Of a DNA stretch of 64,000 bases, positions 1-64,000 are shown in pieces. The stretch comes from Calditrichales bacterium MX18-03 (GTDB taxonomy: Bacteria > Bacillota > Clostridia > Lutisporales > Lutisporaceae). The notes beneath the pieces are model-generated. The model was not told the DNA's origin. It ran no database searches and was given only the letters and a program-made list of their open reading frames with translations. The stretch's first letter is position 1. Each line of letters opens with the position of its first letter. The translations under genes and the position numbers were made by a program. The stretch lies in NCBI GenBank assembly GCA_021083345.1, contig JAJGRE010000002.1:372001-436000 (forward strand). Reading direction: 5' to 3'.

Positions 1-1116
1 ATAAATGCCGGGCTCCACTGTCAGCACCATTCCCGGCTTCAGAACCGTTTCGCGGCCTCCGACGTCATGGGTGTCCAAGCCAAGGAAATGACTGACGCCG
101 TGCATATAGTACTTGGAAATATCGGCTTCATCCTGAATCAGGCCGATTTTTTTGCATGCTTCGCAGTAGATCTGCTTCACGATTCCATTCAGGTCCATCA
201 ACGGCACACCGGGCTTGACAGCACGAATGACCGCTTCCTGGGCTTCCAGGACGATATTGTATAGCTGCTTCTGCCTGTCGGTAAATCTGCCTGAAGCAGG
301 AAAGGTTCTGGTAATATCAGCACTGTAATGATTATATTTTGCTCCCACATCCACAAGCACCAGCGCATCCTCTTCCACTTTGCAGTTGTTGGCTTCATAA
401 TGCAAGATGGTGCCATTTTGCCCCGAAGCGACGATGGAGAAAAAACCGAGATCCCTGACGCCTGCCGTTTTTAAAGCAAAATCGAAATGAGCTTCAAGGA
501 CATACTCCATCATCCCCGGACGGCAGTTTATCATCATGCTTCTGATTCCTTCTCCGGTAATACCGATTGCTCTGCATAGCGCCTCCACTTCTTCCTCACA
601 CTTGATCAGTCTGAGCTGGGCAATGGGATATCGCGCATTTTTAATGCGGAGGAAAGGATATTTTCGAGATGTCTCTCCAGCAAAAGCCTGGGCAGGTGTA
701 TGCGGCATTTCCCAGTCCAGACGCTCCAGATCAAGGTAAAGCATATCGAATTCATCATCCTCAAACAACCGGTTGAACTTCCTTGTGAAATCGCAAAGGT
801 ATTCAATCTTTTCAATTCCCGAAGCGTTTGCTGCCTCATCCTTCCTGAGCCTTTTGCCATTCCATTTTTCATAATCAGGATCCGGCGTTTCTATGTACAG
901 TGTTTCCTTTAAACGTTCACCCAGCTTTTCCATCACCAGCACCGCAGACTGGCTTTCAATCCCTGTCATGTAGTAGAAGTTGGTGTTGGGTGTGAACCGG
1001 TACCGCTCATCTGCGGATTTCTGCGGCGGCTCACCGGCGAATAAAACCACCAGTGCCTTGTCCTCAATGGCTTCAAACAGCTTCGTTCTGTTCCTTTTAA
1101 AAAAATGTTGATCCAT
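1..1116 (-). CDS. pepP: Xaa-Pro aminopeptidase (M24 family), C-terminus cut by window edge
   Basis: A cytosolic metallopeptidase that removes an N-terminal residue preceding proline. The reading frame runs open for 372 codons from ATG at 1116 to the window edge. The N-terminal creatinase-like half is followed by the pita-bread catalytic fold. The metal-site motifs are visible: the first aspartate in VDVGAKYNHYSADITRTF and the second in its SADITRTF part, the histidine block HGVSHFLGLDTHDVGGR, and VEPGIY at the very edge. The last metal-ligand glutamate would lie outside the window. A GGAG-rich stretch precedes the ATG and a sigma-A type promoter lies further upstream. The gene has its own promoter and is separated from the chemoreceptor by a terminator. 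Family assignment is firm; the exact substrate is not. Confidence 0.93.
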   Translation of the reverse strand, partial: MDQHFFKRNRTKLFEAIEDKALVVLFAGEPPQKSADERYRFTPNTNFYYMTGIESQSAVLVMEKLGERLKETLYIETPDPDYEKWNGKRLRKDEAANASGIEKIEYLCDFTRKFNRLFEDDEFDMLYLDLERLDWEMPHTPAQAFAGETSRKYPFLRIKNARYPIAQLRLIKCEEEVEALCRAIGITGEGIRSMMINCRPGMMEYVLEAHFDFALKTAGVRDLGFFSIVASGQNGTILHYEANNCKVEEDALVLVDVGAKYNHYSADITRTFPASGRFTDRQKQLYNIVLEAQEAVIRAVKPGVPLMDLNGIVKQIYCEACKKIGLIQDEADISKYYMHGVSHFLGLDTHDVGGRETVLKPGMVLTVEPGIY

Positions 1117-1167
1117 GCAACCCCACTCTCCATTCAATGTTTTATATTTATATAATTTCATAATAAT

Positions 1168-1196
1168 ATTATATACCTGGAATTCAAGTCTGACAA
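1168..1196 (-). promoter_or_regulatory. sigma-A type promoter of the aminopeptidase gene
   Basis: On the minus strand TTGTCA (1191-1196) and TATAAT (1168-1173) are separated by 17 bases. This gives a leader of about 45 bases before the ATG at 1116. Seen directly; use in the cell is inferred. Confidence 0.6.
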
Positions 1197-1216
1197 CGCA
1201 AACAAGCAATATATAA

Positions 1217-1248
1217 GAATGGCACTATCATGAAAGATAGTGCCATTC
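1217..1248 (-). terminator. intrinsic terminator after the chemoreceptor gene
   Basis: A perfect 13-base-pair stem, GAATGGCACTATC (1217-1229) and its complement (1236-1248), closes a 6-base loop. It lies 25 bases beyond the stop codon at 1273 and is followed on the minus strand by a T-rich TTATATATT run. Confidence 0.75.
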
Positions 1249-1272
1249 TCCTGTGTAATCTTCAGCCAAACC

Positions 1273-3276
1273 CTAGACCTTGAACTCTTTTACAATATTC
1301 TCCAGCTTGCTGGCCTCTTTGTTCAGATTGTCTGCAGAGCTTACGATCTCCTGCAGCGATGCTGCCTGTTCCTCCGAGGAGGCACTGACAGCCTGGGATA
1401 ATGCTGCAGTTTGCTCGGACACTGCCGCGACATCATTGATGGTCCCTACCACTCTTTCTTTGTTTCGGTTGATGTCATCCAATGAGGTATTGAAGCTGCT
1501 GATGCTGTTCTGCAGCTCATCCAGCGCAGTTACGATCTTGATAAAGCTGGTCTTGGTGAATTCCACATTATCTTCTGTCTTTTCATTGATTTCTATTGAG
1601 TATTTTATCTTTTTCTGAACGGAATCAATGCTGCTTTTGATTTCATTGATAACATTGTAGATTTCGGAAGCGGAACCCGTGGACTGCTCGGCCAGCTTTC
1701 TGACCTCTTCAGCAACCACTGCAAAGCCTCTTCCGGCCTCACCTGCCCTGGCAGCTTCGATGCTGGCATTCAACGCAAGGAGGTTGGTCTGCTCGGTTAT
1801 GGTCTTAATGGTGTCTGTTATAGCGGATATCCTATTGGAGCTGAGGGCGAGCCTTTCAATGTCTGCCGCCACCTGCTCGTTGGCTACGAAGGTTTCCTTG
1901 AAGCTGCTGCTCAGGTTGTCTATGACCACGGTTCCTTGCTCGGCTGCTTTCTTGACCTCATTTGAGGTACCCAGCATTTTACCTGCATCCTTTATGGAAC
2001 CGTTGATCTGCTCGCTGAGGTTGTTGGTAATGCTTACACCGGCATCCAGATTCTTTGCCTGTGCCGCTGCGCCTTCTGCAATTTCCTGAACGGACCGCGC
2101 AACCTCATCACCAGCTTTGTTGGATTCCTCAGTAATATTGACCAGCAGGTGTGCAGATTCCTTTACCTTTCTGGAGGTTTCAGTCAGGCTCCTGACGATG
2201 CGTACGTTATTGTCTATGACGTTATTCAGAGACTCTGCAATTGAAGCTACCTCTGCACTGGCATGCTTGTCCACTTTCACTTTGGCGGTAAAGTCACCTT
2301 CCTTGATCCTGTCAAGTACGGAAACCATGTTGACTATGGGCTTCGTAAAGCTCCTTGAGTAAAGGACACCGCCCAGCAGTGCCAATATCAATGAAGCGAT
2401 TGCAATTATTGCAGTGAAGTTGCGAACAGAATCAACCTTGCCAGCCAGCTCCGTTTCAGGTATCAACCCGATAACCGTCCACTTGGTCTCTGGGTTTTCC
2501 AGTTTATAGTAATAATGGTTTACACCTTGGATTGCAACGGTATTGTTTTGTTCATCCTTGCTATTGGTGATTTCACTGATCCATGGTTCCTCAGCTGCGG
2601 TTTTGTTCAGATACTCCTTGTCCCTGTCGGCAATGACCTTTCCGGTGTTGTCAAGCAGCAGGACATAACCGGTCTCTCCGATCTTGGTGTTTGCAACCTG
2701 GTCCGATAAGGTCTGCAGCTTGATGTCCATTCCTACGACACCCACCATCTGACCGGCTGAATCCTGGACTGTTTTGGCAAATGTTACGATAAAGCGCTTT
2801 TCTGTTCCGGCTGCATCCTCATAAGGCGCCGTCAATATTGGCTTGCCTGCATTTTGAGCAGCTGCCGTATACCAAGGCCTTCCTGTGGGGTCGTAACCGG
2901 CCGGAAGCTCCTGCTCCGGTGATAGAATCATCCTTTTGTCCTGAAGCCCTAGATAAATGCTGGTATAACCCTGATGCGTTTCCAAAAACACGTTCAGGGA
3001 CTTTCTGAGCCACATTTCGCTGTCTGCATTGGTCAGAATGGCCGTTGCATTGGGATCCTTCGACAACAGGTCGATGGATTCCACATTGCTTCTGTACATG
3101 CCGTTGATGGTGTTGGATACACTGCTGATATTGTCCTTTATCAGCATCTCAAAATTATGTTCAATATTGTCCTTGAAGGTCACGTAACTAAAAGCCGATA
3201 TCACGGCAACCGGCAGCAATACGGCGATTACGAGTAATGTTACGATTTGTGACTGTAAATGTCTTTTCCCCTTCAT
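1273..3276 (-). CDS. methyl-accepting chemotaxis protein with dCache sensor
   Basis: A membrane chemoreceptor that would pass ligand signals to CheA/CheW. The order is: TM1 near residues 10-30, an extracellular double Cache domain to about residue 285, TM2 near 290-310, HAMP, then a long methylation/signalling coiled coil. The conserved hairpin tip [19 protein letters not shown] is present. The Cache domain holds YDPTGRPWY, followed by PYED and then GMDI; the Y-x4-R-x-WY ... Y ... D order matches the motif known for amino-acid-binding dCache domains, so an amino acid ligand is inferred. The ATG at 3276 is preferred over the GTG six bases upstream because GGGAGG lies at good spacing. It is a single-gene unit with its own promoter and terminator. 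Confidence 0.93.
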
Positions 3277-3329
3277 ACACACCCTCCCGCATTATTCGTC
3301 ATTATTCGACACTATTTTGTAATATTTTC

Positions 3330-3357
3330 ATTATATAACAGCCGCAAAAATTTTCAA
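3330..3357 (-). promoter_or_regulatory. candidate promoter of the chemoreceptor gene
   Basis: On the minus strand TTGAAA (3352-3357) and TATAAT (3330-3335) are 16 bases apart, about 50 bases before the start codon. Apart from this and the terminator at 3556-3582, the 3277-3599 gap shows no gene. Confidence 0.5.
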
Positions 3358-3555
3358 ATAGTATTTTTTATAATTATTAACAACATTTTATCTCAATTGT
3401 CGAATTTTGTCATCGGTATTCGCTGATATTACTGCCCTCAGGGCTGTTGTACACGTTTACGTTCATTTATCGTTATGCATTATTATGCTGTGATTTTGCA
3501 TATTTATAATAAATCTGTTTGTTAAATTCTTATTCTAGCATCAAAAGCATAGAGA

Positions 3556-3582
3556 AAGACTGCCAAAATTAGTGGCAGTCTT
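3556..3582 (-). terminator. terminator after the RND efflux operon
   Basis: A 9-base-pair perfect stem AAGACTGCC/GGCAGTCTT with a 9-base loop lies just past the RND stop codon. The minus-strand side continues TCTCTATG, a modest T tract; on the plus strand the stem is followed by six A. Confidence 0.6.
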
Positions 3583-3599
3583 AAAAAAGTATTGTAATT

Positions 3600-6500
3600 T
3601 TATTCACGCCCCAGCTTGACATGAACCATGCTGTATACAACCGGAATAACAACCAGTGTCAGGAGTGTAGACAGGACCAATCCGGCAGCAAGAGATATGG
3701 ACATCGGTGCAAACAGAGGATTGCCTTCATAAATCAGCGGAACAAGCCCGATGACGGTGGTAATGGTCGTTAGCATAATGGGCCTGAAACGCTTATAGAC
3801 CGCATCCTTGCAGGCATCGTCAATACTTTTTCCGTTCCTGCGTTCACTGTTGATATAGTCCAGAAGCACGATGGCATTGTTGACAACGATACCGAAGAGG
3901 CTGACGATGCCAAAAAGGCTGGTAAAAGAAAGCGGCTGACGGAAGAAATACAGCCCCAGAACCGAACCGGCCATAGAAAGGGGAATGGTCAGCATAATCA
4001 CGAGCGGCTGCAGGAAGGATGAGAACTGAAAAAGAAGGATGGCGTACACAACCGATACTGAGAACAACCCCATTACACCTACATCTCCGAAGTTTCTCAT
4101 GATCTTGCTCATTTCACCTGCGTAAGCCAGATCGACGCCATTCAGTTCCTTACCGGCCAATTGCCCCTTCAGCTGATCCTCTATCTCCACCGGACTGTAG
4201 CCCGGCCTTACATCTGCCGTGACACTGATACATAGCTCTCCGTCATATTTATCCACAGTGGGACTGACGCTTTTTAAACCGATCCTTGCAATCTCCTTCA
4301 GCGGTACTTTGATATCGGCAATAGCAGACTTGATCATCAGGTTTTCCAGCTCCTCCTTGGAGCGGATACCTGTTTTAATCACTATACCGTACTCCTTGCC
4401 ATCCCTACGGAATACAGAGGCAGTAGCGCCCTTCAACGCCAGACTGATTTCCCTCTGCACATCCAGCTTGGATATGCCGTAGACCCCGGCTTTATCGCTG
4501 TCTATTACCGTATCGAACTCGTAAATCCTGTCCAGACGGTCATCCTCCACATTATAGGTTCCCGGAACAGCACTCAGCTCTCTGCGCACCTCTGCAGCAG
4601 CCGCCTCTATTAGCTTCATGTCCCTCCCGGTTACTCTGACCGTTATGGGCGATCCCACCGGTTCACCCTGCTCCAGCTCTTTTACAGTTGCCGTCCCCCC
4701 GGAAATGCCGGCATCCAGCAGTTCCTGCAGGTAGGAGACCAGTTCGGTGTTGTTTCTGAACCGCCCTCCAGCCTTAAGGTCTACTCGGATCATGAACTGT
4801 GCAAAATCGATATACTCTGAATACTTCTTCATGGCATGGTAGAATTTCGGCAGTGCATCTCCAATGGAGACGGTATATGCGGCCACTTCCGGCTGTTCCC
4901 TAAGGATTTCCGCAATTCGGTCAGCCAGCTTCTCTGTCTGGTTGATATCCGCACACTGCTCTGTTTTGACGTCAATATGGATGACATTCTTATCCGCCTT
5001 GGGGAAAAACTGGAGCCCCAGTCTTCCCGCCAATACCAGCGTCAAGGCAAAGGCTGTCAGAGCAATCAGAAGTGTCTTCCTTTTATGTAATAGCCCCCAT
5101 CTCAAAAGCCCGTCAAAAAAGCGCCTTGTCCGCGAAACCTTTTCCTTGTTCATCCCCGGTTTGAAAACAAGATAAGCCATGGTAGGCGTAACAAATAACG
5201 CTACGATGTAAGAAATACTCAGGGAAACCATGATGATCTGCGGGATGCTTCTTATAAAATCACCTGCTATGGATTTCAGCATCAGCAGCGGAATAAAAGC
5301 TCCCACCGTTGTAAGCGTCGATGTCAGAACCGGAATGGCAACCTCCCTGACCCCCTCAATACATGCATCAAACCTTTCCTGTCCGCTATCCATCCTGACC
5401 TGAATGGCGTCACTGACCACAATGGCATTGTCCACCAGCATGCCCAGCGCTATAATAAGCGCCGCAATGGAGATCTGATGCAAGTCAATGCCCATGAGCC
5501 GCATTGCAACAAAAGTGCTGATGATGGAAAGCGGGATAGCTGTGGATACGATGACGGCATTTCTAAAGCCCATGCCGATGAAAACGACAATGACCACAAA
5601 GAGGATGCCTTCCAGCAGATTGAGGTTGAAACTGCTGATGGAACGCCCCACATCCTTAGGCTGATACTGCACCAGGTCGAAGAGGATATCCTTCGGCAAG
5701 CCGGCCTTGAACCCATCGATCTCCCGTTCCACTTCCCTTCCGATGATAACGATGTTTTTGTCTTCTTTGAAATAACCCGTCAGCAATACTGCTTTTTTTC
5801 CATTATGCTTGATCTTATAGCTGGCATCCTCCAGCTCCATTTGGACCTTAGCCACATCCTTCAGCCGTATGATGGCACCGTTTTCTTTTGATACACCGAT
5901 AACGGTGTTTTCGATTTCATTCAATGAACCGTAAATGCCATGGGTCTTGACATTGATCCTGGCGTTCTTGTCGTTAATCTGTCCAGACGGCATCTCCACA
6001 TTCTGTGCTGCTATGATTCCATCCAGATCAGCCAGTGAAACACCATAATGATTCAGCACATCGGCATTCACTTCCACCCGGATCTCCTTCTTCTGCTTTC
6101 CTGCCAGGTCAAAGCGGGATACTCCCTCCACTCTGGATAGCCGGGACTCCAGCTCCTCGGCATAGGTTGCCAGTTCTTCATAGCTGTAGCCATCCCCGGA
6201 TATGCTGATCATCATACCGGCGGTTTCAGTCAGATCGGTATTAACCAAGATTTTCTGGCAGCCTTGCGGCAGCAGGCTCTCAAGGTCGTCCATCTTCCTT
6301 CTTAGCTTATCCCAGGTCTCATCCTTGTCGATCCGGTTATTCAGCATCAGCATAACCACCGACAGGCTGTTCTTGGAATGAGAAATAGAATAGTCATAGC
6401 CTTCTATTTCAAGGACCTCTTCCTCAATCTTGCTTGTAACCAGCTTCTCCACATCTTCCGGAGAGGCACCCGGGTATATCGCCGTAATCAAGGCTGCCGG

Positions 6501-6632
6501 TGCACTGATATCCGGCGTCTCCTGACGGGGCAGCAGCACAAAGCTGTATATGCCGAACAGCATGACCATGACCGCCATGAAAAGTGTAATTTTGTAGTTC
6601 CGGACTGCCGCTGCAATCAAACCTTTTTTCAT
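3600..6632 (-). CDS. RND family efflux transporter
   Basis: An inner-membrane proton-driven exporter of 1010 residues, the normal size for the AcrB/HAE-like family. There is one N-terminal transmembrane helix, then a large extracytoplasmic loop, the TM2-TM6 block, a second loop and the TM8-TM12 block. The TM4 region reads GMLVDNAIVVSDAI: the first aspartate of the usual proton-relay pair is kept and the second is asparagine, a variant common in part of the family. The equivalent TM10 stretch is FGIVVNNAIVLLDYI. It follows the membrane-fusion gene with 15 bases between them and a good GAGG site. No outer-membrane channel gene is present, which fits a Gram-positive cell. The substrate is unknown; drugs or lipids are possible. 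Confidence 0.92.
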   Translation of the reverse strand: MKKGLIAAAVRNYKITLFMAVMVMLFGIYSFVLLPRQETPDISAPAALITAIYPGASPEDVEKLVTSKIEEEVLEIEGYDYSISHSKNSLSVVMLMLNNRIDKDETWDKLRRKMDDLESLLPQGCQKILVNTDLTETAGMMISISGDGYSYEELATYAEELESRLSRVEGVSRFDLAGKQKKEIRVEVNADVLNHYGVSLADLDGIIAAQNVEMPSGQINDKNARINVKTHGIYGSLNEIENTVIGVSKENGAIIRLKDVAKVQMELEDASYKIKHNGKKAVLLTGYFKEDKNIVIIGREVEREIDGFKAGLPKDILFDLVQYQPKDVGRSISSFNLNLLEGILFVVIVVFIGMGFRNAVIVSTAIPLSIISTFVAMRLMGIDLHQISIAALIIALGMLVDNAIVVSDAIQVRMDSGQERFDACIEGVREVAIPVLTSTLTTVGAFIPLLMLKSIAGDFIRSIPQIIMVSLSISYIVALFVTPTMAYLVFKPGMNKEKVSRTRRFFDGLLRWGLLHKRKTLLIALTAFALTLVLAGRLGLQFFPKADKNVIHIDVKTEQCADINQTEKLADRIAEILREQPEVAAYTVSIGDALPKFYHAMKKYSEYIDFAQFMIRVDLKAGGRFRNNTELVSYLQELLDAGISGGTATVKELEQGEPVGSPITVRVTGRDMKLIEAAAAEVRRELSAVPGTYNVEDDRLDRIYEFDTVIDSDKAGVYGISKLDVQREISLALKGATASVFRRDGKEYGIVIKTGIRSKEELENLMIKSAIADIKVPLKEIARIGLKSVSPTVDKYDGELCISVTADVRPGYSPVEIEDQLKGQLAGKELNGVDLAYAGEMSKIMRNFGDVGVMGLFSVSVVYAILLFQFSSFLQPLVIMLTIPLSMAGSVLGLYFFRQPLSFTSLFGIVSLFGIVVNNAIVLLDYINSERRNGKSIDDACKDAVYKRFRPIMLTTITTVIGLVPLIYEGNPLFAPMSISLAAGLVLSTLLTLVVIPVVYSMVHVKLGRE

Positions 6633-6647
6633 TATCTCACCTCAGCC

Positions 6648-7844
6648 TTAATCTATTACCGCAACCCGGTCGCCATGCTTGATGGCGGTCATTCCTTCAA
6701 CGACCAGCCAATCCCCTGCGGCTACGCCGGATACCTTCACACTGCTACCTCTTATTTCGGAAATGACAACCGTTCTTTTTTGCGCTCGCCCCTCCTGAAC
6801 TACATATACATAATCTTCACCGTCCGATAGCATCGACGTAATCGGGATCCATATGCCTTTTTCCTCGCCGATGCGGATCTTTACCTTTTCGATGCTGCCT
6901 ATAAGCAGCTCTGCATCTGCTGCAGCAATCTCCACGGGATATGTTCTGCTCTGCTCATCAGGCACTTCATTTATATTGGTAACCACACCTGCTGCCTCGC
7001 TGCCGTCCTCGCCAATAACCGCCGCCATGCCCAGACGGACCTGTCGGAAATCTTCTCCCGCAAGCCCTACATTGACCACCTCGCTGTCATTTCTGACAAT
7101 GATGACAGGATATCCGGCTGAAACCATTTCCCCTTCCTTGTACAATACCTCCGCCACATAACCGTCGGCTAAGGAATAAATCACTGCACTCTCTACCAGG
7201 CTCTGCTTATGCTTCAAATCTGCTTCCGCCTGCTCCATCTGGCTGCGAGCGGTTTCCACATCCTCTGACCGCGTACCGTTCTTTACTTTGTCATAGGCTT
7301 CCTGGGCCTGATTCAGTTCAGAGGCCTTTATCTCATAGTCCAGCTTTGCTTTATCCCGGTCGTTTTCTGAAGCTGCCTCGGCTCGATACAAGGCTTCCAC
7401 TCTATTAAAGCTGTCCTGGGCATACAGCATGGCATCCCTTGCCTTTTTCACATTCAGCTCCAGGCTTCGGATATCCTCCGGCTGAGCACCGTTCTTTGCC
7501 TTGTCGTACTGCGCCTTTGCCGCCTCATACTGGCTTTTTGCCGCTTGCACAGCAAAAACCAGGTCGGTCTTATCCAGCTCCGCCAGCACTTGTCCTCTTT
7601 TCACTGCCTCACCTTTTTTGACAGGCACTCGCGACAGCCTTCCCGAGCTCTTAAATGACAGTTTCTTCATTTCTTCCGCTTTTACAATACCTGTATAGCT
7701 TACAAGCTTGTCTTTTACCTCTTCCTTCAGTTCTTTCGCTCTGACGGGTCTCACCTTATCAGGCGATACTGCCGGCTGCTTCGCACAGGCTGACGCCGAA
7801 AGCATCGCTGCAGCCAGAATGCCTGCCAACCATCTCTTATTCAT
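6648..7844 (-). CDS. RND membrane-fusion (HlyD-like) lipoprotein
   Basis: The periplasmic-adaptor type partner of the RND pump. The N-terminus has a signal peptide ending in a lipobox, LSASAC, so the mature protein should be lipid-anchored at Cys20. Then come a beta-barrel strand, a lipoyl/biotinyl half with GRLSRVPVKKGEAVKRGQ, a long alpha-helical hairpin (about residues 105-215, rich in Ala, Lys and Glu) and the second lipoyl half plus barrel, for example DGYVAEVLYKEGEMVSAG. The 398-residue length is typical. It lies between the TetR gene and the transporter, all on one strand, and GGGGGT precedes its ATG. In a Gram-positive cell it presumably assists the pump without an outer-membrane channel. 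Confidence 0.9.
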   Translation of the reverse strand: MNKRWLAGILAAAMLSASACAKQPAVSPDKVRPVRAKELKEEVKDKLVSYTGIVKAEEMKKLSFKSSGRLSRVPVKKGEAVKRGQVLAELDKTDLVFAVQAAKSQYEAAKAQYDKAKNGAQPEDIRSLELNVKKARDAMLYAQDSFNRVEALYRAEAASENDRDKAKLDYEIKASELNQAQEAYDKVKNGTRSEDVETARSQMEQAEADLKHKQSLVESAVIYSLADGYVAEVLYKEGEMVSAGYPVIIVRNDSEVVNVGLAGEDFRQVRLGMAAVIGEDGSEAAGVVTNINEVPDEQSRTYPVEIAAADAELLIGSIEKVKIRIGEEKGIWIPITSMLSDGEDYVYVVQEGRAQKRTVVISEIRGSSVKVSGVAAGDWLVVEGMTAIKHGDRVAVID

Positions 7845-7914
7845 TTTGCTTACCCCCTGTCTCTATGTAATAAAATACTCTCGTTCATTATTCGGTTAAA
7901 AAATTGCGGCCGTT

Positions 7915-8505
7915 CTACTGGATTCTGTTGACAGCATCCTTGAGGTAGAAGGTAACAAAAAGCTTCGTTGCTTCTCTTGCTTCATCCTCATTGTCAAAAT
8001 GACCCATGATCATGGAAATCCCCTCAATCAGCAGCACCGCCACGACTTGGCAAAGGTAATCATATTTCAGGGTCATCTTTTTCCGCTCCTGGTTCCTTGT
8101 TACGATCTGTTTTGCAAAGCCTTCTACCAGGCTGATAATGTCCTCCTTTGCCTTTTCGTATTGCGTGCCCTTGCTGCCATTGAGCAATATGGACATCTCC
8201 ACCCCATACTGCCGGCTGTTTGACAGGATGCTGTCCGTCAGATAGTCCAGAAAACTGCTTTCATCATGGGTCAGCTTATAGTGGAAGCAATCCTTTGTCA
8301 AGTCGATGAGCCGGTTGTAAACCGGTCCGATGATAGCATAGAAGAGCTTTTCCTTGTTCTCAAAATACCGGTAAAGATTGCCCACAGAAAGCCCTGCATC
8401 CTTCGCAATCTCACGCATGGATGCGCCTTCATAACCCTTTTCCTTGAATTCTCTGAGTGCCGCTTCAAAAATACGGTTCCTCACTTCATCCTTTAGTACT
8501 TGCAT
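7915..8505 (-). CDS. TetR family regulator of the efflux operon
   Basis: A 196-residue repressor-type protein. Residues 1-55 form the TetR helix-turn-helix: FEAALREFKEKGYEGASMRE, then IAKDAGLSVGNLYRYFENKE. The remainder is an all-helical ligand and dimer domain with no recognisable ligand signature. It is the first gene of the TetR/membrane-fusion/RND group, with 70 bases to the next gene. The inference is that it represses its own operon and responds to a substrate of the pump. The ribosome site before the ATG is weak (GCGGGTG). An A+T-rich stretch with TAATATAATAAGTTAA at 8524-8539 upstream could hold the promoter and operator. Confidence 0.88.
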   Translation of the reverse strand: MQVLKDEVRNRIFEAALREFKEKGYEGASMREIAKDAGLSVGNLYRYFENKEKLFYAIIGPVYNRLIDLTKDCFHYKLTHDESSFLDYLTDSILSNSRQYGVEMSILLNGSKGTQYEKAKEDIISLVEGFAKQIVTRNQERKKMTLKYDYLCQVVAVLLIEGISMIMGHFDNEDEAREATKLFVTFYLKDAVNRIQ

Positions 8506-8579
8506 AAATGAACACCCGCTTACTAATATAATAAGTTAAATATATTCCTTTTGGGGAAAAAAGTCAATGCAAACAGGTC

Positions 8580-8637
8580 AAAAAAGGGACTCCCTTCCGC
8601 TTTCAGGTTTCTCACCTGACGTCTTCGGGGTGTCCCC
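8580..8637 (-). terminator. terminator after the small repeat protein gene
   Basis: On the minus strand a GGGGACACCCC arm folds back on GGGAGTCCC, with a small inner hairpin CAGGT-GAGAA-ACCTG, and is followed by TTTTTT. It begins about 30 bases past the stop codon at 8667. Confidence 0.65.
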
Positions 8638-8666
8638 ATAAATTTCAGTTTTCAGCAGCCTACACC

Positions 8667-8990
8667 TTACCAGAAAAAACGTCTGCGCCTGAAAACCGGG
8701 CTGAAGAGCAGCAAAAGAAGTGTCGCTCCCAGCAGTCCGCTAAAGCCTGAATTGCCGTAGCCCAGATAGTTTCCGCCCATATCATACAACTGATAATCCC
8801 TGTAGTACCCTAGAGGTACACCGTCCATTCCATAGACAAACCCGTTGCCCACATAAGCCAAGGGTGCGTAAGCCTCATCATAAATTACCCTGCCGTCCGT
8901 ATAGCCCATGACCCGGTTATTGGCATTGTAGATGGTCCTTCCTTCTACATAGCCGTATTCCCTACCATAGGGATCATATACCTTTTCCAA
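8667..8990 (-). CDS. small repeat protein with a C-terminal membrane segment, function unknown
   Basis: A 107-residue protein starting at TTG, supported by GGGAGGTAGAGG upstream. The first 75 residues are built from short repeats of about 16 residues with a G-Y-V/T-DGR/GN-x-I/V-Y core (GYVEGRTIY, GYTDGRVIY, AYVGNGFVY, GYYRDYQLY), each probably a beta hairpin. A hydrophobic stretch, LLGATLLLLLFSPVF, and a basic tail RRRRFFW follow. Such an arrangement suggests a surface-facing or membrane-anchored beta-rich domain, with the basic tail inside. No enzymatic motif is visible. It is a monocistronic unit with a terminator. The coding call is firm on composition and signals; the function is not known. 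Confidence 0.7.
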   Translation of the reverse strand: MEKVYDPYGREYGYVEGRTIYNANNRVMGYTDGRVIYDEAYAPLAYVGNGFVYGMDGVPLGYYRDYQLYDMGGNYLGYGNSGFSGLLGATLLLLLFSPVFRRRRFFW

Positions 8991-9201
8991 AACCTCTACC
9001 TCCCTTCCGTTATTTACTCCAAAACAACCTTCTTGAGGAATTCAATCCCTCAATTTCTATATATGTAGCATGGGCATAATTTGTTAATGACGGACAACCG
9101 GAATTTGTCACGGTTGTTCAAAGGAAGCGGATGGGGGATTGAAATCTATGAAAAATAGAGCTATCATAGTTAAGTAAATAACCGAATATTGGGGTGAAAG
9201 A

Positions 9202-9843
9202 ATGAAGATCATTGACTTGACGCATGTGATGCATCCGAACATGCCCGTCTTTCCGGGTACTGAAAAACCTGTTTTCAAACCGGCAAATACCATCGAAAAG
9301 GATGGCTTCAAAGAAACGCTGCTGTCTCTGTATTCACATACCGGAACCCATATTGATGCACCTGCCCATATGGTAGCCGGCTCAAATTCGCTGGATCAGC
9401 TGCCGGTGAATCATTTTGCAGGGAAAGCAACCGTTTTGGACTTTTCCGGCTTGGAGAGCAGTGAAATAAGCCTGAGCAACCTGCAGAAATATGAAAGTAA
9501 GCTGGACTGCCTGGATTTTCTGATACTGAAAACAGGCTGGGAAAAGCACTGGGGTACCGACAGGTATTTCAATGGGTTTCCATATTTGACGGGAGAAGCT
9601 GCTGAATGGCTCACCGGCTTCAACCTGAAGGGAGTCGGGATTGATGCCATCTCTATAGATGACATGAAAACCACCACATTTCCGGTCCATTATCACTTGT
9701 TCCGTTCCAATATGATCGTAATTGAAAACCTGGCAAATTTGGAAGGCATCCGTGAAGAATTTTTTATTTTTTCCTGCCTGCCGTTGAAATATGAAAATGC
9801 GGATGGTTCACCGGTCCGTGCCGTTGCAATAGAAAATATATAG
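9202..9843 (+). CDS. cyclase-family / kynurenine-formamidase-like metal hydrolase
   Basis: A 213-residue soluble protein of the family that includes bacterial arylformamidases and polyketide cyclases. The signature HTGTHIDAPAHM (residues about 47-58) gives the histidines and aspartate that bind the metal in this family, and LTHVMHPNMPVFPG is the usual N-terminal motif. A further stretch, GVGIDAISIDD, also fits. The reaction is probably hydrolysis of an amide or ester; the true substrate cannot be read from sequence. GGGGTGAAAGA precedes the ATG. It is the only plus-strand gene in this part and ends in a bidirectional terminator shared with the sugar operon. Confidence 0.85.
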   Translation: MKIIDLTHVMHPNMPVFPGTEKPVFKPANTIEKDGFKETLLSLYSHTGTHIDAPAHMVAGSNSLDQLPVNHFAGKATVLDFSGLESSEISLSNLQKYESKLDCLDFLILKTGWEKHWGTDRYFNGFPYLTGEAAEWLTGFNLKGVGIDAISIDDMKTTTFPVHYHLFRSNMIVIENLANLEGIREEFFIFSCLPLKYENADGSPVRAVAIENI

Positions 9844-9845
9844 AA

Positions 9846-9894
9846 AAACCGTTGCATGACAGGTATCGGACTCCACCTGTGATTGCAACGGTTT
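9846..9894. terminator. bidirectional terminator between cyclase gene and sugar operon
   Basis: AAACCGTTGCA (9846-9856) pairs perfectly with TGCAACGGTTT (9884-9894), and an inner CAGGT/ACCTG helix extends the fold. T- and A-rich flanks suit both convergent genes. Confidence 0.7.
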
Positions 9895-9908
9895 CTATTT
9901 TATAAAGA

Positions 9909-10598
9909 TTATTCTGCTGAAACAGCTTTTAGCATTTCCACCGCAGACTCCTTTATAGATCTGCCAGGGAGAAATAAACCCGAGGTGCCCCCTGTCAGCA
10001 TATCCGCGCCTGCCTTGACGACCGTGGGGATCGTTCTGGGATTGATATTGCCATCCGCTTCGATACCGACATTCAGTCCCGTTCCCTCTATTGCTGACCT
10101 CAGCCGGCGGATCTTCTCTACCGTCTCGGGCTGAAAGCTCTGGCCCGAATAACCCGGATTGACGGTTAGCTTGATGATCCAGTCCACATAGGGCAGGAGC
10201 TTTATGATTCCCTCATCCACATCTGTTTCTGCCCTGAGAGCAAGCAAGGGCTTTGCCCCTGCCTTTATGATCTCATCAAATACCTTCAGCGGCTCCTTCA
10301 ATACTTCATAATGCACTGCAATATAATCTGCTCCTGCATCTGCAAACTGCCTGATATACTTTTCCGGTTCATATACACCCAGGTGCACTTCAACAGGCAG
10401 TGTTGTATGAGGCCTTAAGGCCTGCAGCGTGGGTGTACCCAGGATGATGCAGTCGTTGAACCTGCCGTCTACCACATCAAAGTGCAGCAGGTCTATCCCG
10501 GCTTCCTCAAGCAAAGGCACCTGCGACGCCAGATTATACAGGTTAAAGCATGATACCGATGCTGCCAGGGTTGTTTTTTTTCGTTCAAGCTCTCTCAT
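9909..10598 (-). CDS. ribulose-phosphate 3-epimerase family protein
   Basis: A TIM-barrel epimerase of 229 residues. Family landmarks are HFDVVDGRFND (metal and catalytic aspartate on strand 2), VEVHLGV in place of the usual VHLMV, VNPGYSGQSF (phosphate loop) and the late EADGNIN, which carries the second catalytic aspartate. It differs enough from ordinary housekeeping Rpe (for example EADGN rather than VDGG) that it may act on another ketose phosphate, as AlsE does on D-allulose 6-phosphate. It is the last gene of the LacI-headed sugar operon, 21 bases after the dehydrogenase. GGAGGG lies before the ATG. Confidence is high for the family and low for the substrate. Confidence 0.85.
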   Translation of the reverse strand: MRELERKKTTLAASVSCFNLYNLASQVPLLEEAGIDLLHFDVVDGRFNDCIILGTPTLQALRPHTTLPVEVHLGVYEPEKYIRQFADAGADYIAVHYEVLKEPLKVFDEIIKAGAKPLLALRAETDVDEGIIKLLPYVDWIIKLTVNPGYSGQSFQPETVEKIRRLRSAIEGTGLNVGIEADGNINPRTIPTVVKAGADMLTGGTSGLFLPGRSIKESAVEMLKAVSAE

Positions 10599-10619
10599 CT
10601 CATTGCCCTCCTACCTGCA

Positions 10620-11672
10620 TCATGGCAAGTAAACAACTTTCAGGGCTTTGCCCTCGGCTGCAAGCTGAACGCCCTGTTTGAAATCACTGAGCGGCATGGT
10701 GTGGGTTACAAGCTTGCTGCCCGGTATCCTGCCGGATGCGAACATCGATAGCGCCAGCAAGTGATGCCGCGGTGCAAAGGTGGTTATCCCAATCAGATGA
10801 AGGCCCCGGTAATGTACGAGGTTGGTGTCGATGCCGGGTTTGCTGCCGTCATGGGGCAATCCGCCAAAGAACAGGATCCGCCCGCCCTTTTTTGCCATTT
10901 CTACCGCCTGTACCTGTGTCTTCCCTACAGGATTGGCTGTAATCACCACATCAGCGCCTTTTCCAGCCGTCAGCCTTCTTACTTCCTCAACCAAGTCAAC
11001 CTGGGCGGCATTGATCAATACATCGGGGCCAAAGGGTTCGCAAAGCTTGAGCCGTTCCTCAAACACATCTGCTACAATGATCTTGGCGGCGCCTCTGGCA
11101 CGGGCTATACTGATATGAATACAGCCGATGGGACCGCTGCCGATGATGACCACCGTATCCCCCAAGCCTACTTGACCCTTCTCCTGCGCATTGATGCAGG
11201 AGGAAGCAGGTTCTGCTACTGCGGCTACAACAGGATCCAGACCCTCCGGAACAGCCTGAATGGTTCCCAGGACAAGAGCCTCTTCCGGTACCGCCAGGTA
11301 CTCTGCGAAGCCGCCCTTCCAGTGCTGCCCAATTTCCCTTGAGTTGTCGCAGAGGTCATATTTTCCTTCCATGCAGAAATCACAGGTGCCACAGTATGCC
11401 ATGGGTGCAATGGCCAGCATGTCCCCCTTCTTCCAGCGCCCCTTGTATTGTGCTCCTGCTTCAACGATTTCCCCGCTGATCTCATGCCCGATGATCCATG
11501 GGTATGCAATATTTCTATGCCCGCTTTTCAGCGTCCTCAGGTCCGAGCCGCACAGCCCGCATGCCTTTACTTTCAGCAGGATGCCGCTCTCAGGGCATTC
11601 CGGCACCGGCACGCGTTCGACTTCATAATCCATTGGTCCTCTTAAAATGACTGCTGACATATCCTTTGACAT
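10620..11672 (-). CDS. zinc-dependent medium-chain alcohol (polyol) dehydrogenase
   Basis: A medium-chain dehydrogenase/reductase related to sorbitol and threonine dehydrogenases, using NAD(P). The catalytic zinc region reads [12 protein letters not shown] and [12 protein letters not shown]. The structural-zinc cysteines are in [15 protein letters not shown], complete at four. The Rossmann loop is [13 protein letters not shown]. The ATG at 11672 is preferred because AGGAG lies eight bases upstream; ATG codons at 11678 and 11699 are also in frame. In the operon it stands between the RpiB-like isomerase and the Rpe-like epimerase, so oxidation or reduction of a sugar alcohol or ketose in the same pathway is inferred. 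Confidence 0.88.
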
Positions 11673-11695
11673 ATGCATTTTCTCCTTTATATCTA

Positions 11696-12151
11696 TCAAT
11701 AGGGTTCGTCCATTTCCCGGTTTCTCAGTGCGTATTTCCCACCCTCAAACTCGTTGGACAGGAAAATGTCTATTCTTCTGATAACATCCTCCGGTGCCAT
11801 TGTCCTGCCGCCGAAAACAAGCACGTTGGCATTGGTGTGTCTCCGGCTGTACTCTGCTGTGAAGTCGTCGTAAAGCAAAGAGGCATGTATGCCTATCAAC
11901 CGGTTGGCAGCAATGGACATCCCTGCTCCTGTTCCACAAGTCAGTATACCCAGTGTACCAGGCAAATCCAAAACCCTCCGGCATGCATTTCTCGCTACAC
12001 TGACATAAGCGATCGGGTTGGTGTAGACCGGTACGGTATCTTCAACCTCCAGCCCCCTGCTCAGAAGATATTCCTTTATCTTTTCCTTCAGCGTGAAAGC
12101 CCCATGGTCACAGCCCAATACAAAGTGCCTGTAAGCATCATATCCTTTCAT
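11696..12151 (-). CDS. RpiB/LacAB family sugar-phosphate isomerase
   Basis: A 151-residue aldose-ketose isomerase acting on phosphorylated sugars. It begins with [16 protein letters not shown], typical of the family. The catalytic cysteine lies in [15 protein letters not shown] and the second conserved block is [14 protein letters not shown]. Ribose 5-phosphate isomerase B and D-allose 6-phosphate isomerase share these motifs, so the substrate is open; the neighbouring Rpe-like epimerase would fit an allose/allulose route. There are 54 bases between it and the kinase gene upstream. The ribosome site is weak. Confidence 0.85.
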
Positions 12152-12205
12152 TTCGTCACCGCATTTCTTCTATTTTACCTTCAACCCCTGCAGCTTTTAA
12201 TTAGC

Positions 12206-13750
12206 TTAAAGATACTTGCTCCGCAGTTCAGCCAGGTCCAGAAAGTCCTCTTTCACATGTCCGTAAAGCTTCTTATAAAGCTTGAAATAATCCATATAGA
12301 GGTCGTGGTTTGTCTGATCCGGTTCCATCCGGTCCACATATTCCGCCTTTGCCTTGCAAATGGAAAAATCCTTGAATACACCGGTAGCCACACCAGCCAG
12401 AACAGCATCCCCATAAGGCGCTCCCACTCTGCTCTTCACCAGGACGGTGGGAATATTGAACACATCCGTTATGATGCGCCGCCAGATCTTGCTTCTTGCT
12501 CCGCCCTCGTTCAACACAATGGGATAATTGATTTTTCTTCCCGTATCTTTTATCAGGCAAAAAGAATCATACAGCGCGTATGCCACCGATTCCATCATGG
12601 CTCTCACAAGATGCGGCTTCGTATGGGTCAGAGAGAGCCCGAAAATGACACCCCGGGCATGGACATCCCATATGGGTGTCCTTTCCCCCATCAGGTAAGG
12701 CAGTACGATCAGTCCATCACTTCCCGGCCTGATTTTTTCCGCCTCCATATCCAGCAGCTGATAGGCGCTGATCTGTAACAACTTCTCCATTTCACACTCT
12801 ACCGGTGAAAACTGATCCCGCATGTACCGCAGCAGCTGCCCTCCCGTTGTAGTCGTCGGTATGGTTATATAGGTGCTGCGTGAGTCTGTGGTATAGGAGC
12901 ATGCAATCATGCTATCCAGAAAGGTAGGATCCTTGTGGACAATGCCAAAATTGCCGCACGTTCCCAGGTTCATCTGAATATCGCCCTCTTCTACAGCACC
13001 TCCGCCGATCCAACCGGCATTGCAATCCACCTGGCCTGCCGCAACCGGTATTCCCGGCACCAAGCCAGTCATGGCTGCAGCTTCAGCTGTAACCTCCCCA
13101 ATGATAGCCTCACAGGCATAGGCGTCTGGGATCAGTTGGGGCGATAATCCGATCTCCGCCATCAGCTTTTGATCCACTTCTCCGGTCAGAATGTTATAGG
13201 CTACACCATAGAATGCGCCGGCAGAAAAGCTCATGGTGGCGCGGCCTGTAAGCTTGCGTCGGATAAAGCCGTCGATGGTCAGCGCCTTGTCAATCCGGTT
13301 GAAATCATCGGGCCTGTTGTTTCTTTCCCACAACAGATTGACGATGACCGGGTGGTCATCCAGCCTGTTGGCGGATATTTTGAATATACGCTCCTCTCCG
13401 ATGTTGTCCTTCAGCCATTTCACTTCCTTGGTTGCCCTGCGGTCCATCAGGTTGTAAGCGCGATTGATCGGTTCGCCGCTTCTGTCAACGATAACCATGG
13501 ATGGCAGCGCGGAAGAAGTGCCGATCCCTTTTATATCCCTCGGATTGATATTGGCTTTATGTATACATTCTCTGATCAGGTCGCAGGCTATGCTCCAGTA
13601 TAGATGGGGATCATGCTCCGACCACCCGGGCCTTTCAGTTAAGATGGGGTATTCCCTGTAAGAATAGCTGAGCACATCGGCTTGATCATCCATTATACAT
13701 GCTTTTGCACCGCCGGTGCCGTAATCGATACCCAGTAAGTATCCGGCCAT
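12206..13750 (-). CDS. FGGY family carbohydrate kinase
   Basis: A 514-residue sugar kinase related to xylulokinases. It starts with [18 protein letters not shown], the phosphate-1 motif of the actin-like fold, and ends with the ATP-binding half: [13 protein letters not shown]-like sequence ([16 protein letters not shown]) and [15 protein letters not shown]. The central part has [15 protein letters not shown] and [10 protein letters not shown], usual for the family. A strong GGGAGG site precedes the ATG. It lies downstream of the isomerase-like gene and upstream of the RpiB-like gene, so it probably phosphorylates the ketose made by the first enzymes of this operon. Confidence 0.9.
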
Positions 13751-13787
13751 TTACTACACCTCCCGCTATGATGAACCAAAATTATGG

Positions 13788-15191
13788 CTAGTTATGCCTG
13801 AAGACTTCCCAGCCCAGATATTTACCCAGTGCTTCTTCCAGTACGGTGGCAGAGCTGGAACGGTTCATGGCCACATGGTGCTCAAAGCCGTTCCTGCATA
13901 TGAATTTCATCAATGCCTGCAGCTCCGGTACCTTACAGACCGCTACACCACCCATCGTATCAACGGTGTCATCGGTAAATTCACCTTCTCCGATGTATAT
14001 CTTTACTTTACCACGGGTATCATCTGTGGATATTTTGGCGAAGGTCATGGGACCGGACGCAACATTTGCTTTGCAAGCGCCAAAGCACTTATCTTCTCCC
14101 AGGGATTTGCCCAGAATATCGAGATTTGATATCTCAAACGGCTTCCCTATGAAGCTTTTGGGATAATTGGAGCAGTGAATGCAGACGCATTTATCCCTGT
14201 CATCCAGGTAATTGTTGTTCCAGTCCAAATAACCGGCAGGCTCCCCTGAGGCAAGATAAAGCGCATACATGGTAAGTGCGCCGGTGATATCCAGTTCACA
14301 TGCACTGGGCATGCCTTTTTCTCCCATCATGCTCATGGTGAGACATGCCGCACAGCCGTAATTCTCCTGAACAGAGCTCCAGCACTGGATGGCGCTGGCA
14401 TTGCATTCATTGTCCTTAAGCCACTTTTCGATGACCAGGCTCAGCTTCGCCTGTTTTAATATGTTTTCTTCCTTAATGTGATCCGCTATCTGTCCATAGG
14501 CCTTGATCTCGGCAACCCGGTCCATTACCGCCTGGGTGTTTTCCATCCGTATGGCGGCAAACAGAATTTCCGAAAGATCCACTACACAAGTTGTGACGCC
14601 TGAGGCCTGCAGCAGCTTCTCAGAAAAGCGCACAGTCTGGAACGGGCCGGGACGCGCACCTATAGCGCCTATCCGAGCTGTCCTGATCCCTTTGACAACC
14701 CTGCACACTCTGGCAAAGAAATCAATGTCCCGGGTGAATTCCTCGCTATCTATCCTGCAGGTATGCAGCTTTGTGTCTGTAAACTTAATGTTGTACTGAT
14801 AAAGGTTGTTGCAGACAGACAGCTTGCCGCAGAAAGCATCCCGGCGGTTGGCAATGCCCATTTTGTCCAGCGTATCATCACACGCCTGTACCAGGACCGG
14901 CACCTCCAGCTTCGCCATATCAATGGCGTTGACGACACCGGTCTCGTCTCCAAAGTTGGGAAGAATAACGATGATGCCTTCGATCCTATCGCTATTCTCT
15001 TTGAACAGCCTGGCACATTTTTTCGCATCCTCCAGTGTTTCCACAGCACCATACACCGTACTGTCTTCGGACAATATGACCGCCTTATGCCCGAGTCTGT
15101 CCAGTTTCGCAAGGATTTCCTCCCGGCCCTTCTTTGCCAGATGGGCTGGAAAAAAACCGCGCGTTGAAACGATTACCCCAAATGTACTCAT
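13788..15191 (-). CDS. L-fucose/L-arabinose isomerase-like protein
   Basis: A 467-residue protein that resembles the L-fucose isomerase superfamily: an N-terminal Rossmann-like domain (IVILPNFGDETGVVNAI), a middle domain with RIGAIGARPGPFQT, and a C-terminal beta-rich domain. AIQCWSSVQENYGCAACLTM and PSACELDITGALTMYAL are the regions expected to carry the metal ligands (Glu and Asp), with a later histidine in FICRNGFEHHVAMN. It is cysteine-rich (for example KCVCIHCSNYPKSF), more than ordinary fucose isomerases. It lies second among the enzymes of the operon, upstream of the kinase. Isomerisation of a free sugar is inferred; the identity of the sugar is not visible. Confidence 0.8.
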   Translation of the reverse strand: MSTFGVIVSTRGFFPAHLAKKGREEILAKLDRLGHKAVILSEDSTVYGAVETLEDAKKCARLFKENSDRIEGIIVILPNFGDETGVVNAIDMAKLEVPVLVQACDDTLDKMGIANRRDAFCGKLSVCNNLYQYNIKFTDTKLHTCRIDSEEFTRDIDFFARVCRVVKGIRTARIGAIGARPGPFQTVRFSEKLLQASGVTTCVVDLSEILFAAIRMENTQAVMDRVAEIKAYGQIADHIKEENILKQAKLSLVIEKWLKDNECNASAIQCWSSVQENYGCAACLTMSMMGEKGMPSACELDITGALTMYALYLASGEPAGYLDWNNNYLDDRDKCVCIHCSNYPKSFIGKPFEISNLDILGKSLGEDKCFGACKANVASGPMTFAKISTDDTRGKVKIYIGEGEFTDDTVDTMGGVAVCKVPELQALMKFICRNGFEHHVAMNRSSSATVLEEALGKYLGWEVFRHN

Positions 15192-15215
15192 TGCGACATC
15201 CCCTTTCCCTTATTT

Positions 15216-16109
15216 TTACAGGCTATAGCCGTTTGGAAATTCATCACTCAACTGGTATTCTGCGATTCTTTCAAGAAACTTCAAATAATCGATGCCATCC
15301 CGGCATGCCGTATCCGAATCCGGTATCATCGGCGCACTCTCAATGGTGCAGTACCCCTCATATCCGGTTTTCTTCAAGGCACGGATGACAGCCTTGAAAT
15401 CGACTGTCCCGTATCCGGGCGTTAAGGAGTTGGAATCCCTGAAGTGCATGTGCCACAATAACGGGCCGGCGTCCATGACCGCCTCGTATGCATTCAGCTC
15501 TTCAAAATTCGCATGGAACCAGTCGATCTGTATGCCGATGTTATCTTTTCCGGTAAGCTGGATCAGCTTTTTATGATTGCTTACTGTGTTTACATATTTC
15601 CCCATCTCCAGGTGGTTTGTAGCCTCAAACACTAGCTTAACGTTTTTGAGTGCCGCGTATTCGGACATCCGCTTCAACGATTCAACGGCCACAAAGGTGC
15701 ATTCCTCAGCATTTTCCTTGCCTATCAGGTCATGAATGGCGACAGCTACGGTGACAAAGGGAGCCCCCAGCTCCGCAGCAAAATCGATGGAGGTTTTTGT
15801 CTCCGATACGGCCAATTCTGCTGTTTTGTACTCTGTCAGCGTTTTGTAGACAGGGGAATAGGGGTCCCACTTCTCCCCCCAGCACTCGTTGATGCAGGAC
15901 ACTTCAAGCTGGTATTCCTCCTTCAGCTTTTTGTGGGTCTCAAGGTAGCTTTCCATTTTTACACCCAGGCCGTATCTGCCTTTTGGGGGTGTAATTTCAA
16001 TGGCGTCATACCCATATCTCTTCAATCTCTCATACGTTGCCCGGGGATTCAGATAGGCTTCCGCCTGACCGAAAGTAAGCTGGAAATAACTGAACTTAAG
16101 CTTTTTCAT
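15216..16109 (-). CDS. sugar (phosphate) isomerase/epimerase, TIM barrel, D-tagatose 3-epimerase-like
   Basis: A xylose-isomerase-type TIM barrel of 297 residues. Four metal-binding positions expected of the ketose 3-epimerase group are seen in order: Glu in LVFEATNHLE, Asp in GIQIDWFHAN, His in LWHMHFRDS and Glu in YCTIESAPM. This pattern points to a ketohexose 3-epimerase-like reaction. The ATG at 16109 has GGGG seven bases upstream; another ATG six bases earlier is possible. It follows lacI directly, with an operator-like palindrome in the 56-base gap, and is the first enzyme gene of the operon. Confidence 0.82.
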   Translation of the reverse strand: MKKLKFSYFQLTFGQAEAYLNPRATYERLKRYGYDAIEITPPKGRYGLGVKMESYLETHKKLKEEYQLEVSCINECWGEKWDPYSPVYKTLTEYKTAELAVSETKTSIDFAAELGAPFVTVAVAIHDLIGKENAEECTFVAVESLKRMSEYAALKNVKLVFEATNHLEMGKYVNTVSNHKKLIQLTGKDNIGIQIDWFHANFEELNAYEAVMDAGPLLWHMHFRDSNSLTPGYGTVDFKAVIRALKKTGYEGYCTIESAPMIPDSDTACRDGIDYLKFLERIAEYQLSDEFPNGYSL

Positions 16110-16133
16110 TTTCATACCCCTTTCGTTTTGTTA

Positions 16134-16151
16134 TATGAAACCGGTTTTACA
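16134..16151. promoter_or_regulatory. second LacI-type operator, between the regulator and the first enzyme gene
   Basis: TATGAAACCGGTTTTACA is an imperfect palindrome centred on CCGG and sharing AAACCGGTTT with the perfect operator upstream of the regulator gene. Confidence 0.65.
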
Positions 16152-16165
16152 TTGTCCAAAAAAAA

Positions 16166-17212
16166 CTACCTGATATTGATGCTGCTCTCTCGGACAATCA
16201 GCCTGGGTTCAAAAATGATTTTTTGGGAAGGTCCTGTTTCCTGGCCGTTCAATCGCTTGAATATAAGCTCTGCTGCTGTCCTCCCGATCTCCGCCTGAGC
16301 GATGGCTACTGTCGTCATCTTCGGTTTTATTCTGGTTGTGGTTTCGATGTTGTCCATTCCAACCAAAGCGATCTCCTCCGGTATACTCACACCGATTTCC
16401 TCAAAGGCGCGCACTGCTCCCAATGCCAGCAGGTCGTTTGCAGCACAAACAGCGGTAGGACGGGCATCCAACCTTAAAAAATGCTTGACGGCATCATACC
16501 CTGTGCTCTCTGAATAGTTTTTCCAGAATATCAGGTCCTCCGATACTGTGAGACCGCTGTCAGCAAAGGCGCTGCGATAGCCGTTGTAGCGCTCTCCGAA
16601 GACCGTCAGCTCCCTGCTGCCCGCTATGTAACCGATGCGGGTATGACCTTGCATGATCAGATGCTTGGTTGCCAGATACATGCCCTTATAAGTATCCACC
16701 CCTACATAATCAAACTTATCGCTTTCACCGCCGCCTATGTCTGAAACACAAATACTGCTCAATACAAGAGGGCAGTCCACTCTTTCTATCTCTTTGGCAT
16801 GTTCTTTTGTATAGCTGAAATTGATCAGGATCATTCCGTCGGCAAAATGCTCGTGGAGCATTTTGAGCACCTTTATTTCATCACTCTTCTTGCCTTCCGT
16901 ATAATACAGGATCATGGAATATCCGTTGTATTTAACAACCTCCTGAACCGCTTTGACCATGTCTACATAGAATGGGTTGTCGGTATCCGGAATGGCCAGC
17001 ATGATCAATCCGGTCCTTTTGGTTTTTAAGGTCCTTGCCGCCCGGTTGGGTATATACTTGAGCTCCTGCATGACCTGCTGGATCTTCTGCCTTGTCTCAT
17101 CCTTGATATAACCGATGTTGTTCAGGGTCCTGGATACCGTTCCGGGTGAAACCCCGGCAGCCTTGGCGATATCATAAATTGTGGGATTAGCCTTATTTTC
17201 CCTGCTTTTCAT
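16166..17212 (-). CDS. LacI family transcriptional regulator of the sugar operon
   Basis: A 348-residue repressor. The N-terminal helix-turn-helix is TIYDIAKAAGVSPGTVSRTL, followed by the hinge helix with IPNRAARTLKTKR. The remainder is the periplasmic-binding-protein-like effector domain, with AIPDTDNPFYVDMVKAV and VGMDNIETTTRIKP. It heads the operon; its promoter overlaps a perfect palindromic operator, so autorepression and control of the whole operon are inferred, with an intermediate or substrate sugar as inducer. GGAAGGA precedes the ATG. Confidence 0.92.
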   Translation of the reverse strand: MKSRENKANPTIYDIAKAAGVSPGTVSRTLNNIGYIKDETRQKIQQVMQELKYIPNRAARTLKTKRTGLIMLAIPDTDNPFYVDMVKAVQEVVKYNGYSMILYYTEGKKSDEIKVLKMLHEHFADGMILINFSYTKEHAKEIERVDCPLVLSSICVSDIGGGESDKFDYVGVDTYKGMYLATKHLIMQGHTRIGYIAGSRELTVFGERYNGYRSAFADSGLTVSEDLIFWKNYSESTGYDAVKHFLRLDARPTAVCAANDLLALGAVRAFEEIGVSIPEEIALVGMDNIETTTRIKPKMTTVAIAQAEIGRTAAELIFKRLNGQETGPSQKIIFEPRLIVRESSINIR

Positions 17213-17253
17213 ATGTGTTTCCTTCCATCGTTTTATAAAACATGGTGCCGTTT

Positions 17254-17271
17254 TATAAAACCGGTTTTATA
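17254..17271. promoter_or_regulatory. perfect LacI-type operator
   Basis: TATAAAACCGGTTTTATA is an 18-base perfect palindrome with the CCGG centre seen in LacI-family operators. It lies just downstream of the lacI -10 element, near the expected transcription start. A half-related TTTTATAAAA also occurs at 17231-17240. Confidence 0.8.
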
Positions 17272-17276
17272 TTTCT

Positions 17277-17305
17277 ATACTATACCATGTGCTGTCCTTT
17301 TACAA
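17277..17305 (-). promoter_or_regulatory. promoter of the sugar operon
   Basis: On the minus strand TTGTAA (17300-17305) and TAGTAT (17277-17282) are 17 bases apart, immediately upstream of the palindromic operator. Confidence 0.6.
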
Positions 17306-17324
17306 CATTTTTTTGTACAGAAAT

Positions 17325-17379
17325 GGAAAAAGCCGCTGCAGCCGGGAAGCAGCAGCTTCCATAAGACCGAAACGGCTTT
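17325..17379 (-). terminator. terminator after the ACT-like small protein gene
   Basis: AAAGCCG (17373-17379, minus) pairs with CGGCTTT (17328-17334) around an inner GGAAGC/GCTTCC hairpin; the minus strand then reads TTTTTCC. Confidence 0.5.
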
Positions 17380-17393
17380 CTTTATTCGTTTGA

Positions 17394-17642
17394 TCACGAA
17401 ATCTCCATATTCTTTGCTTTGACGCCTTCAAGGCTGTTTAGCGCTTCTTCCAATGCCCTTATTTCGCCTTTACCGCCGCAAAGCTGAAGGATGATCAGCC
17501 CTTCATCCGAACAGTTGCTGGTTTCGTGAAGGCCTATCCTTGCACTGATGATACAGCCGTGCTCGGTCAGCAGGTTCTGGACCTCCGGCGCCTTGTTGGT
17601 TCGATGGTCGATCAGAATAGCCATTACATTGTGACAAGACAT
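17394..17642 (-). CDS. small ACT-like / iron-only hydrogenase regulator-like protein
   Basis: An 82-residue protein with a predicted beta-alpha-beta-beta-alpha-beta layout: VMAILIDHR, then PEVQNLLTEHGCIISARIGL, then GLIILQLCGGKGEIRALEEAL and a last strand. This resembles the small ferredoxin-fold family annotated as iron-only hydrogenase system regulators, related to the NikR C-terminal fold. A cysteine-histidine pair begins the protein (MSCHNV) and further Cys/His residues occur (HGCI, HETSNC, QLCGG), suggesting metal binding. AAGGAGG is well placed before the ATG. It follows the Cys-rich gene upstream with 29 bases between, so the two are probably cotranscribed. Confidence 0.65.
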   Translation of the reverse strand: MSCHNVMAILIDHRTNKAPEVQNLLTEHGCIISARIGLHETSNCSDEGLIILQLCGGKGEIRALEEALNSLEGVKAKNMEIS

Positions 17643-17671
17643 GACATCGCCTCCTTTTTATGTCTATTTTA

Positions 17672-18052
17672 TCATATTGTTCCCCCAACTTGTACCGATA
17701 AATCAGGCTCAATGGTTAAAAAATACAGGTCAACATTATCAGCCCATTCATCACTCAAGTCAAGGTCGTGCTTAAGCTGAATAAGGATTTGTTCCTGCAT
17801 TTTTGGCAGCGAGTCAAACCACACCCCCTCAAGGCCTGTTATCACCTTTTTTTCAATCTGGACATTGGTTATGCAGTGCAAATACTCAAAAGCATAAGCT
17901 TCCTTCTCCTTACCAGCCGGCATGCTATAGTAAACCTTCAGCTCTGAGATCGTGTTGATCCCTTCCGTCGTAACGGCACTGCTGCATCCATGTCCACATC
18001 CGCTGCCGCAGCCTGTTTTGTCCTGACCGCATCCTTTTCCGCTGCATCCCAT
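17672..18052 (-). CDS. cysteine-rich N-terminus protein, function unknown
   Basis: A 126-residue soluble protein. The first 24 residues are MGCSGKGCGQDKTGCGSGCG followed by HGCS, with six cysteines and one histidine: a likely flexible metal-binding segment. The rest (about 30-126) looks like a small mixed alpha/beta domain with no motif I recognise; it has YAFEYLHCITNVQIEKKVI and a conserved-looking acidic part DLDLSDEWADNVDLYFL. The gene has its own sigma-A type promoter, GGGAG before the ATG, and is followed by the ACT-like gene. A joint role in metal or redox control is possible but not shown. Confidence 0.6.
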   Translation of the reverse strand: MGCSGKGCGQDKTGCGSGCGHGCSSAVTTEGINTISELKVYYSMPAGKEKEAYAFEYLHCITNVQIEKKVITGLEGVWFDSLPKMQEQILIQLKHDLDLSDEWADNVDLYFLTIEPDLSVQVGGTI

Positions 18053-18098
18053 AATAATCTCCCTTCATATCCGTGATCGATAATGAATTACGGATAGT

Positions 18099-18127
18099 AT
18101 TATACCACGCATGCGAAAAAGTAGCAA
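18099..18127 (-). promoter_or_regulatory. promoter of the Cys-rich/ACT-like gene pair
   Basis: On the minus strand TTGCTA (18122-18127) and TATAAT (18099-18104) are separated by 17 bases, about 50 bases before the ATG at 18052. Confidence 0.65.
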
Positions 18128-18168
18128 AAATGCAAATCAGGGCTTTGATCAGCACCTCACTAAAGATG

Positions 18169-18203
18169 AAGCGGCTTATCTCGGAAGGGATAAACCGCCG
18201 CTT
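18169..18203. terminator. hairpin after the 3' part of the ATPase gene
   Basis: AAGCGGC (18169-18175) pairs with GCCGCTT (18197-18203) and TTATC/GATAA extends the helix. The T tract is weak on the minus strand, so terminator function is uncertain. Confidence 0.45.
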
Positions 18204-18211
18204 TTCATGTC

Positions 18212-19024
18212 TTATTCACTTTGCGCGATGATCGCTCTGATTCTGGCTGCTGTCTTGTTCCTTAGCATCGTAATGGCTGCAAAATCCATATTGGGGATAT
18301 AGCTTTTTTCCATCTCATCATGCATCTTTTTCGCCAGATTGATCCGCTTGACTGCTTCATCCAGTAGCAGCTGATACAGTCCCCTGGCGCTGGTCAGAAA
18401 CTCTTTCCGCCCCTCCAGGACAGCTCTGTCAAGGGTCTCATCCAGATCAACCGTCTTGTAAGCCCCATCCGCCGTCTTAGGATTCACCGTCACTGCAACC
18501 TTCAGCCTGTCGATGATAAGGGTCTGCAGCCTGTCGGGATTCAAAGGCTGGTGATACAGCTCTACATCATACCCCTTTAATCCGTATTCCTTTGCCAGTG
18601 TCAACAGCAGTTCGGTACTTGCAGCACCCTGCTCCCCTTTCAGATAATAGACGATATAATTGCCGGGTATAACCGTATCAATATAATCTACCAACCCATC
18701 CGGCGTGATGGCACTGTCAAAGAGGTGCCTTTCCCTGGCCTTCCTTTCTACCGCATCAATACCATTCACCAGCTCATCTTTGAGGGATATCAGAAGCATA
18801 TTGAATCTGACCCGGTCAAGTGCCTCTTCGACCATGGATTCCACATCGTCCTGCATTTGCTTGGCGGAAGTGAGATAGCGGTAAGCCGCCTGAAACAGCT
18901 TTTTCACTTCCTTGTTGCAGCCCAGTATCTCACGCCTGTTCCGCACCATACCCGCTTCATCCCAGTATTCGCCCAGGTTGATGATTTCATCCACTGCACC
19001 TGGGTTCTTGGGGTCTACGATGTG
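18212..19024 (-). pseudogene. 3' part of an ATPase gene interrupted by the serine-recombinase element
   Basis: This frame of 270 codons plus stop starts without any start codon or ribosome site at the element junction and reads HIVDPKNPGAV, then DEIINLGEYWDEAG. It is the continuation of the N-terminal fragment at 31490-31771, whose last host residues are IALIDGTAP; together they give the family sequence DGTAPHIVDPKNPGAVDEII. The downstream half contains a second, degenerate P-loop (YLKGEQGAASTELL instead of GxxGxGKS), mirroring the first P-loop domain. An internal GTG at 18994 would give a 260-residue product but has no ribosome site. Upstream of the joint, inside the element, the frame hits TAG at about 19052. 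I treat the gene as split, restorable by excision. Confidence 0.9.
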
Positions 19025-19045
19025 AAGGGTGGGGTCTACCGCAGA
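19005..19045. other. left attachment site (host/element junction)
   Basis: The host side (to 19022) codes for the ATPase; the element side begins AAGGGTGGGGTCTACC (19025-19040), the inverted counterpart of GGTAGATACCACCCTT at the right end. The trinucleotide TGA (19023-19025, TCA on the coding strand) is shared with the right junction and is the probable crossover core. Confidence 0.85.
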
Positions 19046-19169
19046 ACGCGGCTAAAACTGCCTGTCATAAATAAATTCCATATTTTAGCATATAATAAAC
19101 CAAACAAGCCCGTAGTTCTATTTTCATTCATTACACTGATGCTATAATGGACAGGTAGGAGGTGATGCA

Positions 19170-19358
19170 ATGGAAGAAAATCAGGAAAAAATGCAGGCGG
19201 ATCTGAGCACTCTGAATGCAAAAGTTGATCAGAACCATAAGCAGGCCATGTCCAAGCTCAGAACCTTTGAAAAGAATCAGGGGGCTATCATGCGCTATTT
19301 TGAAAATGCAGACATCACTTTCAAGAAAACAGGAATCCATTTAAACGAAGTTAAATAG
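19170..19358 (+). CDS. small coiled-coil protein, function unknown
   Basis: A 62-residue, charged, helical protein: EENQEKMQADLSTLNAKVDQ and a heptad-like second half with MSKLRTFEKNQGAIMRYF. TAGGAGGTGATGCA before the ATG is a strong ribosome site, which argues for a real gene or the intact 5' end of a longer one that has decayed. It lies just inside the left end of the element, with decayed sequence after it. No family is recognised. Confidence 0.45.
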   Translation: MEENQEKMQADLSTLNAKVDQNHKQAMSKLRTFEKNQGAIMRYFENADITFKKTGIHLNEVK

Positions 19359-19369
19359 GTCTGCCAATC

Positions 19370-19507
19370 CTGATACCCGAAAACGGAGACATATTCGAGT
19401 TTGAAGAAAAACGCTATGCAATCAAGCATAAGCTGTTCTCCCACTCCCTGATTGATGCACAAGTAATTATCCATATAAAGATTTACGTAGAGAGTATTAA
19501 TGTTTAA
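19370..19507 (+). pseudogene. short open frame without start, probable gene remnant
   Basis: A 45-codon plus-strand frame reads PENGDIFEFEEKRYAIKHKL and then a hydrophobic end (AQVIIHIKIYVESINV) before TAA. The composition looks coding, but there is no start codon with a ribosome site. It is best seen as a decayed gene tail or an unmarked small gene. Confidence 0.35.
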
Positions 19508-19542
19508 TAGTCTCTTTTTATTTTTTGTTTTTTAGCCATTTA

Positions 19543-19574
19543 AAAGGATATACTTCATCAGGAGTATATCCTTT
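19543..19574. terminator. hairpin with 12-bp stem, related to the one after the DUF2680 gene
   Basis: AAAGGATATACT (19543-19554) pairs perfectly with AGTATATCCTTT (19563-19574). The same 12-base arms occur in the terminator at 25729-25761. Confidence 0.55.
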
Positions 19575-19599
19575 GCATTGCCATTCTGAGCTTTACTTA

Positions 19600-19713
19600 T
19601 CCTACGTACCGTAAAAGGTCCGATAAGGACAGGAGGACGGCTCCGGCAGCATCAGATATACAGCCTGCTCAACTTTTGAAATCACTGCTCAGCCTCATCA
19701 CCGCCCTTGCTAC
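19600..19713 (-). pseudogene. remnant of a SelO C-terminus
   Basis: The minus strand encodes VEQAVYLMLPEPSSCPYRTF followed by YGT and a stop, clearly matching the end of the intact SelO gene 3 kb away, [20 protein letters not shown] followed by CGT and a stop. The preceding codons (VARAVMRLSSDF) are in another frame and resemble its helix VMERLLRVL, so there is at least one frameshift. The Cys of the terminal FCGT is Tyr here. Nothing further upstream matches, so only the last 40 or so codons survive. Confidence 0.8.
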
Positions 19714-19717
19714 ATAA

Positions 19718-19749
19718 TAAAAAAACTCCCCTTTTTTCTTCAGGGAAGT
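19718..19749 (-). terminator. terminator after the HTH/TPR regulator gene
   Basis: On the minus strand ACTTCCC and GGGGAGT form the stem with an 11-base loop, then seven T follow. It is about 30 bases past the stop codon at 19778. A closely similar hairpin lies at 31426-31460. Confidence 0.7.
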
Positions 19750-19777
19750 CTATATTTGAACTTTGGGTACAAACAAA

Positions 19778-21106
19778 CTATGGATCATTGGCTATTCTGG
19801 AACCGGTCGATAAGCCGGCAGCCTGATATTCTTCGGCCTTTTTCAGAGCTTTGTAAGCCATTTCATAGTCCCCAGTCAGAGAGTATACCTCACCGAGGCT
19901 TTTGTATGCAAAGACATGAAAATAGCCAGGCCGAAAGGCTTCCATTTTCTCTATTCCGGTCAGCATCGCTTCGAGGGCCTCCTTGGACTTTCCCAGCTTG
20001 CTCAGTATCAAGCCTTCATATACCTTGCCTGAATGGAGCATAAGATGGTCGAAGCTGTGATAGTGACCTTCCTTATTGCTGTAATCGGTTTGCATTATAT
20101 AACTTAAGGCGGTTTCATATTGCTCCATTAAATAGTATGAGACTGCGCTCTGTATGTAATAGTAAGGTCCTTTCCTTTTAAAATAATCTGTAGCAGCAGA
20201 AATATGCGCGAGCGCCTTTTTCGGGTTACCAATGGTATTTTCATATAAGGAATGCATCAATTCAACGCTTGCCAGACTGTGAGCATTCTCGGTAAAGCGG
20301 GCATAGTGTTCAACTTTTTCCAAGTGCTTATGAAACCGGGGATAATCCCCTGACAGCAGATATAAAAAAGCATAAACCTTATTGATTTCATCCGCCTTGT
20401 AATATATCTCATGCTTTCGGGATACATCTGCAGCGCGGTCAAGCATTTTGAGCGTTGCACTGTCATCTCCCAATGCCGAATACATGATGGCATAATAGTA
20501 CAAAACCTGGATTTCAAAGGCATAGTCTACTCCGGGTGATTTTTTATAGATCTCATACGATTTCTCGATGATTCCAAGACAACCATTATAGTCAAAAACA
20601 TGCCAGTAACGTCCCATCAGCTCTAAATTGGCTTTAGCAGCATCAACCTGCAAGCCATGAGCTGTATAAATGACGATAGCCTGCTGCACCAGTGTCTCTC
20701 CTTCATCTAACCGATTTGATGCTATTAAACACTCACCAAACTTGCAAATGACATCAGCATATAATCGGCTCATTCTATTGTAAGGATAGGCTTTCGATAG
20801 CCTTCCGGCTGCTTCAAGGGCATCCTCAGTCTTATGCAGTCTGAGCAGATTATTGATTTCATGAATTTCATTATAAATGATCGCTTCAGGAAGCGGGCAT
20901 TCTTCCCCTTCAACATCAATGAAATACGACACGGGCTTACCCAATCGCTGAGAAAGATACAACAGGGTCTTCATGGATGGCTGGGCTTGATTGTTCTCAA
21001 TCTGGCTCAGCATGCTTTTTGTCAGCTCTTCCCCTGCCAGCTGAGACTGGGTCAGCCGCAGCTGCTTTCTGCAGCTTCTTATTCTTTCTCCCAAGCTTTG
21101 ATTCAT
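19778..21106 (-). CDS. helix-turn-helix (XRE) regulator with TPR domain
   Basis: A 442-residue regulator. The first 65 residues are an XRE helix-turn-helix: LGERIRSCRKQLRLTQSQLA then KSMLSQIENNQAQPSM and YLSQRLGKPVSYFI. The remaining 370 residues are helical tetratricopeptide-like repeats, as in RRNPP-type regulators (PlcR, Rgg relatives) that bind short peptides; a peptide ligand here is inference only. The ATG at 21106 is preferred, with AAGGATG upstream; an open extension to 21193 lacks a ribosome site and spans the promoter. It is transcribed away from the MFS gene across a 194-base intergenic region with paired palindromes, so it probably controls that exporter. Confidence 0.85.
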   Translation of the reverse strand: MNQSLGERIRSCRKQLRLTQSQLAGEELTKSMLSQIENNQAQPSMKTLLYLSQRLGKPVSYFIDVEGEECPLPEAIIYNEIHEINNLLRLHKTEDALEAAGRLSKAYPYNRMSRLYADVICKFGECLIASNRLDEGETLVQQAIVIYTAHGLQVDAAKANLELMGRYWHVFDYNGCLGIIEKSYEIYKKSPGVDYAFEIQVLYYYAIMYSALGDDSATLKMLDRAADVSRKHEIYYKADEINKVYAFLYLLSGDYPRFHKHLEKVEHYARFTENAHSLASVELMHSLYENTIGNPKKALAHISAATDYFKRKGPYYYIQSAVSYYLMEQYETALSYIMQTDYSNKEGHYHSFDHLMLHSGKVYEGLILSKLGKSKEALEAMLTGIEKMEAFRPGYFHVFAYKSLGEVYSLTGDYEMAYKALKKAEEYQAAGLSTGSRIANDP

Positions 21107-21138
21107 ATGCTTCACATCCTTGTGCTTCGTCCATCTAT

Positions 21139-21167
21139 AGTATAGTACAAAGTAGTTTAACTTGCAA
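21139..21167 (-). promoter_or_regulatory. promoter of the HTH/TPR regulator
   Basis: On the minus strand TTGCAA (21162-21167) and TATACT (21139-21144) have a 17-base spacer. Confidence 0.6.
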
Positions 21168-21194
21168 GCTAATGTAGTAAGATATAATGACAAT

Positions 21195-21274
21195 GTTTAA
21201 TTATATTTAACTTTATTATTGACATTTCACAATATATATTGTAATATTTAGTTAAAAGTTTAATTATATTAAAC
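21195..21274. promoter_or_regulatory. pair of 17-base palindromic operator candidates
   Basis: GTTTAATTATATTTAAC (21195-21211) and GTTTAATTATATTAAAC (21258-21274) differ at one base and lie 63 bases apart, about six helical turns. They bracket the MFS promoter. The second, with one more base on each side, has perfect 8-base arms. Likely binding sites for the divergent HTH regulator. Confidence 0.6.
21219..21247 (+). promoter_or_regulatory. promoter of the MFS exporter gene
   Basis: TTGACA (21219-21224) and TAATAT (21242-21247) are 17 bases apart. The spacer holds the palindrome ACAATATATATTGT. Confidence 0.65.
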
Positions 21275-21300
21275 TATTCTATAATTAGGAGTGATTCCCA

Positions 21301-22602
21301 ATGTATTTAGTAAATGTAGTGGAGCGTTTATCTCTCCGGCGGCCTGTTGAAAGAAGGGAAACGCTGAACCTGCAGATCTTCCTGTGGGGAAAGCTGATTT
21401 CCTTGATGGGTACCAACATTTATAATTTTGTTTTGTCCTTGTATATCCTTAAAACCACGGCATCCGGAGCTTTCTTCTCTCTCAGTATTCTTGCGGGAAT
21501 GCTGCCTCGTGTCGTTCTGGGACCAGTAGCTGGGACAATGGCAGATCGGTTTGATCGGAAGAAAATCGTCGTAGGGCTGGATATTTTAAGCGGGCTGGTG
21601 GTCATGAGCTTGGTCTGCATCAGCTCAATATGGGGGCTCAAACTGGTTTTTATTTATATCACCAACCTCAGCCTGGCCATTATCAGTGCCTTCTTTGATA
21701 CCGCGCTTTCAGCCTCGGTGCCTAATCTGGTCACAGACAAGAAACTGATGCAGATTACTTCCTACTCCAATGCGGTCAATTCCTTTTCCGGCATAATGGG
21801 TCCCATATTAGGCGGCATCATATACGGAATCGTCCCAATCAATCTTTTTCTAGTGGTTAACGGACTATCCTTTCTTCTTTCTGCTGCTTCCGAAACGTTT
21901 ATTGATTTTCGTTTAAATTGCCCGCCTTCGGACAATAAGCCGGGGAAGAGCGTATTGTCCCTGTCCGTGATCCAAGATGATGTAAGGGAGGTTCTGACAT
22001 TTTTTAAAACGAAAGCCGAATTACTCACCATTATGAAGTATGCAGTTTTACTTAATTTTTCTATAGGTGCCTGTTATTCCGTAATTTTTCCCTTCATCAT
22101 CAACCATGTCCTGAGAATGTCACCCAAGCAATACGGCATCCTTGAAGCCGCATTTCCTGTGGGCTTGCTGGTGTCCTCCATTATCATCGGGAAGCTGCCG
22201 GAAAAGGACAAGAAACTTAAAGGCTTGTCAGCCGGTATTGCACTCATCGGCATGAGCATGATCTTATTGGGCGTGCCGACAATTCATAACCTGGGAAGCT
22301 TCAATCAGTCAATACTGATTATGAGTTATTATACCGTCATACTGCTTGTCAGTGCATGGGCCCTGGTGCTTGTCAACATACCGCTCAATGTAACGTTTCA
22401 GCGAATGATTCCCGACCACCTGCGAGGCAGAGCCATGGGAGTGTCACATGCAATCTCCGGCGGTATGGGTCCTCTAGGAATCATTCTAGCCGGGATGCTT
22501 ATAGATGTGCTGCCTGCATACATCCTGTTACTGGTTTCAGGCATATCTTATCTTGTTTCTGCATGGCTCCTACTGAAGAATAAGTATATGCAAACATATT
22601 AA
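21301..22602 (+). CDS. MFS transporter (MefA-like efflux family)
   Basis: A 433-residue membrane protein with about 12 transmembrane segments and a central loop near residues 200-225. The loop between segments 2 and 3 is AGTMADRFDRKKIVVGLD, the characteristic MFS motif A (G-x3-DR-x-R/KK). The N-terminus FLWGKLISLMGTNIYNFVLS and the pattern of the first six helices resemble the macrolide-efflux-like MFS_3 group. TAGGAG precedes the ATG. It is divergent from the HTH/TPR regulator and presumably exports a small molecule or drug. The end is followed after 28 bases by the convergent SelO gene. Confidence 0.88.
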   Translation: MYLVNVVERLSLRRPVERRETLNLQIFLWGKLISLMGTNIYNFVLSLYILKTTASGAFFSLSILAGMLPRVVLGPVAGTMADRFDRKKIVVGLDILSGLVVMSLVCISSIWGLKLVFIYITNLSLAIISAFFDTALSASVPNLVTDKKLMQITSYSNAVNSFSGIMGPILGGIIYGIVPINLFLVVNGLSFLLSAASETFIDFRLNCPPSDNKPGKSVLSLSVIQDDVREVLTFFKTKAELLTIMKYAVLLNFSIGACYSVIFPFIINHVLRMSPKQYGILEAAFPVGLLVSSIIIGKLPEKDKKLKGLSAGIALIGMSMILLGVPTIHNLGSFNQSILIMSYYTVILLVSAWALVLVNIPLNVTFQRMIPDHLRGRAMGVSHAISGGMGPLGIILAGMLIDVLPAYILLLVSGISYLVSAWLLLKNKYMQTY

Positions 22603-22630
22603 GTATACCGGTCTTTTATCAGCATCCCAT

Positions 22631-24106
22631 CTAAGTTCCGCAGAAGGTTCGGTAAGGGCAGGTGGACGGCTCCGGCAGCGTCGTATATTCAGCCTGCTCA
22701 ATGGCGTGCGCATAGGGCTTAGTCAATACCCTCAGCAGCCGCTCCATCACGCTGTAGTCGCCTCTTTTCACAGCGACCTCCAGTGCTTCTTCTACCCTGT
22801 GGTTGCGTGGGATAACTGCCGGATTGGCGCTCTGCATCAGCTGCTGCGAAGCTTCTTTAGACTCCTGCTGCCTGCTCAGCCGGGCCTGCCACAGCTTGTG
22901 CCACCGGGCAAATTCTGCGGTGCCAAGCAGGTTGGTATCCTCGGGCTTGTCATGGGTCAATGCCCGAAAGGTGTTGGTAAAGTCCGCATGGTATTTCTGC
23001 ATCATGCTAAGAAGATCCCCAATCAGGGCTTCATCCAGCGGTTCTTCGCTTAGCAGGCCCAGTTTTGCCCTCATTCCTGCCAGCCAATGGCGACGATACT
23101 GCTCTGAAAAACCTGAAACCGTATCCTGAGCCATCTTGACAGCCCGGTGCTGATCGGCATGCAGCAGCGGCAGTAGAGTCTCGGCAAAGCGAGCGAGATT
23201 CCAGGCGGCAATATTCGGCTGATTGCCATAGGCATAGCGTCCGTGGATATCAATGGAGCTGAATACCGTTGCCGGGTCATAGGCATCCATGAAGGCGCAC
23301 GGACCATAGTCAATGGTTTCGCCGCTGAGAGCCATGTTGTCGGTATTCATCACGCCATGAATAAAGCCGATAAGCTGCCACTTGGCAATCAGCGAGGCCT
23401 GGCGCTTGATCACTTCCTGAAGCAGGAAAAGGTAGCGGTTTTCAGCAGCCTCAAAATCAGGGAAATGCCTTTGCAGGGTATAATCAGCCAGGGTGCGGAC
23501 CTCCTCGGCAGTGCCCCACCTGGAAACATATTCAAAGGTTCCAACGCGCAGGTGGCTGGCAGCCACACGGGTCAGAATAGCACCCGGCTGCTCGGCTTCG
23601 CGGATTACCGGTTCACCGGTGGTAACCACCGCTAGGCTGCGGGTGGTAGGTACGCCAAGCGCATACATCGCTTCGCTGATGATGTACTCGCGCAGCATCG
23701 GTCCAAGTGCCGCACGACCGTCGCCCCGGCGGGAATATGGTGTTCTGCCTGAGCCCTTCAGCTGAATATCATACCGCTGGCCATTGCGCGTAATCTGCTC
23801 GCCCAACAGTATGGCCCGGCCATCCCCCAGCATGGTGAAATGGCCAAATTGATGTCCTGCATACGCTTGAGCAAGCGGCTCCGCCCCTTCGGGAATCCGG
23901 TTGCCGGCTAATACCGCCGCACCATCATTGCTTTGCAGCACCTCGTCATTCAATCCCAGCGATACGGCCAAGGGATGATTGAGAATGATCAGCTTCGGTG
24001 ACCGTACTAGGGTTGGGTTAAGTCGGGTAAAAAATGCTTTGGGCAGACGAGCATAACTGTTGTCAAAGTTCCATCCTGCCCTTGTTTTTTCGTTTTTCTC
24101 CGTCAT
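22631..24106 (-). CDS. selO: SelO/YdiU family protein adenylyltransferase (pseudokinase fold)
   Basis: A 491-residue protein of the SelO family, which transfers AMP from ATP to protein hydroxyl groups and is linked to redox stress. Landmarks: [59 protein letters not shown] and the active-site stretch [20 protein letters not shown] with Asn and Asp. The C-terminus ends [12 protein letters not shown], so cysteine stands where eukaryotic and some bacterial members have selenocysteine. The frame opens to 24184, but the double ATG at 24109/24106 with AGAGGCG upstream is the likely start. The region appears more G+C-rich than its neighbours, which fits separate acquisition. Confidence 0.93.
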
Positions 24107-24328
24107 CATATCGCCTCTTTTTCCGTCTATTACTTTAACTCTTAGCGTCTGCTTCCGCAGATTTATTATACCCTTTCTACACAAAGTTTGAACCCTGTTG
24201 ATCAGTTAGGCGCTTGTAAAGTGTGAAGGCTAATATTTACTGAGTAAAATTAGACATGAGTCTTCTTTCAATTTTGCAGCTATAAAAAATGTCGGATCTG
24301 TCAAAGGCCATGTTTGCCCAAGCATATG

Positions 24329-25111
24329 CTACTTCTTTCGTTCTATACACCATTCTTCAATCTTTTTTTCGGATAAAGCCCAATCAAATAAGAAATCATT
24401 GTTTCCCGAACAATAGGAACATAATTTATTGGCTTCTTTAAGCCTCTTAATTATTCCCGCTCCGTCACATCTGTATATGTCTACCTTTGCACCATCATCG
24501 CATTCTACAGTACTTTTTCCGAAATAATCTTGAAATTTGTCTATGCTTGCAAGAATTGAACACCTGTATATCCTTCCGTCCTTTAATGTGGGACACATGA
24601 TTTTGCATTTATTGGCATTTTTTACGCCGTCAAAGTCACCTTGCAGGTTCAACCTTGCTGCAAACTTTTTCTTCTCGCTCAGTTTATATTCGACACCTTT
24701 GCTTTCCAAGAATTTAATTATTTTCTGTTTGGAATCTTTCAAAATTGGATATAAAGATATTGCCAATTTAACATTTTCTTTCACCAGGCATTCAAAAAAT
24801 TCGTTGCTCATGCCCATAAGCTTAACGCCATTGGTAGCAATTTTAATGTCCGATTTTTTAAATATATTTCGCGTAAACTTTAATATGTCTAAAATGTTCT
24901 CATTTAGTAATGGCTCTCCACCCAGTAACCGAATAACGTTTATATTTGAGAATATATCGCTCAACCGCATAATATCATGCTTATAGCCTTCAAAGTCAAA
25001 TTCCCCACCATCCTTTACCAGTGGTGCAAAGTGTGAGCACCCTTTGCAATTCAAATTGCATTTTTTACAAATTTCGATTTCCAAATATCCTAATGCAGGC
25101 TTTTCGCTCAT
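24329..25111 (-). CDS. radical SAM protein of the CSHFAP group
   Basis: A 260-residue radical SAM enzyme. The N-terminal cluster motif is ICKKCNLNCKGCSHFAPLV, which contains C-x3-C-x2-C (CNLNCKGC). It is followed by RLLGGEPLLNENILDILKF (the GGEP motif that binds the methionine of SAM) and a C-terminal set of cysteines, CKIMCPT, RCSILA and LCSYCSGNN, which may bind an auxiliary cluster. Members with CSHFAP are often found near polysaccharide or peptide modification genes; here it stands alone in the element, so its substrate is open. The ATG at 25111 is preferred over 25132 because AAAGGAGAGGTG lies just upstream. Confidence 0.88.
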   Translation of the reverse strand: MSEKPALGYLEIEICKKCNLNCKGCSHFAPLVKDGGEFDFEGYKHDIMRLSDIFSNINVIRLLGGEPLLNENILDILKFTRNIFKKSDIKIATNGVKLMGMSNEFFECLVKENVKLAISLYPILKDSKQKIIKFLESKGVEYKLSEKKKFAARLNLQGDFDGVKNANKCKIMCPTLKDGRIYRCSILASIDKFQDYFGKSTVECDDGAKVDIYRCDGAGIIKRLKEANKLCSYCSGNNDFLFDWALSEKKIEEWCIERKK

Positions 25112-25360
25112 TTTCACCTCTCCTTTATACATTCACTTCCATATGCTATGAGCATCGTCATCTATTCGGCTTCCTGTCCTAATAATATTATATTTTCATC
25201 GCCATCTATTGTGTGTACATATAAGTCCAAAAGCCTTAATCACTGATGAAGCCGATAACTTATTGATTTTTTACCATAAGTTATCAAATCTTCATTATAT
25301 CTTCACAACATCATTATATCTTTATATTGAAATAAAGAATAAAACAGGAGGTATGATCCC

Positions 25361-25702
25361 ATGAAAAAACTTTGTACTATTCTGGTCGTTACTCTTCTGC
25401 TTACTTTTGCTCTGGCGGTTACGGTTTCTGCTGAAACAGAAAACAATGCCCCTGAGTGGTTCGCAGACATGATGGCCTGGAAGAAGGCCCAGGTGGAAAA
25501 AGCCGTAGATGAAGGACTGATTACAAAAGACCAGGCAAAAGTATACATAGAGCAGATCGAAGCCATGGAAAAATGGCATGCTGAAAATGGTATACCCTTC
25601 GGTTCAGGCTTTGGCGGCTGCCATGGTCAGGTTAACGGTCAGTCAGGCTTTAAAGGCGGATATGGATACGGCATGATGCGGGGCTATTTCCCGATACAAT
25701 AG
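25361..25702 (+). CDS. secreted DUF2680 protein
   Basis: A 113-residue exported protein. It has a cleavable signal peptide (KKLCTILVVTLLLTFALAVT, then VSA before the likely cut), followed by the DUF2680 helical hairpin WKKAQVEKAVDEGLITKDQA with YIEQIEAMEKWH, and a Gly-rich tail (GSGFGGCHGQVNGQSG, GGYGYGMMRGY). Family proteins are small, secreted and of unknown function in Firmicutes. AGGAGG is well placed before the ATG and a strong terminator follows. It lies in the middle of the element. Confidence 0.82.
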   Translation: MKKLCTILVVTLLLTFALAVTVSAETENNAPEWFADMMAWKKAQVEKAVDEGLITKDQAKVYIEQIEAMEKWHAENGIPFGSGFGGCHGQVNGQSGFKGGYGYGMMRGYFPIQ

Positions 25703-25728
25703 CACAATTGTATTTCTTAAGCCGGTTC

Positions 25729-25761
25729 AAAAGGATATACTTCCAGCAAGTATATCCTTTT
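25729..25761 (+). terminator. terminator after the DUF2680 gene
   Basis: AAAAGGATATACTT (25729-25742) pairs perfectly with AAGTATATCCTTTT (25748-25761) around a 5-base loop, ending in TTTTC. Confidence 0.8.
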
Positions 25762-25795
25762 CATTTCCGCTTCAACTGATCTTTTCTATAAGAAA

Positions 25796-25822
25796 AGAAG
25801 GCCGATAAACAACCAGCCTTCT
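25796..25822 (-). terminator. terminator after the FMN-binding protein gene
   Basis: On the minus strand AGAAGGC and GCCTTCT pair around a 13-base loop, followed by TTTCTTAT; it lies about 33 bases past the stop at 25855. Confidence 0.7.
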
Positions 25823-25854
25823 CATACGATGAATCCCTATTAACGTTATTTCAA

Positions 25855-26268
25855 TCAGTTATCCAAACCGCTGCTCAGCGCCGATTCAATTGCCTTCAGC
25901 AGCGCTTTGCTGGTTGTGGTAGCCCCTGCCACCACATCGACATTGCTCGTCTGTTGATCCATGACCCTTGCGATTACACCCTCCGCTTTTTTAGCATGCT
26001 CACTTCTTCCGTTTTCCAGTACCCGTATAGCCTCTATTCGATGGTTTGCAACCTCTACCTCCACTTGGCAATAGGATTTGCTGTAACTGAATTCCCCTGT
26101 ATATTTCCCATCGGCAACACGGCTCAGGTCCATGTCCTGAATTTCCATACTCCGGACTTCCTCCAAAACCTTGTTGCCCGGTGCCACATAGGCAAAGTAG
26201 AAGCCCCCGAATCCGACCAATAAAACGCCAATCACGACAGTGATAGCAATACTAATTCTTTTCTTCAT
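25855..26268 (-). CDS. membrane-anchored FMN-binding domain protein
   Basis: A 137-residue protein with an N-terminal signal anchor (ITVVIGVLLVGFGGFYFAYV) and an extracytoplasmic FMN-binding domain as in RnfG/NqrC. The signature VDVVAGATTTSKALLKAI contains the S/T-G-A-T motif whose threonine is flavinylated in this family, here AGATTTS. The protein may therefore carry covalently bound FMN, if an ApbE-type transferase exists elsewhere. It lies divergent from the selenoprotein gene; a joint redox role is conceivable but only by position. Confidence 0.82.
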   Translation of the reverse strand: MKKRISIAITVVIGVLLVGFGGFYFAYVAPGNKVLEEVRSMEIQDMDLSRVADGKYTGEFSYSKSYCQVEVEVANHRIEAIRVLENGRSEHAKKAEGVIARVMDQQTSNVDVVAGATTTSKALLKAIESALSSGLDN

Positions 26269-26411
26269 GACTTGCTCCCCCTAATTCATATTCAACTTTA
26301 TATACGCATTATCCTCTGCAAGGTCTGATTGGGTATATTGTGCCGCCGGTTGTGGCAAATGCCAGGAAAAAATGGTAAAATAAAAAGGAATATAGCGGAG
26401 GGGGAATAGGA

Positions 26412-26675
26412 ATGAAAAAGATTACGGTTTTCGGCAGCAAGTATTGACAGGATTGTGAACCCTTGAAAGAGTTTCTTTCAAATAACGGCATCGAGTTTGA
26501 ATATATCGACATTACGGACAGCATAAGAAATCTCAAAATTTATCTTAAATTGAGGGACACCAGAACCGAATTTGATGCTATAAAACAGGTTGGACGAGTG
26601 GGTATCCCCTTTATTATGGTGGGCAACGGAGAGAAGCTGATCTTTGAGCAGCCTGAATTGGATGATTTGCGATAA
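26412..26675 (+). CDS. glutaredoxin-like selenoprotein, Sec encoded by TGA at codon 12
   Basis: An 87-residue thiol-disulfide type protein read through an in-frame TGA (26445-26447). The N-terminus MKKITVFGSKY-U-QDCEPLK places the TGA exactly where the first cysteine of the CxxC redox motif stands in glutaredoxins, giving U-Q-D-C. The rest follows the fold: EYIDITDSIRNLKIYLKLRD, then VGRVGIPFIMVGNG with the cis-proline after Ile, and a last helix. GGAGGGGGAATAGG precedes the ATG at 26412. A 7-base-pair hairpin with loop AGTTT begins 15 bases after the TGA, in the range expected of a bacterial SECIS. Without readthrough only a tail from TTG at 26463 remains. A nonsense mutation is the alternative, but conservation on both sides argues against decay. 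Confidence 0.85.
26463..26481 (+). promoter_or_regulatory. SECIS-like hairpin downstream of the TGA
   Basis: TTGAAAG (26463-26469) pairs perfectly with CTTTCAA (26475-26481) around loop AGTTT, which has a G at its second position. The loop begins 22 bases after the TGA, within the spacing known for bacterial SECIS elements. Confidence 0.65.
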
Positions 26676-26681
26676 TCTTTG

Positions 26682-26712
26682 GCGGTAAACAGCACTGTTT
26701 GCCGCTTTTTTC
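26682..26712 (+). terminator. terminator after the selenoprotein gene
   Basis: GCGGTAAACAG and CTGTTTGCCGC form an 11-base stem (one G-T pair) followed by TTTTTT, directly after the stop codon. Confidence 0.85.
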
Positions 26713-26880
26713 ATAACCTTACGCAACACGCTTTACTGCTTAAAAGCAAAATGAGAAATAAGAGGAAAATTGTAGAAGTATGTAGAATGTAATAATGATT
26801 AAGACTTTTCTGCCAGTACAAAAGAATTGCAGTTTGGTTACAAATTCGTTGCCATATAAGCGCTGGGGAGGTAGCAGCAG

Positions 26881-28794
26881 ATGAAAACGCCCGATGTCAG
26901 TTCGAAAAAAAGGAATAAACCGACAACCTTAATCAAAAGCATATTGATTAGGATTATCCTAATGTCAGTATGCATCGTTACATTGATTACCTTCATCTCA
27001 TATTTCAATGTCTATCACAAGCAGACAGCAAAAAATCTGGAGGACCTCCAACGCTATGTTTCTGAAAGAGTACGGACGGACAGTGAGATTTTCAAACTTG
27101 CCGAGGATAACTTAAAAGTCTTTGAAAAGGAGTTTCTGAAGCTTTATCATTCCGACGTAAAAGTGTCGGATGCGGAATTCTGGTCATACTATTTCACCGA
27201 TGACAAAAAAGCCACCAGAATGCAGCGTAAATACTTCGACGGTATCTTTGATAATGAACAGAATTACATATACGGCATATCCAGCTTTATCGGGAACAAT
27301 CAAAGTGTGGCGGATCCCGATTTTCAGAGGCGCCTTATCCTTACTTACAAAGTCCTGGCAAAGCTTGGCCCAGCTTGGGTCAACCGGTTTGCCAACGTCC
27401 ATGTGGCCTACCCCGAAAATGCCATTACATTGTTTTATCCCGAAGAGCCCTGGGGTTTGAAAGCCAGAGCAGATCTCCCCATGAATGAACTGGGCGTCAT
27501 AAAAGCAGTCAATACGAAGAATAACCCGGAGCGAAAATCCATCTGGTCAGGGCTTTATTATGATGAAACGGTTGAAAAATGGATGATCACTTATATGGAC
27601 CCTGTTGATGACGGCGGCAGGCATCTTATAACGCCGGGGCATGACCTATATCTGAGCGATCTTGTAGACCGCCTGGTCGAAGACAATAACGACGGTACCT
27701 ATAATTTCATCATACGAAAAGACGGCTATCTTGTAGCACACCCCTCCGACCCCACCGATGATCAGAAATGGGTAGGGCAGCTGTCCTTGGATGAGATAAA
27801 AATCCCCTCTGTCATTGAGGCATATAAGTTGATTCAAGAGGAAATTAACGGGGATGCCCAAGAAGTCAGGATCATCAGGAACAAAGCCCATGACAGCTAC
27901 CTTGCGGTAGGTCAGATAGAAGGACCTAATTGGTATTTTATCAGGGTTTTCCCGATGAAGAATATCCGTAGCGCCGCTCACAACGTTGCATTGGAAGTCT
28001 TTATCAGCGGCATGCTGATTCTTTTCACCATCCTTCTGATTGTATATATTGTCATGGGCCGTCAGGCTGAAAAGCCCCTGAAGCGGCTAAGCCTTGCCGC
28101 AGAGGCCATAGGCAAGGGACAATACAAGGAGGTGGCCGAAAGCGAAATCCTGCTGCCGGTTGAGCTGAACAACGAAATCGGGCTGCTCTCCCGAAGATTT
28201 GTCGAGATGGCGGCCAACATCCAAGATTCCAAGGAAAACCTTGAGCGGATTGTAGAGGAAAGAACCCGGGCACTGGAGCAAGCCAATAGCGATCTGATGG
28301 AAATGAGCCTGCTGGACGGACTTTCAGGAATTCATAACAGAAGGTCCTTTGACAGGAGTATTTCAAGGGTTTTCGCCGATGCAAGGCAAAGTATGGGGAC
28401 ATTCTGCCTGATGATGGCGGATATCGACTTTTTTAAGAAGTACAATGACTGCTACGGCCATGCCGAGGGTGATAAGGTCATCAGGGCTATTGCCGAAACC
28501 CTCAAAGCATCCATCAGGGAGGAAGACCGGGTATTCCGGTATGGCGGGGAAGAATTTGCCGTTATTTTCAGCCATGCCGACAGCAGTACGGCCAATGCAA
28601 TTGCCCGGCGTATCATGAAAGCCATACAAGATCTGAATATTGCACATTGCGAAAGTCCCTACGGCTTCATAACCATCAGCGGAGGCATCGTGGAATTCAG
28701 CAGTACCTACAGCAACCTCGAGGAGATCATAAAAGCAGCGGATCAGAAGCTGTACGCGGCGAAGGACGAGGGTCGCAACCTCATTAAGCCATAG
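26881..28794 (+). CDS. membrane diguanylate cyclase with extracytoplasmic Cache sensor
   Basis: Makes c-di-GMP from two GTP. 637 residues: TM1 near 20-45, a large extracytoplasmic sensor to about 370 that resembles a double Cache domain (FIIRKDGYLVAHPSDP in the distal part), TM2 near 375-395, HAMP, a coiled coil with ENLERIVEERTRALEQANSD, and a GGDEF domain. The active site is YGGEEFAVIF, an accepted GGEEF variant, and the metal-binding MMADIDFFKKYND is intact. The inhibitory I-site RxxD (REED, five residues before GGEEF) is present, so product feedback is expected. GGGGAGG precedes the ATG. This is the only cyclase in the window and is carried by the element. Confidence 0.93.
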   Translation: MKTPDVSSKKRNKPTTLIKSILIRIILMSVCIVTLITFISYFNVYHKQTAKNLEDLQRYVSERVRTDSEIFKLAEDNLKVFEKEFLKLYHSDVKVSDAEFWSYYFTDDKKATRMQRKYFDGIFDNEQNYIYGISSFIGNNQSVADPDFQRRLILTYKVLAKLGPAWVNRFANVHVAYPENAITLFYPEEPWGLKARADLPMNELGVIKAVNTKNNPERKSIWSGLYYDETVEKWMITYMDPVDDGGRHLITPGHDLYLSDLVDRLVEDNNDGTYNFIIRKDGYLVAHPSDPTDDQKWVGQLSLDEIKIPSVIEAYKLIQEEINGDAQEVRIIRNKAHDSYLAVGQIEGPNWYFIRVFPMKNIRSAAHNVALEVFISGMLILFTILLIVYIVMGRQAEKPLKRLSLAAEAIGKGQYKEVAESEILLPVELNNEIGLLSRRFVEMAANIQDSKENLERIVEERTRALEQANSDLMEMSLLDGLSGIHNRRSFDRSISRVFADARQSMGTFCLMMADIDFFKKYNDCYGHAEGDKVIRAIAETLKASIREEDRVFRYGGEEFAVIFSHADSSTANAIARRIMKAIQDLNIAHCESPYGFITISGGIVEFSSTYSNLEEIIKAADQKLYAAKDEGRNLIKP

Positions 28795-28841
28795 TAACAG
28801 ACCTCTTTCGTGTTCATTGTTTTCAACTGGATATATACCAT

Positions 28842-28867
28842 GAAAAGCAGCGTTTCGCTGCTTTTTC
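28842..28867. terminator. bidirectional terminator between cyclase and recombinase genes
   Basis: GAAAAGCAGCG (28842-28852) pairs with CGCTGCTTTTTC (28856-28867) around TTT. The right arm overlaps the recombinase stop codon. Confidence 0.8.
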
Positions 28868-30401
28868 ATATTTCCTCATTCTCCACAAGTACAGGGATCT
28901 TTGCCTTAATGATCACTGTTTCATCAGTAATAATCACTGCTTCTATCAGAGACCTTACAATCTCATACCGGTCCTTGAACTCCAGCTTATCCAGCGTGTT
29001 TGCCACCACGCCGGCTATTTCCTTGATCTCCGAAAGCTCCCGGCTGCTTAGACCGCCGCTGTTGATCTCGTTAGACAAAAATTGCTGCAGCTGCTTCAAG
29101 GTGCTGCTCCTGGCATTTATCTCCTTCAATCTTTTTTCTACGCTCAGCTCGTCTATCAAGCCCTTTTGAAACATGGTCGCCGCTCGTTCTTTTTCCTTTA
29201 CAAGTTTATCAAGCTCTTTATCCAGTTCCTCAAGCCTTTTTTGTTTCTCTTCCAGATCGTCCGGCAATCCATCTTGTATTTCTTTCTCCAGTTCTTCTGG
29301 TTTATTTAGCCATGCCGCTATCTTATTCCATATGATCTCTTCCAGTTGGTCCGCATTGATAAAGCCAAGGCTGCACTTTTCCTTCCCATCCACTCCAGGA
29401 GACCTTCCCGTACATACATAATATCGATGTTTCTTGTTCCTATTGGTGATCAGGTTGCCATGTACCGTCAACCCGCACTTTCCACACCGGATCAGGGTGC
29501 TCAGCAGGTAATCGGCTTTGCTGCAGCTGCGCCAAAGCCGCCGTGCATTGGCCAGGATATCTTGGGCCTCATCCCATACCTCTTCGTCAATGATTCCATT
29601 AACTGCAACTGGCACCCATTCTTCCCGAGGGCGTTCCTTGACGCTGACGCGCTCCTCCGGCGGCTTATATTTATTCAGCTTGACGTCTTTCGAATCATAA
29701 CGTCTGATAAACAGTGTGCCCCTATAGGCGGTATTGTTGAGAATTCTTTTTACTGTAGTCTTCTGCCATAGCTTGTTCTTTGGCGACGGGATCCCCATAT
29801 CATTAAGCCTGGCAGCTATGGAATGAGGCCCGATACCATCGATGGTCAGCATGTGGTACATCATGCGGATGATTCGCGCTTCGCCATCATTGATATGCAG
29901 CGTGTCTGTATCCTTGTCAAAGTCATAGCCATACAGCCCGGGGCTATGTGTCAGCTTTCCCTGATTGGCTTTGATCCGCTTACCCAGCTCACACCTGAAC
30001 CGCAGCCGTGCCCGCTCGTACTCGTCCACAGCTGACATGACCGTCAGTTGGAACCGCCCTTCCGGACTGTCCTCATAAGTATTCTTAACAAATACCAACT
30101 GCACCTTTTGCTTCTTGATCTCGTCTACTATAATAAGCTGATGGGACACGTTACGTGAAAGCCTGCTGCAGTCATAGCACACAAAGTAGCTGATGTCTCC
30201 CTCATCCATCCTGTTGAAGGCGGCGATAAGCTCCGGCCGTTCCAATACCGATCCGGATACCCCTTCGTCGCAGAACTCCAGGGTCTCAGTGCAGCCCTGT
30301 TCAGAGGCCTTCCTAGTGCACTCTTCCCTCTGTCCCTGTATTGAGAAGCCCTTTTCGGCCTGCTCCTCGGTTGATACCCTCAGATATATGATCGCCTTCA
30401 T
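28866..30401 (-). CDS. large serine recombinase (integrase of the element)
   Basis: A 511-residue site-specific recombinase. The N-terminal resolvase domain begins MKAIIYLRVSTEEQAEKGFS with the nucleophile Ser in RVS; CYDCSRLSRNVSH carries the catalytic arginines. The recombinase domain follows (GPHSIAARLNDMGIP, TVKRILNNTAYRGTL), then a zinc ribbon (CGKCGLTVHGN ... YYVCTGR ... EKCSLGF) and a coiled coil near residues 370-430. All parts expected for an active integrase are present. ATG at 30401 with GAGGA eight bases upstream is preferred over GTG at 30416. It lies about 1.1 kb from the right attachment site and overlaps a small upstream gene. It should catalyse integration into, and with a directionality factor excision from, the ATPase gene. 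Confidence 0.95.
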   Translation of the reverse strand: MKAIIYLRVSTEEQAEKGFSIQGQREECTRKASEQGCTETLEFCDEGVSGSVLERPELIAAFNRMDEGDISYFVCYDCSRLSRNVSHQLIIVDEIKKQKVQLVFVKNTYEDSPEGRFQLTVMSAVDEYERARLRFRCELGKRIKANQGKLTHSPGLYGYDFDKDTDTLHINDGEARIIRMMYHMLTIDGIGPHSIAARLNDMGIPSPKNKLWQKTTVKRILNNTAYRGTLFIRRYDSKDVKLNKYKPPEERVSVKERPREEWVPVAVNGIIDEEVWDEAQDILANARRLWRSCSKADYLLSTLIRCGKCGLTVHGNLITNRNKKHRYYVCTGRSPGVDGKEKCSLGFINADQLEEIIWNKIAAWLNKPEELEKEIQDGLPDDLEEKQKRLEELDKELDKLVKEKERAATMFQKGLIDELSVEKRLKEINARSSTLKQLQQFLSNEINSGGLSSRELSEIKEIAGVVANTLDKLEFKDRYEIVRSLIEAVIITDETVIIKAKIPVLVENEEI

Positions 30402-30525
30402 TTGCTGATTCCTCACTCATGCATTTAGTAATGACAAGGCGCAGAGTTCTACGGTATATATCCTGTCTCTCCGACTCAGTGCCTGCCGGCTCCACCAGCA
30501 CATTAAACTTTGCTGCCTTCTTCAT
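30313..30525 (-). CDS. 70-residue basic protein overlapping the recombinase start
   Basis: MKKAAKFNVLVEPAGTESER is followed by QDIYRRTLRLVITKCMSEE and a low-complexity end. GGGGG lies seven bases before the ATG at 30525. The last 89 bases overlap the recombinase start in another frame, so only the first 40 residues may be constrained. Such coupling suggests translation of the recombinase follows this gene. It could be a small partner or directionality factor, but no family was recognised. Confidence 0.55.
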   Translation of the reverse strand: MKKAAKFNVLVEPAGTESERQDIYRRTLRLVITKCMSEESANEGDHISEGINRGAGRKGLLNTGTEGRVH

Positions 30526-30766
30526 TGACATACCCCCTACTTTTAAGCTTGCTAAATTATATGTAACCATTGAATGTCCACTTGCAAGAGATAAAGAAGA
30601 TTGTTCAATTACCAGTCTTCCTGCCGTGGTTCAATTGCTCCATCCTATTTTCATTCATACTCCGCCCTGTGGAAACCGCTTTTCGTAATGAACTCTACCG
30701 TCACCGCGTAAGCGGATGTGTATCGGTCCAATCTACCTCCCATTTATACCATCCTTTCTAGACCGA

Positions 30767-30829
30767 GAAAACAAAAATCCCATATGGAAGCATCCAGCAC
30801 CCTCGTGCAGAACCGTTTTCCATATGGGA
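30767..30829 (-). terminator. terminator of the small minus-strand transcript
   Basis: TCCCATATGGAA (30778-30789) and TTCCATATGGGA (30818-30829) form a 12-base perfect stem with a 28-base loop; the minus strand then reads TTTTTGTTTT. Confidence 0.7.
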
Positions 30830-30856
30830 CCTAAAGTGATTCAGTGCCTGTATCTA

Positions 30857-30993
30857 TTAAATAGCGACCATTTGGCGAAGATCGTTCTGGGGAAGGACCC
30901 TTTTCAGCGCCCAGGCGGCGACTTCATCATTTCCGGGGGATTGCTGCAGGCTTGGATCCTCTTTTCATGCAGATCCTGTCGTCTTCTGGCCAT
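30857..30993 (-). pseudogene. small ORF with a probable frameshift
   Basis: AAGGAGG stands before ATG at 30993 and the frame reads MARRRQDLHEKR, then becomes unlike protein and stops at TGA (30904-30906). In the next frame, open from the same point to TAA at 30857, the sequence reads SPGNDEVAAWALKRVLPQND and LRQMVAI, which looks coding. A one-base shift near AAAAGAGGATCC would join them into about 46 residues. It is followed by a terminator, so it is transcribed alone. Decay, sequencing error or programmed shift are all possible. Confidence 0.5.
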
Positions 30994-31093
30994 GGTTATT
31001 CCTCCTTTTCGAAAAATTAAAAAAGCCCCCAACAATACTTTGCCTTTAGGGTATTGGAGAGGACAAATACATATGGAACGCTAACACCTAAAT

Positions 31094-31177
31094 TTACTTA
31101 CCCTTAACCCGTTTTCCATAAAAGAATAATGTTGCTGCGATAACAAATATTCCTACTGCATACGCGTAAATGCTCAA
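31094..31177 (-). CDS. 27-residue single-span membrane microprotein
   Basis: Starting at TTG (31177), the product MSIYAYAVGIFVIAATLFFY plus GKRVKGK is one membrane helix with a positive tail. Its ribosome site AAGGAAGG lies within the last codons of the preceding small gene, so the two are translationally coupled. It resembles toxin-like or regulatory microproteins only in general shape. Confidence 0.5.
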   Translation of the reverse strand: MSIYAYAVGIFVIAATLFFYGKRVKGK

Positions 31178-31182
31178 GCTCT

Positions 31183-31407
31183 TTACCTTCCTTTATCCAA
31201 TACTACAATTGAAAACCAGCTTATTGATGTGACTGCCAGTATATTAATGGGGATACTGCGGGTTAGCAAATCCCAGTGAATATACTCTATAGCACCTGTC
31301 TTTAAAAGCATATATTCTTCTATGCTGAAAATAAGCGTGAAAACGAAAACATGAAAAACTTTTGCCCATTTCTTCTTTGGTTGAAGCATTGCTATCAATA
31401 TCATCAC
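31183..31407 (-). CDS. small membrane protein, two or three spans, function unknown
   Basis: A 74-residue hydrophobic protein: ILIAMLQPKKKWAKVFHVFV, then FTLIFSIEEYMLL, a loop with GAIEYIHWDLL, and SIPINILAVTSISWFSIVVL. AAGGGGG lies upstream; GTG at 31407, ATG at 31404 or the nearby TTG could start it. It resembles membrane proteins seen in spore-formers (CBO0543-like in feel), but this is not firm. It follows the truncated ATPase frame by four bases, inside the element. Confidence 0.5.
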   Translation of the reverse strand: MMILIAMLQPKKKWAKVFHVFVFTLIFSIEEYMLLKTGAIEYIHWDLLTRSIPINILAVTSISWFSIVVLDKGR

Positions 31408-31425
31408 CCCCTTATCCGTATAATA

Positions 31426-31460
31426 AAATAACTTCCCTTTTTTCTTCAGGGAAGTTATTT
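31426..31460. terminator. bidirectional hairpin at the right end of the element
   Basis: AAATAACTTCCC (31426-31437) pairs perfectly with GGGAAGTTATTT (31449-31460). T-rich flanks occur on both sides. It would stop host transcription entering from the ATPase promoter. Confidence 0.7.
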
Positions 31461-31467
31461 CTTGATT

Positions 31468-31510
31468 TTGGGGTAGATACCACCCTTTGAGGTGCAGTCC
31501 CGTCGATCAG
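31468..31510. other. right attachment site (element/host junction)
   Basis: GGTAGATACCACCCTT (31472-31487) is the element end; TGA (31488-31490) is the core shared with the left junction; from 31490 on the ATPase frame is intact toward its start. Confidence 0.85.
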
Positions 31511-31927
31511 GGCAATCCCGTAATCCGGCAGTACCACACCGTCCAGGGAATCATTGTCCGATGAGCAGAAATGCATTTCCACATCATGACCTGCCTCCAG
31601 CATTTCCTTGGCTATGGCTTTCATGAAGCTGGATTTTCCTACGCCCGGACCACCCTTAATGACGAAAATCCTTGCCGCATCCTCCGGAATGATATGATCA
31701 TAGAAGGAATAGAATCCCCTGTAAGTATTGCCCCCCGGGAATACCTTTTTTACTGCTCCTCTTGTCGGCATTGTCATACCTCCCTATTTTGATTGATTGA
31801 GGAACGACCAACTAAATCTCCTGACACAAATCTTAGCTCATTTCCATCATATGCGTTTACAACCGCCTATAATGTTTGGGCAAAAAAATTTTAAAATGCA
31901 CGTGCTCCATTCAACCCATAAGTGCTC

Positions 31928-32707
31928 TTACTTTTCAGTCAGCTCCAAAGTGTGATTAATTAGTGCCGCATTACCCCATCTCCCATGGCCAGGTATTACT
32001 AAATCGGCTTCTTTAAACCTGTCCTTGATCTTTCTTACAGAGGCAGGCCACTGCCCCACATTGGCATCCGCTGTATTGCCCAGACCTTTTGCATCCAGAG
32101 GCTTGATGATGCAGCCCCCAAACAACACTTTATACTCCGGTATCCATACAACAATATTGTCACGGGAATGCCCTTCGCCCGGATAAAACACTTCTATCGC
32201 CGTATCACCCACTTCAATCCGGGGGTCATTGTCCAGGTTTGGCTCAGGCGTCAAAAGGCCTTGTTCTTCAGCCAGTTGTGCTGTCATGCTGGTGCTTTGA
32301 ACACCAATGCTGTTTTCAATCAATGCACCGATCCCCCCCATCCTGTCTTCATGGGCATGTGTTATTATTGCCAGGGAAAACGCCTTGCCGAACTTATTAC
32401 TTGCATACTTTATAAGTGCACTTGTCTGAGCATTATTCCATGGCGTATCAATCAGAACCAAGCTGTCTGAAGTTTCAAGGATCAAACCGTTTGACGGTGT
32501 TCTATGTCCTTGGTAATCTGCATAAGTTGTATGAACCCACACGTGATCATTTACTCTTTCCAATTCGAAATCAGGGGATTCAGCTGACGCGTTTTCTAAA
32601 GCCTGTTTATCATTGCTGACACTTGATGCTGGGCTTTTTTCTCCAGCACATGCAAATAGAGCCGTGGTAATCATGATCAACATCATGATTACAAGAAATT
32701 TCCTCAT
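31928..32707 (-). CDS. subclass B1 metallo-beta-lactamase homologue, lipoprotein
   Basis: A zinc hydrolase related to BcII-type enzymes that open the beta-lactam ring. The lipobox TTALFAC gives a lipid-anchored exported protein. All zinc ligands of subclass B1 are present in order: ITHAHEDRMGG (HxHxD), PGEGHSRDNIVVW (His), FGGCIIKPLDAKGLGNTAD (Cys, the substrate-binding Lys and Asn) and VIPGHGRWG (His). Cys rather than Ser at the third position separates it from general MBL-fold hydrolases. GAGGAGG before ATG at 32707 sets the start; the frame opens to 32746. The VOC gene lies just upstream on the same strand with a 49-base gap. Activity toward antibiotics is inferred, not shown. Confidence 0.88.
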   Translation of the reverse strand: MRKFLVIMMLIMITTALFACAGEKSPASSVSNDKQALENASAESPDFELERVNDHVWVHTTYADYQGHRTPSNGLILETSDSLVLIDTPWNNAQTSALIKYASNKFGKAFSLAIITHAHEDRMGGIGALIENSIGVQSTSMTAQLAEEQGLLTPEPNLDNDPRIEVGDTAIEVFYPGEGHSRDNIVVWIPEYKVLFGGCIIKPLDAKGLGNTADANVGQWPASVRKIKDRFKEADLVIPGHGRWGNAALINHTLELTEK

Positions 32708-32756
32708 ATTTCCTCCTCGCAATGCTTGATAATTTTGTAACCCCACTCACATTTAC

Positions 32757-33143
32757 TCATTTCAGATCAGCAAAAATCTCGTGTATATTGCCATCCGGAT
32801 CTGCGAACAGTGCCGTCCTTTGATCCCACGGCATGTCCTGCGGCTCGTGGACTGGCTTGGCTCCCTTAGCAATGAGCTGCTTGTATGACGCATCAACGTC
32901 GCTTGCGTCGGAGCAAGGAAATGCCAATTCAAAGGTCTGCCCGCTTCCCGTTTTCTTGTATTCATTGGAATACTGGTACATAACTTTCCTCTCACAGATT
33001 GCGAACCTTACCCCTTCATTTTCAAACCGGATAAAACTGCCTAAATCAACTATGATGCTAAATCCCAGCACGTCAGAGTAAAACCGCTTCATCTCTTCAA
33101 TATTGTTCGTCCAAATTGTTACCAGGCTGATTTTAGCCTCCAT
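32757..33143 (-). CDS. VOC family (glyoxalase/bleomycin-resistance-like) protein
   Basis: A 128-residue two-repeat vicinal oxygen chelate protein. Typical landmarks are VTIWTNNIEEMKRFYSDVLG at the start, FELAFPCSDASDVDASYKQL at the middle, and FADPDGNIHEIFAD at the end, with the Glu that often binds metal. No substrate is evident; members range from glyoxalases to drug-binding proteins. AAAGGAGG before the ATG at 33143 excludes the longer open frame to 33302. It lies upstream of the metallo-beta-lactamase gene and the two are probably cotranscribed. Confidence 0.85.
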   Translation of the reverse strand: MEAKISLVTIWTNNIEEMKRFYSDVLGFSIIVDLGSFIRFENEGVRFAICERKVMYQYSNEYKKTGSGQTFELAFPCSDASDVDASYKQLIAKGAKPVHEPQDMPWDQRTALFADPDGNIHEIFADLK

Positions 33144-33222
33144 AACTGCTTCCTCCTTTCTTCTCCCGATATTAACCCGTCTTGTGCGGCAATCAAGTTT
33201 GGAATATGGAAAGAGGAAGCAG

Positions 33223-33465
33223 CTAGGCTTCCTCAACTGAACCATGAATCCGCTTTTTCCGGGGTTTTTCTTTGTTGAGTATGATTGAAATGAATGTTGC
33301 AAAGTAAGAGACTGCGGTCATGATGCCGATTGTCATGTGAAAACGGATTGAGCTTTGTGGATCAGTCACGTTGCTCCCCTCCGAATGAATCCACATCCCG
33401 CATACCATTGTGCTGAACATCAGCAGCAATGTCAAGCAGGCCATGATAAGCTGAAATTTTCTCAT
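33223..33465 (-). CDS. small membrane protein, two spans
   Basis: An 80-residue protein with two hydrophobic helices: FQLIMACLTLLLMFSTMVCG, a short loop with GSNVTDPQSSIRFH, and TIGIMTAVSYFATFISIILN, followed by a basic tail KEKPRKKR. This layout and the central histidine resemble half of a DUF4405-like heme or quinone membrane domain, but that is tentative. GGGAG is upstream of the ATG. It lies divergent from the TetR gene, whose promoter region holds tandem repeats, so TetR control is possible. Confidence 0.6.
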   Translation of the reverse strand: MRKFQLIMACLTLLLMFSTMVCGMWIHSEGSNVTDPQSSIRFHMTIGIMTAVSYFATFISIILNKEKPRKKRIHGSVEEA

Positions 33466-33580
33466 GTGAATACTCCCTTCTTTTTTGAATTATCATTATT
33501 AATGAGTCTCTAACGTGGTCTTTTGGATTCTACGCATATACATACTTTTTGCATTCAAAAAGGAAATATGGTATACTACG

Positions 33581-33637
33581 AGTACATAAGTATATTATAA
33601 GTAACTAAGTATACTATTAGTATATTATAATTGCATT
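33581..33637. repeat. 19-base tandem repeats in the TetR promoter region
   Basis: AGTACATAAGTATATTATA and AGTAACTAAGTATACTATT (33581-33599, 33600-33618) agree at 15 of 19 positions; a further AGTATATTATAA begins at 33619. AGT recurs at alternating 8- and 11-base steps. These may be operator half-sites. Confidence 0.55.
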
Positions 33638-33656
33638 AAATAATCAAGTGAAAGGA

Positions 33657-34310
33657 ATGAATATTTTGGAATATAGTTTGACCAGGCGTGAACGGGAAAA
33701 ATTAACAAGAAAAGCCGAAATGCTGGAGGTTGCCCAGAAACTCTTCATACAGAATGGTTACGAAAACACTTCAATGGATGATATCGCCAAAGAAGCTCAA
33801 TTTACAAAACGTACCTTATACCAGTATTTTTTGAATAAGGAAGACCTGTTCTATGCCGTTGTACTCATGTTTTCAAAGCAGTTGAATGCAAAATACGAGA
33901 ACTCATTCAAGAGCAAGAAAACGGCACTGGAGAAATTCCAGAGCTCCGTATTCCATTATTATCAGTTTTCCAGGGAAAACCCTGAGATTTTCAGGCTCAT
34001 CAATTATATACCCCCAACCAGGCCGGATGGTGAAGTCCCCCCTCATCGTCAAGAGCTGCACAGATTCCACAATGAATCCTTCCTTATGTATACCAGACTC
34101 GTCGAGGAAGGTAAAAAGGATGGAAGCATATCGCAGGCTTTGGACGCAAAAAAGGCGGCACACTTTGCAGTGGTCACGACTATATCCTATCTGAATACCA
34201 TGTCCAGAACCAATGACCGTTATTTTGAAGAAAACGAATTCGCGAAAGATGAATTCATTCAGTTTAGCTTAAAAATGCTGATCGAGACGCTTGCTCCTAA
34301 AAACAGTTAA
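33657..34310 (+). CDS. TetR family regulator
   Basis: A 217-residue regulator. Residues about 20-65 form the helix-turn-helix: AQKLFIQNGYENTSMDDIAK and FTKRTLYQYFLNKEDLFYAV. The C-terminal domain is helical with no ligand motif; ENPEIFRLINYIPPTRPDGE lies in the expected ligand region. The start is uncertain: GTG 33648, ATG 33657 and TTG 33666 are all in frame with AAAGGA between them. A tandem-repeat promoter region precedes it. Neighbours are a membrane protein, VOC protein and metallo-beta-lactamase on one side and a hydrolase on the other. Confidence 0.85.
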   Translation: MNILEYSLTRREREKLTRKAEMLEVAQKLFIQNGYENTSMDDIAKEAQFTKRTLYQYFLNKEDLFYAVVLMFSKQLNAKYENSFKSKKTALEKFQSSVFHYYQFSRENPEIFRLINYIPPTRPDGEVPPHRQELHRFHNESFLMYTRLVEEGKKDGSISQALDAKKAAHFAVVTTISYLNTMSRTNDRYFEENEFAKDEFIQFSLKMLIETLAPKNS

Positions 34311-34372
34311 GAGAAGTCAAAAGTGACTTCCCTGAGGTACGGTTCTAAACAGAATTTATGGAGGGAAGCTCC

Positions 34373-34387
34373 CCCATGCGGCATGGG
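34373..34387. repeat. near-contiguous inverted repeat
   Basis: CCCATGC and GCATGGG are separated by one base, between two convergent genes. It could be part of a terminator fold with the upstream GAAGTCA/TGACTTC hairpin at 34313-34330, but there is no T tract. Confidence 0.4.
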
Positions 34388-34411
34388 ATATTGATATAGC
34401 CGAAAATTTAA

Positions 34412-35311
34412 CTATATACCATATATCTTATTCAAAAATGCCGTTATTCCAGTTCTTACTTCCTCAACTCGCCCTGCTGAAAAATGTCCGCCGCTTTCTA
34501 ACTTCAGAAAATGTGCGCCGGGAATATTTGATGCTGTATACTCTCCATGAAATAATGGCTGCAAACTATCATCAACTGCATGGACTACCAAAGTAGGTAC
34601 CTTTATATCATGGAGGGGGTAGTCTTCCGGACGCAGTGTTTTGTTGTTCATCCATTTTCTATCGTTAAAAATACCTCTTTTCCTGTAGCTGATAGGGTTC
34701 ATCAGATCTACTACTGCCATAACCATTCTTTTATCATCATCCGTGAATTTATCTTGTACTTCCTTTGGTATGCCAAAAACGGATAACATAAGTGAGCGGT
34801 GCTTGTAGGTCATTTTCCAGTATAAATAGTCTGTTCTCAAAACTGAATTAAAAAGGATTGCCTGCAGCCAGGTATCTTTTGGCGGCGGACTGCTTTTCGC
34901 CGCTACCATGATCAACCCCTCACACCTTTCGGGGTGGCGGATAGCAAATTGCAAAGCTGAAGGTCCTCCGTCAGAAACTGCGAGTATAACAGCTTTTGGA
35001 ATTTCTAATTCATCCAGCAGACTCACATAAGCATCTGCCTGAGCCTTGGGTGTTGCATTCATGCCCGCCGGAAGAGGGGTATTCAAATACCCAAAGCGTG
35101 AGGGTGCAATTATCTTGAATTCTCCCGATGTGTATAATTCTGCAAGCTCCAGTCCCTGATCGTATCCACCGCCATTTCCGTGTGCAATCAATACCGGTGG
35201 GCCCTCTCCTTTTACAGCACATTCCATTTCCCCATGCCTTGTTTTTATCATCTTACTGCCTAGATTTATTCTCTTTTTTGCATCCGCAATCATTATTTTA
35301 TATTCTGACAT
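34412..35311 (-). CDS. alpha/beta hydrolase
   Basis: A 299-residue alpha/beta-hydrolase-fold enzyme. The oxyanion region is VLIAHGNGGGYDQG, the nucleophile elbow is AVSDGGPSA with Ser, the acid is expected in VVHAVDDSLQPLF and the catalytic histidine is in LESGGHFSAG. The cap domain between about residues 150 and 230 is helical. AAGGAGG before ATG at 35311 fixes the start; the open extension upstream is cysteine-rich and not protein-like. Esterase or peptidase activity cannot be separated from sequence. It is convergent with the TetR gene. Confidence 0.87.
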   Translation of the reverse strand: MSEYKIMIADAKKRINLGSKMIKTRHGEMECAVKGEGPPVLIAHGNGGGYDQGLELAELYTSGEFKIIAPSRFGYLNTPLPAGMNATPKAQADAYVSLLDELEIPKAVILAVSDGGPSALQFAIRHPERCEGLIMVAAKSSPPPKDTWLQAILFNSVLRTDYLYWKMTYKHRSLMLSVFGIPKEVQDKFTDDDKRMVMAVVDLMNPISYRKRGIFNDRKWMNNKTLRPEDYPLHDIKVPTLVVHAVDDSLQPLFHGEYTASNIPGAHFLKLESGGHFSAGRVEEVRTGITAFLNKIYGI

Positions 35312-35469
35312 AGCAGCCTCCTTAAATTTTACTTTTTCATGACTTCCAGTGCAGCAGCATGTACCGCTATGGCAGGCCAAGCTTATATTTCATCTGATTC
35401 TTTCTTCACGGGATAGAGGGTGCCTTGGAGAAGTGTCACTCCGGATTAATAACTTTGTTACCCCCTCTA

Positions 35470-36318
35470 TTATGTCGTAATCAGTGTCGGTATGATAAAT
35501 CCCTTATCTACAGCCAAATCACCTTTGATAAGAAGCGTTGAGTCTCCCGCCTCATACTCACCCATGGAATAATCAACATCCAGCCAATCCGGATTGAAGC
35601 CGAAATGGATCCGCTCTGTTCCTTCGAAGTCCAGGCATTTCACAAGCTGTGAGAAGCTTACGGGCTTTTGGGCTGCTATATCATGAATGGTTAGTGTGCT
35701 TCCATTTTGTTCTGCTATCAGCATCACATCAAGCTCCGGTATGGTATAAATATTGTCAGGAAACAGGTATAGCACATGAAACCAGTTGATTTCATACTGA
35801 TTTGTGCAATCAAGCAGCTTTGAGTACTGTGATCGTCCTTTCAAATAGAAATCTACCATAGGATTGTCTATGTCAAGCTTTTCCATTTTTCCGGTGTTAT
35901 CCAGCCTGCATTCCACATACGGTTGTTTGCATATAAGCGGCTTGAAGCCCATTTTGGAATAGTAGTCCAGCGCATCATTATCGCCATTCAGAAAAACAGG
36001 TGTGTTCGGATACACCTTAAAGATCTGTTCCATTATTTTTCGGGAAAACCCCTTACCGCGGCTCTCATGCCTTGTTGCCACCGAGCCTAACTGCAAATAG
36101 TCGCAAGGCAAGCCGTTTACCATCATTTTCATTTTGTATACGGATATGTTTGATAGCATAACGCCCTCTTCAAGGATTGAATAACGTTCATAATCGTCAG
36201 TCCAAAAGCCCCTGTCATGCCATTTCTCAAAGCTGAAACCAAAAGCCTCCATTATCAGATCATTGATTTGACTGTTGAATTCCTTCGTTGCAGTGGAACG
36301 GTTTGTCATTATTACCAT
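35470..36318 (-). CDS. GNAT family acetyltransferase
   Basis: A 282-residue protein. The acetyl-CoA-binding motif A is LQLGSVATRHESRGKGFSRK (R/Q-x-x-G-x-G/A form), followed by FLNGDNDALDYYSKMGFKPL, the usual GNAT helix with Asn and Tyr. The C-terminal 120 residues form a second domain with IHFGFNPDWLDVDYSMGEYE, seen in two-domain GNAT proteins. GGAGAG precedes the ATG. The substrate is unknown. A nitroreductase fragment lies 64 bases upstream on the same strand. Confidence 0.85.
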   Translation of the reverse strand: MVIMTNRSTATKEFNSQINDLIMEAFGFSFEKWHDRGFWTDDYERYSILEEGVMLSNISVYKMKMMVNGLPCDYLQLGSVATRHESRGKGFSRKIMEQIFKVYPNTPVFLNGDNDALDYYSKMGFKPLICKQPYVECRLDNTGKMEKLDIDNPMVDFYLKGRSQYSKLLDCTNQYEINWFHVLYLFPDNIYTIPELDVMLIAEQNGSTLTIHDIAAQKPVSFSQLVKCLDFEGTERIHFGFNPDWLDVDYSMGEYEAGDSTLLIKGDLAVDKGFIIPTLITT

Positions 36319-36381
36319 AAAAATCTCTCCTTACTCTTAAATCCCATACCAAACCGTGTATGATTGACGATCAGTCCAAAG

Positions 36382-36516
36382 TCATCCCTGTCCGTTGCCT
36401 GGCGATGGTGCAAGCCGTGCCGCTTCCAATAGATTTCCTATAACATCATCGGGTATGGGATCGGGAAGGAAACGCCTTATCGACCTTCTATTTTTAATTA
36501 CCTGCATGAAATCCAT
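36382..36516 (-). pseudogene. nitroreductase N-terminal fragment
   Basis: Forty-four codons read MDFMQVIKNRRSIRRFLPDP, then DDVIGNLLEAARLAPSPGNG, the classic FMN-contacting start of nitroreductases, before a TGA at 36382. Normal family members run to about 170-200 residues. After the stop no frame restores the family sequence. A ribosome-site-like GGAGTG precedes the ATG. Probably the surviving 5' end after a deletion. Confidence 0.75.
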
Positions 36517-36555
36517 GCTATCACTCCTTCAATTGGTTCAGGCACCCTAAAAACA

Positions 36556-36625
36556 GCATACCAAAATAGTTGTATATACCTTCGGTATATTTTTATACTT
36601 TTAGTATATTGTATATACCTCCAAT
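36556..36625. promoter_or_regulatory. A+T-rich palindromic cluster, possible operator/promoter
   Basis: GTATATACCTTCGGTATAT and AGTATATTGTATATACC overlap in a 70-base A+T-rich stretch. AGTATATT is shared with the repeats upstream of the TetR gene at 33581-33637, hinting at the same regulator. Confidence 0.35.
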
Positions 36626-36677
36626 AATCAAGCCAAGATTTTAAATATCTTGTTGATCAAAATTTCGTGGTGAAAGG

Positions 36678-36728
36678 ATGCTTACAGAAGCTCCTGTTCA
36701 AAAATCAGAAAAGACCTTACAAAAGTAG
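36678..36728 (+). other. 16-codon ORF ending inside a terminator, possible leader or gene remnant
   Basis: GTGAAAGG stands before ATG; the frame reads MLTEAPVQKSEKTLQK and stops within the hairpin at 36709-36737. It may be the surviving start of a deleted gene or a leader peptide. Low confidence. Confidence 0.3.
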
Positions 36729-36737
36729 GGTCTTTTT
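36709..36737 (+). terminator. intrinsic terminator
   Basis: AAAAGACCTTAC and GTAGGGTCTTTT form a 12-base stem with one T-G pair around AAAA, followed by T. Confidence 0.65.
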
Positions 36738-36820
36738 CATATTAAGCTGAAATTCGCAAAAGGATTTTGGACATGCCGCAGCGAATATTGGAGAAACGAA
36801 GATTCAAAGGAGTGATACAT

Positions 36821-37021
36821 ATGGGCTCTGGTCCCTTTAAAGGCTTTGCATTGTCCTATCTGATCTGTGCATTGATTTTTGCCATCACCTCAGCAGTGGT
36901 TAAAATACTGCTGACTAAAGACGGCAAACCCAGCCTATCCATTATCATCGTAAGCGGCATTGCCGGTGCTGCTGCTGTTTTTCTTGCTCTCAAGCTGTTC
37001 CCCGGTATCATGTCGTTATAA
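36821..37021 (+). CDS. small two-span membrane protein
   Basis: A 66-residue protein starting at ATG 36821 with AAAGGAGTGATACAT upstream; the open extension to 36767 has no such site. Two hydrophobic helices (ALSYLICALIFAITSAVVKI and SIIIVSGIAGAAAVFLALKL) flank a short KDGKPS turn. It resembles small bacterial membrane proteins of unknown role. It is convergent with the HD-GYP gene, with only two bases between the stop codons. Confidence 0.6.
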   Translation: MGSGPFKGFALSYLICALIFAITSAVVKILLTKDGKPSLSIIIVSGIAGAAAVFLALKLFPGIMSL

Positions 37022-37023
37022 TT

Positions 37024-38115
37024 TTAATAATGTATTCCCTTGATTGTCAGTGTCCTGTTGTCCATAAGATCTACATCCTCATACTCGAATTCTCCGTCCC
37101 GCTCCTTGATGATGCTGATAAGCGGTCTTAGCGGCATATTGGCCGGCACCTTCCTCACGACGGCAATCTGGCCGTTTACCAGCTTGACAAGGCTGCCTGC
37201 CGGGTAGGGATTTATCTTCTTTATGAAAGCTTTCACTATCGCCATGTCAAAATGCTTGTCAGCAACAGACATGATGTACTCCAGCGCCTCGCTGACAGGC
37301 AGCGCCCGGTGGTATGGCCGATCGGAGGTCATGGCATCATATATATCGGCAATTCCGACGATCTGTGCCAGCTGGCTGACTTCCTCCCCGCTTTTCCTAT
37401 TGGGGTAGCCGGAGCCGTCAATATGTTCATGATGTCCCAGCGTTATGACCCTTATATAGGAACTTAGGAAGCTCTTATCCCTCAGGTATTCATAGCCCTT
37501 CAGCGGATGAAAAAGGATCAGGCGCTTTTCATCCATCGTTAAAGGCTCTTTTTTGTATAACACTTCTTTCGGCAGCATGGCCAATCCGATGTCATGAAAG
37601 ATCCCGCCCATAAAAAGGTGGTTGATCATTTCTGCATTCAATCCCAATTCCCAGCCTATCAGTACAGATAACAGTGCCACGTTTATGGCCGAGCTGTACA
37701 GATAGCTGTTTACGTTTTTGATATCGATGTATTCCAGCTGTTTCTCCCTGAAACCGATCATTTCATAGAGAATATCCTCCATCAGCCGTGTAAGCTCCGG
37801 CATCATCTCAAATATGGATTTTGGTGCCGGTGTGCCGTCAGGTTTCTTATAACTGGCTGCATCGAAAATATTCTTTACCAGGTTGTAGCCTTTCAATTTA
37901 AGCATGGGATCAACCAAGTGCTCAATCTCACCGGTACTATGCCTGTCTTTGATGTATACCGAGAAAATATGGTTCTGGTTGATCTTATCCACCAGGGCAG
38001 GAGTCAGTTGGACGCCTTCCCTTACAAGCATCCGCCCGTCCGCAGTATAAAGCGGATCGGACAGAATGGCATCCATTGGGATATGTGTTGTAGGGACCAG
38101 TCTCACGTCATTCAC
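37024..38115 (-). CDS. HD-GYP domain protein, probable c-di-GMP phosphodiesterase
   Basis: Degrades c-di-GMP. A 363-residue soluble protein with an N-terminal domain of about 130 residues, then HD-GYP. The metal-site motifs are GGIFHDIGLAMLP (HD), LFHPLKGYEYL (His), and LGHHEHIDGSGYPNRKSG, the HHExxDGxGYP signature with one substitution (HHEHIDGSGYP); ADIYDAMTSDRPYH follows. All are intact, so activity is likely. The gene is preceded by a class I c-di-GMP riboswitch and a terminator hairpin, so its product's own substrate controls its transcription. Confidence 0.92.
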   Translation of the reverse strand: MNDVRLVPTTHIPMDAILSDPLYTADGRMLVREGVQLTPALVDKINQNHIFSVYIKDRHSTGEIEHLVDPMLKLKGYNLVKNIFDAASYKKPDGTPAPKSIFEMMPELTRLMEDILYEMIGFREKQLEYIDIKNVNSYLYSSAINVALLSVLIGWELGLNAEMINHLFMGGIFHDIGLAMLPKEVLYKKEPLTMDEKRLILFHPLKGYEYLRDKSFLSSYIRVITLGHHEHIDGSGYPNRKSGEEVSQLAQIVGIADIYDAMTSDRPYHRALPVSEALEYIMSVADKHFDMAIVKAFIKKINPYPAGSLVKLVNGQIAVVRKVPANMPLRPLISIIKERDGEFEYEDVDLMDNRTLTIKGIHY

Positions 38116-38131
38116 CTGCTTCTTTAGAATT

Positions 38132-38166
38132 AAAAAAAACTATCACGGCTGTTGCCGAAATAGTTC
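38132..38166 (-). terminator. riboswitch expression platform: terminator before the HD-GYP gene
   Basis: On the minus strand AACTAT-TTC-GGC and GCC-GTG-ATAGTT pair around ACA, followed by eight T. It lies between the aptamer and the start codon, where ligand-dependent termination would act. Confidence 0.75.
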
Positions 38167-38185
38167 TGTCCGTTTTTACACAAAC

Positions 38186-38272
38186 ACAGTTCGGCAGCCC
38201 GGCTGCCATCGTGGAGTACATTAGGCCCGTAGCTTTGCGTCTCTACCTTTCGATAGATTTGCCATTATCGTG
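38186..38272 (-). promoter_or_regulatory. class I c-di-GMP riboswitch (GEMM-I)
   Basis: The minus strand carries the consensus landmarks in order: GGCAAA, the CTATC-GAAA-GGTAG stem with its GNRA loop, GACGCAAAGC, CTACGGGCCTAA (tetraloop receptor side) and GGCAGCCGGGCTGCCG. It lies upstream of a gene for a c-di-GMP-degrading enzyme. Confidence 0.93.
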
Positions 38273-38410
38273 TACGATTGTTTTCCTTCTATATGCAATA
38301 TTCTTTATTATACATCATCCATAAATGAAATGATACCGTAGCACGGAAAAGTAGGCCTTAAGTACTATTGCACGTAGTCTCTGGTACTACGGCTTCAACT
38401 AAATATCGGG

Positions 38411-38548
38411 TTAAAAGAGGTCATACAATGCTTTTTTATAATCCTTTACAACATAACGTGTTCCTATCACACTGTCAGAAGCAACAACTTCTATTTTGGG
38501 CAGATCCTTAGACCCATGCAGCTTTTCATTGTATGCTTTCCTGGCCAT
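38411..38548 (-). CDS. 45-residue protein, function unknown
   Basis: MARKAYNEKLHGSKDLPKIE is followed by VVASDSVIGTRYVVKDYKKA and LYDLF. AAGGAGG is optimally placed before the ATG, so translation is likely. The start resembles the N-terminus of clostridial MGMT-like proteins as I remember them, but this is a weak similarity and the catalytic domain is absent; it may be a short paralogue. Confidence 0.55.
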   Translation of the reverse strand: MARKAYNEKLHGSKDLPKIEVVASDSVIGTRYVVKDYKKALYDLF

Positions 38549-38777
38549 CGTAACCCTCCTTTGCCGTTACATACACATCTTTATCTTATTGACATGATAC
38601 ACCTTATCCTTCTCCTTTGAAATGCACCATTAGCCAAAGTAGAACGATGTCGACTTTTGTCTGTTGATTATTGGCTTTTTTTTAACAATTTAATGCATTT
38701 TTTGTGTATAATAGACTTAACATTGCATTTTTAATTTTTTATCCACTTACTCAGGTGGGTTTAGGAGGAGGCAGAAA

Positions 38778-39998
38778 ATGTCATTGTTCAGCAAAAACAA
38801 CGAAAAAGAAATCTTTGATCACTACAAGTTTGTGCTTGCCGGTCTGAAAGATATCATTCAGGAAGACATTATGACATCCATTACTGACAAGGAGAAGTTC
38901 ATTGCTTATTTCCCCGGGGACAAGCTTAAGGTGGATTTATCACCGGGAACCCCTATTCCTGCCGAAGATCCGTTGAGACATACGTTAAAAACCAATACCA
39001 TCGTCCAGGCTATTGTGCCAAAAGAGGTGTACGGGGTCCCGTTCAAGGCCGTTACATATCCCATCCGAAACCAGAAGGGCCAGTGCATCGGGGCTATCGG
39101 CTTTGCGAAAAGCCTGGAGAAGGAATTCCTGATCAGCGATTCTTTGAATCAGGTTGTGACGGTCATTGATGCTTCCTATCAGGAAATGAAAGCAGTCAAT
39201 AACAACATTAATGATATCTCAGGAAAGGCTCAGGATAATTCCTCCTCTGTCCAGGAGATCTTTGCCGGTATGGAGGAAATGACAGGCAACACCCACTTGA
39301 TCAGCAAGCTGACGGAAGAGACCCTTGACCTGAGCAAGCAGGTGTTAAGTTCAGCCAAGCAGGGGACAGAATCCATCGAAAACACCGTCAAAGCGGTAAA
39401 CAGCATTTCCGATTCTTCCCGCAACGTCGTGAGCATGATCAGTACACTTCATGAATCAACCAACAAAATCGGCAATATCGTTAATCTGATCAATCAGATT
39501 TCCGAGCAAACGAACCTGCTGGCCCTAAATGCTGCCATCGAAGCGGCCAGAGCAGGTGAGCATGGTAAAGGCTTTGCCGTTGTAGCCGATGAAGTCAGGA
39601 AGCTGGCGGAGCAGTCCAAAACCGCTACCGTAGATATTACGATGCTCATAAACGATACGCAGAGAAATATCTCAAATGTCATCAGTGCGATTGATGAAAC
39701 GGATAAATCCGTCAAGTACGGTGTTGCAACTTCAAATGCAGTAACGGAAAGCATTGATTCCATCGTCCTTAACACCAGAACCGTGGATAATAAAATAAAT
39801 GAGATTTCATCCAAGTCAAGAATGCTTGCAGAAATGGCCGATCAGGTTTCGAGAGCGGTTGAAAGCATTGCAGCAGCAGTAAATGATACCGCTTCCAGTG
39901 CTGATGAGGTCAGCAGCACCCTGGAAAACCAGGTTGAAAACTTACATAGCTATGTCAATACCATTCAAGAAGTGGTTAAAAAGCTCACAAGTGCATAA
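38778..39998 (+). CDS. soluble methyl-accepting chemotaxis protein
   Basis: A 406-residue chemoreceptor without any membrane segment, hence cytosolic. The first 130 residues form a compact sensor ([20 protein letters not shown], then [19 protein letters not shown], a PAS- or Cache-like strand pattern). The signalling part follows, with tip [20 protein letters not shown] and [12 protein letters not shown]. There is no HAMP domain. It would sense an intracellular cue and signal to CheA. AGGAGG precedes the ATG. It is monocistronic, closed by a 19-base-pair terminator. Confidence 0.92.
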
Positions 39999-40000
39999 GG

Positions 40001-40047
40001 ATAAAACAAATGAAGCAGTTCGTTAGTGACTGCTTCATTTGTTTTAT
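40001..40047. terminator. bidirectional terminator, 19-bp perfect stem
   Basis: Arms 40001-40019 and 40029-40047 (core AAATGAAGCAGT/ACTGCTTCATTT) are perfect complements with a 9-base loop. It serves the convergent chemoreceptor and YdcF-like genes and overlaps the latter's stop codon. Confidence 0.85.
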
Positions 40048-40676
40048 CCCAATTCCCACCCCAATAACAAATCGAATACCCAGGTTTTAAGAACGGCAAG
40101 ATACTCCCTCAGATGGCAACCCGGCACCAGATAAAGCGGTGTATCCGCCGCCTGCCCGTATGGTGCAAAGCCTAGATGCCCTGCAATCAGTCGTGCTCTG
40201 TATTGGTGAAAGCCATTGGTGATGATCATGAGGCTGATACTCTCCCTCTGATCGAATTGCCTGAGGATCGTTCTAGAGTACTTGAAGTTCTCATAGGTGC
40301 TGGTAGATAGTTCCTCCAGAATGAGCCTTCCTCTGCTTACCCCTCTTTTCATGAGAAAGCCGGCCATAACAGCCGCTTCCGAGGCAGATTCACCAGGCGC
40401 CTTGCCGCCTGTCACGATGATTGCCGTATCCGGGTTCTCATGGATATATGCCATGGCCTTTTCCAAGCGGCTTTTGGCATTGGCCGACAGTTCCCCATTC
40501 TTCGTGGACGCACCCAATATGATCAAATAGTCGGCTTTGAAATGATCCTCCTTTATGGCCGAGCCGATAATCAGGATCTCTATAAAAGCAAAAGACAGCA
40601 GGACCAGTGCAGCTGCCGTCATGACTGCCTTTTTCAGCCTGTTATGAACCTTGCTGATGTACAATGCATTTTTCAC
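40044..40676 (-). CDS. YdcF/SanA-like DUF218 protein
   Basis: A 210-residue protein with one N-terminal membrane helix (MTAAALVLLSFAFIEILII) and an extracytoplasmic DUF218 domain: DYLIILGASTKNGELSANAK, RLEKAMAYIHENPDTAIIVT and GGKAPGESASEAAVM, with ELSTSTYENFKYSRTIL, which is a family hallmark. Members are tied to envelope maintenance and vancomycin sensitivity in other bacteria. It overlaps the MocR gene by four bases, so translation is coupled. Confidence 0.85.
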   Translation of the reverse strand: MKNALYISKVHNRLKKAVMTAAALVLLSFAFIEILIIGSAIKEDHFKADYLIILGASTKNGELSANAKSRLEKAMAYIHENPDTAIIVTGGKAPGESASEAAVMAGFLMKRGVSRGRLILEELSTSTYENFKYSRTILRQFDQRESISLMIITNGFHQYRARLIAGHLGFAPYGQAADTPLYLVPGCHLREYLAVLKTWVFDLLLGWELG

Positions 40677-42115
40677 TCCTTTATGATGGATGCCAGCTTG
40701 GCTATTCCCTTCTCCAGTTCCTCTAATCCGGCATAAGCATAGGATAGTCTAATAAAGCTCCCTGCGCAGGGATCGTAGACACTACCGGGATTCAGAAGGA
40801 TCCCCTCCTCCAGTGACCGGTTGAAAACCCTTTGCATAGAGGTATCTGCCAGCAGCTTCAGCCAGATGTAAAATCCACCCCTTGGTACACGCCAATGTGC
40901 AATTGATTCAAAATGCCGGCTCAACGCGCGGAGGGCGGTATCCCGCCTGATCAGCAGCTGCCTTCTGACAAATTCCAGATGCTTGTCATACAAGCCGCTT
41001 TCCAGCCACTCTTCCGCCGCCCATTGGGATAATGAGCTGGACCCGTAGTCGGTCTGCATCTTGATGTCCGCCAGCCGTTCAATAACGGGCTCCGGTCCCG
41101 CAACCCAACCGATCCGCAGGCCGGGACTCAGGGACTTTGATAGACTTCCAAGATACAGCACCAACCCTGTTTTGTCCAGCGACTTCAGAGGGTGTGGCGG
41201 CGGTGACTCCAGCCACAACTCCCCATAGGCATCATCCTCGATAACCGGCAGCTGCTCCCTCTCGCAGGTCTCCATCAGCTGCTTCCGCCTTTCCGACTGC
41301 ATCAGGATACCGGTAGGGTTATGGAAGGTAGGTATGGTATACAGCAGTGCTGCCCGCTTTTGCCGTTTCAAAGCAGCAACCAGGTCCGTCCGTATCCCGT
41401 TCTCGTCCATCGGCACGCCGGAAAGCTGCATACCGGTGGATTGAAAGACATGCAGGGAATACAAATAGGACGGACTCTCCATCAGGATATCCGATCCCCT
41501 GTGCAAAAGGCCAACGGCAATCAGCTGCAGTGCTTGCAGCGCACCCGAAACCACCAGTATGGACGTAGCGGATGCGTTGATGCCGCGGCGCTTTAACCTC
41601 TCACTGATTTGCGTTCTCAATCCTAAGGAGCCTTTTGGCTCCTCATAGCCCAAGGACCGCATTCTGCCTGCCATTTTCTCCATGATGCAGGCCATGGTTT
41701 CACTTGGAAAAAGTTCCGGCGACATTTCCCCTGTCCCCAGACGGATGATGCCCGGAATGAACTCATTGCGGTTGATTTGCTGAATCGTATAGTGGTTGGG
41801 CTGGTGCACGCCCGATTGGATGTATGCGTGCCAATCCGGCGGCGGTGTTGCCGCCAGAAGCGACCAGGTATTGTTGACCACTCTGGTGCCGGATCGTCCG
41901 CTGCCTTCCACCAGGCCCTCCGCTGCCAGCTCATCCATGGCTGCAACAACCGTACTGCGGTTGACACCCATCAATTCCGCCAGCACGCGCTGCGGCGGAA
42001 TCAACGTGCCCACCGGCCACTCTCCCCTAGATATCTTGGTTCTTACATATTGCACAATCTGCAGATAAAGGGGTGTATCAACCCCTTTATCCGGCTTCCA
42101 GTCTATATGAATCAA
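40673..42115 (-). CDS. MocR-type regulator (GntR helix-turn-helix fused to aminotransferase fold)
   Basis: A 480-residue regulator. Residues 1-75 form a winged GntR domain (LYLQIVQYVRTKISRGEWPV, RVLAELMGVNRSTVVAAMDE). The remainder is a class I aminotransferase-like domain with the PLP-binding lysine in YLGSLSKSLSPGLRIGW and FHNPTGILM. It probably binds PLP and an amino-acid-like ligand rather than acting as an enzyme. It lies divergent from a LysE-type exporter gene; such pairs usually mean the regulator controls the exporter. Direct repeats GTATC lie in the intergenic region (42230-42248). Confidence 0.9.
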   Translation of the reverse strand: MIHIDWKPDKGVDTPLYLQIVQYVRTKISRGEWPVGTLIPPQRVLAELMGVNRSTVVAAMDELAAEGLVEGSGRSGTRVVNNTWSLLAATPPPDWHAYIQSGVHQPNHYTIQQINRNEFIPGIIRLGTGEMSPELFPSETMACIMEKMAGRMRSLGYEEPKGSLGLRTQISERLKRRGINASATSILVVSGALQALQLIAVGLLHRGSDILMESPSYLYSLHVFQSTGMQLSGVPMDENGIRTDLVAALKRQKRAALLYTIPTFHNPTGILMQSERRKQLMETCEREQLPVIEDDAYGELWLESPPPHPLKSLDKTGLVLYLGSLSKSLSPGLRIGWVAGPEPVIERLADIKMQTDYGSSSLSQWAAEEWLESGLYDKHLEFVRRQLLIRRDTALRALSRHFESIAHWRVPRGGFYIWLKLLADTSMQRVFNRSLEEGILLNPGSVYDPCAGSFIRLSYAYAGLEELEKGIAKLASIIKE

Positions 42116-42151
42116 GTCGTTTGCCTCCCCCGCTCATGTGTATTCCTTTAG

Positions 42152-42183
42152 GGTCTGCGATTCTTCGCTGCGCTCAGAATGAC
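42152..42183. repeat. possible dispersed repeat with hairpin
   Basis: GCGATTCTTCGCTGCGCTCA followed by GAATGACA folds as ATTCT/AGAAT around a C+G-rich loop. I recall this type of sequence as common in intergenic DNA of many bacteria, but copy number cannot be checked here. Confidence 0.4.
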
Positions 42184-42328
42184 AAGTTACCGTGCTGCTC
42201 GCTTCCCTAAATCCCCGTATTCTTCAATTGTATCATTTGGTTGGTATCGATTCAATCCAATTGGATGGAGACACCAGCACTTGCTCCGGTTATAATGGGA
42301 CTAGAAAAGCCACGAAAAGGAGAACAAA

Positions 42329-42946
42329 ATGCTCAACCATTTTATTAACGGCCTTCTGCTGGGGCTGGCCTACGTAGCCCCCATCGGCATGCAAAACCTG
42401 TACGTCATCAATACCGCGCTCAAGTCCGGCAGGCTGCGGGCTTACCAGGTAGCCCTCATTACCATTATTTTTGACATTACGTTGGCATTGTCCTGTTTTT
42501 TCGGAATCGGTCTGATCCTTGACAAACTGCCGGGACTGAGAAGCTTTATACTCGCTGCCGGCAGCCTTGTGATCCTGTATATCGGCGTCGGTCTGCTGCG
42601 CTCCAGGCCAAGTGTTTCAAGAAACATCCCTGTGGATGAGCCGCTTCTGAAGGTTGCAGCCGCATGCTTCACCGTTACCTGGTTCAATCCTCAGGCCATC
42701 ATTGACGGCACCCTGCTTCTGGGCGGCTTCCGGGCTACGCTGCCTGCCGCTTCCGCCAATCTTTTCATTATGGGTGTTGCAGCTGCATCCATTATCTGGT
42801 TTACCAGTCTTGCCACCCTCGTATCCTACTTCCGGAACATGATCGGGGTCAAAACCCTGCGGATCATCAATATCCTGTGCGGTACGGTCATTATTTACTT
42901 TGGTTTGAAGCTGGTGTACGGTTTGATTTCCTCTATTCATATTTGA
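42329..42946 (+). CDS. LysE family amino acid exporter
   Basis: A 205-residue membrane protein with about six transmembrane segments. It starts LNHFINGLLLGLAYVAPIGM, where the family motif P-x-G-P/M is seen as APIGMQNLYVI, and has ACFTVTWFNPQAIIDGTLLL near the middle, the conserved TW-x-NP stretch. It probably exports a basic or other amino acid. AAAGGAG precedes the ATG. It is divergent from the MocR-type regulator and overlaps the end of the ABC permease gene by 14 bases in convergent orientation. Confidence 0.88.
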   Translation: MLNHFINGLLLGLAYVAPIGMQNLYVINTALKSGRLRAYQVALITIIFDITLALSCFFGIGLILDKLPGLRSFILAAGSLVILYIGVGLLRSRPSVSRNIPVDEPLLKVAAACFTVTWFNPQAIIDGTLLLGGFRATLPAASANLFIMGVAAASIIWFTSLATLVSYFRNMIGVKTLRIINILCGTVIIYFGLKLVYGLISSIHI

Positions 42947-45425
42947 TGGACTCAATGATATTCAGGCGGGAGGATTTCATAGCCGGACTGATGGAAGCCG
43001 TGATGGTAATTACCATCCCCGCAGCCAGCGCCAATGCAAACATACTGGTGGAGTAAATCATATTCCCATTAAGCCCCATGCTGCGTGTCACATAAGGTAT
43101 GACCGATATCATCAGCCAGCCTGCAAAAACTCCCATAATTCCGCCGATGAGACCTGTTGTCATGGATTCTATCAATATCATCCGGATGATCTGACCCTGG
43201 CTTATCCCCATGGACCGCAGCACCGCCAGAGATTGCTTCCTTTCCAGAAAGCTCAGGAGCAGGTTGTTCAGAACCCCGAAAATGCCGATGATCATTGCCA
43301 TGAGGGAAAAACCATCCATGATGACAAACATCCGCTCATTCTGTGCAATATTCCGTCCTCTGATTCCTTTTACCGTTTCATTCCAGAACTGTTCCCGGAC
43401 GAATTTGCTCCGGATGGACTGCTGTACCAAATCCGGATCCCCGTCTACTCTGACACATATTGCGCTGTAATAGCGTACTTGCATGTCTGACTTAAGATAC
43501 TTGACCCCTATCAGGGCATAATCCCCATTGTTCTCCAGCGACTCAAAAAATCCGATGACCTTGTAGCTGCGGTCTCCTTTTTTTGTCTCCAGCGTTATGC
43601 TGTCTCCCAGTTTGACATGGAGCTTATCCCTTATTTTACTGGTCATGATGATACTTCTTTCAGCCTCCAAGGTGCTGAGGTACGCTTCTGGACCGCCTGG
43701 AATATCATGCTTGAAGTAGTCAAAGAACTTTTTATCAACCCCATCCACCGAGTTCAGCTTTACATCCGTTCCTGCCACCGGAATACCTTCATAATAGCCG
43801 AACACGCCGTAGGTATCTGTTACGCCTTCAATGGATCTAAAACGTTTCTCATAATTGCGGTCTGCCATCTGGGGACTGGTGTACACCTCGAAATTCCATT
43901 TCCCAAAGAAATCCGAAAGCTCTGTCAATACACTGACACCGGCCGTCTTGATCATCAGAATGCTTGCAATTCCGATGGCAATCAATGCGGTGCTGTTGAT
44001 GATACTTTTGTTGTCCCTCAGATTCTTGGCAGCCAGCACTCCGATGTTTCCAAAAGTCAAAGTATAGATCCGCTCAAAAACCCAGACAAAGAAATGCATT
44101 AAATAGGGGATCACCATAATCACCCCTGCTACCGACAGCAGCAGCACCACCGTGCCGGCAGGCAGTGCCAGCTTCCCGGGCAAAAAGGGCGGCACTACAA
44201 ACGCAGAAGGCAGGAAGAGCAGCGCCAAGTACAGCTTCCATTTTTTCCTTTTTGTTTTTGCTTCTATCTTGTTCAGGACTATATCCTTGACCGGCAGCTT
44301 GGAAACCTTGATGATAGGTATGACAGAACTCACGACGGACAGCGTCAAAGCCATCAGGAACGCTTCAAGAAGCTGCAGGAGTGAGTATTCCAGGGCTATG
44401 TCCATCTTTCCCATCCAGCTAGGTGCGGACATGACCGCCATAGCATACAAAATGGCCAGACCCAGCAGGCAGCCGATAGCGCCACCGATGATTCCATACA
44501 AGATGCTTTCAGCCAGCAGCACGATATCCGTCATTTTTTTAGTCGCACCGACACTTCTGAAAGCGCCGATCACAGGCAGGCGCTCCCTGGTAATGACCTT
44601 AAAGGATGTATAAATGATGAAGATGCTCATAAAAAACACGATGGTCCCCATCATGAAAAACGAGCTGGTTATCCGGTCGGTATAGCTCTTCATATCCTCA
44701 TCGGTTATTGTTTCTGCAACCCGATACCGCTTATACATGGATGACAGTATTTCGATATGCTGCTGCTCCTTCGCCTGATCTTTGGGCTTCATATAAATCG
44801 TGGTAACCAGATGCTGAGCGCCGAATATGGATGCCAGGGTTTCTCTGGGTACAACCGCCGTCGTGGTACGCCCATCTTCCTGGAATGGACCCACTGCTTC
44901 GGCAATGGCGCTGATCCTGAACTTATACCTCTGCTTCCGGATCTCCAGATCAATGATGTCGTTCAGCTTCAGGCCATACTTGGAAGCGGTATAGGCATTG
45001 ATTATGAGCTTGTGGTCACTAAAGGGACGCAACTCGCTTTGTTGTGTAAGCATAAGGGTATTCATCTGCTGAAGCTCCTCCAGGGCAAAGCCCTGAAGGT
45101 TGATCCGGACGACTTCATCTTTGCTGAATTTATAGATGGCATTGCTCTGTACGGCACCAACGATATACGACATTTCATTCCTCAGGCTCCCGCATTTTTG
45201 CGCAGAGAAGAAACCCGATGGTGATGTACGAATCGAGTGAATTATGATATCAGCTGTCCCATAGTATTTTCGCATCTGCTCGACATACATGTTTTTCAGG
45301 GTACCGGTTATGGAAATACTGCCGAAGAACAATGCCGTGGAAAGGATAATGGAAAATATAATCAGAAATGTCCGCATTTTTTTCTCAAAAATATTTCTGA
45401 AAGCAAATTTTAGAATGATACCCAT
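42933..45425 (-). CDS. FtsX/MacB-like ABC transporter permease, no adjacent ATPase
   Basis: An 830-residue permease with ten hydrophobic segments in the arrangement TM1, large MacB-type extracytoplasmic loop, TM2-TM4, two central segments, second loop, and last three segments. Two FtsX-type domains appear: VITRERLPVIGAFRSVGATK and LERKQSLAVLRSMGISQGQI, the coupling-helix regions. ATG at 45425 with AAGGAGAA is preferred over the open frame to 45464. Such permeases act with an LolD-like ATPase in lipoprotein handling, antimicrobial peptide sensing or cell wall control, but no ATPase gene is next to it. Confidence 0.9.
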   Translation of the reverse strand: MGIILKFAFRNIFEKKMRTFLIIFSIILSTALFFGSISITGTLKNMYVEQMRKYYGTADIIIHSIRTSPSGFFSAQKCGSLRNEMSYIVGAVQSNAIYKFSKDEVVRINLQGFALEELQQMNTLMLTQQSELRPFSDHKLIINAYTASKYGLKLNDIIDLEIRKQRYKFRISAIAEAVGPFQEDGRTTTAVVPRETLASIFGAQHLVTTIYMKPKDQAKEQQHIEILSSMYKRYRVAETITDEDMKSYTDRITSSFFMMGTIVFFMSIFIIYTSFKVITRERLPVIGAFRSVGATKKMTDIVLLAESILYGIIGGAIGCLLGLAILYAMAVMSAPSWMGKMDIALEYSLLQLLEAFLMALTLSVVSSVIPIIKVSKLPVKDIVLNKIEAKTKRKKWKLYLALLFLPSAFVVPPFLPGKLALPAGTVVLLLSVAGVIMVIPYLMHFFVWVFERIYTLTFGNIGVLAAKNLRDNKSIINSTALIAIGIASILMIKTAGVSVLTELSDFFGKWNFEVYTSPQMADRNYEKRFRSIEGVTDTYGVFGYYEGIPVAGTDVKLNSVDGVDKKFFDYFKHDIPGGPEAYLSTLEAERSIIMTSKIRDKLHVKLGDSITLETKKGDRSYKVIGFFESLENNGDYALIGVKYLKSDMQVRYYSAICVRVDGDPDLVQQSIRSKFVREQFWNETVKGIRGRNIAQNERMFVIMDGFSLMAMIIGIFGVLNNLLLSFLERKQSLAVLRSMGISQGQIIRMILIESMTTGLIGGIMGVFAGWLMISVIPYVTRSMGLNGNMIYSTSMFALALAAGMVITITASISPAMKSSRLNIIESIKYE

Positions 45426-45611
45426 TGTACTTCTCCTTATAAACAACTGGATCCTAGACCCCACAACCTATAATACGTACCGGCGTTTAAAAGGTTTGGC
45501 GTTTTTTTACTGTTTTGATTCTTTTGTACAGGCCATTCCACATAAGATTTAGAGTAGAACGGTAAACAAGCATTTGATGCAATAGGTGCAAAACTAAAAT
45601 GGGGTGGAAGG

Positions 45612-46115
45612 ATGAAAAGTGAAAGGTTGCTGCTCTTCAGCCTGCTTTTTATGGGGCTCTCGGTGGTTTTCCAGACGGTTCCTGCAGCTATCGGACATCA
45701 GCTGGTCCTACTCTCGGTCTTCAGCAGTCTGCTGATATTCATGATGACCGGTATGTCCCTGTTTTTGGGCTTTGCAGCCTATATTATCGTCGGAATCGGT
45801 ACAGCGGTGGTAAATCCCTATGATGCCGTGCTGTTTTGGGGAATTACGGGAGTGCTCGGCTTATCAGGCAGCCTATGGTACCGACTGAGCAGAAGCAGGG
45901 TTGCGGCATCCGCTGCCACTGCCTGCATCATGGCTATTACAACTTTCACTATTAACCGGTTGCTGATGCTTTACCCATACAGAACAGCCTATTCACTTCC
46001 CACGCAGTTCCTGATGCTGGCTATGGGTCTTTTCCCCTGCTGTCTGGCCTTTGTCTGCTTTGCAGCCTATATTGACCGGCAGTTCAACCACTTTGTACAA
46101 TTAAAGGACCGGTGA
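45612..46115 (+). CDS. integral membrane protein, function unknown
   Basis: A 167-residue protein with about five hydrophobic segments: LLLFSLLFMGLSVVFQTVPA, LVLLSVFSSLLIFMMTGMSL, AAYIIVGIGTAV, VLFWGITGVLGLSG and LMLAMGLFPCCLAFVCF. No charged residues typical of transporters are seen. It has GGGTGGAAGG before the ATG. Its end overlaps the convergent M23 gene by 15 bases. It may belong to small membrane proteins of spore-formers, but I do not recognise a family. Confidence 0.65.
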   Translation: MKSERLLLFSLLFMGLSVVFQTVPAAIGHQLVLLSVFSSLLIFMMTGMSLFLGFAAYIIVGIGTAVVNPYDAVLFWGITGVLGLSGSLWYRLSRSRVAASAATACIMAITTFTINRLLMLYPYRTAYSLPTQFLMLAMGLFPCCLAFVCFAAYIDRQFNHFVQLKDR

Positions 46116-47078
46116 ATCACCAAAGCTCTTCCTGATAAATTCCATGGGGTCTCTGGACATCAAGTAGCTCGGATCGATGTATACCGGTCCGGCACTGACC
46201 GTCCAATGCAGATGCGGTCCTGTAGAAAACCCGGTGGAACCCACTTCTCCAAGGATTTCTCCTTTTTCGATGTTTGCCCCTTCCACAACCTTTATTTTGT
46301 CCAGGTGGCAGTATGCACTAAAGATACCGCAGCCATGATCGATGATGACTGTATTTCCTGTTACCTTCAACATCATGGCCAGCCTGACGATGCCGTTGTT
46401 GGAAGCGGCAACAGGCGTACCTGTTTTTGCCGATATGTCCAGTGCCGTATGGCGTCCTGTTTCTTCTCCGTTCACATACCGTATCATCCCAAAATCAGTG
46501 GATATCCGTCCCATCACCGGCAGTACAAACACGCCTTCCCACAGCGGCTCACCGGCAGACAGTGCTTTTGCCCTTTCCACATGGACACGGTCATCATTGA
46601 GGTTTTCCTCACTTCTCTGCTCCTTCTGTGCACCTGACACCTTAAGGCGCTGCTCCGAGAACTGCTTCAACATGATATCCATGACAATATCCTTGTGTGC
46701 CACAACTTTTTCGTTACGGAGCACCTGTATGGTATAGGGGTATTTCCCTTCTTTGGTTCTGCAGTTAACCCCTACTAACGCCATTTTCCCAGCTTGATAG
46801 GGATAAAATACCGGCTCTGTCTGAGACAGTGCCGTAATGATCCTGATTTCATCCTGACCCTCAGCAGCTTTTATAATGACTGAAAAAAACTCACCCGGCC
46901 AGAGCACAGTGTTGGAAACAAGGATTTCAGGCACTGGCGCTTCCTGCGGGATCTCTTCCTCTTTGTCTTCAGTTATGCTGCCGATGTCGCCTGCCCCCAT
47001 GCATGATGTCAGAACAAAAACACACGCCATTATCAGCCATACCATCTTCATGCAGGCCTTTCTCGTGATGCTTTTCAT
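46101..47078 (-). CDS. M23 family metallopeptidase lipoprotein
   Basis: A 325-residue exported peptidoglycan endopeptidase-type protein. The lipobox VLTSCMG makes a lipoprotein. After a beta-rich N-terminal domain (about residues 45-140), the M23/LytM domain has GRHTALDISAKTGTPVAASN with the zinc His and Asp, FSAYCHLDKIKV and TGPHLHWTVSAG with the catalytic H-x-H. The zinc ligands are complete, so hydrolytic activity is possible. GGAGG precedes the ATG. It is a single gene. Confidence 0.9.
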   Translation of the reverse strand: MKSITRKACMKMVWLIMACVFVLTSCMGAGDIGSITEDKEEEIPQEAPVPEILVSNTVLWPGEFFSVIIKAAEGQDEIRIITALSQTEPVFYPYQAGKMALVGVNCRTKEGKYPYTIQVLRNEKVVAHKDIVMDIMLKQFSEQRLKVSGAQKEQRSEENLNDDRVHVERAKALSAGEPLWEGVFVLPVMGRISTDFGMIRYVNGEETGRHTALDISAKTGTPVAASNNGIVRLAMMLKVTGNTVIIDHGCGIFSAYCHLDKIKVVEGANIEKGEILGEVGSTGFSTGPHLHWTVSAGPVYIDPSYLMSRDPMEFIRKSFGDSPVL

Positions 47079-47167
47079 GCAGTCCCTCCTTAACGCTCTT
47101 TTTATTCATTGTATCAGAACCTGCATCCCTGTGCCATTATAGATCATGTTATACTTCCCTACGCTAT

Positions 47168-47210
47168 AAAAAAGGCCTGCAGCAACACATATTGATGTGT
47201 CGTGCAGGCC
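47168..47210 (-). terminator. terminator of the cheW/chemoreceptor operon
   Basis: GGCCTGCA (47174-47181) pairs with TGCAGGCC (47203-47210), with an inner ACACAT/ATGTGT hairpin; the minus strand ends in TTTTTT. Confidence 0.85.
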
Positions 47211-47219
47211 CGAGGCAGA

Positions 47220-47666
47220 CTAAACCGCTATTGCAGCATTCTCTGTGACGATTGCCTCTATGTTAAGAATAATAAGCATATTCTCATTCTCCGATCTTTT
47301 CCCGATTCCGGAAATAAAGCGCCGGTTAATGATGCCGGTCATATCCCAGACCGAGTCAATCTGGTCAATATCCATGGTCAATACCTCAGATGCCTCATCA
47401 GCAATAATGCCCATCATCTTCTGTCCTGAATTGATTACGATAATTCTTGTTTTTTCACTCAGGTTACCTTCCTGTACATTAAAACGCTTCTTGAGGTTGA
47501 TGATGGGGATGATATCCCCCCTGAGATTAAGGATGCCTTCTATATAATCCGGTGAATTGGGGATTTGGGTTGGCTGGCGGTAAGGGCCGATTTCCCGCAC
47601 ATTGAATATATCCAGTCCATATTCCTGGTCATTCAGCTTGAATATTACCAGCTGCATCGTTTGCAT
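47220..47666 (-). CDS. cheW: CheW chemotaxis coupling protein
   Basis: A 148-residue adaptor linking chemoreceptors to CheA. It starts with the typical QLVIFKLNDQEYGLDIFNVR, continues with IEGILNLRGDIIPIINLKKR (the conserved NLRG motif) and ends with the second SH3-like half. GGGGTG precedes the ATG. It is the last gene of an operon with two chemoreceptors and an HD-GYP protein, so a dedicated receptor/adaptor set is inferred. There is no CheA here. Confidence 0.93.
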   Translation of the reverse strand: MQTMQLVIFKLNDQEYGLDIFNVREIGPYRQPTQIPNSPDYIEGILNLRGDIIPIINLKKRFNVQEGNLSEKTRIIVINSGQKMMGIIADEASEVLTMDIDQIDSVWDMTGIINRRFISGIGKRSENENMLIILNIEAIVTENAAIAV

Positions 47667-47681
47667 GCTTTCACCCCTTCT

Positions 47682-49691
47682 TTATATCCTAAAAGCTTTT
47701 GTGTACTGAGACAGTTCGTCGACCAGCCCTGTCAGATCTCCTGCCGTTGTGTTTACTTCCTCAATGGTGGAATACTGCTCTTCTGTTGTGGCTGTTATTT
47801 CCTCTGTATGGGCAGCACTTTGCTGAGCGGCTGCGGCAGTCGCATCCATAACCTGCGCGATCTCCTCGATACCGGATACTATAGCCGCTGCTGAACCGGA
47901 AATCACATTCACGTGTCCTACCACATTGCCTGTAGCTGAAGAAATCTTTTCAAATGCTTCTTCCGTCAGCCGTACTGCAGCCTGCTGCTCTTCCACCGCC
48001 TGGATTGAGCCGTTCATATGCTCCCGTACATTCTCCACCTTTTTCTGGATTTCCGCAATAATATTGGAAATCTGCCTGGTGGACATATTGGAATTCTCCG
48101 CCAGCTTGCGTACTTCATCCGCAACCACGGCAAAGCCCCTGCCGACTTCCCCTGCTCTGGCCGCTTCAATGGCAGCATTGAGGGCCAACATGTTTGTCTG
48201 TTCCGAAATGCCGGTTATTACGTTGATGACCTGCCCGATTTCCTTTGCCTTGGTTGACAGTTCATCAACAGCATTGCTGACTGTCCTGGAGCTGTCGACG
48301 TTTTTCATCATTTTTTCATTCTGGCTGTTTATGGTATCCAAGCCTGTTCTGACAGCCAGTTTGGTTACCTCCGTACTGTCAACCGTGTCCTTGATGTTCA
48401 CAACAATATCCTGCAGCTTGGATAACGCTTCCTTCGCCAGCACAGCACCCTTTGCAACCTGACTTGCCTGATCATTGGCATTACTGGCCAAATCATCAAT
48501 TGTTGAGGCAATTTCCTGTGCCCCGCTGCTGGAGCGTTTAGCATTCTCACCCAGCTTATCAGCTGCACTTTTGAGCTTGTTTGTAATACCGGCATTTTGA
48601 ACCACCGTATTTCTAAGGTTTTCAGTCATTCCATTAATGCCGTCGCATAGTTGCTTAAACTCTTTGCTTGAATTCATCTTTAGCTTATCCGTCAAGTCTC
48701 CGCCGCCGATCTTTTTCAGCGCGGTCAATACCTTTGCCAGCTCATTCAGAACATTTCTCTTTAAAGAAACGTAGATGATGACAATACAAAGAAAGCAAGC
48801 TATGAATGACACAATGGCGACATCCCTCAGCAGCATTGCCAGTCCGCCTGTAAACTCGTGGGCTGGTATCGTTGCAGCAATCAGATAGTTATCATATTTC
48901 TTAAAGCTTAGAAACTTGTTTTCTCCATTGAACGCATATTTGAAGCTACCCTCTGTTTTTCCTCCAAGCTGCTTGAAAAAAGGGTACTGCGTTGCATCTT
49001 CACCAATCCGTGCCTCATCCTTATGACTGATCACTTTATTGGATGCTGCGTCCAGGACGAAGATGTAACCGTTTTTCCCGAACTGAAACCTTGAAGCGAT
49101 ACCCTTTATATCTGCTTTGGCCAGCGCGTTTTGGAGTTTTTCAGGTGCTACACCCACTTGGACGATACCCGCTTTATCCCTTCTGGCCACTCCGATATAT
49201 TGGAACAACACGTTATCAGCGCCTCGGGGCGACGGTTCCTGGGCTAATTCAAAGTCCGGTTTGCTTAATGCTGCCAGAAAGGGCTTCGTTTGGTCAGCCG
49301 AGTTAAAGTCAAATCCATAGAAATCAGGTATATTTCCCCATCGAAGCACACCTTTCTCGTCACAAATGTGGATTTCTTCTACACCAAGGCTTTTAGCGAT
49401 CGTACTCAATGTATCGATATTCTCGATCATTTCCGGTTTTACCTGAATCATAGCCGCCAGGGTTCTAGCTTTTGTCAGATAGTTTTCGTTCATATCCTTT
49501 TTCAATTCAGTCAGCTCGATTTTTTGCCCGTCCAATGTAGCGACAACCTCATTCAGCTTTGAACTTGTAATACTCTCCATATTTCCGTCAATCAGCTTCT
49601 CCTCGAGCAAATAAGATAAAGCTGTAATTGTCGCAAAAGCTATGATCAGCACAAAGACAATTGGAATAATGATCTTGTTTTGCAGCTTCAT
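47682..49691 (-). CDS. methyl-accepting chemotaxis protein with unusual helical Cache sensor
   Basis: A 669-residue membrane chemoreceptor. TM1 lies near residues 8-28; the extracytoplasmic part (about 30-285) begins with a long helix and then a Cache-type fold with [40 protein letters not shown] and [20 protein letters not shown]. The Y-x4-R-x-WY amino acid motif of the neighbouring receptor is absent, so the ligand differs. TM2, HAMP, and the signalling coiled coil follow ([20 protein letters not shown]). GGAGG precedes the ATG. It lies between another receptor and cheW in the same operon. Confidence 0.9.
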
Positions 49692-49716
49692 TTCCTACCT
49701 CCAATTAACATTTTAA

Positions 49717-51696
49717 CTATACTTTGAAGTTGTTGACTGTTCCCTGAAGCTCTGCAGTCAGCCGTGACAGTTGGTTGATGCTATTTGCAATTTCTTGGAG
49801 CGATGCAGTCTGTTCCTCAGTAGAAGCCGCTACCTCTTCGCAGTTTGCTGCATAACTCTCAGCTACAGCCGAAATGCTGTTGATTACTTCGCTGATATCT
49901 GATGCTTCTCTATTGATACTGAATGCATCTGTTTTGACTTTTTTGAACCGCTGGATAATTTCCTGTATGGACTCCGCTATCACTTCAAAGACCTTTTCAA
50001 CTTCTTTTACCGATACTTCCTGTGCTTCTATGGTTTTACCGGCAGTCGACATTTCATTGACGACATTATCTGTTCCCCTCCGGATTTCACTGATCAGTCC
50101 GCTGATTTTCCCTGTTGCTGCAGTGGACTGTTCTGCCAGCTTCCTTACCTCATCCGCTACAACGGCAAAGCCCCGGCCTTGTTCGCCGGCTCTGGCCGCT
50201 TCGATTGCTGCATTAAGTGCCAGCATGTTGGTTTGCCTGGATATTCCGTCGATAACTTCTACAATTTCGCCGATTTGCTTTGACTTTTCGTCCAGCATAC
50301 CGATCGCCACGGAAACGTTCTTTCCTGCGTTCGTGTTTTCCTGTACTCTCAGACCCTGTACCTTAACAGTTTCCATCCCGCTGTCTATCAGGTTATATAT
50401 CCTGCTCGCCGCATCATCCACCAAGCTTATTTGATCTCCTACCGATCGTAACGCGGCTTCCAGGTTTCCAATTTTCTGCGCACCCTCCTGGACGCTGACG
50501 GACTGCGAATCAGCTCCCTTGGCCAGGTCGGATACTGCTGCCGCAATTTGTTCCGATACTCTGGCTGTCTGCATGGATGTATTCGTCATTTGAAGTGCCG
50601 ATTCTGTTACAGACTGAGTCAGCTTGGTTATATGGTGGATCATCTGCTTCAAGCTGTCGGACATTTTGTTGAAGCTGGCTGCCAGTTGGCCGGTCTCGTC
50701 TTTGGAGTTTACCGTCACTTGATGTGCTAAATTTCCCGAAGCCATTTCCACTGCTGCACTGTTTAGCTTCACAATCGGTTTTGCAATCGCCTTGGCTATG
50801 AAAAAGACCATTCCGCTCATCAGCAGCAGCGCGACCAGCATGCTTACGGCCGAATTGGCAACGACTCTGTTCATTTCTGCATAGACTTCACTTTCGGGAA
50901 TGGAGGCCATCAGCTTCCACCCGTTTGCAGGTATGGTTGCAAAAGTCGCTACTTTCTTCTGTCCTTTATAACTATAGTGGATGAAGCCGTTGTCCGCTTT
51001 TAGAATGGTCTCTGCCAGTTTTACAACGTCCTTGTCGGAGTTCTCCTGCATTTTCTGGCTCAGCTGAGCCTTATCCGGATGTGCCAGAACCGTTCCGTTT
51101 TTATCTACAACGACGATGTACCCGCTTTTGCCATATTTGAACTCCTTGGCATAGCGGCTGATTTCCTCAAGTGAAATATCTCCTGCCAGCACCCCCCTAA
51201 CCTTTCCGTCAGGAAAATCAACGCGCTTGATGATTGAAATGATGAATTGATTGGTAATGGCGTCCAAATAGGGGTCACTAAATGCAATCCCGTCTGCTTC
51301 CAAGCCCTGCTTGTACCACGGTCTGATTCTTGCATCATAGTCTGCAGGCGGAACCCATCCGCTTCCATCTATAAAACGTCCGTCCTCCAATCCTATATAG
51401 ACGTCCTGTATCTGGTCATATTTCTGGGTGATGCTTACATAGGTTGCCTGCTCCTTGGTCTCATCAACGCCTGTGGTAAGATTGACTTCATGAAGCGCAT
51501 CAATGATCATTGCCGAGTTCATCAGCCACCCATTGATTTTTTCTGCCATTTCCTGCACAATCAATCTGCTTTGTTTTTCGATGTCCTGTTCCATCATGGA
51601 GCGGGTATAGGAATAAAACGCAATGGACACAACCCCCAAGGTGACCAGCATAACAGATAAGATACTCACCAACAACTTTTTTCTAATACTGTTCAT
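49717..51696 (-). CDS. methyl-accepting chemotaxis protein with dCache sensor
   Basis: A 659-residue membrane chemoreceptor. TM1 lies near 10-30, dCache to about 285, TM2 near 285-305, then HAMP and the signalling domain with [20 protein letters not shown]. The distal membrane-side Cache part has [14 protein letters not shown], then DPYLDAITN and [11 protein letters not shown], matching the Y-x4-R-x-WY ... Y ... D pattern of amino-acid-binding dCache domains. GGAGGAG precedes the ATG. It stands between the HD-GYP gene and the second receptor; all four genes of this operon have short gaps. Confidence 0.93.
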
Positions 51697-51725
51697 GATA
51701 CTCCTCCTTTTATAATAAAGCTTCG

Positions 51726-52391
51726 TTAAACAACACAGCTTGGCGAAGCATTCAGCACAAACGGTTCTGTCCCGATGAATTCTAAAGCATCTGCAAAAGC
51801 ATCCACAATTTGGCCGTCAAACTGTTTATCCTTTTCCCTTCTTAACTCCTCCAAGGCTTCCCCGAAAGACATCTTGTTTTTATAAACACGTTCGGAGGAC
51901 ATCGCATCAAATGCGTCGGCAACAGAAAGAATCCTTGAAAGAAAAGGGATTTTTTTTCCCATCTTGCCCTTTGGGTATCCTTTCCCGTCATAGCGCTCAT
52001 GATGGTCCAATATCGTCAAAGCAATTTCATTATTATCGCAAATAAGACCTGCCATATAATAACCGTTAAATGCATGGCATTTGATTTCCTTGAACTCGTA
52101 ATCAGTAAGGCCACCGGGCTTCATAAGTACGCCTTTTGAAATATACATTTTCCCGATATCATGGATGATCGAAGCACTCCATAATTTCTTCCTGTCTTCT
52201 GCCGAAATATCTAAATATTCGGCAGTCATCATGGCATAATTGGATACCCTTACACAATGACTAAAATTCCGATCGCAATCGTTATAAATGAGTTGAAGCA
52301 TATATCCCATATTTTTCAGATGTTTAGCATCGTTAGCGTAGGGAAAATAAGCATTATACAGCGTCTTGGCCAGATCAAACCCGTTATGCAT
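51726..52391 (-). CDS. HD-GYP domain protein, probable c-di-GMP phosphodiesterase
   Basis: A 221-residue soluble protein consisting almost only of the HD-GYP domain. The metal-site motifs are intact: [37 protein letters not shown] (HD), [12 protein letters not shown] (His) and [18 protein letters not shown], the full HHExxDGxGYP signature, with [19 protein letters not shown] at 52391 with GGGGGC seven bases upstream is preferred over TTG at 52406. It is the first gene of the operon HD-GYP/receptor/receptor/cheW, so c-di-GMP breakdown is tied to a chemotaxis set. Confidence 0.92.
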
Positions 52392-52540
52392 TTTATAAGC
52401 CCCCAATACTCATATAAACTTTTTTAGAAAATCCATCCTGTTTGATTCTAGCAAAACGTTCTACCTTAATCAGTGTCCGAAAGGATAAAAAAAGGTGGAA
52501 TTGTGTCACTACTAGAAGTCGTGTAGAAATGCCCCGCAAT

Positions 52541-52582
52541 AAAAAACCTGCACGGTCTGAATCTTTTCAGACCGTGCAGGTT
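52541..52582 (-). terminator. terminator after the MalT-like regulator gene
   Basis: A 16-base perfect stem (AACCTGCACGGTCTGA, 52545-52560, and its complement 52567-52582) with a 6-base loop; the minus strand reads TTTTTTATT after it. It separates the regulator from the HD-GYP operon. Confidence 0.88.
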
Positions 52583-52610
52583 CTTTCTCATTTCAGTTAC
52601 ACGAGTAAAT

Positions 52611-55394
52611 TTAACCGGCATCCACTTTTTCGGCATCGACAATGTAAAATCTCCTTGCCATTGCGATGGCTTGCGTTCTTGTATTGACGTTGAGCTTTTC
52701 GAAAATACTGTTGACGTATTTTTTAACTGAGCTGACTGATAAGTAAAGCGTATCAGCAATCTCTTGATTGGAATAACCGGACATCAGATACTTCAGAACC
52801 TCAACTTCCTTGTTACGGAACCCTTTGATGAAGTTTTCTTCTTTCACGGCTGCGCTGCCGCAATTATCAAAATGAGACAGCAATTTTAAAATATAACTGA
52901 CTACCGCTGTTGAGAAACCCTCTCTACATCGCTCATAATCCACAAGAGTCAGGAGCAATTCCTTCATACTCATTCCGTAATCAATGAACAATCTAATAAA
53001 TCCGCCTCTTAAGCCCAGACATACTGCTTCATGAAGGTACATACACGCATCACTGGCGCAGCCGGTTTCCTTTGCGGATAATGCTTTCAACGCCAGTATT
53101 TTGATGATGCTGAAGGTTCTATCGTTGCTCCTGGCATCAGGCAGCATCACATTGAGCAATCCATCAGCCTCACGATAGTCACCGGCAGCGATACAATAAT
53201 CCGACACAGCGATATGCTCATCCTCATATAAAAAACTCTTCTCTTCATGGATGCCCACTTCATACTTGCGCATCAGTCCTTTAGCTAGTTCTCTCTGTCC
53301 CATGAGCATCAGGACTCTGCTAATTTCGGAAAAATGCTGCAGCATAACAAATTTAGCACGAACATTGGTACAAATTTCCTCAATGTGGCTGAGGTATTCA
53401 AACACTTCACCGTATTTCCCACGGACTTGCAGGATTTTTATCAGGGCAATATAGCCCTGTACCAATCGGATAGAGTCCTTACGAAGTTCACTTAAATCAA
53501 TGCATTTTTGTATATAATGATGCGCTTGCTCTATTTGATTCAGCTCATAATAAATATTGCCCATTCCCAGATAAATAACATTTGCTGCCGGTGCAATCAA
53601 CTCCAATTCTGCATTCAGCAGCAGCACAGCATTATTATAAACCTCCATCGCACTATGCAGCTGACCGAAATTCACTTGAATCTGCGCCAAAAAATGAATA
53701 CACCGGAATGTTAGGTATGGACCACCGTATTTTTTACTGATTTGAAGCGCCTGCTTGAAATAGTACTCCGCCCTTCTCAGTTCCCCTTTCATCGCATATG
53801 CATTCCCCAGATTTCCATTCACCAGGACATGCAGCAGATTGACTGGTTTTTCCTGCTTCAAAGCAGCTTTGGCAAAGTCTATGACCGCTTCAATATCAAT
53901 GTCCGCTCTGCATCTTGCAGCTGTGGATCTGACCAGCGCCACTTCAAAGGCAAACTCCTTAAACCGCTCATGATCCAAAGAGATCCCTTTCCCATGCAGA
54001 ATGCTTTCTTCTTTATCAACCAATCCCAATCGCGCAAAGGAAAAGGCATAATAGATACAGACTAACGGATAGTCCAAAAGCACCTCCGCCGGCAGTTTTT
54101 CAACAAAAGAAATAAAACGTACGTAATCTTCGCTCATCAGGATCTGTTCCGCATACTTCTCGATCAACCTGGCAGTATTTGCGTGATATTCAGATCTTAC
54201 AGAATAATCCAATGCCTCCGGCAGATTCTCATTTGCTTCGTACCACTCGCTTGCTTTTACATAAAGCTCTTTCTCCAGTCCCGGGCAGCATTTCGACATC
54301 TTGTCTCTCAAAAAGCCTGCCATCATGTCATGATATTTATAATGCTCCCCATTTTCATCCAGTGCAAATGTGAATAGATTATTCTTAGACAGCATTTCCA
54401 ATATCTGATGCGATGCCTTTTCTCCTGTAAGCGCTTGGCAAATACTGCTGCTCAATACATCCAGAATACAGGTGCGGTATAAAAACTCCCTAATTTCTTC
54501 TGAGAATTGATTAATTATTTCTTCCGACAAATATTCAAGCAGTTCTTGCTTGCTGCAGTCAAAATCAAGTAGAAACTGTTGTCTATTGGCACATTCCCGC
54601 ATTGAGAATGCTGCAATTTTCAGAGCAGCTATCCAGCCCTCCGTCTTGTTTTCAAGTTGAGCAATCTCTTTATTGGTCAGGTTTAAGCTCAGTTTGCCAT
54701 TGATAAAATCCCCAATTTCATTACCGGTGAAGCGGAGATCCTCTGACTTAAGCACTGTCATTTCGTCATTAACTCTCATACGTGACATTGCAAAAGAAGG
54801 CATCATACGGGTCGTCAAGATAACATGAAAATTTTGGGGCAGATGCTTTAAGAAGTATTCCATAGAGGTCTGGATTTCACCGGACGTTATGGCATGATAA
54901 TCATCGATGACAAGAACCATCTCATTCGGTATGCTGAACAAAATATTGATAAATGCCTTTAAAACCGAATCAATGGGGTAAGGCTGAACCGACTGAAGCA
55001 TGTTCAGCGGTTGATGAAAACAACCCTTGTTCTTTTTTTCAGCTGCAGATATGACATAATACCAGAACTGGCGAATATCACTATCCTCAGTATCCACTGA
55101 AAGCCAGGCAGCTTGAATCCGGTCTTTCCTCGCAGAAATCCATGAATTTACAAGCGTGGTTTTTCCAAATCCGGCTGGAGCTTGTACAATAGTCAGTTTT
55201 TTTCGCAAACTCTCGTCCAGCTTCTCAAAAAGACGGTTTCTGAAAACGACTCCGTCAGTTATACTTGGAGTTAACAGCTTTGTATCCAAAAGTCTGTATT
55301 TGTTATTCAACTCGTTCTTCTGCCTGGCTTCTTGTTGTTCAACATAAACAATTTCGATATAACCGTTTGAAACAGCAGTTTCCTTATAATTCAA
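52611..55394 (-). CDS. MalT-like LuxR family regulator (STAND ATPase)
   Basis: A 927-residue ATP-dependent transcription activator type. The P-loop is VQAPAGFGKTTLVNSW (about residue 70), the Walker B-like stretch is NEMVLVIDDYHAI, then winged-helix parts, a long helical TPR-like sensor (about 400-830) and a C-terminal LuxR helix-turn-helix, YLMSGYSNQEIADTLYLSVS followed by SVKKYVNSIFEKLNV. Start: TTG at 55394 has GGGGGG eight bases upstream; GTG at 55412 lacks a site. Its leader holds a class I c-di-GMP riboswitch and a terminator, so its synthesis responds to c-di-GMP. The HD-GYP/chemoreceptor operon downstream is a likely, but unproved, target. Confidence 0.92.
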   Translation of the reverse strand: MNYKETAVSNGYIEIVYVEQQEARQKNELNNKYRLLDTKLLTPSITDGVVFRNRLFEKLDESLRKKLTIVQAPAGFGKTTLVNSWISARKDRIQAAWLSVDTEDSDIRQFWYYVISAAEKKNKGCFHQPLNMLQSVQPYPIDSVLKAFINILFSIPNEMVLVIDDYHAITSGEIQTSMEYFLKHLPQNFHVILTTRMMPSFAMSRMRVNDEMTVLKSEDLRFTGNEIGDFINGKLSLNLTNKEIAQLENKTEGWIAALKIAAFSMRECANRQQFLLDFDCSKQELLEYLSEEIINQFSEEIREFLYRTCILDVLSSSICQALTGEKASHQILEMLSKNNLFTFALDENGEHYKYHDMMAGFLRDKMSKCCPGLEKELYVKASEWYEANENLPEALDYSVRSEYHANTARLIEKYAEQILMSEDYVRFISFVEKLPAEVLLDYPLVCIYYAFSFARLGLVDKEESILHGKGISLDHERFKEFAFEVALVRSTAARCRADIDIEAVIDFAKAALKQEKPVNLLHVLVNGNLGNAYAMKGELRRAEYYFKQALQISKKYGGPYLTFRCIHFLAQIQVNFGQLHSAMEVYNNAVLLLNAELELIAPAANVIYLGMGNIYYELNQIEQAHHYIQKCIDLSELRKDSIRLVQGYIALIKILQVRGKYGEVFEYLSHIEEICTNVRAKFVMLQHFSEISRVLMLMGQRELAKGLMRKYEVGIHEEKSFLYEDEHIAVSDYCIAAGDYREADGLLNVMLPDARSNDRTFSIIKILALKALSAKETGCASDACMYLHEAVCLGLRGGFIRLFIDYGMSMKELLLTLVDYERCREGFSTAVVSYILKLLSHFDNCGSAAVKEENFIKGFRNKEVEVLKYLMSGYSNQEIADTLYLSVSSVKKYVNSIFEKLNVNTRTQAIAMARRFYIVDAEKVDAG

Positions 55395-55502
55395 CAGTAT
55401 TTCCCCCCACACAATCGGTATCCACCAATTTCATATTAGTTTAGCGTCAAACCCATTGCAATGTAATTTCTTGTTCATTAGTGTAAAATTTTGTACTTTT
55501 CC

Positions 55503-55535
55503 AAAAAACAAAGACACCAGTCTATTTCTGGTGCC
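55503..55535 (-). terminator. riboswitch expression platform: terminator before the MalT-like gene
   Basis: On the minus strand GGCACCAG and CTGGTGTC pair around a 7-base loop, followed by TTTGTTTTTT. A smaller GACATT/AATGTC hairpin lies just before it, possibly part of the switch. Confidence 0.8.
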
Positions 55536-55561
55536 TGACATTTTTTAGAATGTCGGATATC

Positions 55562-55645
55562 TAACGGCAACCAGGCAGTCATGGAGAGTGCTCTCTTTAG
55601 ACCCACGGCTTTGCGGCCTTATCTTTCGATAAGTGTGCCTTTTCT
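55562..55645 (-). promoter_or_regulatory. class I c-di-GMP riboswitch (GEMM-I)
   Basis: Minus-strand landmarks: GGCACAC, CTTATC-GAAA-GATAAG with GNRA loop, GCCGCAAAGCC, TGGGTCTAA and CTGCCTGGTTGCCG. Downstream are a terminator and the MalT-like regulator gene. Confidence 0.92.
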
Positions 55646-55789
55646 TCCAACCAAATTGCTTTTACAAATACCGGTTCTATCGTACGATTAAACCAATATA
55701 GGTAATTAGTACCAATTTGGAGGCTTAGCTTATATTCGACACTTTATGGCAAATTCCTCTTTCGGAGGGGTATAAATTTTATTTACCGT

Positions 55790-56155
55790 TTAGACCTTTA
55801 ATACTTTTCTCACGGCTTCAACGATCCTTTCCGCTTGGAACGGCTTCTCTATAAAATCCTTCGCTCCTGCCTGGATGGCTTCAACCACGATGGCCTGCTG
55901 CCCCATGGCAGAACACATGATGATCCTGGCATCCCGATCCCGCTTCAATATTTCTTTTGCTGCCGAGATTCCATCCATTTCCGGCATGGTGATATCCAGC
56001 GTCACCAAGTCCGGCTTAAGCTCAAAGTACCTTTCCACAGCCAGCATCCCGTTTTCTGCTTCCCCTGCAATTTCGAAGCCGCCCTTTATCAGGATATTCT
56101 TCAGCATCATTCTCATGAATGCGGCATCATCTGCTACCAATATTCTTCCATTCAT
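55790..56155 (-). CDS. cheY: CheY-like single-domain response regulator
   Basis: A 121-residue receiver domain without output domain. It starts RILVADDAAFMRMMLKNIL (acidic pair), has the phosphoacceptor Asp in DLVTLDITMPEMDG and the conserved Thr/Ser and Lys in IIMCSAMGQ and DFIEKPF. All key residues are present, so phosphorylation by a CheA-type kinase is expected and the product would act on the flagellar motor or another target. GAGG is upstream of the ATG. It lies alone between the riboswitch region and gltD. Confidence 0.9.
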   Translation of the reverse strand: MNGRILVADDAAFMRMMLKNILIKGGFEIAGEAENGMLAVERYFELKPDLVTLDITMPEMDGISAAKEILKRDRDARIIMCSAMGQQAIVVEAIQAGAKDFIEKPFQAERIVEAVRKVLKV

Positions 56156-56286
56156 GCCCGTACCAGCCTCCGTCAGTCATTATCATATAAAGTCTATCTT
56201 GCTTGGACTCAAATGTCAATTCATATTGGACAATTTCCAGATATTACTTTTTTAACAGTCTGGAGCATCGTAAGGCGGTACATGCA

Positions 56287-56320
56287 GATTAACAACCTGC
56301 CCATGGACAGGTTGTTAATC
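56287..56320 (-). terminator. hairpin after gltD
   Basis: GATTAACAACCTG (56287-56299) pairs perfectly with CAGGTTGTTAATC (56308-56320) around an 8-base loop, right after the gltD stop codon; the T tract is missing. Confidence 0.6.
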
Positions 56321-56329
56321 TTAGCCGCT

Positions 56330-57754
56330 TCATTGGTTTCTGAGAAATCTATCGATAGCTGCCGCAGCAGCCCTTCCGTCTGCAATGGCCTTGCAGACCA
56401 GGGACTGGCCCGTTCTCATATCGCCTGCTGCAAATACACCGTCAATGCAGGTCTTATATTCGGAATCGGTTTTCACATTCCCTCTGCTGTTGAATTCAAC
56501 ACCCAGTTTTGTCAGCATGGTGCCTTGCTCCGGATGCAGGAAACCCATGGCGAAGATGACAAGATCCACATCCAGTTCAAACTCGCTTCCCGTGATTTCT
56601 TCCATTCTTTTAATGCCATTGATATCTTCAATCCAAGCAAGTTCTATGCACACAATCTTTCTGACGTGGCCGTTTTCACCCGAAAAGTATTTCGTTGCAA
56701 CGCTCCATCTTCTTTCACCGCCTTCTTCATGGGAGGTATTGGTCCGAAGAATCATCGGCCACGACGGCCAAGGCATTTTCTCCGACCTGCTTTTCGGAGG
56801 TTGGGGCATGACCTCAAACTGATAGACATGCTTCGCACCTTGCCGGATCGCGACACCGAGACAATCAGCTCCAGTGTCTCCTCCCCCTATGATCACAACA
56901 TTTTTTCCAGCTGCGTCAATCCTTTCCTCATCGGCGAGCGCCTTGCCCAGGTTGAGCCGGTTCTGTTGGGTCAGAAATTCCATTGCAAAATGGATCCCCT
57001 TAAGCGTTCTTCCTTCCACATCCAGATCGCGTGGGACTGATGAGCCGCCTGTCAGGCAAACCGCATCAAACCTGGATTTCAGGGCCTCTACGGCGATGTC
57101 CGCACCCACATTGGTGTTAGGCTTGAAAACAATTCCTTCTTCTGCCAGTTGCTCCAATCTTCGTTTCAGCACCCACTTCTCCAGTTTGTAATCCGGGATA
57201 CCCAGAGCCAGAATCCCGCCTATGTCCTCCGCCCTTTCATAAACCGTCACATCATGGCCTGCCCGGCAAAGCTGCTGCGCCGCAGCAAGTCCTGCGGGTC
57301 CTGAGCCCACCACCGCAGCCTTTCGACCGGTCCGCATTTTTGCCGGCATTGCTTTCACCCAGCCTTCCGTAAAGCCTTTTTCGATAATGCTTAATTCGAG
57401 CTCACGGTTGGTAACAGGCTCCTGATTGATTCCCAGCGAACATGCAGCCTCGCATAAGGCCGGGCAGAGGCGTCCGGTGAATTCTGGGAAGTTATTGGTG
57501 CATAGCAGGATATCCAATGCTTTCTTCCAATGGGCTTTGGCTATCAGGTAGCTTAACTCCGGCAGGACATTGCCGAGGGGGCAAGCGTGGTTGCAGAATG
57601 CGACGCCGCAATCCATGCAGCGGGATGCCTGCGTCTTGATGTCCTCTTCTGATTGGGGTATATAAACGCTCTTGTAGTTTTTGATTCTTTCCTCAGCCGG
57701 AATCTTATCTGCCATCCTTCTGCCGTAAATTTTGAATGCCGGTTGCTTAGCCAT
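56330..57754 (-). CDS. gltD: glutamate synthase small subunit
   Basis: The NAD(P)H-oxidising flavoprotein partner of glutamate synthase, which passes electrons to the large subunit. Length 474 residues is normal. The N-terminal 4Fe-4S region reads ASRCMDCGVAFCNHACPLGN and CTNNFPEFTGRLCPALCEAA. The FAD loop is AAVVGSGPAGLAAAQQLCRA, the NAD(P) loop is NVVIIGGGDTGADCLGVAIR, and the end has FAAGDMRTGQSLVCKAIADG. It overlaps the gltB stop by eight bases, so the two are coupled. Confidence 0.96.
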   Translation of the reverse strand: MAKQPAFKIYGRRMADKIPAEERIKNYKSVYIPQSEEDIKTQASRCMDCGVAFCNHACPLGNVLPELSYLIAKAHWKKALDILLCTNNFPEFTGRLCPALCEAACSLGINQEPVTNRELELSIIEKGFTEGWVKAMPAKMRTGRKAAVVGSGPAGLAAAQQLCRAGHDVTVYERAEDIGGILALGIPDYKLEKWVLKRRLEQLAEEGIVFKPNTNVGADIAVEALKSRFDAVCLTGGSSVPRDLDVEGRTLKGIHFAMEFLTQQNRLNLGKALADEERIDAAGKNVVIIGGGDTGADCLGVAIRQGAKHVYQFEVMPQPPKSRSEKMPWPSWPMILRTNTSHEEGGERRWSVATKYFSGENGHVRKIVCIELAWIEDINGIKRMEEITGSEFELDVDLVIFAMGFLHPEQGTMLTKLGVEFNSRGNVKTDSEYKTCIDGVFAAGDMRTGQSLVCKAIADGRAAAAAIDRFLRNQ

Positions 57755-60700
57755 TATAATTCACCACCAAACTATCTATCGTCTTTTGTGCTGTTCCCTC
57801 CATGACTGCCCGGTATTGCGGGCTGACGGCCCTGACAAACCTGGCCGCATATTTCGTCCAATCCGCCAGGATCCTCTTGCCTTTTGGGCTGCCGGTATTT
57901 TCGACATGGTCTTCAATCATGCTTCTGACCAGCCGGAGATCCTGTTCTGCCAGAGGCTCCAGCTCAATCATCTCAAAGTTGCATTTCGCACTGAGCTCAT
58001 CTTTTTCATCGAAAATGTATGCAATTCCGCCGCTCATACCGGCACCGAAGTTTCTGCCGGTTTCTCCAAGGATGACGATACGTCCGCCCGTCATATATTC
58101 GCAGCCGTGTTCGCCTATGCCCTCAACCACAGCCGATGCCCCACTGTTCCTGACGGCAAACCGTTCTCCTGCCCTGCCGCTGATAAATGCCTGGCCGGAG
58201 GTTGCACCATACAGCAGCGTGTTGCCGGCTATGATATTTTCTTCGGCAGCCAATGTTGAATGCCTGCCCGGCGCAATAATCAGCTTGCCGCCGGACAAAC
58301 CCTTCCCTACATAGTCGTTGGCATCGCCGTACAGCCGCAAGGTCACGCCGGGTGCAGCAAATGCACCGAAGCTTTGGCCTGCCGTGCCCGCGAAGGTCAG
58401 GTCAATGGTATCCTCAGGAAGCCCTTCGCTGCCATAACGCTTCGTGACTTCTCCAGACAACATGGCGCCTAGGCTCCGGTCCGTATTCCTGACTTCAAAG
58501 GCTGCCTGTATCTTCTTACCGCTTTCCAACGCCGGTGTTGCTGCCTCGATCAGTTTTTTATCCAGTACATGCATTGTCTGATTCTTTTGCTCTTCCGTCT
58601 TTCTGACTGCAAAGCGCGTGGGCAGTTCCGGGCGGTAAAGAACAGCGCTGAGATTCAGGTTTTCCGTTTTCCAATGCCTGTTCTTTTCATTTACCTCCAG
58701 CATATCCACTCTTCCAACCATCTCATCCACTGTCCGGAAGCCCAGCGCTGCCATGATCTCGCGGACCTCCGCAGCAATGAAGCGGAAGAAGCGCTCCACG
58801 TGCTCCGGCTTTCCCTGGAAATGCTTTCTAAGCTCTGGGTCCTGAGTTGCCACTCCTACCGGGCAGGTATTGTTGTGGCACTTTCGCATCATGATGCAGC
58901 CGCATACCACCAGAGGTGCCGAGGCAAAGCCGAACTCCTCGGCCCCAAGCAGGATGCCTACTGCAACATCCCGGCCCGTTCTCATCTGTCCGTCTACCTG
59001 AACCGCAATCCGGCTTCTGAGATTGTTCAAGAGCAGCGTTTGCTGCGTTTCGGCAAGCCCCAGCTCCCAGGGAACACCGGCTGTCTTGATGGATGTGACG
59101 GGTGAAGCGCCGGTGCCGCCGTCATGGCCGCTGATCAGCACCATATCGGCGCTGCCCTTGGCAACCCCGGCAGCCACCGTTCCCACGCCTGCCTCGGACA
59201 CCAGCTTGACACTGACCCGAGCCCCAGGGTTGATATTCTTCAGGTCAAAGATCAGCTGTTCAAGATCTTCAATAGAGTAAATATCGTGGTGGGGCGGTGG
59301 GGAGATCAGATCGATTCCGGGCAGGGAGTGGCGCACCATCGCAATTTCTTCGGTTACCTTATCCCCCGGCAGATGTCCCCCTTCACCCGGTTTTGCGCCC
59401 TGTGCCATCTTGATCTGAAGCTCGCTTGCATTGATCAGGTAGTTGGCAGTCACGCCAAACCGTGCAGCAGCTACCTGCTTGATGGCACTTGCCTTGAAAT
59501 CCCCGTCCTTTGTCCGGATATATCGTGCGTCATCCTCACCGCCTTCTCCGGAATTGCTTCTGCCACCCAATCGGTTCATTGCAACAGCCAGTGTCTCGTG
59601 GGCTTCCTTGCTGATGGAGCCGAAGGACATGGCTCCTGTGGCGAAGCGCTTGAGGATCGCTTCAATTGGCTCCACTTCCTCCAACGGGACAGGATTTCCC
59701 TGCCTGAATTTCAAAAGCCCGCGTATGGTCAGCAGCCTTCCGGACTGGTCATCGATAAGTCCCGTATATTCCTTGAATAGGTTATAATCATTGGTTCTGC
59801 AGGCATGCTGAAGCTTTGACAGGGTATCGGGATTGAAAAGATGCACCTCGCTGTTTTTTCTCCAATGAATCTGCCCCCCAAGCTCCAGCTTTTGGGCAAT
59901 TGCCGTATTTTCAAAAGCTTTGGCGTGGCGCATCAGCGTCTCTCTTGCGATCCCGTCCAGCTTCAAACCCGACAGCCGGCAAGGCGTACCGGAAAAGCAG
60001 CTGCTTACCAGCGCTTCATCCAGTCCGATAACTTCAAATATCTGTGCGCCATTAAAGCTTCTCAGGGTTGATATCCCCATTTTGGACGTAATCTTCCGGA
60101 TGCCGTAGCCCAATGCCCTGACATAATTTGAACTTGCTTCCTCTACTGTCATGGCTTCAACATAGAGACCATTCTTAACCATATGATTGATGCTCTCCAG
60201 CGCAAGATACGGATATACAGCTGTAGCCCCATATCCCAGAAGCAGCGCCATATGGAAGGTATCCCGGGCCTCCCCCGTCTCAATGATCAAATCCACCTTT
60301 GTTCTCAACTTCTTCTCTATCAGCCGGTTGTGCACCATACTGACTGCCAGCAGGCTGGGGATGGGCGCACGATAGCGGTCGGCATCCCGGTCGCTGAGTA
60401 TGATGATCCTGTATCCCTGCATGATGCTTTCTTCGACTCTCTTGTTCAAAGCCAGCAGTGCATCGTTCAAGCCCTTTTCGTACTGGTCCGCTTCAAAGAT
60501 GATCGGTATGGTCATACTTCTGAGGGTATCAATTTCCAGGCTTCTGATTTTCTCCATTTTCTCCGCATAAAGAATGGGCTGTTCCAGCTCAATGAATGGA
60601 TTGGGCTCCAGCTCATCGACCCGCTTCAGAATATTTCCGCTGCGCCCGATATACTGGTTCAGGGACATGACTTTCTTTTCCCTTATCGGATCAATGGGCG

Positions 60701-62288
60701 GATTGGTCACCTGCGCAAAAAGCTGGCGGAAATAGTTGAAAAGCAGCTGGGGCTTATCGGATAATACAGCCAGTGGGGCATCGTTGCCCATAGAGCTGAT
60801 GGCTTCCTTGCTGTTCTCAGCCATAGGTGCAATGACCCTTTTCAGTTCTTCTTCGGTATACCCGTAAATGCTTTGCTTCAGCACTAGAGCATCTTCATCC
60901 ATCCATGGCAGCGTTTTATTCAACCGGATCTTCTTCAGGTCGATTTCGTTTTCCCGGATCCACTTTGCATATCCTTTTTCACCGGCCAGCCTTTGCTTGA
61001 CCTCTTCATCCTCTATGATCCGTTGTGCTTTTGTATCGACGATCAATATCTTGCCGGGGCCCAGCTTTCCCCTTTTCAGGATCCTTTCCTCCTGAAGCCT
61101 GAGGGCGCCTGACTCTGAAGCCATAACAACCAAACCATCCCTGGTAACGGTATACCTGGCAGGCCTCAGCCCGTTCCGGTCCAAGGTGGCCCCGACCTGG
61201 ATGCCGTCGGAAAAAACGATGGTGGCAGGGCCGTCCCAAGGTTCCATCAGGCCTTCATGATACTCATAAAAGGCCTTCAGATCCGCAGGCATGGTCTTGT
61301 CATACCGCCAGGCTTCCGGCATGAGCATCTTGATGGCATGGGACATGTCATACCCGTTCAGGACAAGGAACTCAAAAAAATTATCCAGGCTGCAGGAGTC
61401 ACTGCCGTCTGCCTGTATGATGGGCAGCACTTTTTCAAGTTCGGCGCCGAACAGCTTTGAAGTCATGACGCTTTCTCTGGCGCTGGTCCATTTGACGTTG
61501 CCCCTGATGGTGTTTATTTCACCGTTGTGTGAAATGTAACGGTATGGATGAGCCAGCCGCCAGGATGGAAAGGTATTGGTGCTGTACCTTTGATGTACCG
61601 CAGCAATGGCGCTTTTCAGCCTGGCATCTTTAAGCTCGGGATAAAAATGCTCTATCTGATGAGCAAGAAACTGTCCCTTATAAACAATGGTTTCCGGAGA
61701 AAAGCTGCAGATATAAAAGGCTTCGGTATACGGCTTTGCAGCATCACGAATCGCTTTCTCCGACCTTTTCCTTACAATGTAAAGCTTTCTCCGGAAGGAA
61801 TCCGGCTCCTGGCCGTTCCTGTCTACAAATACTTGTCTGACAAAGGGTCTGGTCCCTTGAGCCGACACACCGCAAGCCCTATCGTCAACCGGTACATCCC
61901 GCCATGCAAGGAGCTTCTGATTTTCCTCCAGTAGTACCTTTTCGAACACACCTTCACAGTAATAACGTGCATTGGGCTCCATGGGGAAAAAAAGCATCCC
62001 GACAGCATAATCCCCCTCACCGGGAAGCTTGATTTGCATTGCACTCAATTCATCCTGAAAAAAAGCATGCGGCACCTGAATCAAAATCCCTGCACCGTCT
62101 CCTGTTTCCGGATCTGAGCCGGTTGCTCCCCGGTGTGCCAGATTCTTCAGTATTTCCAAGCCGCTGCTGATGATCTCGCTGGTTTTTTTCCCGAAGATAT
62201 CGACAATAAAGCCTACACCGCAGCTGTCCTTTTCAAAGCTCGGGTCGTAAAGACCCTGTTTTTGGGGGTATTGGTTGGATTCACTCAT
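57747..62288 (-). CDS. gltB: glutamate synthase large subunit
   Basis: Makes two glutamate from glutamine and 2-oxoglutarate. 1513 residues, typical length. The N-terminal glutamine amidotransferase has the nucleophile Cys in FEKDSCGVGFIVD, exposed after removal of a propeptide of about 20 residues. The central and FMN domains follow, with GGRSNSGEGGEDDARYIRTK, PGEGGHLPGDKV, SGHDGGTGASPVTSIKTAGV, and the 3Fe-4S cysteines in CGCIMMRKCHNNTCPVGVAT. The C-terminal beta-helix with GANVGKGL-like repeats (NDYVGKGLSGGKLIIAPG) is complete. ATG at 62288 with GTAGGAGG is the start. Its leader has a strong promoter and a perfect hairpin. Confidence 0.97.
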   Translation of the reverse strand: MSESNQYPQKQGLYDPSFEKDSCGVGFIVDIFGKKTSEIISSGLEILKNLAHRGATGSDPETGDGAGILIQVPHAFFQDELSAMQIKLPGEGDYAVGMLFFPMEPNARYYCEGVFEKVLLEENQKLLAWRDVPVDDRACGVSAQGTRPFVRQVFVDRNGQEPDSFRRKLYIVRKRSEKAIRDAAKPYTEAFYICSFSPETIVYKGQFLAHQIEHFYPELKDARLKSAIAAVHQRYSTNTFPSWRLAHPYRYISHNGEINTIRGNVKWTSARESVMTSKLFGAELEKVLPIIQADGSDSCSLDNFFEFLVLNGYDMSHAIKMLMPEAWRYDKTMPADLKAFYEYHEGLMEPWDGPATIVFSDGIQVGATLDRNGLRPARYTVTRDGLVVMASESGALRLQEERILKRGKLGPGKILIVDTKAQRIIEDEEVKQRLAGEKGYAKWIRENEIDLKKIRLNKTLPWMDEDALVLKQSIYGYTEEELKRVIAPMAENSKEAISSMGNDAPLAVLSDKPQLLFNYFRQLFAQVTNPPIDPIREKKVMSLNQYIGRSGNILKRVDELEPNPFIELEQPILYAEKMEKIRSLEIDTLRSMTIPIIFEADQYEKGLNDALLALNKRVEESIMQGYRIIILSDRDADRYRAPIPSLLAVSMVHNRLIEKKLRTKVDLIIETGEARDTFHMALLLGYGATAVYPYLALESINHMVKNGLYVEAMTVEEASSNYVRALGYGIRKITSKMGISTLRSFNGAQIFEVIGLDEALVSSCFSGTPCRLSGLKLDGIARETLMRHAKAFENTAIAQKLELGGQIHWRKNSEVHLFNPDTLSKLQHACRTNDYNLFKEYTGLIDDQSGRLLTIRGLLKFRQGNPVPLEEVEPIEAILKRFATGAMSFGSISKEAHETLAVAMNRLGGRSNSGEGGEDDARYIRTKDGDFKASAIKQVAAARFGVTANYLINASELQIKMAQGAKPGEGGHLPGDKVTEEIAMVRHSLPGIDLISPPPHHDIYSIEDLEQLIFDLKNINPGARVSVKLVSEAGVGTVAAGVAKGSADMVLISGHDGGTGASPVTSIKTAGVPWELGLAETQQTLLLNNLRSRIAVQVDGQMRTGRDVAVGILLGAEEFGFASAPLVVCGCIMMRKCHNNTCPVGVATQDPELRKHFQGKPEHVERFFRFIAAEVREIMAALGFRTVDEMVGRVDMLEVNEKNRHWKTENLNLSAVLYRPELPTRFAVRKTEEQKNQTMHVLDKKLIEAATPALESGKKIQAAFEVRNTDRSLGAMLSGEVTKRYGSEGLPEDTIDLTFAGTAGQSFGAFAAPGVTLRLYGDANDYVGKGLSGGKLIIAPGRHSTLAAEENIIAGNTLLYGATSGQAFISGRAGERFAVRNSGASAVVEGIGEHGCEYMTGGRIVILGETGRNFGAGMSGGIAYIFDEKDELSAKCNFEMIELEPLAEQDLRLVRSMIEDHVENTGSPKGKRILADWTKYAARFVRAVSPQYRAVMEGTAQKTIDSLVVNYNG

Positions 62289-62326
62289 ACTAAGACCTCC
62301 TACTCCATACATTGATTTATATTTTC

Positions 62327-62369
62327 AAAAATTAAAGTGGAATAGGGTTCCTATTCCACTTTAATTTTT
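62327..62369 (-). terminator. perfect 20-bp hairpin in the gltB leader, candidate attenuator
   Basis: Arms 62327-62346 and 62350-62369 (core ATTAAAGTGGAATAGG) are perfect complements around GTT, followed on the minus strand by T-rich sequence (AATTTTTG). It lies between the promoter and the gltB start. Confidence 0.75.
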
Positions 62370-62487
62370 ATAGACCCGCAAGCCTAAAACCAAAAAGAAC
62401 CACAGCGCTTATCTCCCCGATAATGCATTTAATAACGCGTCCGGTTGCAATACCCTAAATTTTCAGTCAATTTTTGTATTAGTGTCC

Positions 62488-62516
62488 AGTATAGCGAGTG
62501 AGATTTGAATTGTCAA
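62488..62516 (-). promoter_or_regulatory. promoter of gltBD
   Basis: On the minus strand TTGACA (62511-62516) and TATACT (62488-62493) have a 17-base spacer. The transcript would start near 62480, giving a leader of about 190 bases. Confidence 0.75.
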
Positions 62517-62545
62517 CTCAAAAAATTTTAAAAATTCAAAAAAAA

Positions 62546-62595
62546 GAACGATTCTTGAATGGAATGAAAGCCTCTCATTCATTCAAGAACCGTCC
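62546..62595 (-). terminator. terminator after the DUF1540 gene
   Basis: On the minus strand GGACGGTTCTTGAATGA pairs with a TCATTCCATTCAAGAATCG arm, followed by TTCTTTTTTTTG. Confidence 0.75.
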
Positions 62596-62610
62596 CCGGT
62601 TTACTTCTTT

Positions 62611-62787
62611 TTACTTTCTGATGAAGGTTGCACAGTCGGTCTCCTGGGTACTGCTGGCGTCGTTGGGCTGAATCTCTATCTTCGCAGCATTGCAGTAGTC
62701 GCCGCTTGCGTAGTAGTAGCATGTGTTTACCACACATTTAACACCTGACAGGTGTTGATGATCCCTTTTCTCTACTCTGCCTTCCAT
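62611..62787 (-). CDS. DUF1540 small cysteine protein
   Basis: A 58-residue protein with the DUF1540 layout: GVKCVVNTCYYYASGDYC (C-x4-C-x8-C) and later TQEDC-like TQETDCATFIRK. Four cysteines in this spacing probably bind a metal. Such proteins are common in spore-forming Firmicutes; their role is unknown. AGGAGG is well placed before the ATG and a terminator follows. Confidence 0.85.
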   Translation of the reverse strand: MEGRVEKRDHQHLSGVKCVVNTCYYYASGDYCNAAKIEIQPNDASSTQETDCATFIRK

Positions 62788-62909
62788 CGAACGATACCTC
62801 CTATATTAAGCTTGGTGTATTCCGGTCTTCCAGCGAAAGCATGCGCTAAAGTACCCGTCAAATCATATTATTTGGATGGTGGAAGGTTTTTATTCCGGTG
62901 TTTTATGAA

Positions 62910-64000
62910 TTATAATTTAAAATTCAGTATCTCTGCACCCAGAACAGCATTCCGGATCAGCTGCTCAGCAGGCAGCACCTCCTCGGAACGCTTGATTTCG
63001 GACAACCTGGGCCTTGTTTTGGGATGCTTGGGTACGAACACGGTACAGCAGTCTTCATAGGGGAGAATAGAGGTATCATAGGTTCCGATCCTTCTTGAGA
63101 TGTCGATGATATCTATTTTGTCCATTCCGATGAGTGGGCGGAATACAGGCATTGCCAGCTCACTGTTGGTCACAAAAATGCTTTCCAGCGTCTGGCTGGC
63201 CACCTGTCCCAGGCTTTCACCGGTTACCAGGCACATGGCACCTTCTTTTTCTGCGATGACTTCCGCTACCTTCATCATGAAACGCCTCATGATGATCGTC
63301 AGCTCGTCTTCCCTGCAGTTCTCGATGATTGCCATCTGTATTTCGGTAAATGGCACCACATAAAGCCGCATGAAACCGGTGTATTGGGTCAATATTTTTG
63401 CAAGCTCCACAACCTTTTCCTTCGCTCGTTCACTGGTATAAGGGTGGCTGTGGTAATAAACCGATATCAGCTCCAAGCCTCTTTTGGCCATCGTAAAGCC
63501 TGCCACCGGACTGTCGATTCCGCCTGACAGCAGCAGGATGCCTTTCCCTGAGGATTTATAAGGCATTCCGCCGACCCCCTTCCTTTCCCCCGTAAAGACA
63601 TAGGCTTGCTCCCTGATTTCAACATTTACAACGATTTCCGGCTTATGTACATCCACCTTGAGCTCCGGCAGCTCTCGCAATATCACACCGCCGACCTTGG
63701 CCGATACCTCCATGGACCCCAACGGGAACCGCTTGTCGCCGCGCTTTGTCTCTACCTTGAAGGTCTTGTGGCCTGTTTGGCTCTTAAGCTGTTCAACGGC
63801 AGCTCTGCCGATCATTTCTATATCCTTCTCGACTATTTCCGCAACGGTCACAGAGATCACACCAAATACTTTTGCCGCCTTTTCTACCATTTCATCCGAG
63901 TAGTCGTTGACAAACAGGCGTCCCGATTCCCGCTTGATAACAGCATGGCCACCGATACTGCTCCTTACATTTCGCACCAGTGCATCCTCAAAGCTTCTCC
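62910..64000 (-). CDS. thiI: tRNA 4-thiouridine synthase, N-terminus cut by window edge
   Basis: Adenylates U8 of tRNA for sulfur transfer and supplies sulfur for thiamine. The visible 363 codons cover part of the ferredoxin-like/THUMP region (EVSAKVGGVILRELPELKVD, KGVGGMPYKSSGKGILLLSG) and the PP-loop ATPase with LLSGGIDSPVAGFTMAKRG. The conserved Cys pair expected of the domain appears as LPYEDCCTVFVPKHPKTRP. No rhodanese domain follows; it ends in EILNFKL, as in the short bacterial form. The frame is open through the window edge, so the start is outside. Confidence 0.95.
   Translation of the reverse strand, partial: RSFEDALVRNVRSSIGGHAVIKRESGRLFVNDYSDEMVEKAAKVFGVISVTVAEIVEKDIEMIGRAAVEQLKSQTGHKTFKVETKRGDKRFPLGSMEVSAKVGGVILRELPELKVDVHKPEIVVNVEIREQAYVFTGERKGVGGMPYKSSGKGILLLSGGIDSPVAGFTMAKRGLELISVYYHSHPYTSERAKEKVVELAKILTQYTGFMRLYVVPFTEIQMAIIENCREDELTIIMRRFMMKVAEVIAEKEGAMCLVTGESLGQVASQTLESIFVTNSELAMPVFRPLIGMDKIDIIDISRRIGTYDTSILPYEDCCTVFVPKHPKTRPRLSEIKRSEEVLPAEQLIRNAVLGAEILNFKL

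Follow-up and report, generated by a model that had tools for sequence, protein, structure and literature searches.

The window, i.e. the whole stretch of 64,000 nucleotides analyzed here, contains a small gene whose in-frame UGA at codon 12 appears to be decoded as selenocysteine (Sec) by means of a bacterial SECIS-type hairpin. We give a probability of roughly 95% to this reading, in which the product would be a dithiol redoxin of glutaredoxin fold and the gene an ordinary chromosomal one. Judged from comparative sequence data, it is very probably a selenoprotein gene with a SECIS element and not a decayed gene, because TGA and Cys alternate at codon 12 among relatives, the hairpin is conserved, the coding sequence is under constraint, SelB co-occurs with the TGA form and the Sec machinery is present. 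An earlier note on this DNA had proposed a selenoprotein carried by a mobile element. The first part of that proposal is borne out by conservation and machinery, whereas the second is not. Features and their coordinates are listed in Table 1.

Table 1. Positions, in window numbering, of the predicted selenoprotein gene, its signals and neighboring features.
Feature	Positions	Strand	Remarks
Predicted selenoprotein gene, glutaredoxin fold	26412..26675	+	87 residues; Sec at position 12; motif U-Q-D-C
Start codon ATG	26412		Read from sequence
Stop codon TAA	26673-26675		Read from sequence
In-frame TGA, proposed Sec codon	26445..26447	+	Codon 12; TGA or Cys in relatives
Ribosome-binding-site-like GGAGGGGG	26397..26404	+	7 bases 5′ of the ATG; read directly
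Bacterial SECIS-type hairpin TTGAAAGA-GTT-TCTTTCAA	26463..26481	+	8 pairs; apical loop 23 bases past the TGA
Intrinsic-terminator-like hairpin	26681-26706, then T run to 26711	+	3′ of the selenoprotein gene
Serine recombinase gene	28866-30416		2.2 kb downstream of the selenoprotein gene, GGDEF gene between
Imperfect inverted repeats	28826-28852, 30440-30466		27 bases
SelO-type protein adenylyltransferase gene	22631-24184		About 2.2 kb from the selenoprotein gene
Radical SAM gene	24329-25702		Divergent from a small DUF2680-match ORF
PRK06851-type ATPase, N-terminal piece	31412-31777		About 90 of 363 positions

The ribosome-binding-site-like element lies at a 7-base gap from the ATG to which it had been assigned. 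A scan for terminator-like hairpins returned one, against a mean of 0.5 in shuffled sequences, and its place after the gene is consistent with a single-gene transcript. In the mechanical list of open reading frames, the gene is represented only by a 70-residue tail beginning at TTG 26463, the truncation that had been anticipated for automatic callers. The same truncation could be taken as a sign of decay, i.e. of a nonsense mutation having struck codon 12 of a glutaredoxin gene from which only the tail starting at that TTG, or nothing at all, is made. We regard decay as highly improbable on account of the distribution of the TGA, the selective constraint, the hairpin and the occurrence of SelB, as described below.

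The distinct genes that were collected and read comprise 33 with TGA at codon 12 and 19 with Cys there; the position corresponds to the first Cys of the C-x-x-C motif of the relatives, in line with the proposal that TGA replaces the first Cys of the redox motif. An alignment of homologues had been suggested as a check; the relatives read show TGA or Cys at this codon and not general decay. That 33 distinct genes from the phylum have this TGA speaks against a nonsense mutation. Outside these counts are two loci missed by the search patterns (L075 and L080), the Flavobacteriales-type loci L026-L036 with translations showing Cys, 15 matches from the class sample (E 4.8e-20 to 2.7e-12) that were listed without stops, and all weaker class-sample matches, some of them with TGA. 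A scan of the genome collection yielded 19 loci. Eight of these were close, comprising seven with TGA and one (L024) with TGT at codon 12; the remaining 11 were distant redoxins with Cys, from Flavobacteriales according to their titles. Within the host family, 13 of 22 genomes carry the gene, with one TGA in each of the 13. In the class sample, 118 of 391 genomes matched at E 0.001, many of them weakly, and in the phylum sample 18 of 398 matched at 1e-12, including 15 with TGA (the window's genome among them). L023, from Oceanirhabdus seepicola, is a relative of the TGA form. L089, a homologue of the TGA form, contains an additional in-frame TAG close to its end. The tree of relatives comprised 48 rows and 89 columns.

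Selective constraint was estimated by comparing synonymous and nonsynonymous differences between the window gene and five genes of a sister genus, which are themselves mutually related. The pN/pS ratio was 0.08-0.13 on the 5′ side of the TGA and 0.10-0.14 past the hairpin. Constraint on the protein is similar before and after the TGA, which agrees with the earlier observation of coding sequence on both sides and argues against decay. Downstream of the hairpin, synonymous differences were nearly saturated (32-37 per 32-34 sites); the hairpin codons showed none in four comparisons and one in the fifth, each out of only 4 synonymous sites, a small number.

SelB scored over its cut-off in 29 of 30 TGA-form genomes (the window's own genome, 15/15 and 13/14), compared with 8 of 18 genomes with a stop-free form (7/16 and 1/2). 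The stop-free form was read as Cys in 17 of the 18; the other genome is G274, which carries L075. The sole TGA-form genome lacking SelB (G500) is 81% complete and carries L095, a gene without the hairpin. SelB is not dependent on the glutaredoxin gene, since all nine family genomes without a match to the gene have SelB. The association of SelB with the TGA form weighs against decay, and likewise against a UGA read as some other amino acid.

Fifteen bases separate the TGA from the start of the hairpin, as described before; the structure can be drawn with 7 pairs and an AGTTT loop or with 8 pairs and a GTT loop. Counting 7 pairs, all were intact in 21 of the 33 TGA genes, six in 8, five in 3, and two in 1. 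A core of at least 5 uninterrupted pairs counted from the loop was present in 32/33 TGA genes versus 1/19 Cys genes. The single Cys gene with this core is L024, and its hairpin looks like a remnant left by a Sec-to-Cys change because the tree places L024 as sister to a TGA gene, L025 (99/90). L095 is the one TGA gene without a hairpin at the expected place. A looser scan, accepting any hairpin of at least 6 pairs within published limits, detected one in 31/32 TGA rows and 1/16 Cys rows, the latter (L064) at another place. Across the 32 TGA rows, both arms of the stem show paired changes at the outermost pair (T-A, G-C, C-G), the second pair (T-A, C-G) and the fifth pair (A-T, G-C); the outermost pair was broken in 8 rows and the second in 8. 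The hairpin is kept beyond coding need, which would not be expected of a decayed gene.

Out of 2000 synonymous recodings of the window gene, 0.55% attained the observed number of pairs. The corresponding value ranged from 0.5 to 8% (2000 trials each) among 19 TGA genes, so that any one gene by itself stands out only moderately; the hairpin signal draws its strength from repetition across genes together with the unchanged synonymous sites. Folding of a 72-base stretch was no better than that of its shuffles (z -0.62), 50 of the 200 being as good. What carries the signal is the local hairpin, together with its conservation, and not the fold of the whole stretch. Folding energy was -6.3 kcal/mol for the 25-base hairpin alone and -12.2 kcal/mol for the 72 bases, a value that depends on the stretch folded. 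In the available text of a published model, bacterial SECIS elements have a stem of 4-16 pairs, a loop of 3-9, a spacing of 16-37, a G in the first two loop positions and a free energy of at most -7.5 kcal/mol (PMC13188914). With 8 pairs, a GTT loop and a spacing of 23, the window hairpin falls within these limits for stem, loop, G and spacing; the energy of the 25 bases alone does not reach -7.5 kcal/mol. An Rfam search of positions 26250-26900 gave no match at E 1 or better.

One could imagine, although we think it doubtful, that Bacillota have a subfamily of Sec-glutaredoxins with a longer middle, a client of its own and a hairpin core, GAAAGAG-TT-CTTTC, that hardly differs from genus to genus and turns up again in a putative NrdH-like Sec-redoxin (L113), the core being a sequence-specific, reusable recognition cassette for SelB. 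If true, the SelB-binding hairpin would be cassette-like and not free-form. L113 was encountered on a contig assigned to a virus (IMGVR_UViG_3300020032_000016, positions 13782-13896). It is a TGA-form redoxin of NrdH/YruB-like type, with T-U-P-H-C recognized by eye and the same GAAAGAGTTTCTTTC core; the available stretch ends inside the gene, which lies 119 bases after an ORF resembling, also by eye, an IS110-type transposase.

The genome from which the window derives (4.69 Mb in 15 contigs, with a listed completeness of 100%) has the machinery for Sec insertion. A search for selA, selB, selC and selD had been proposed, and absence of selB or selC named as decisive against a selenoprotein; selB, selC and selD were found by profile search and selA by reading. 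The selB gene scored 372 bits (cut-off 242) and is the only copy over the cut-off, and the ORF adjoining it was read as selA. The tRNA-Sec gene (selC) scored 70 bits (cut-off 47) and has the anticodon TCA; a further match to the tRNA-Sec profile reached 49.1 against the same cut-off of 47. Located 1.6 kb upstream of selB, selD (390 bits, cut-off 125) has an in-frame TGA of its own within SSG-U-AAKIG, which we take to be the usual Sec site of SelD. The presence of selB, selA, tRNA-Sec and a TGA-bearing selD means, by homology, that the host inserts Sec at UGA, in selD at least. These data also bear on the possibility that UGA is read as a different amino acid through a changed code or a suppressor. 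The frame would be open whatever the residue, but the preserved hairpin, the Cys at codon 12 of stop-free relatives, the link of SelB with the TGA form and the TGA in the host selD all point to Sec, and we attach next to no weight to such a decoding.

Is the predicted selenoprotein gene carried as cargo by a mobile element centered on the nearby serine recombinase? Besides this proximity, two observations favor such a view. First, no flanking gene is in common with relatives in the stretches compared. An MFS transporter, a recombinase and one further ORF had distant matches to three loci, not as common neighbors, whereas five sister-genus genes have a downstream neighbor in common. The surroundings have changed in the window lineage, which rearrangement fits as well as movement. 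Second, the gene and SelB are at variance in parts of the phylogeny: the type of gene found in two genera of the family (g3 and g4) is only 41-43% identical at 66-68% identity for SelB, and L059 (genome G161, of another family) groups beside the window's group (96/84), with 58% identity for the gene versus 40% for SelB. Exchange at some time, or the existence of two old types, appears likely because the g3/g4 type is distant and L059 stands beside the window's group.

Other observations are at odds with cargo of this kind, which we consider quite improbable. The inverted repeats, 74% complementary and possibly a chance occurrence, enclose the recombinase alone; the selenoprotein gene has a terminator-like hairpin of its own, and the GGDEF gene intervenes. 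Identity of the gene to three sister-genus genomes (74-79%) is in step with that of SelB (70-72%), and the window gene nests with the sister genus in the tree (99/82, from few columns). Among 20 window ORFs scanned with Pfam, the recombinase was the only mobility gene, and at the DNA level it occurs once in the genome. No match of at least 60% identity was found in phages (178 records, all below 60%; the best 20 of the 178 are annotated as thioredoxin, NrdH or glutaredoxin) or in plasmids (5 records). The best plasmid record, Acetoanaerobium noterae NZ_CP154629, is a replicon of 2.6 Mb with the Cys form. A viral search gave one relative at 31% identity (L080) and one TGA redoxin of another type (L113). 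The selenoprotein gene, whose contig measures 816 kb or more, is most likely an ordinary chromosomal gene, and the placement on a mobile element is not supported in view of a lone recombinase behind a GGDEF gene, the phage and plasmid results and nearest relatives in a sister genus.

Some further features of the window were noted in passing. The SelO-type gene has no in-frame TGA. The DUF2680-match ORF, from which the radical SAM gene diverges, scored 21 bits with the GrrA/OscA1 RiPP model, below the cut-off of 31. Beside the PRK06851-type piece lies a short ORF with a weak match to the CBO0543 family; both may be remnants near the recombinase.

The gene is a clear example of a coding sequence cut down to a tail by a mechanical ORF list. 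With it, the known Sec-glutaredoxins gain a subfamily that occurs in both TGA and Cys forms. Further members could be sought easily by means of the hairpin, which has hardly changed, and L025 (TGA) together with L024 (Cys, apparent hairpin remnant) would suit a study of Sec-Cys exchange. The general picture of selenoprotein biology is left as it is.

The window protein matches the Pfam family Glutaredoxin (PF00462) with 33.4 bits (gathering cut-off 22.9), and its fold model (pLDDT 88.2) has the glutaredoxin fold, with a best Foldseek E-value of 4.3e-4. The best structural match is PDB 7c10 (Z 10.3, rmsd 1.6 over 72 residues, 28% identity), and NrdH structures come next in the ranking. No NCBIfam model exceeded its cut-off for the window protein. 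From motif, fold and machinery, the following course of action may be proposed: (i) translation would start at ATG 26412, and the hairpin would recruit SelB with Sec-tRNA-Sec at UGA 12; (ii) Sec would be inserted there in place of termination, as conservation and machinery suggest; (iii) by analogy with other UxxC proteins of this fold, Sec12 would attack a disulfide, sulfenate or similarly oxidized client as the nucleophile; (iv) Cys15 would resolve the mixed bond, leaving a Se-S bridge; and (v) a reductase or small thiol would then reduce that bridge. The product is a predicted dithiol-type redoxin.

Its closest counterpart of known structure is Grx1 of Clostridium oremlandii (cGrx1), described in the accessible parts of the literature as having a UxxC motif with U13 and C16 (PMC4479559) and as natively a selenoprotein (PMC7642778). 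We equate 7c10, a Cys form, with cGrx1 because of the entry title ‘Dithiol cGrx1’ and the name used in the available text of PMC7642778. The UxxC motif is common to both, and cGrx1 is the best PDB match in a profile search (E 2.9e-10 over profile positions 2-83), but the single window sequence matches over residues 2-37 only (E 0.004). Profile positions 2-83 align with residues 3-71 of the cGrx1 chain, so that the window type has about 13 additional residues; the extra middle corresponds to model helices 38-50 and 52-60 with a conserved LK--L--RD pattern. According to the text available, cGrx1 is taken to reduce the selenoprotein MsrA of C. oremlandii (PMC4479559). A Sec-containing MsrA was considered as a client here as well and rejected, both host MsrA genes being Cys forms without TGA.

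Among profile families, YruB (TIGR02196) was the best in NCBIfam, at 36.8 bits and below its cut-off of 88.55, and Uxx-star (NF041212) gave 24.2 bits, below 66. In alignment A1, 14/14 members match YruB and 12/14 match Uxx-star at E 0.001 or better. The window protein differs from YruB/NrdH-type redoxins in its longer middle and in Sec for Cys. It resembles Uxx-star proteins, which are small and glutaredoxin-like with Sec at the active site, but has a second Cys (UxxC), whereas Uxx-star family 1 is UxxT in the catalogue text available (PMC13188914). The literature searched, as far as its text was accessible, held no description of the window's subfamily. Sec-containing glutaredoxins with UxxC do appear in the accessible portions of published catalogues (PMC13188914, PMC9312934, PMC1794560). 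These portions give one generic Grx family with one example accession, and the likeness drawn here is by Pfam family and motif, PF00462 and UxxC being common to the catalogue entry (PMC13188914, PMC9312934) and the window gene. The window gene is a further member, in a subfamily of its own, of these catalogued UxxC Sec-glutaredoxins.
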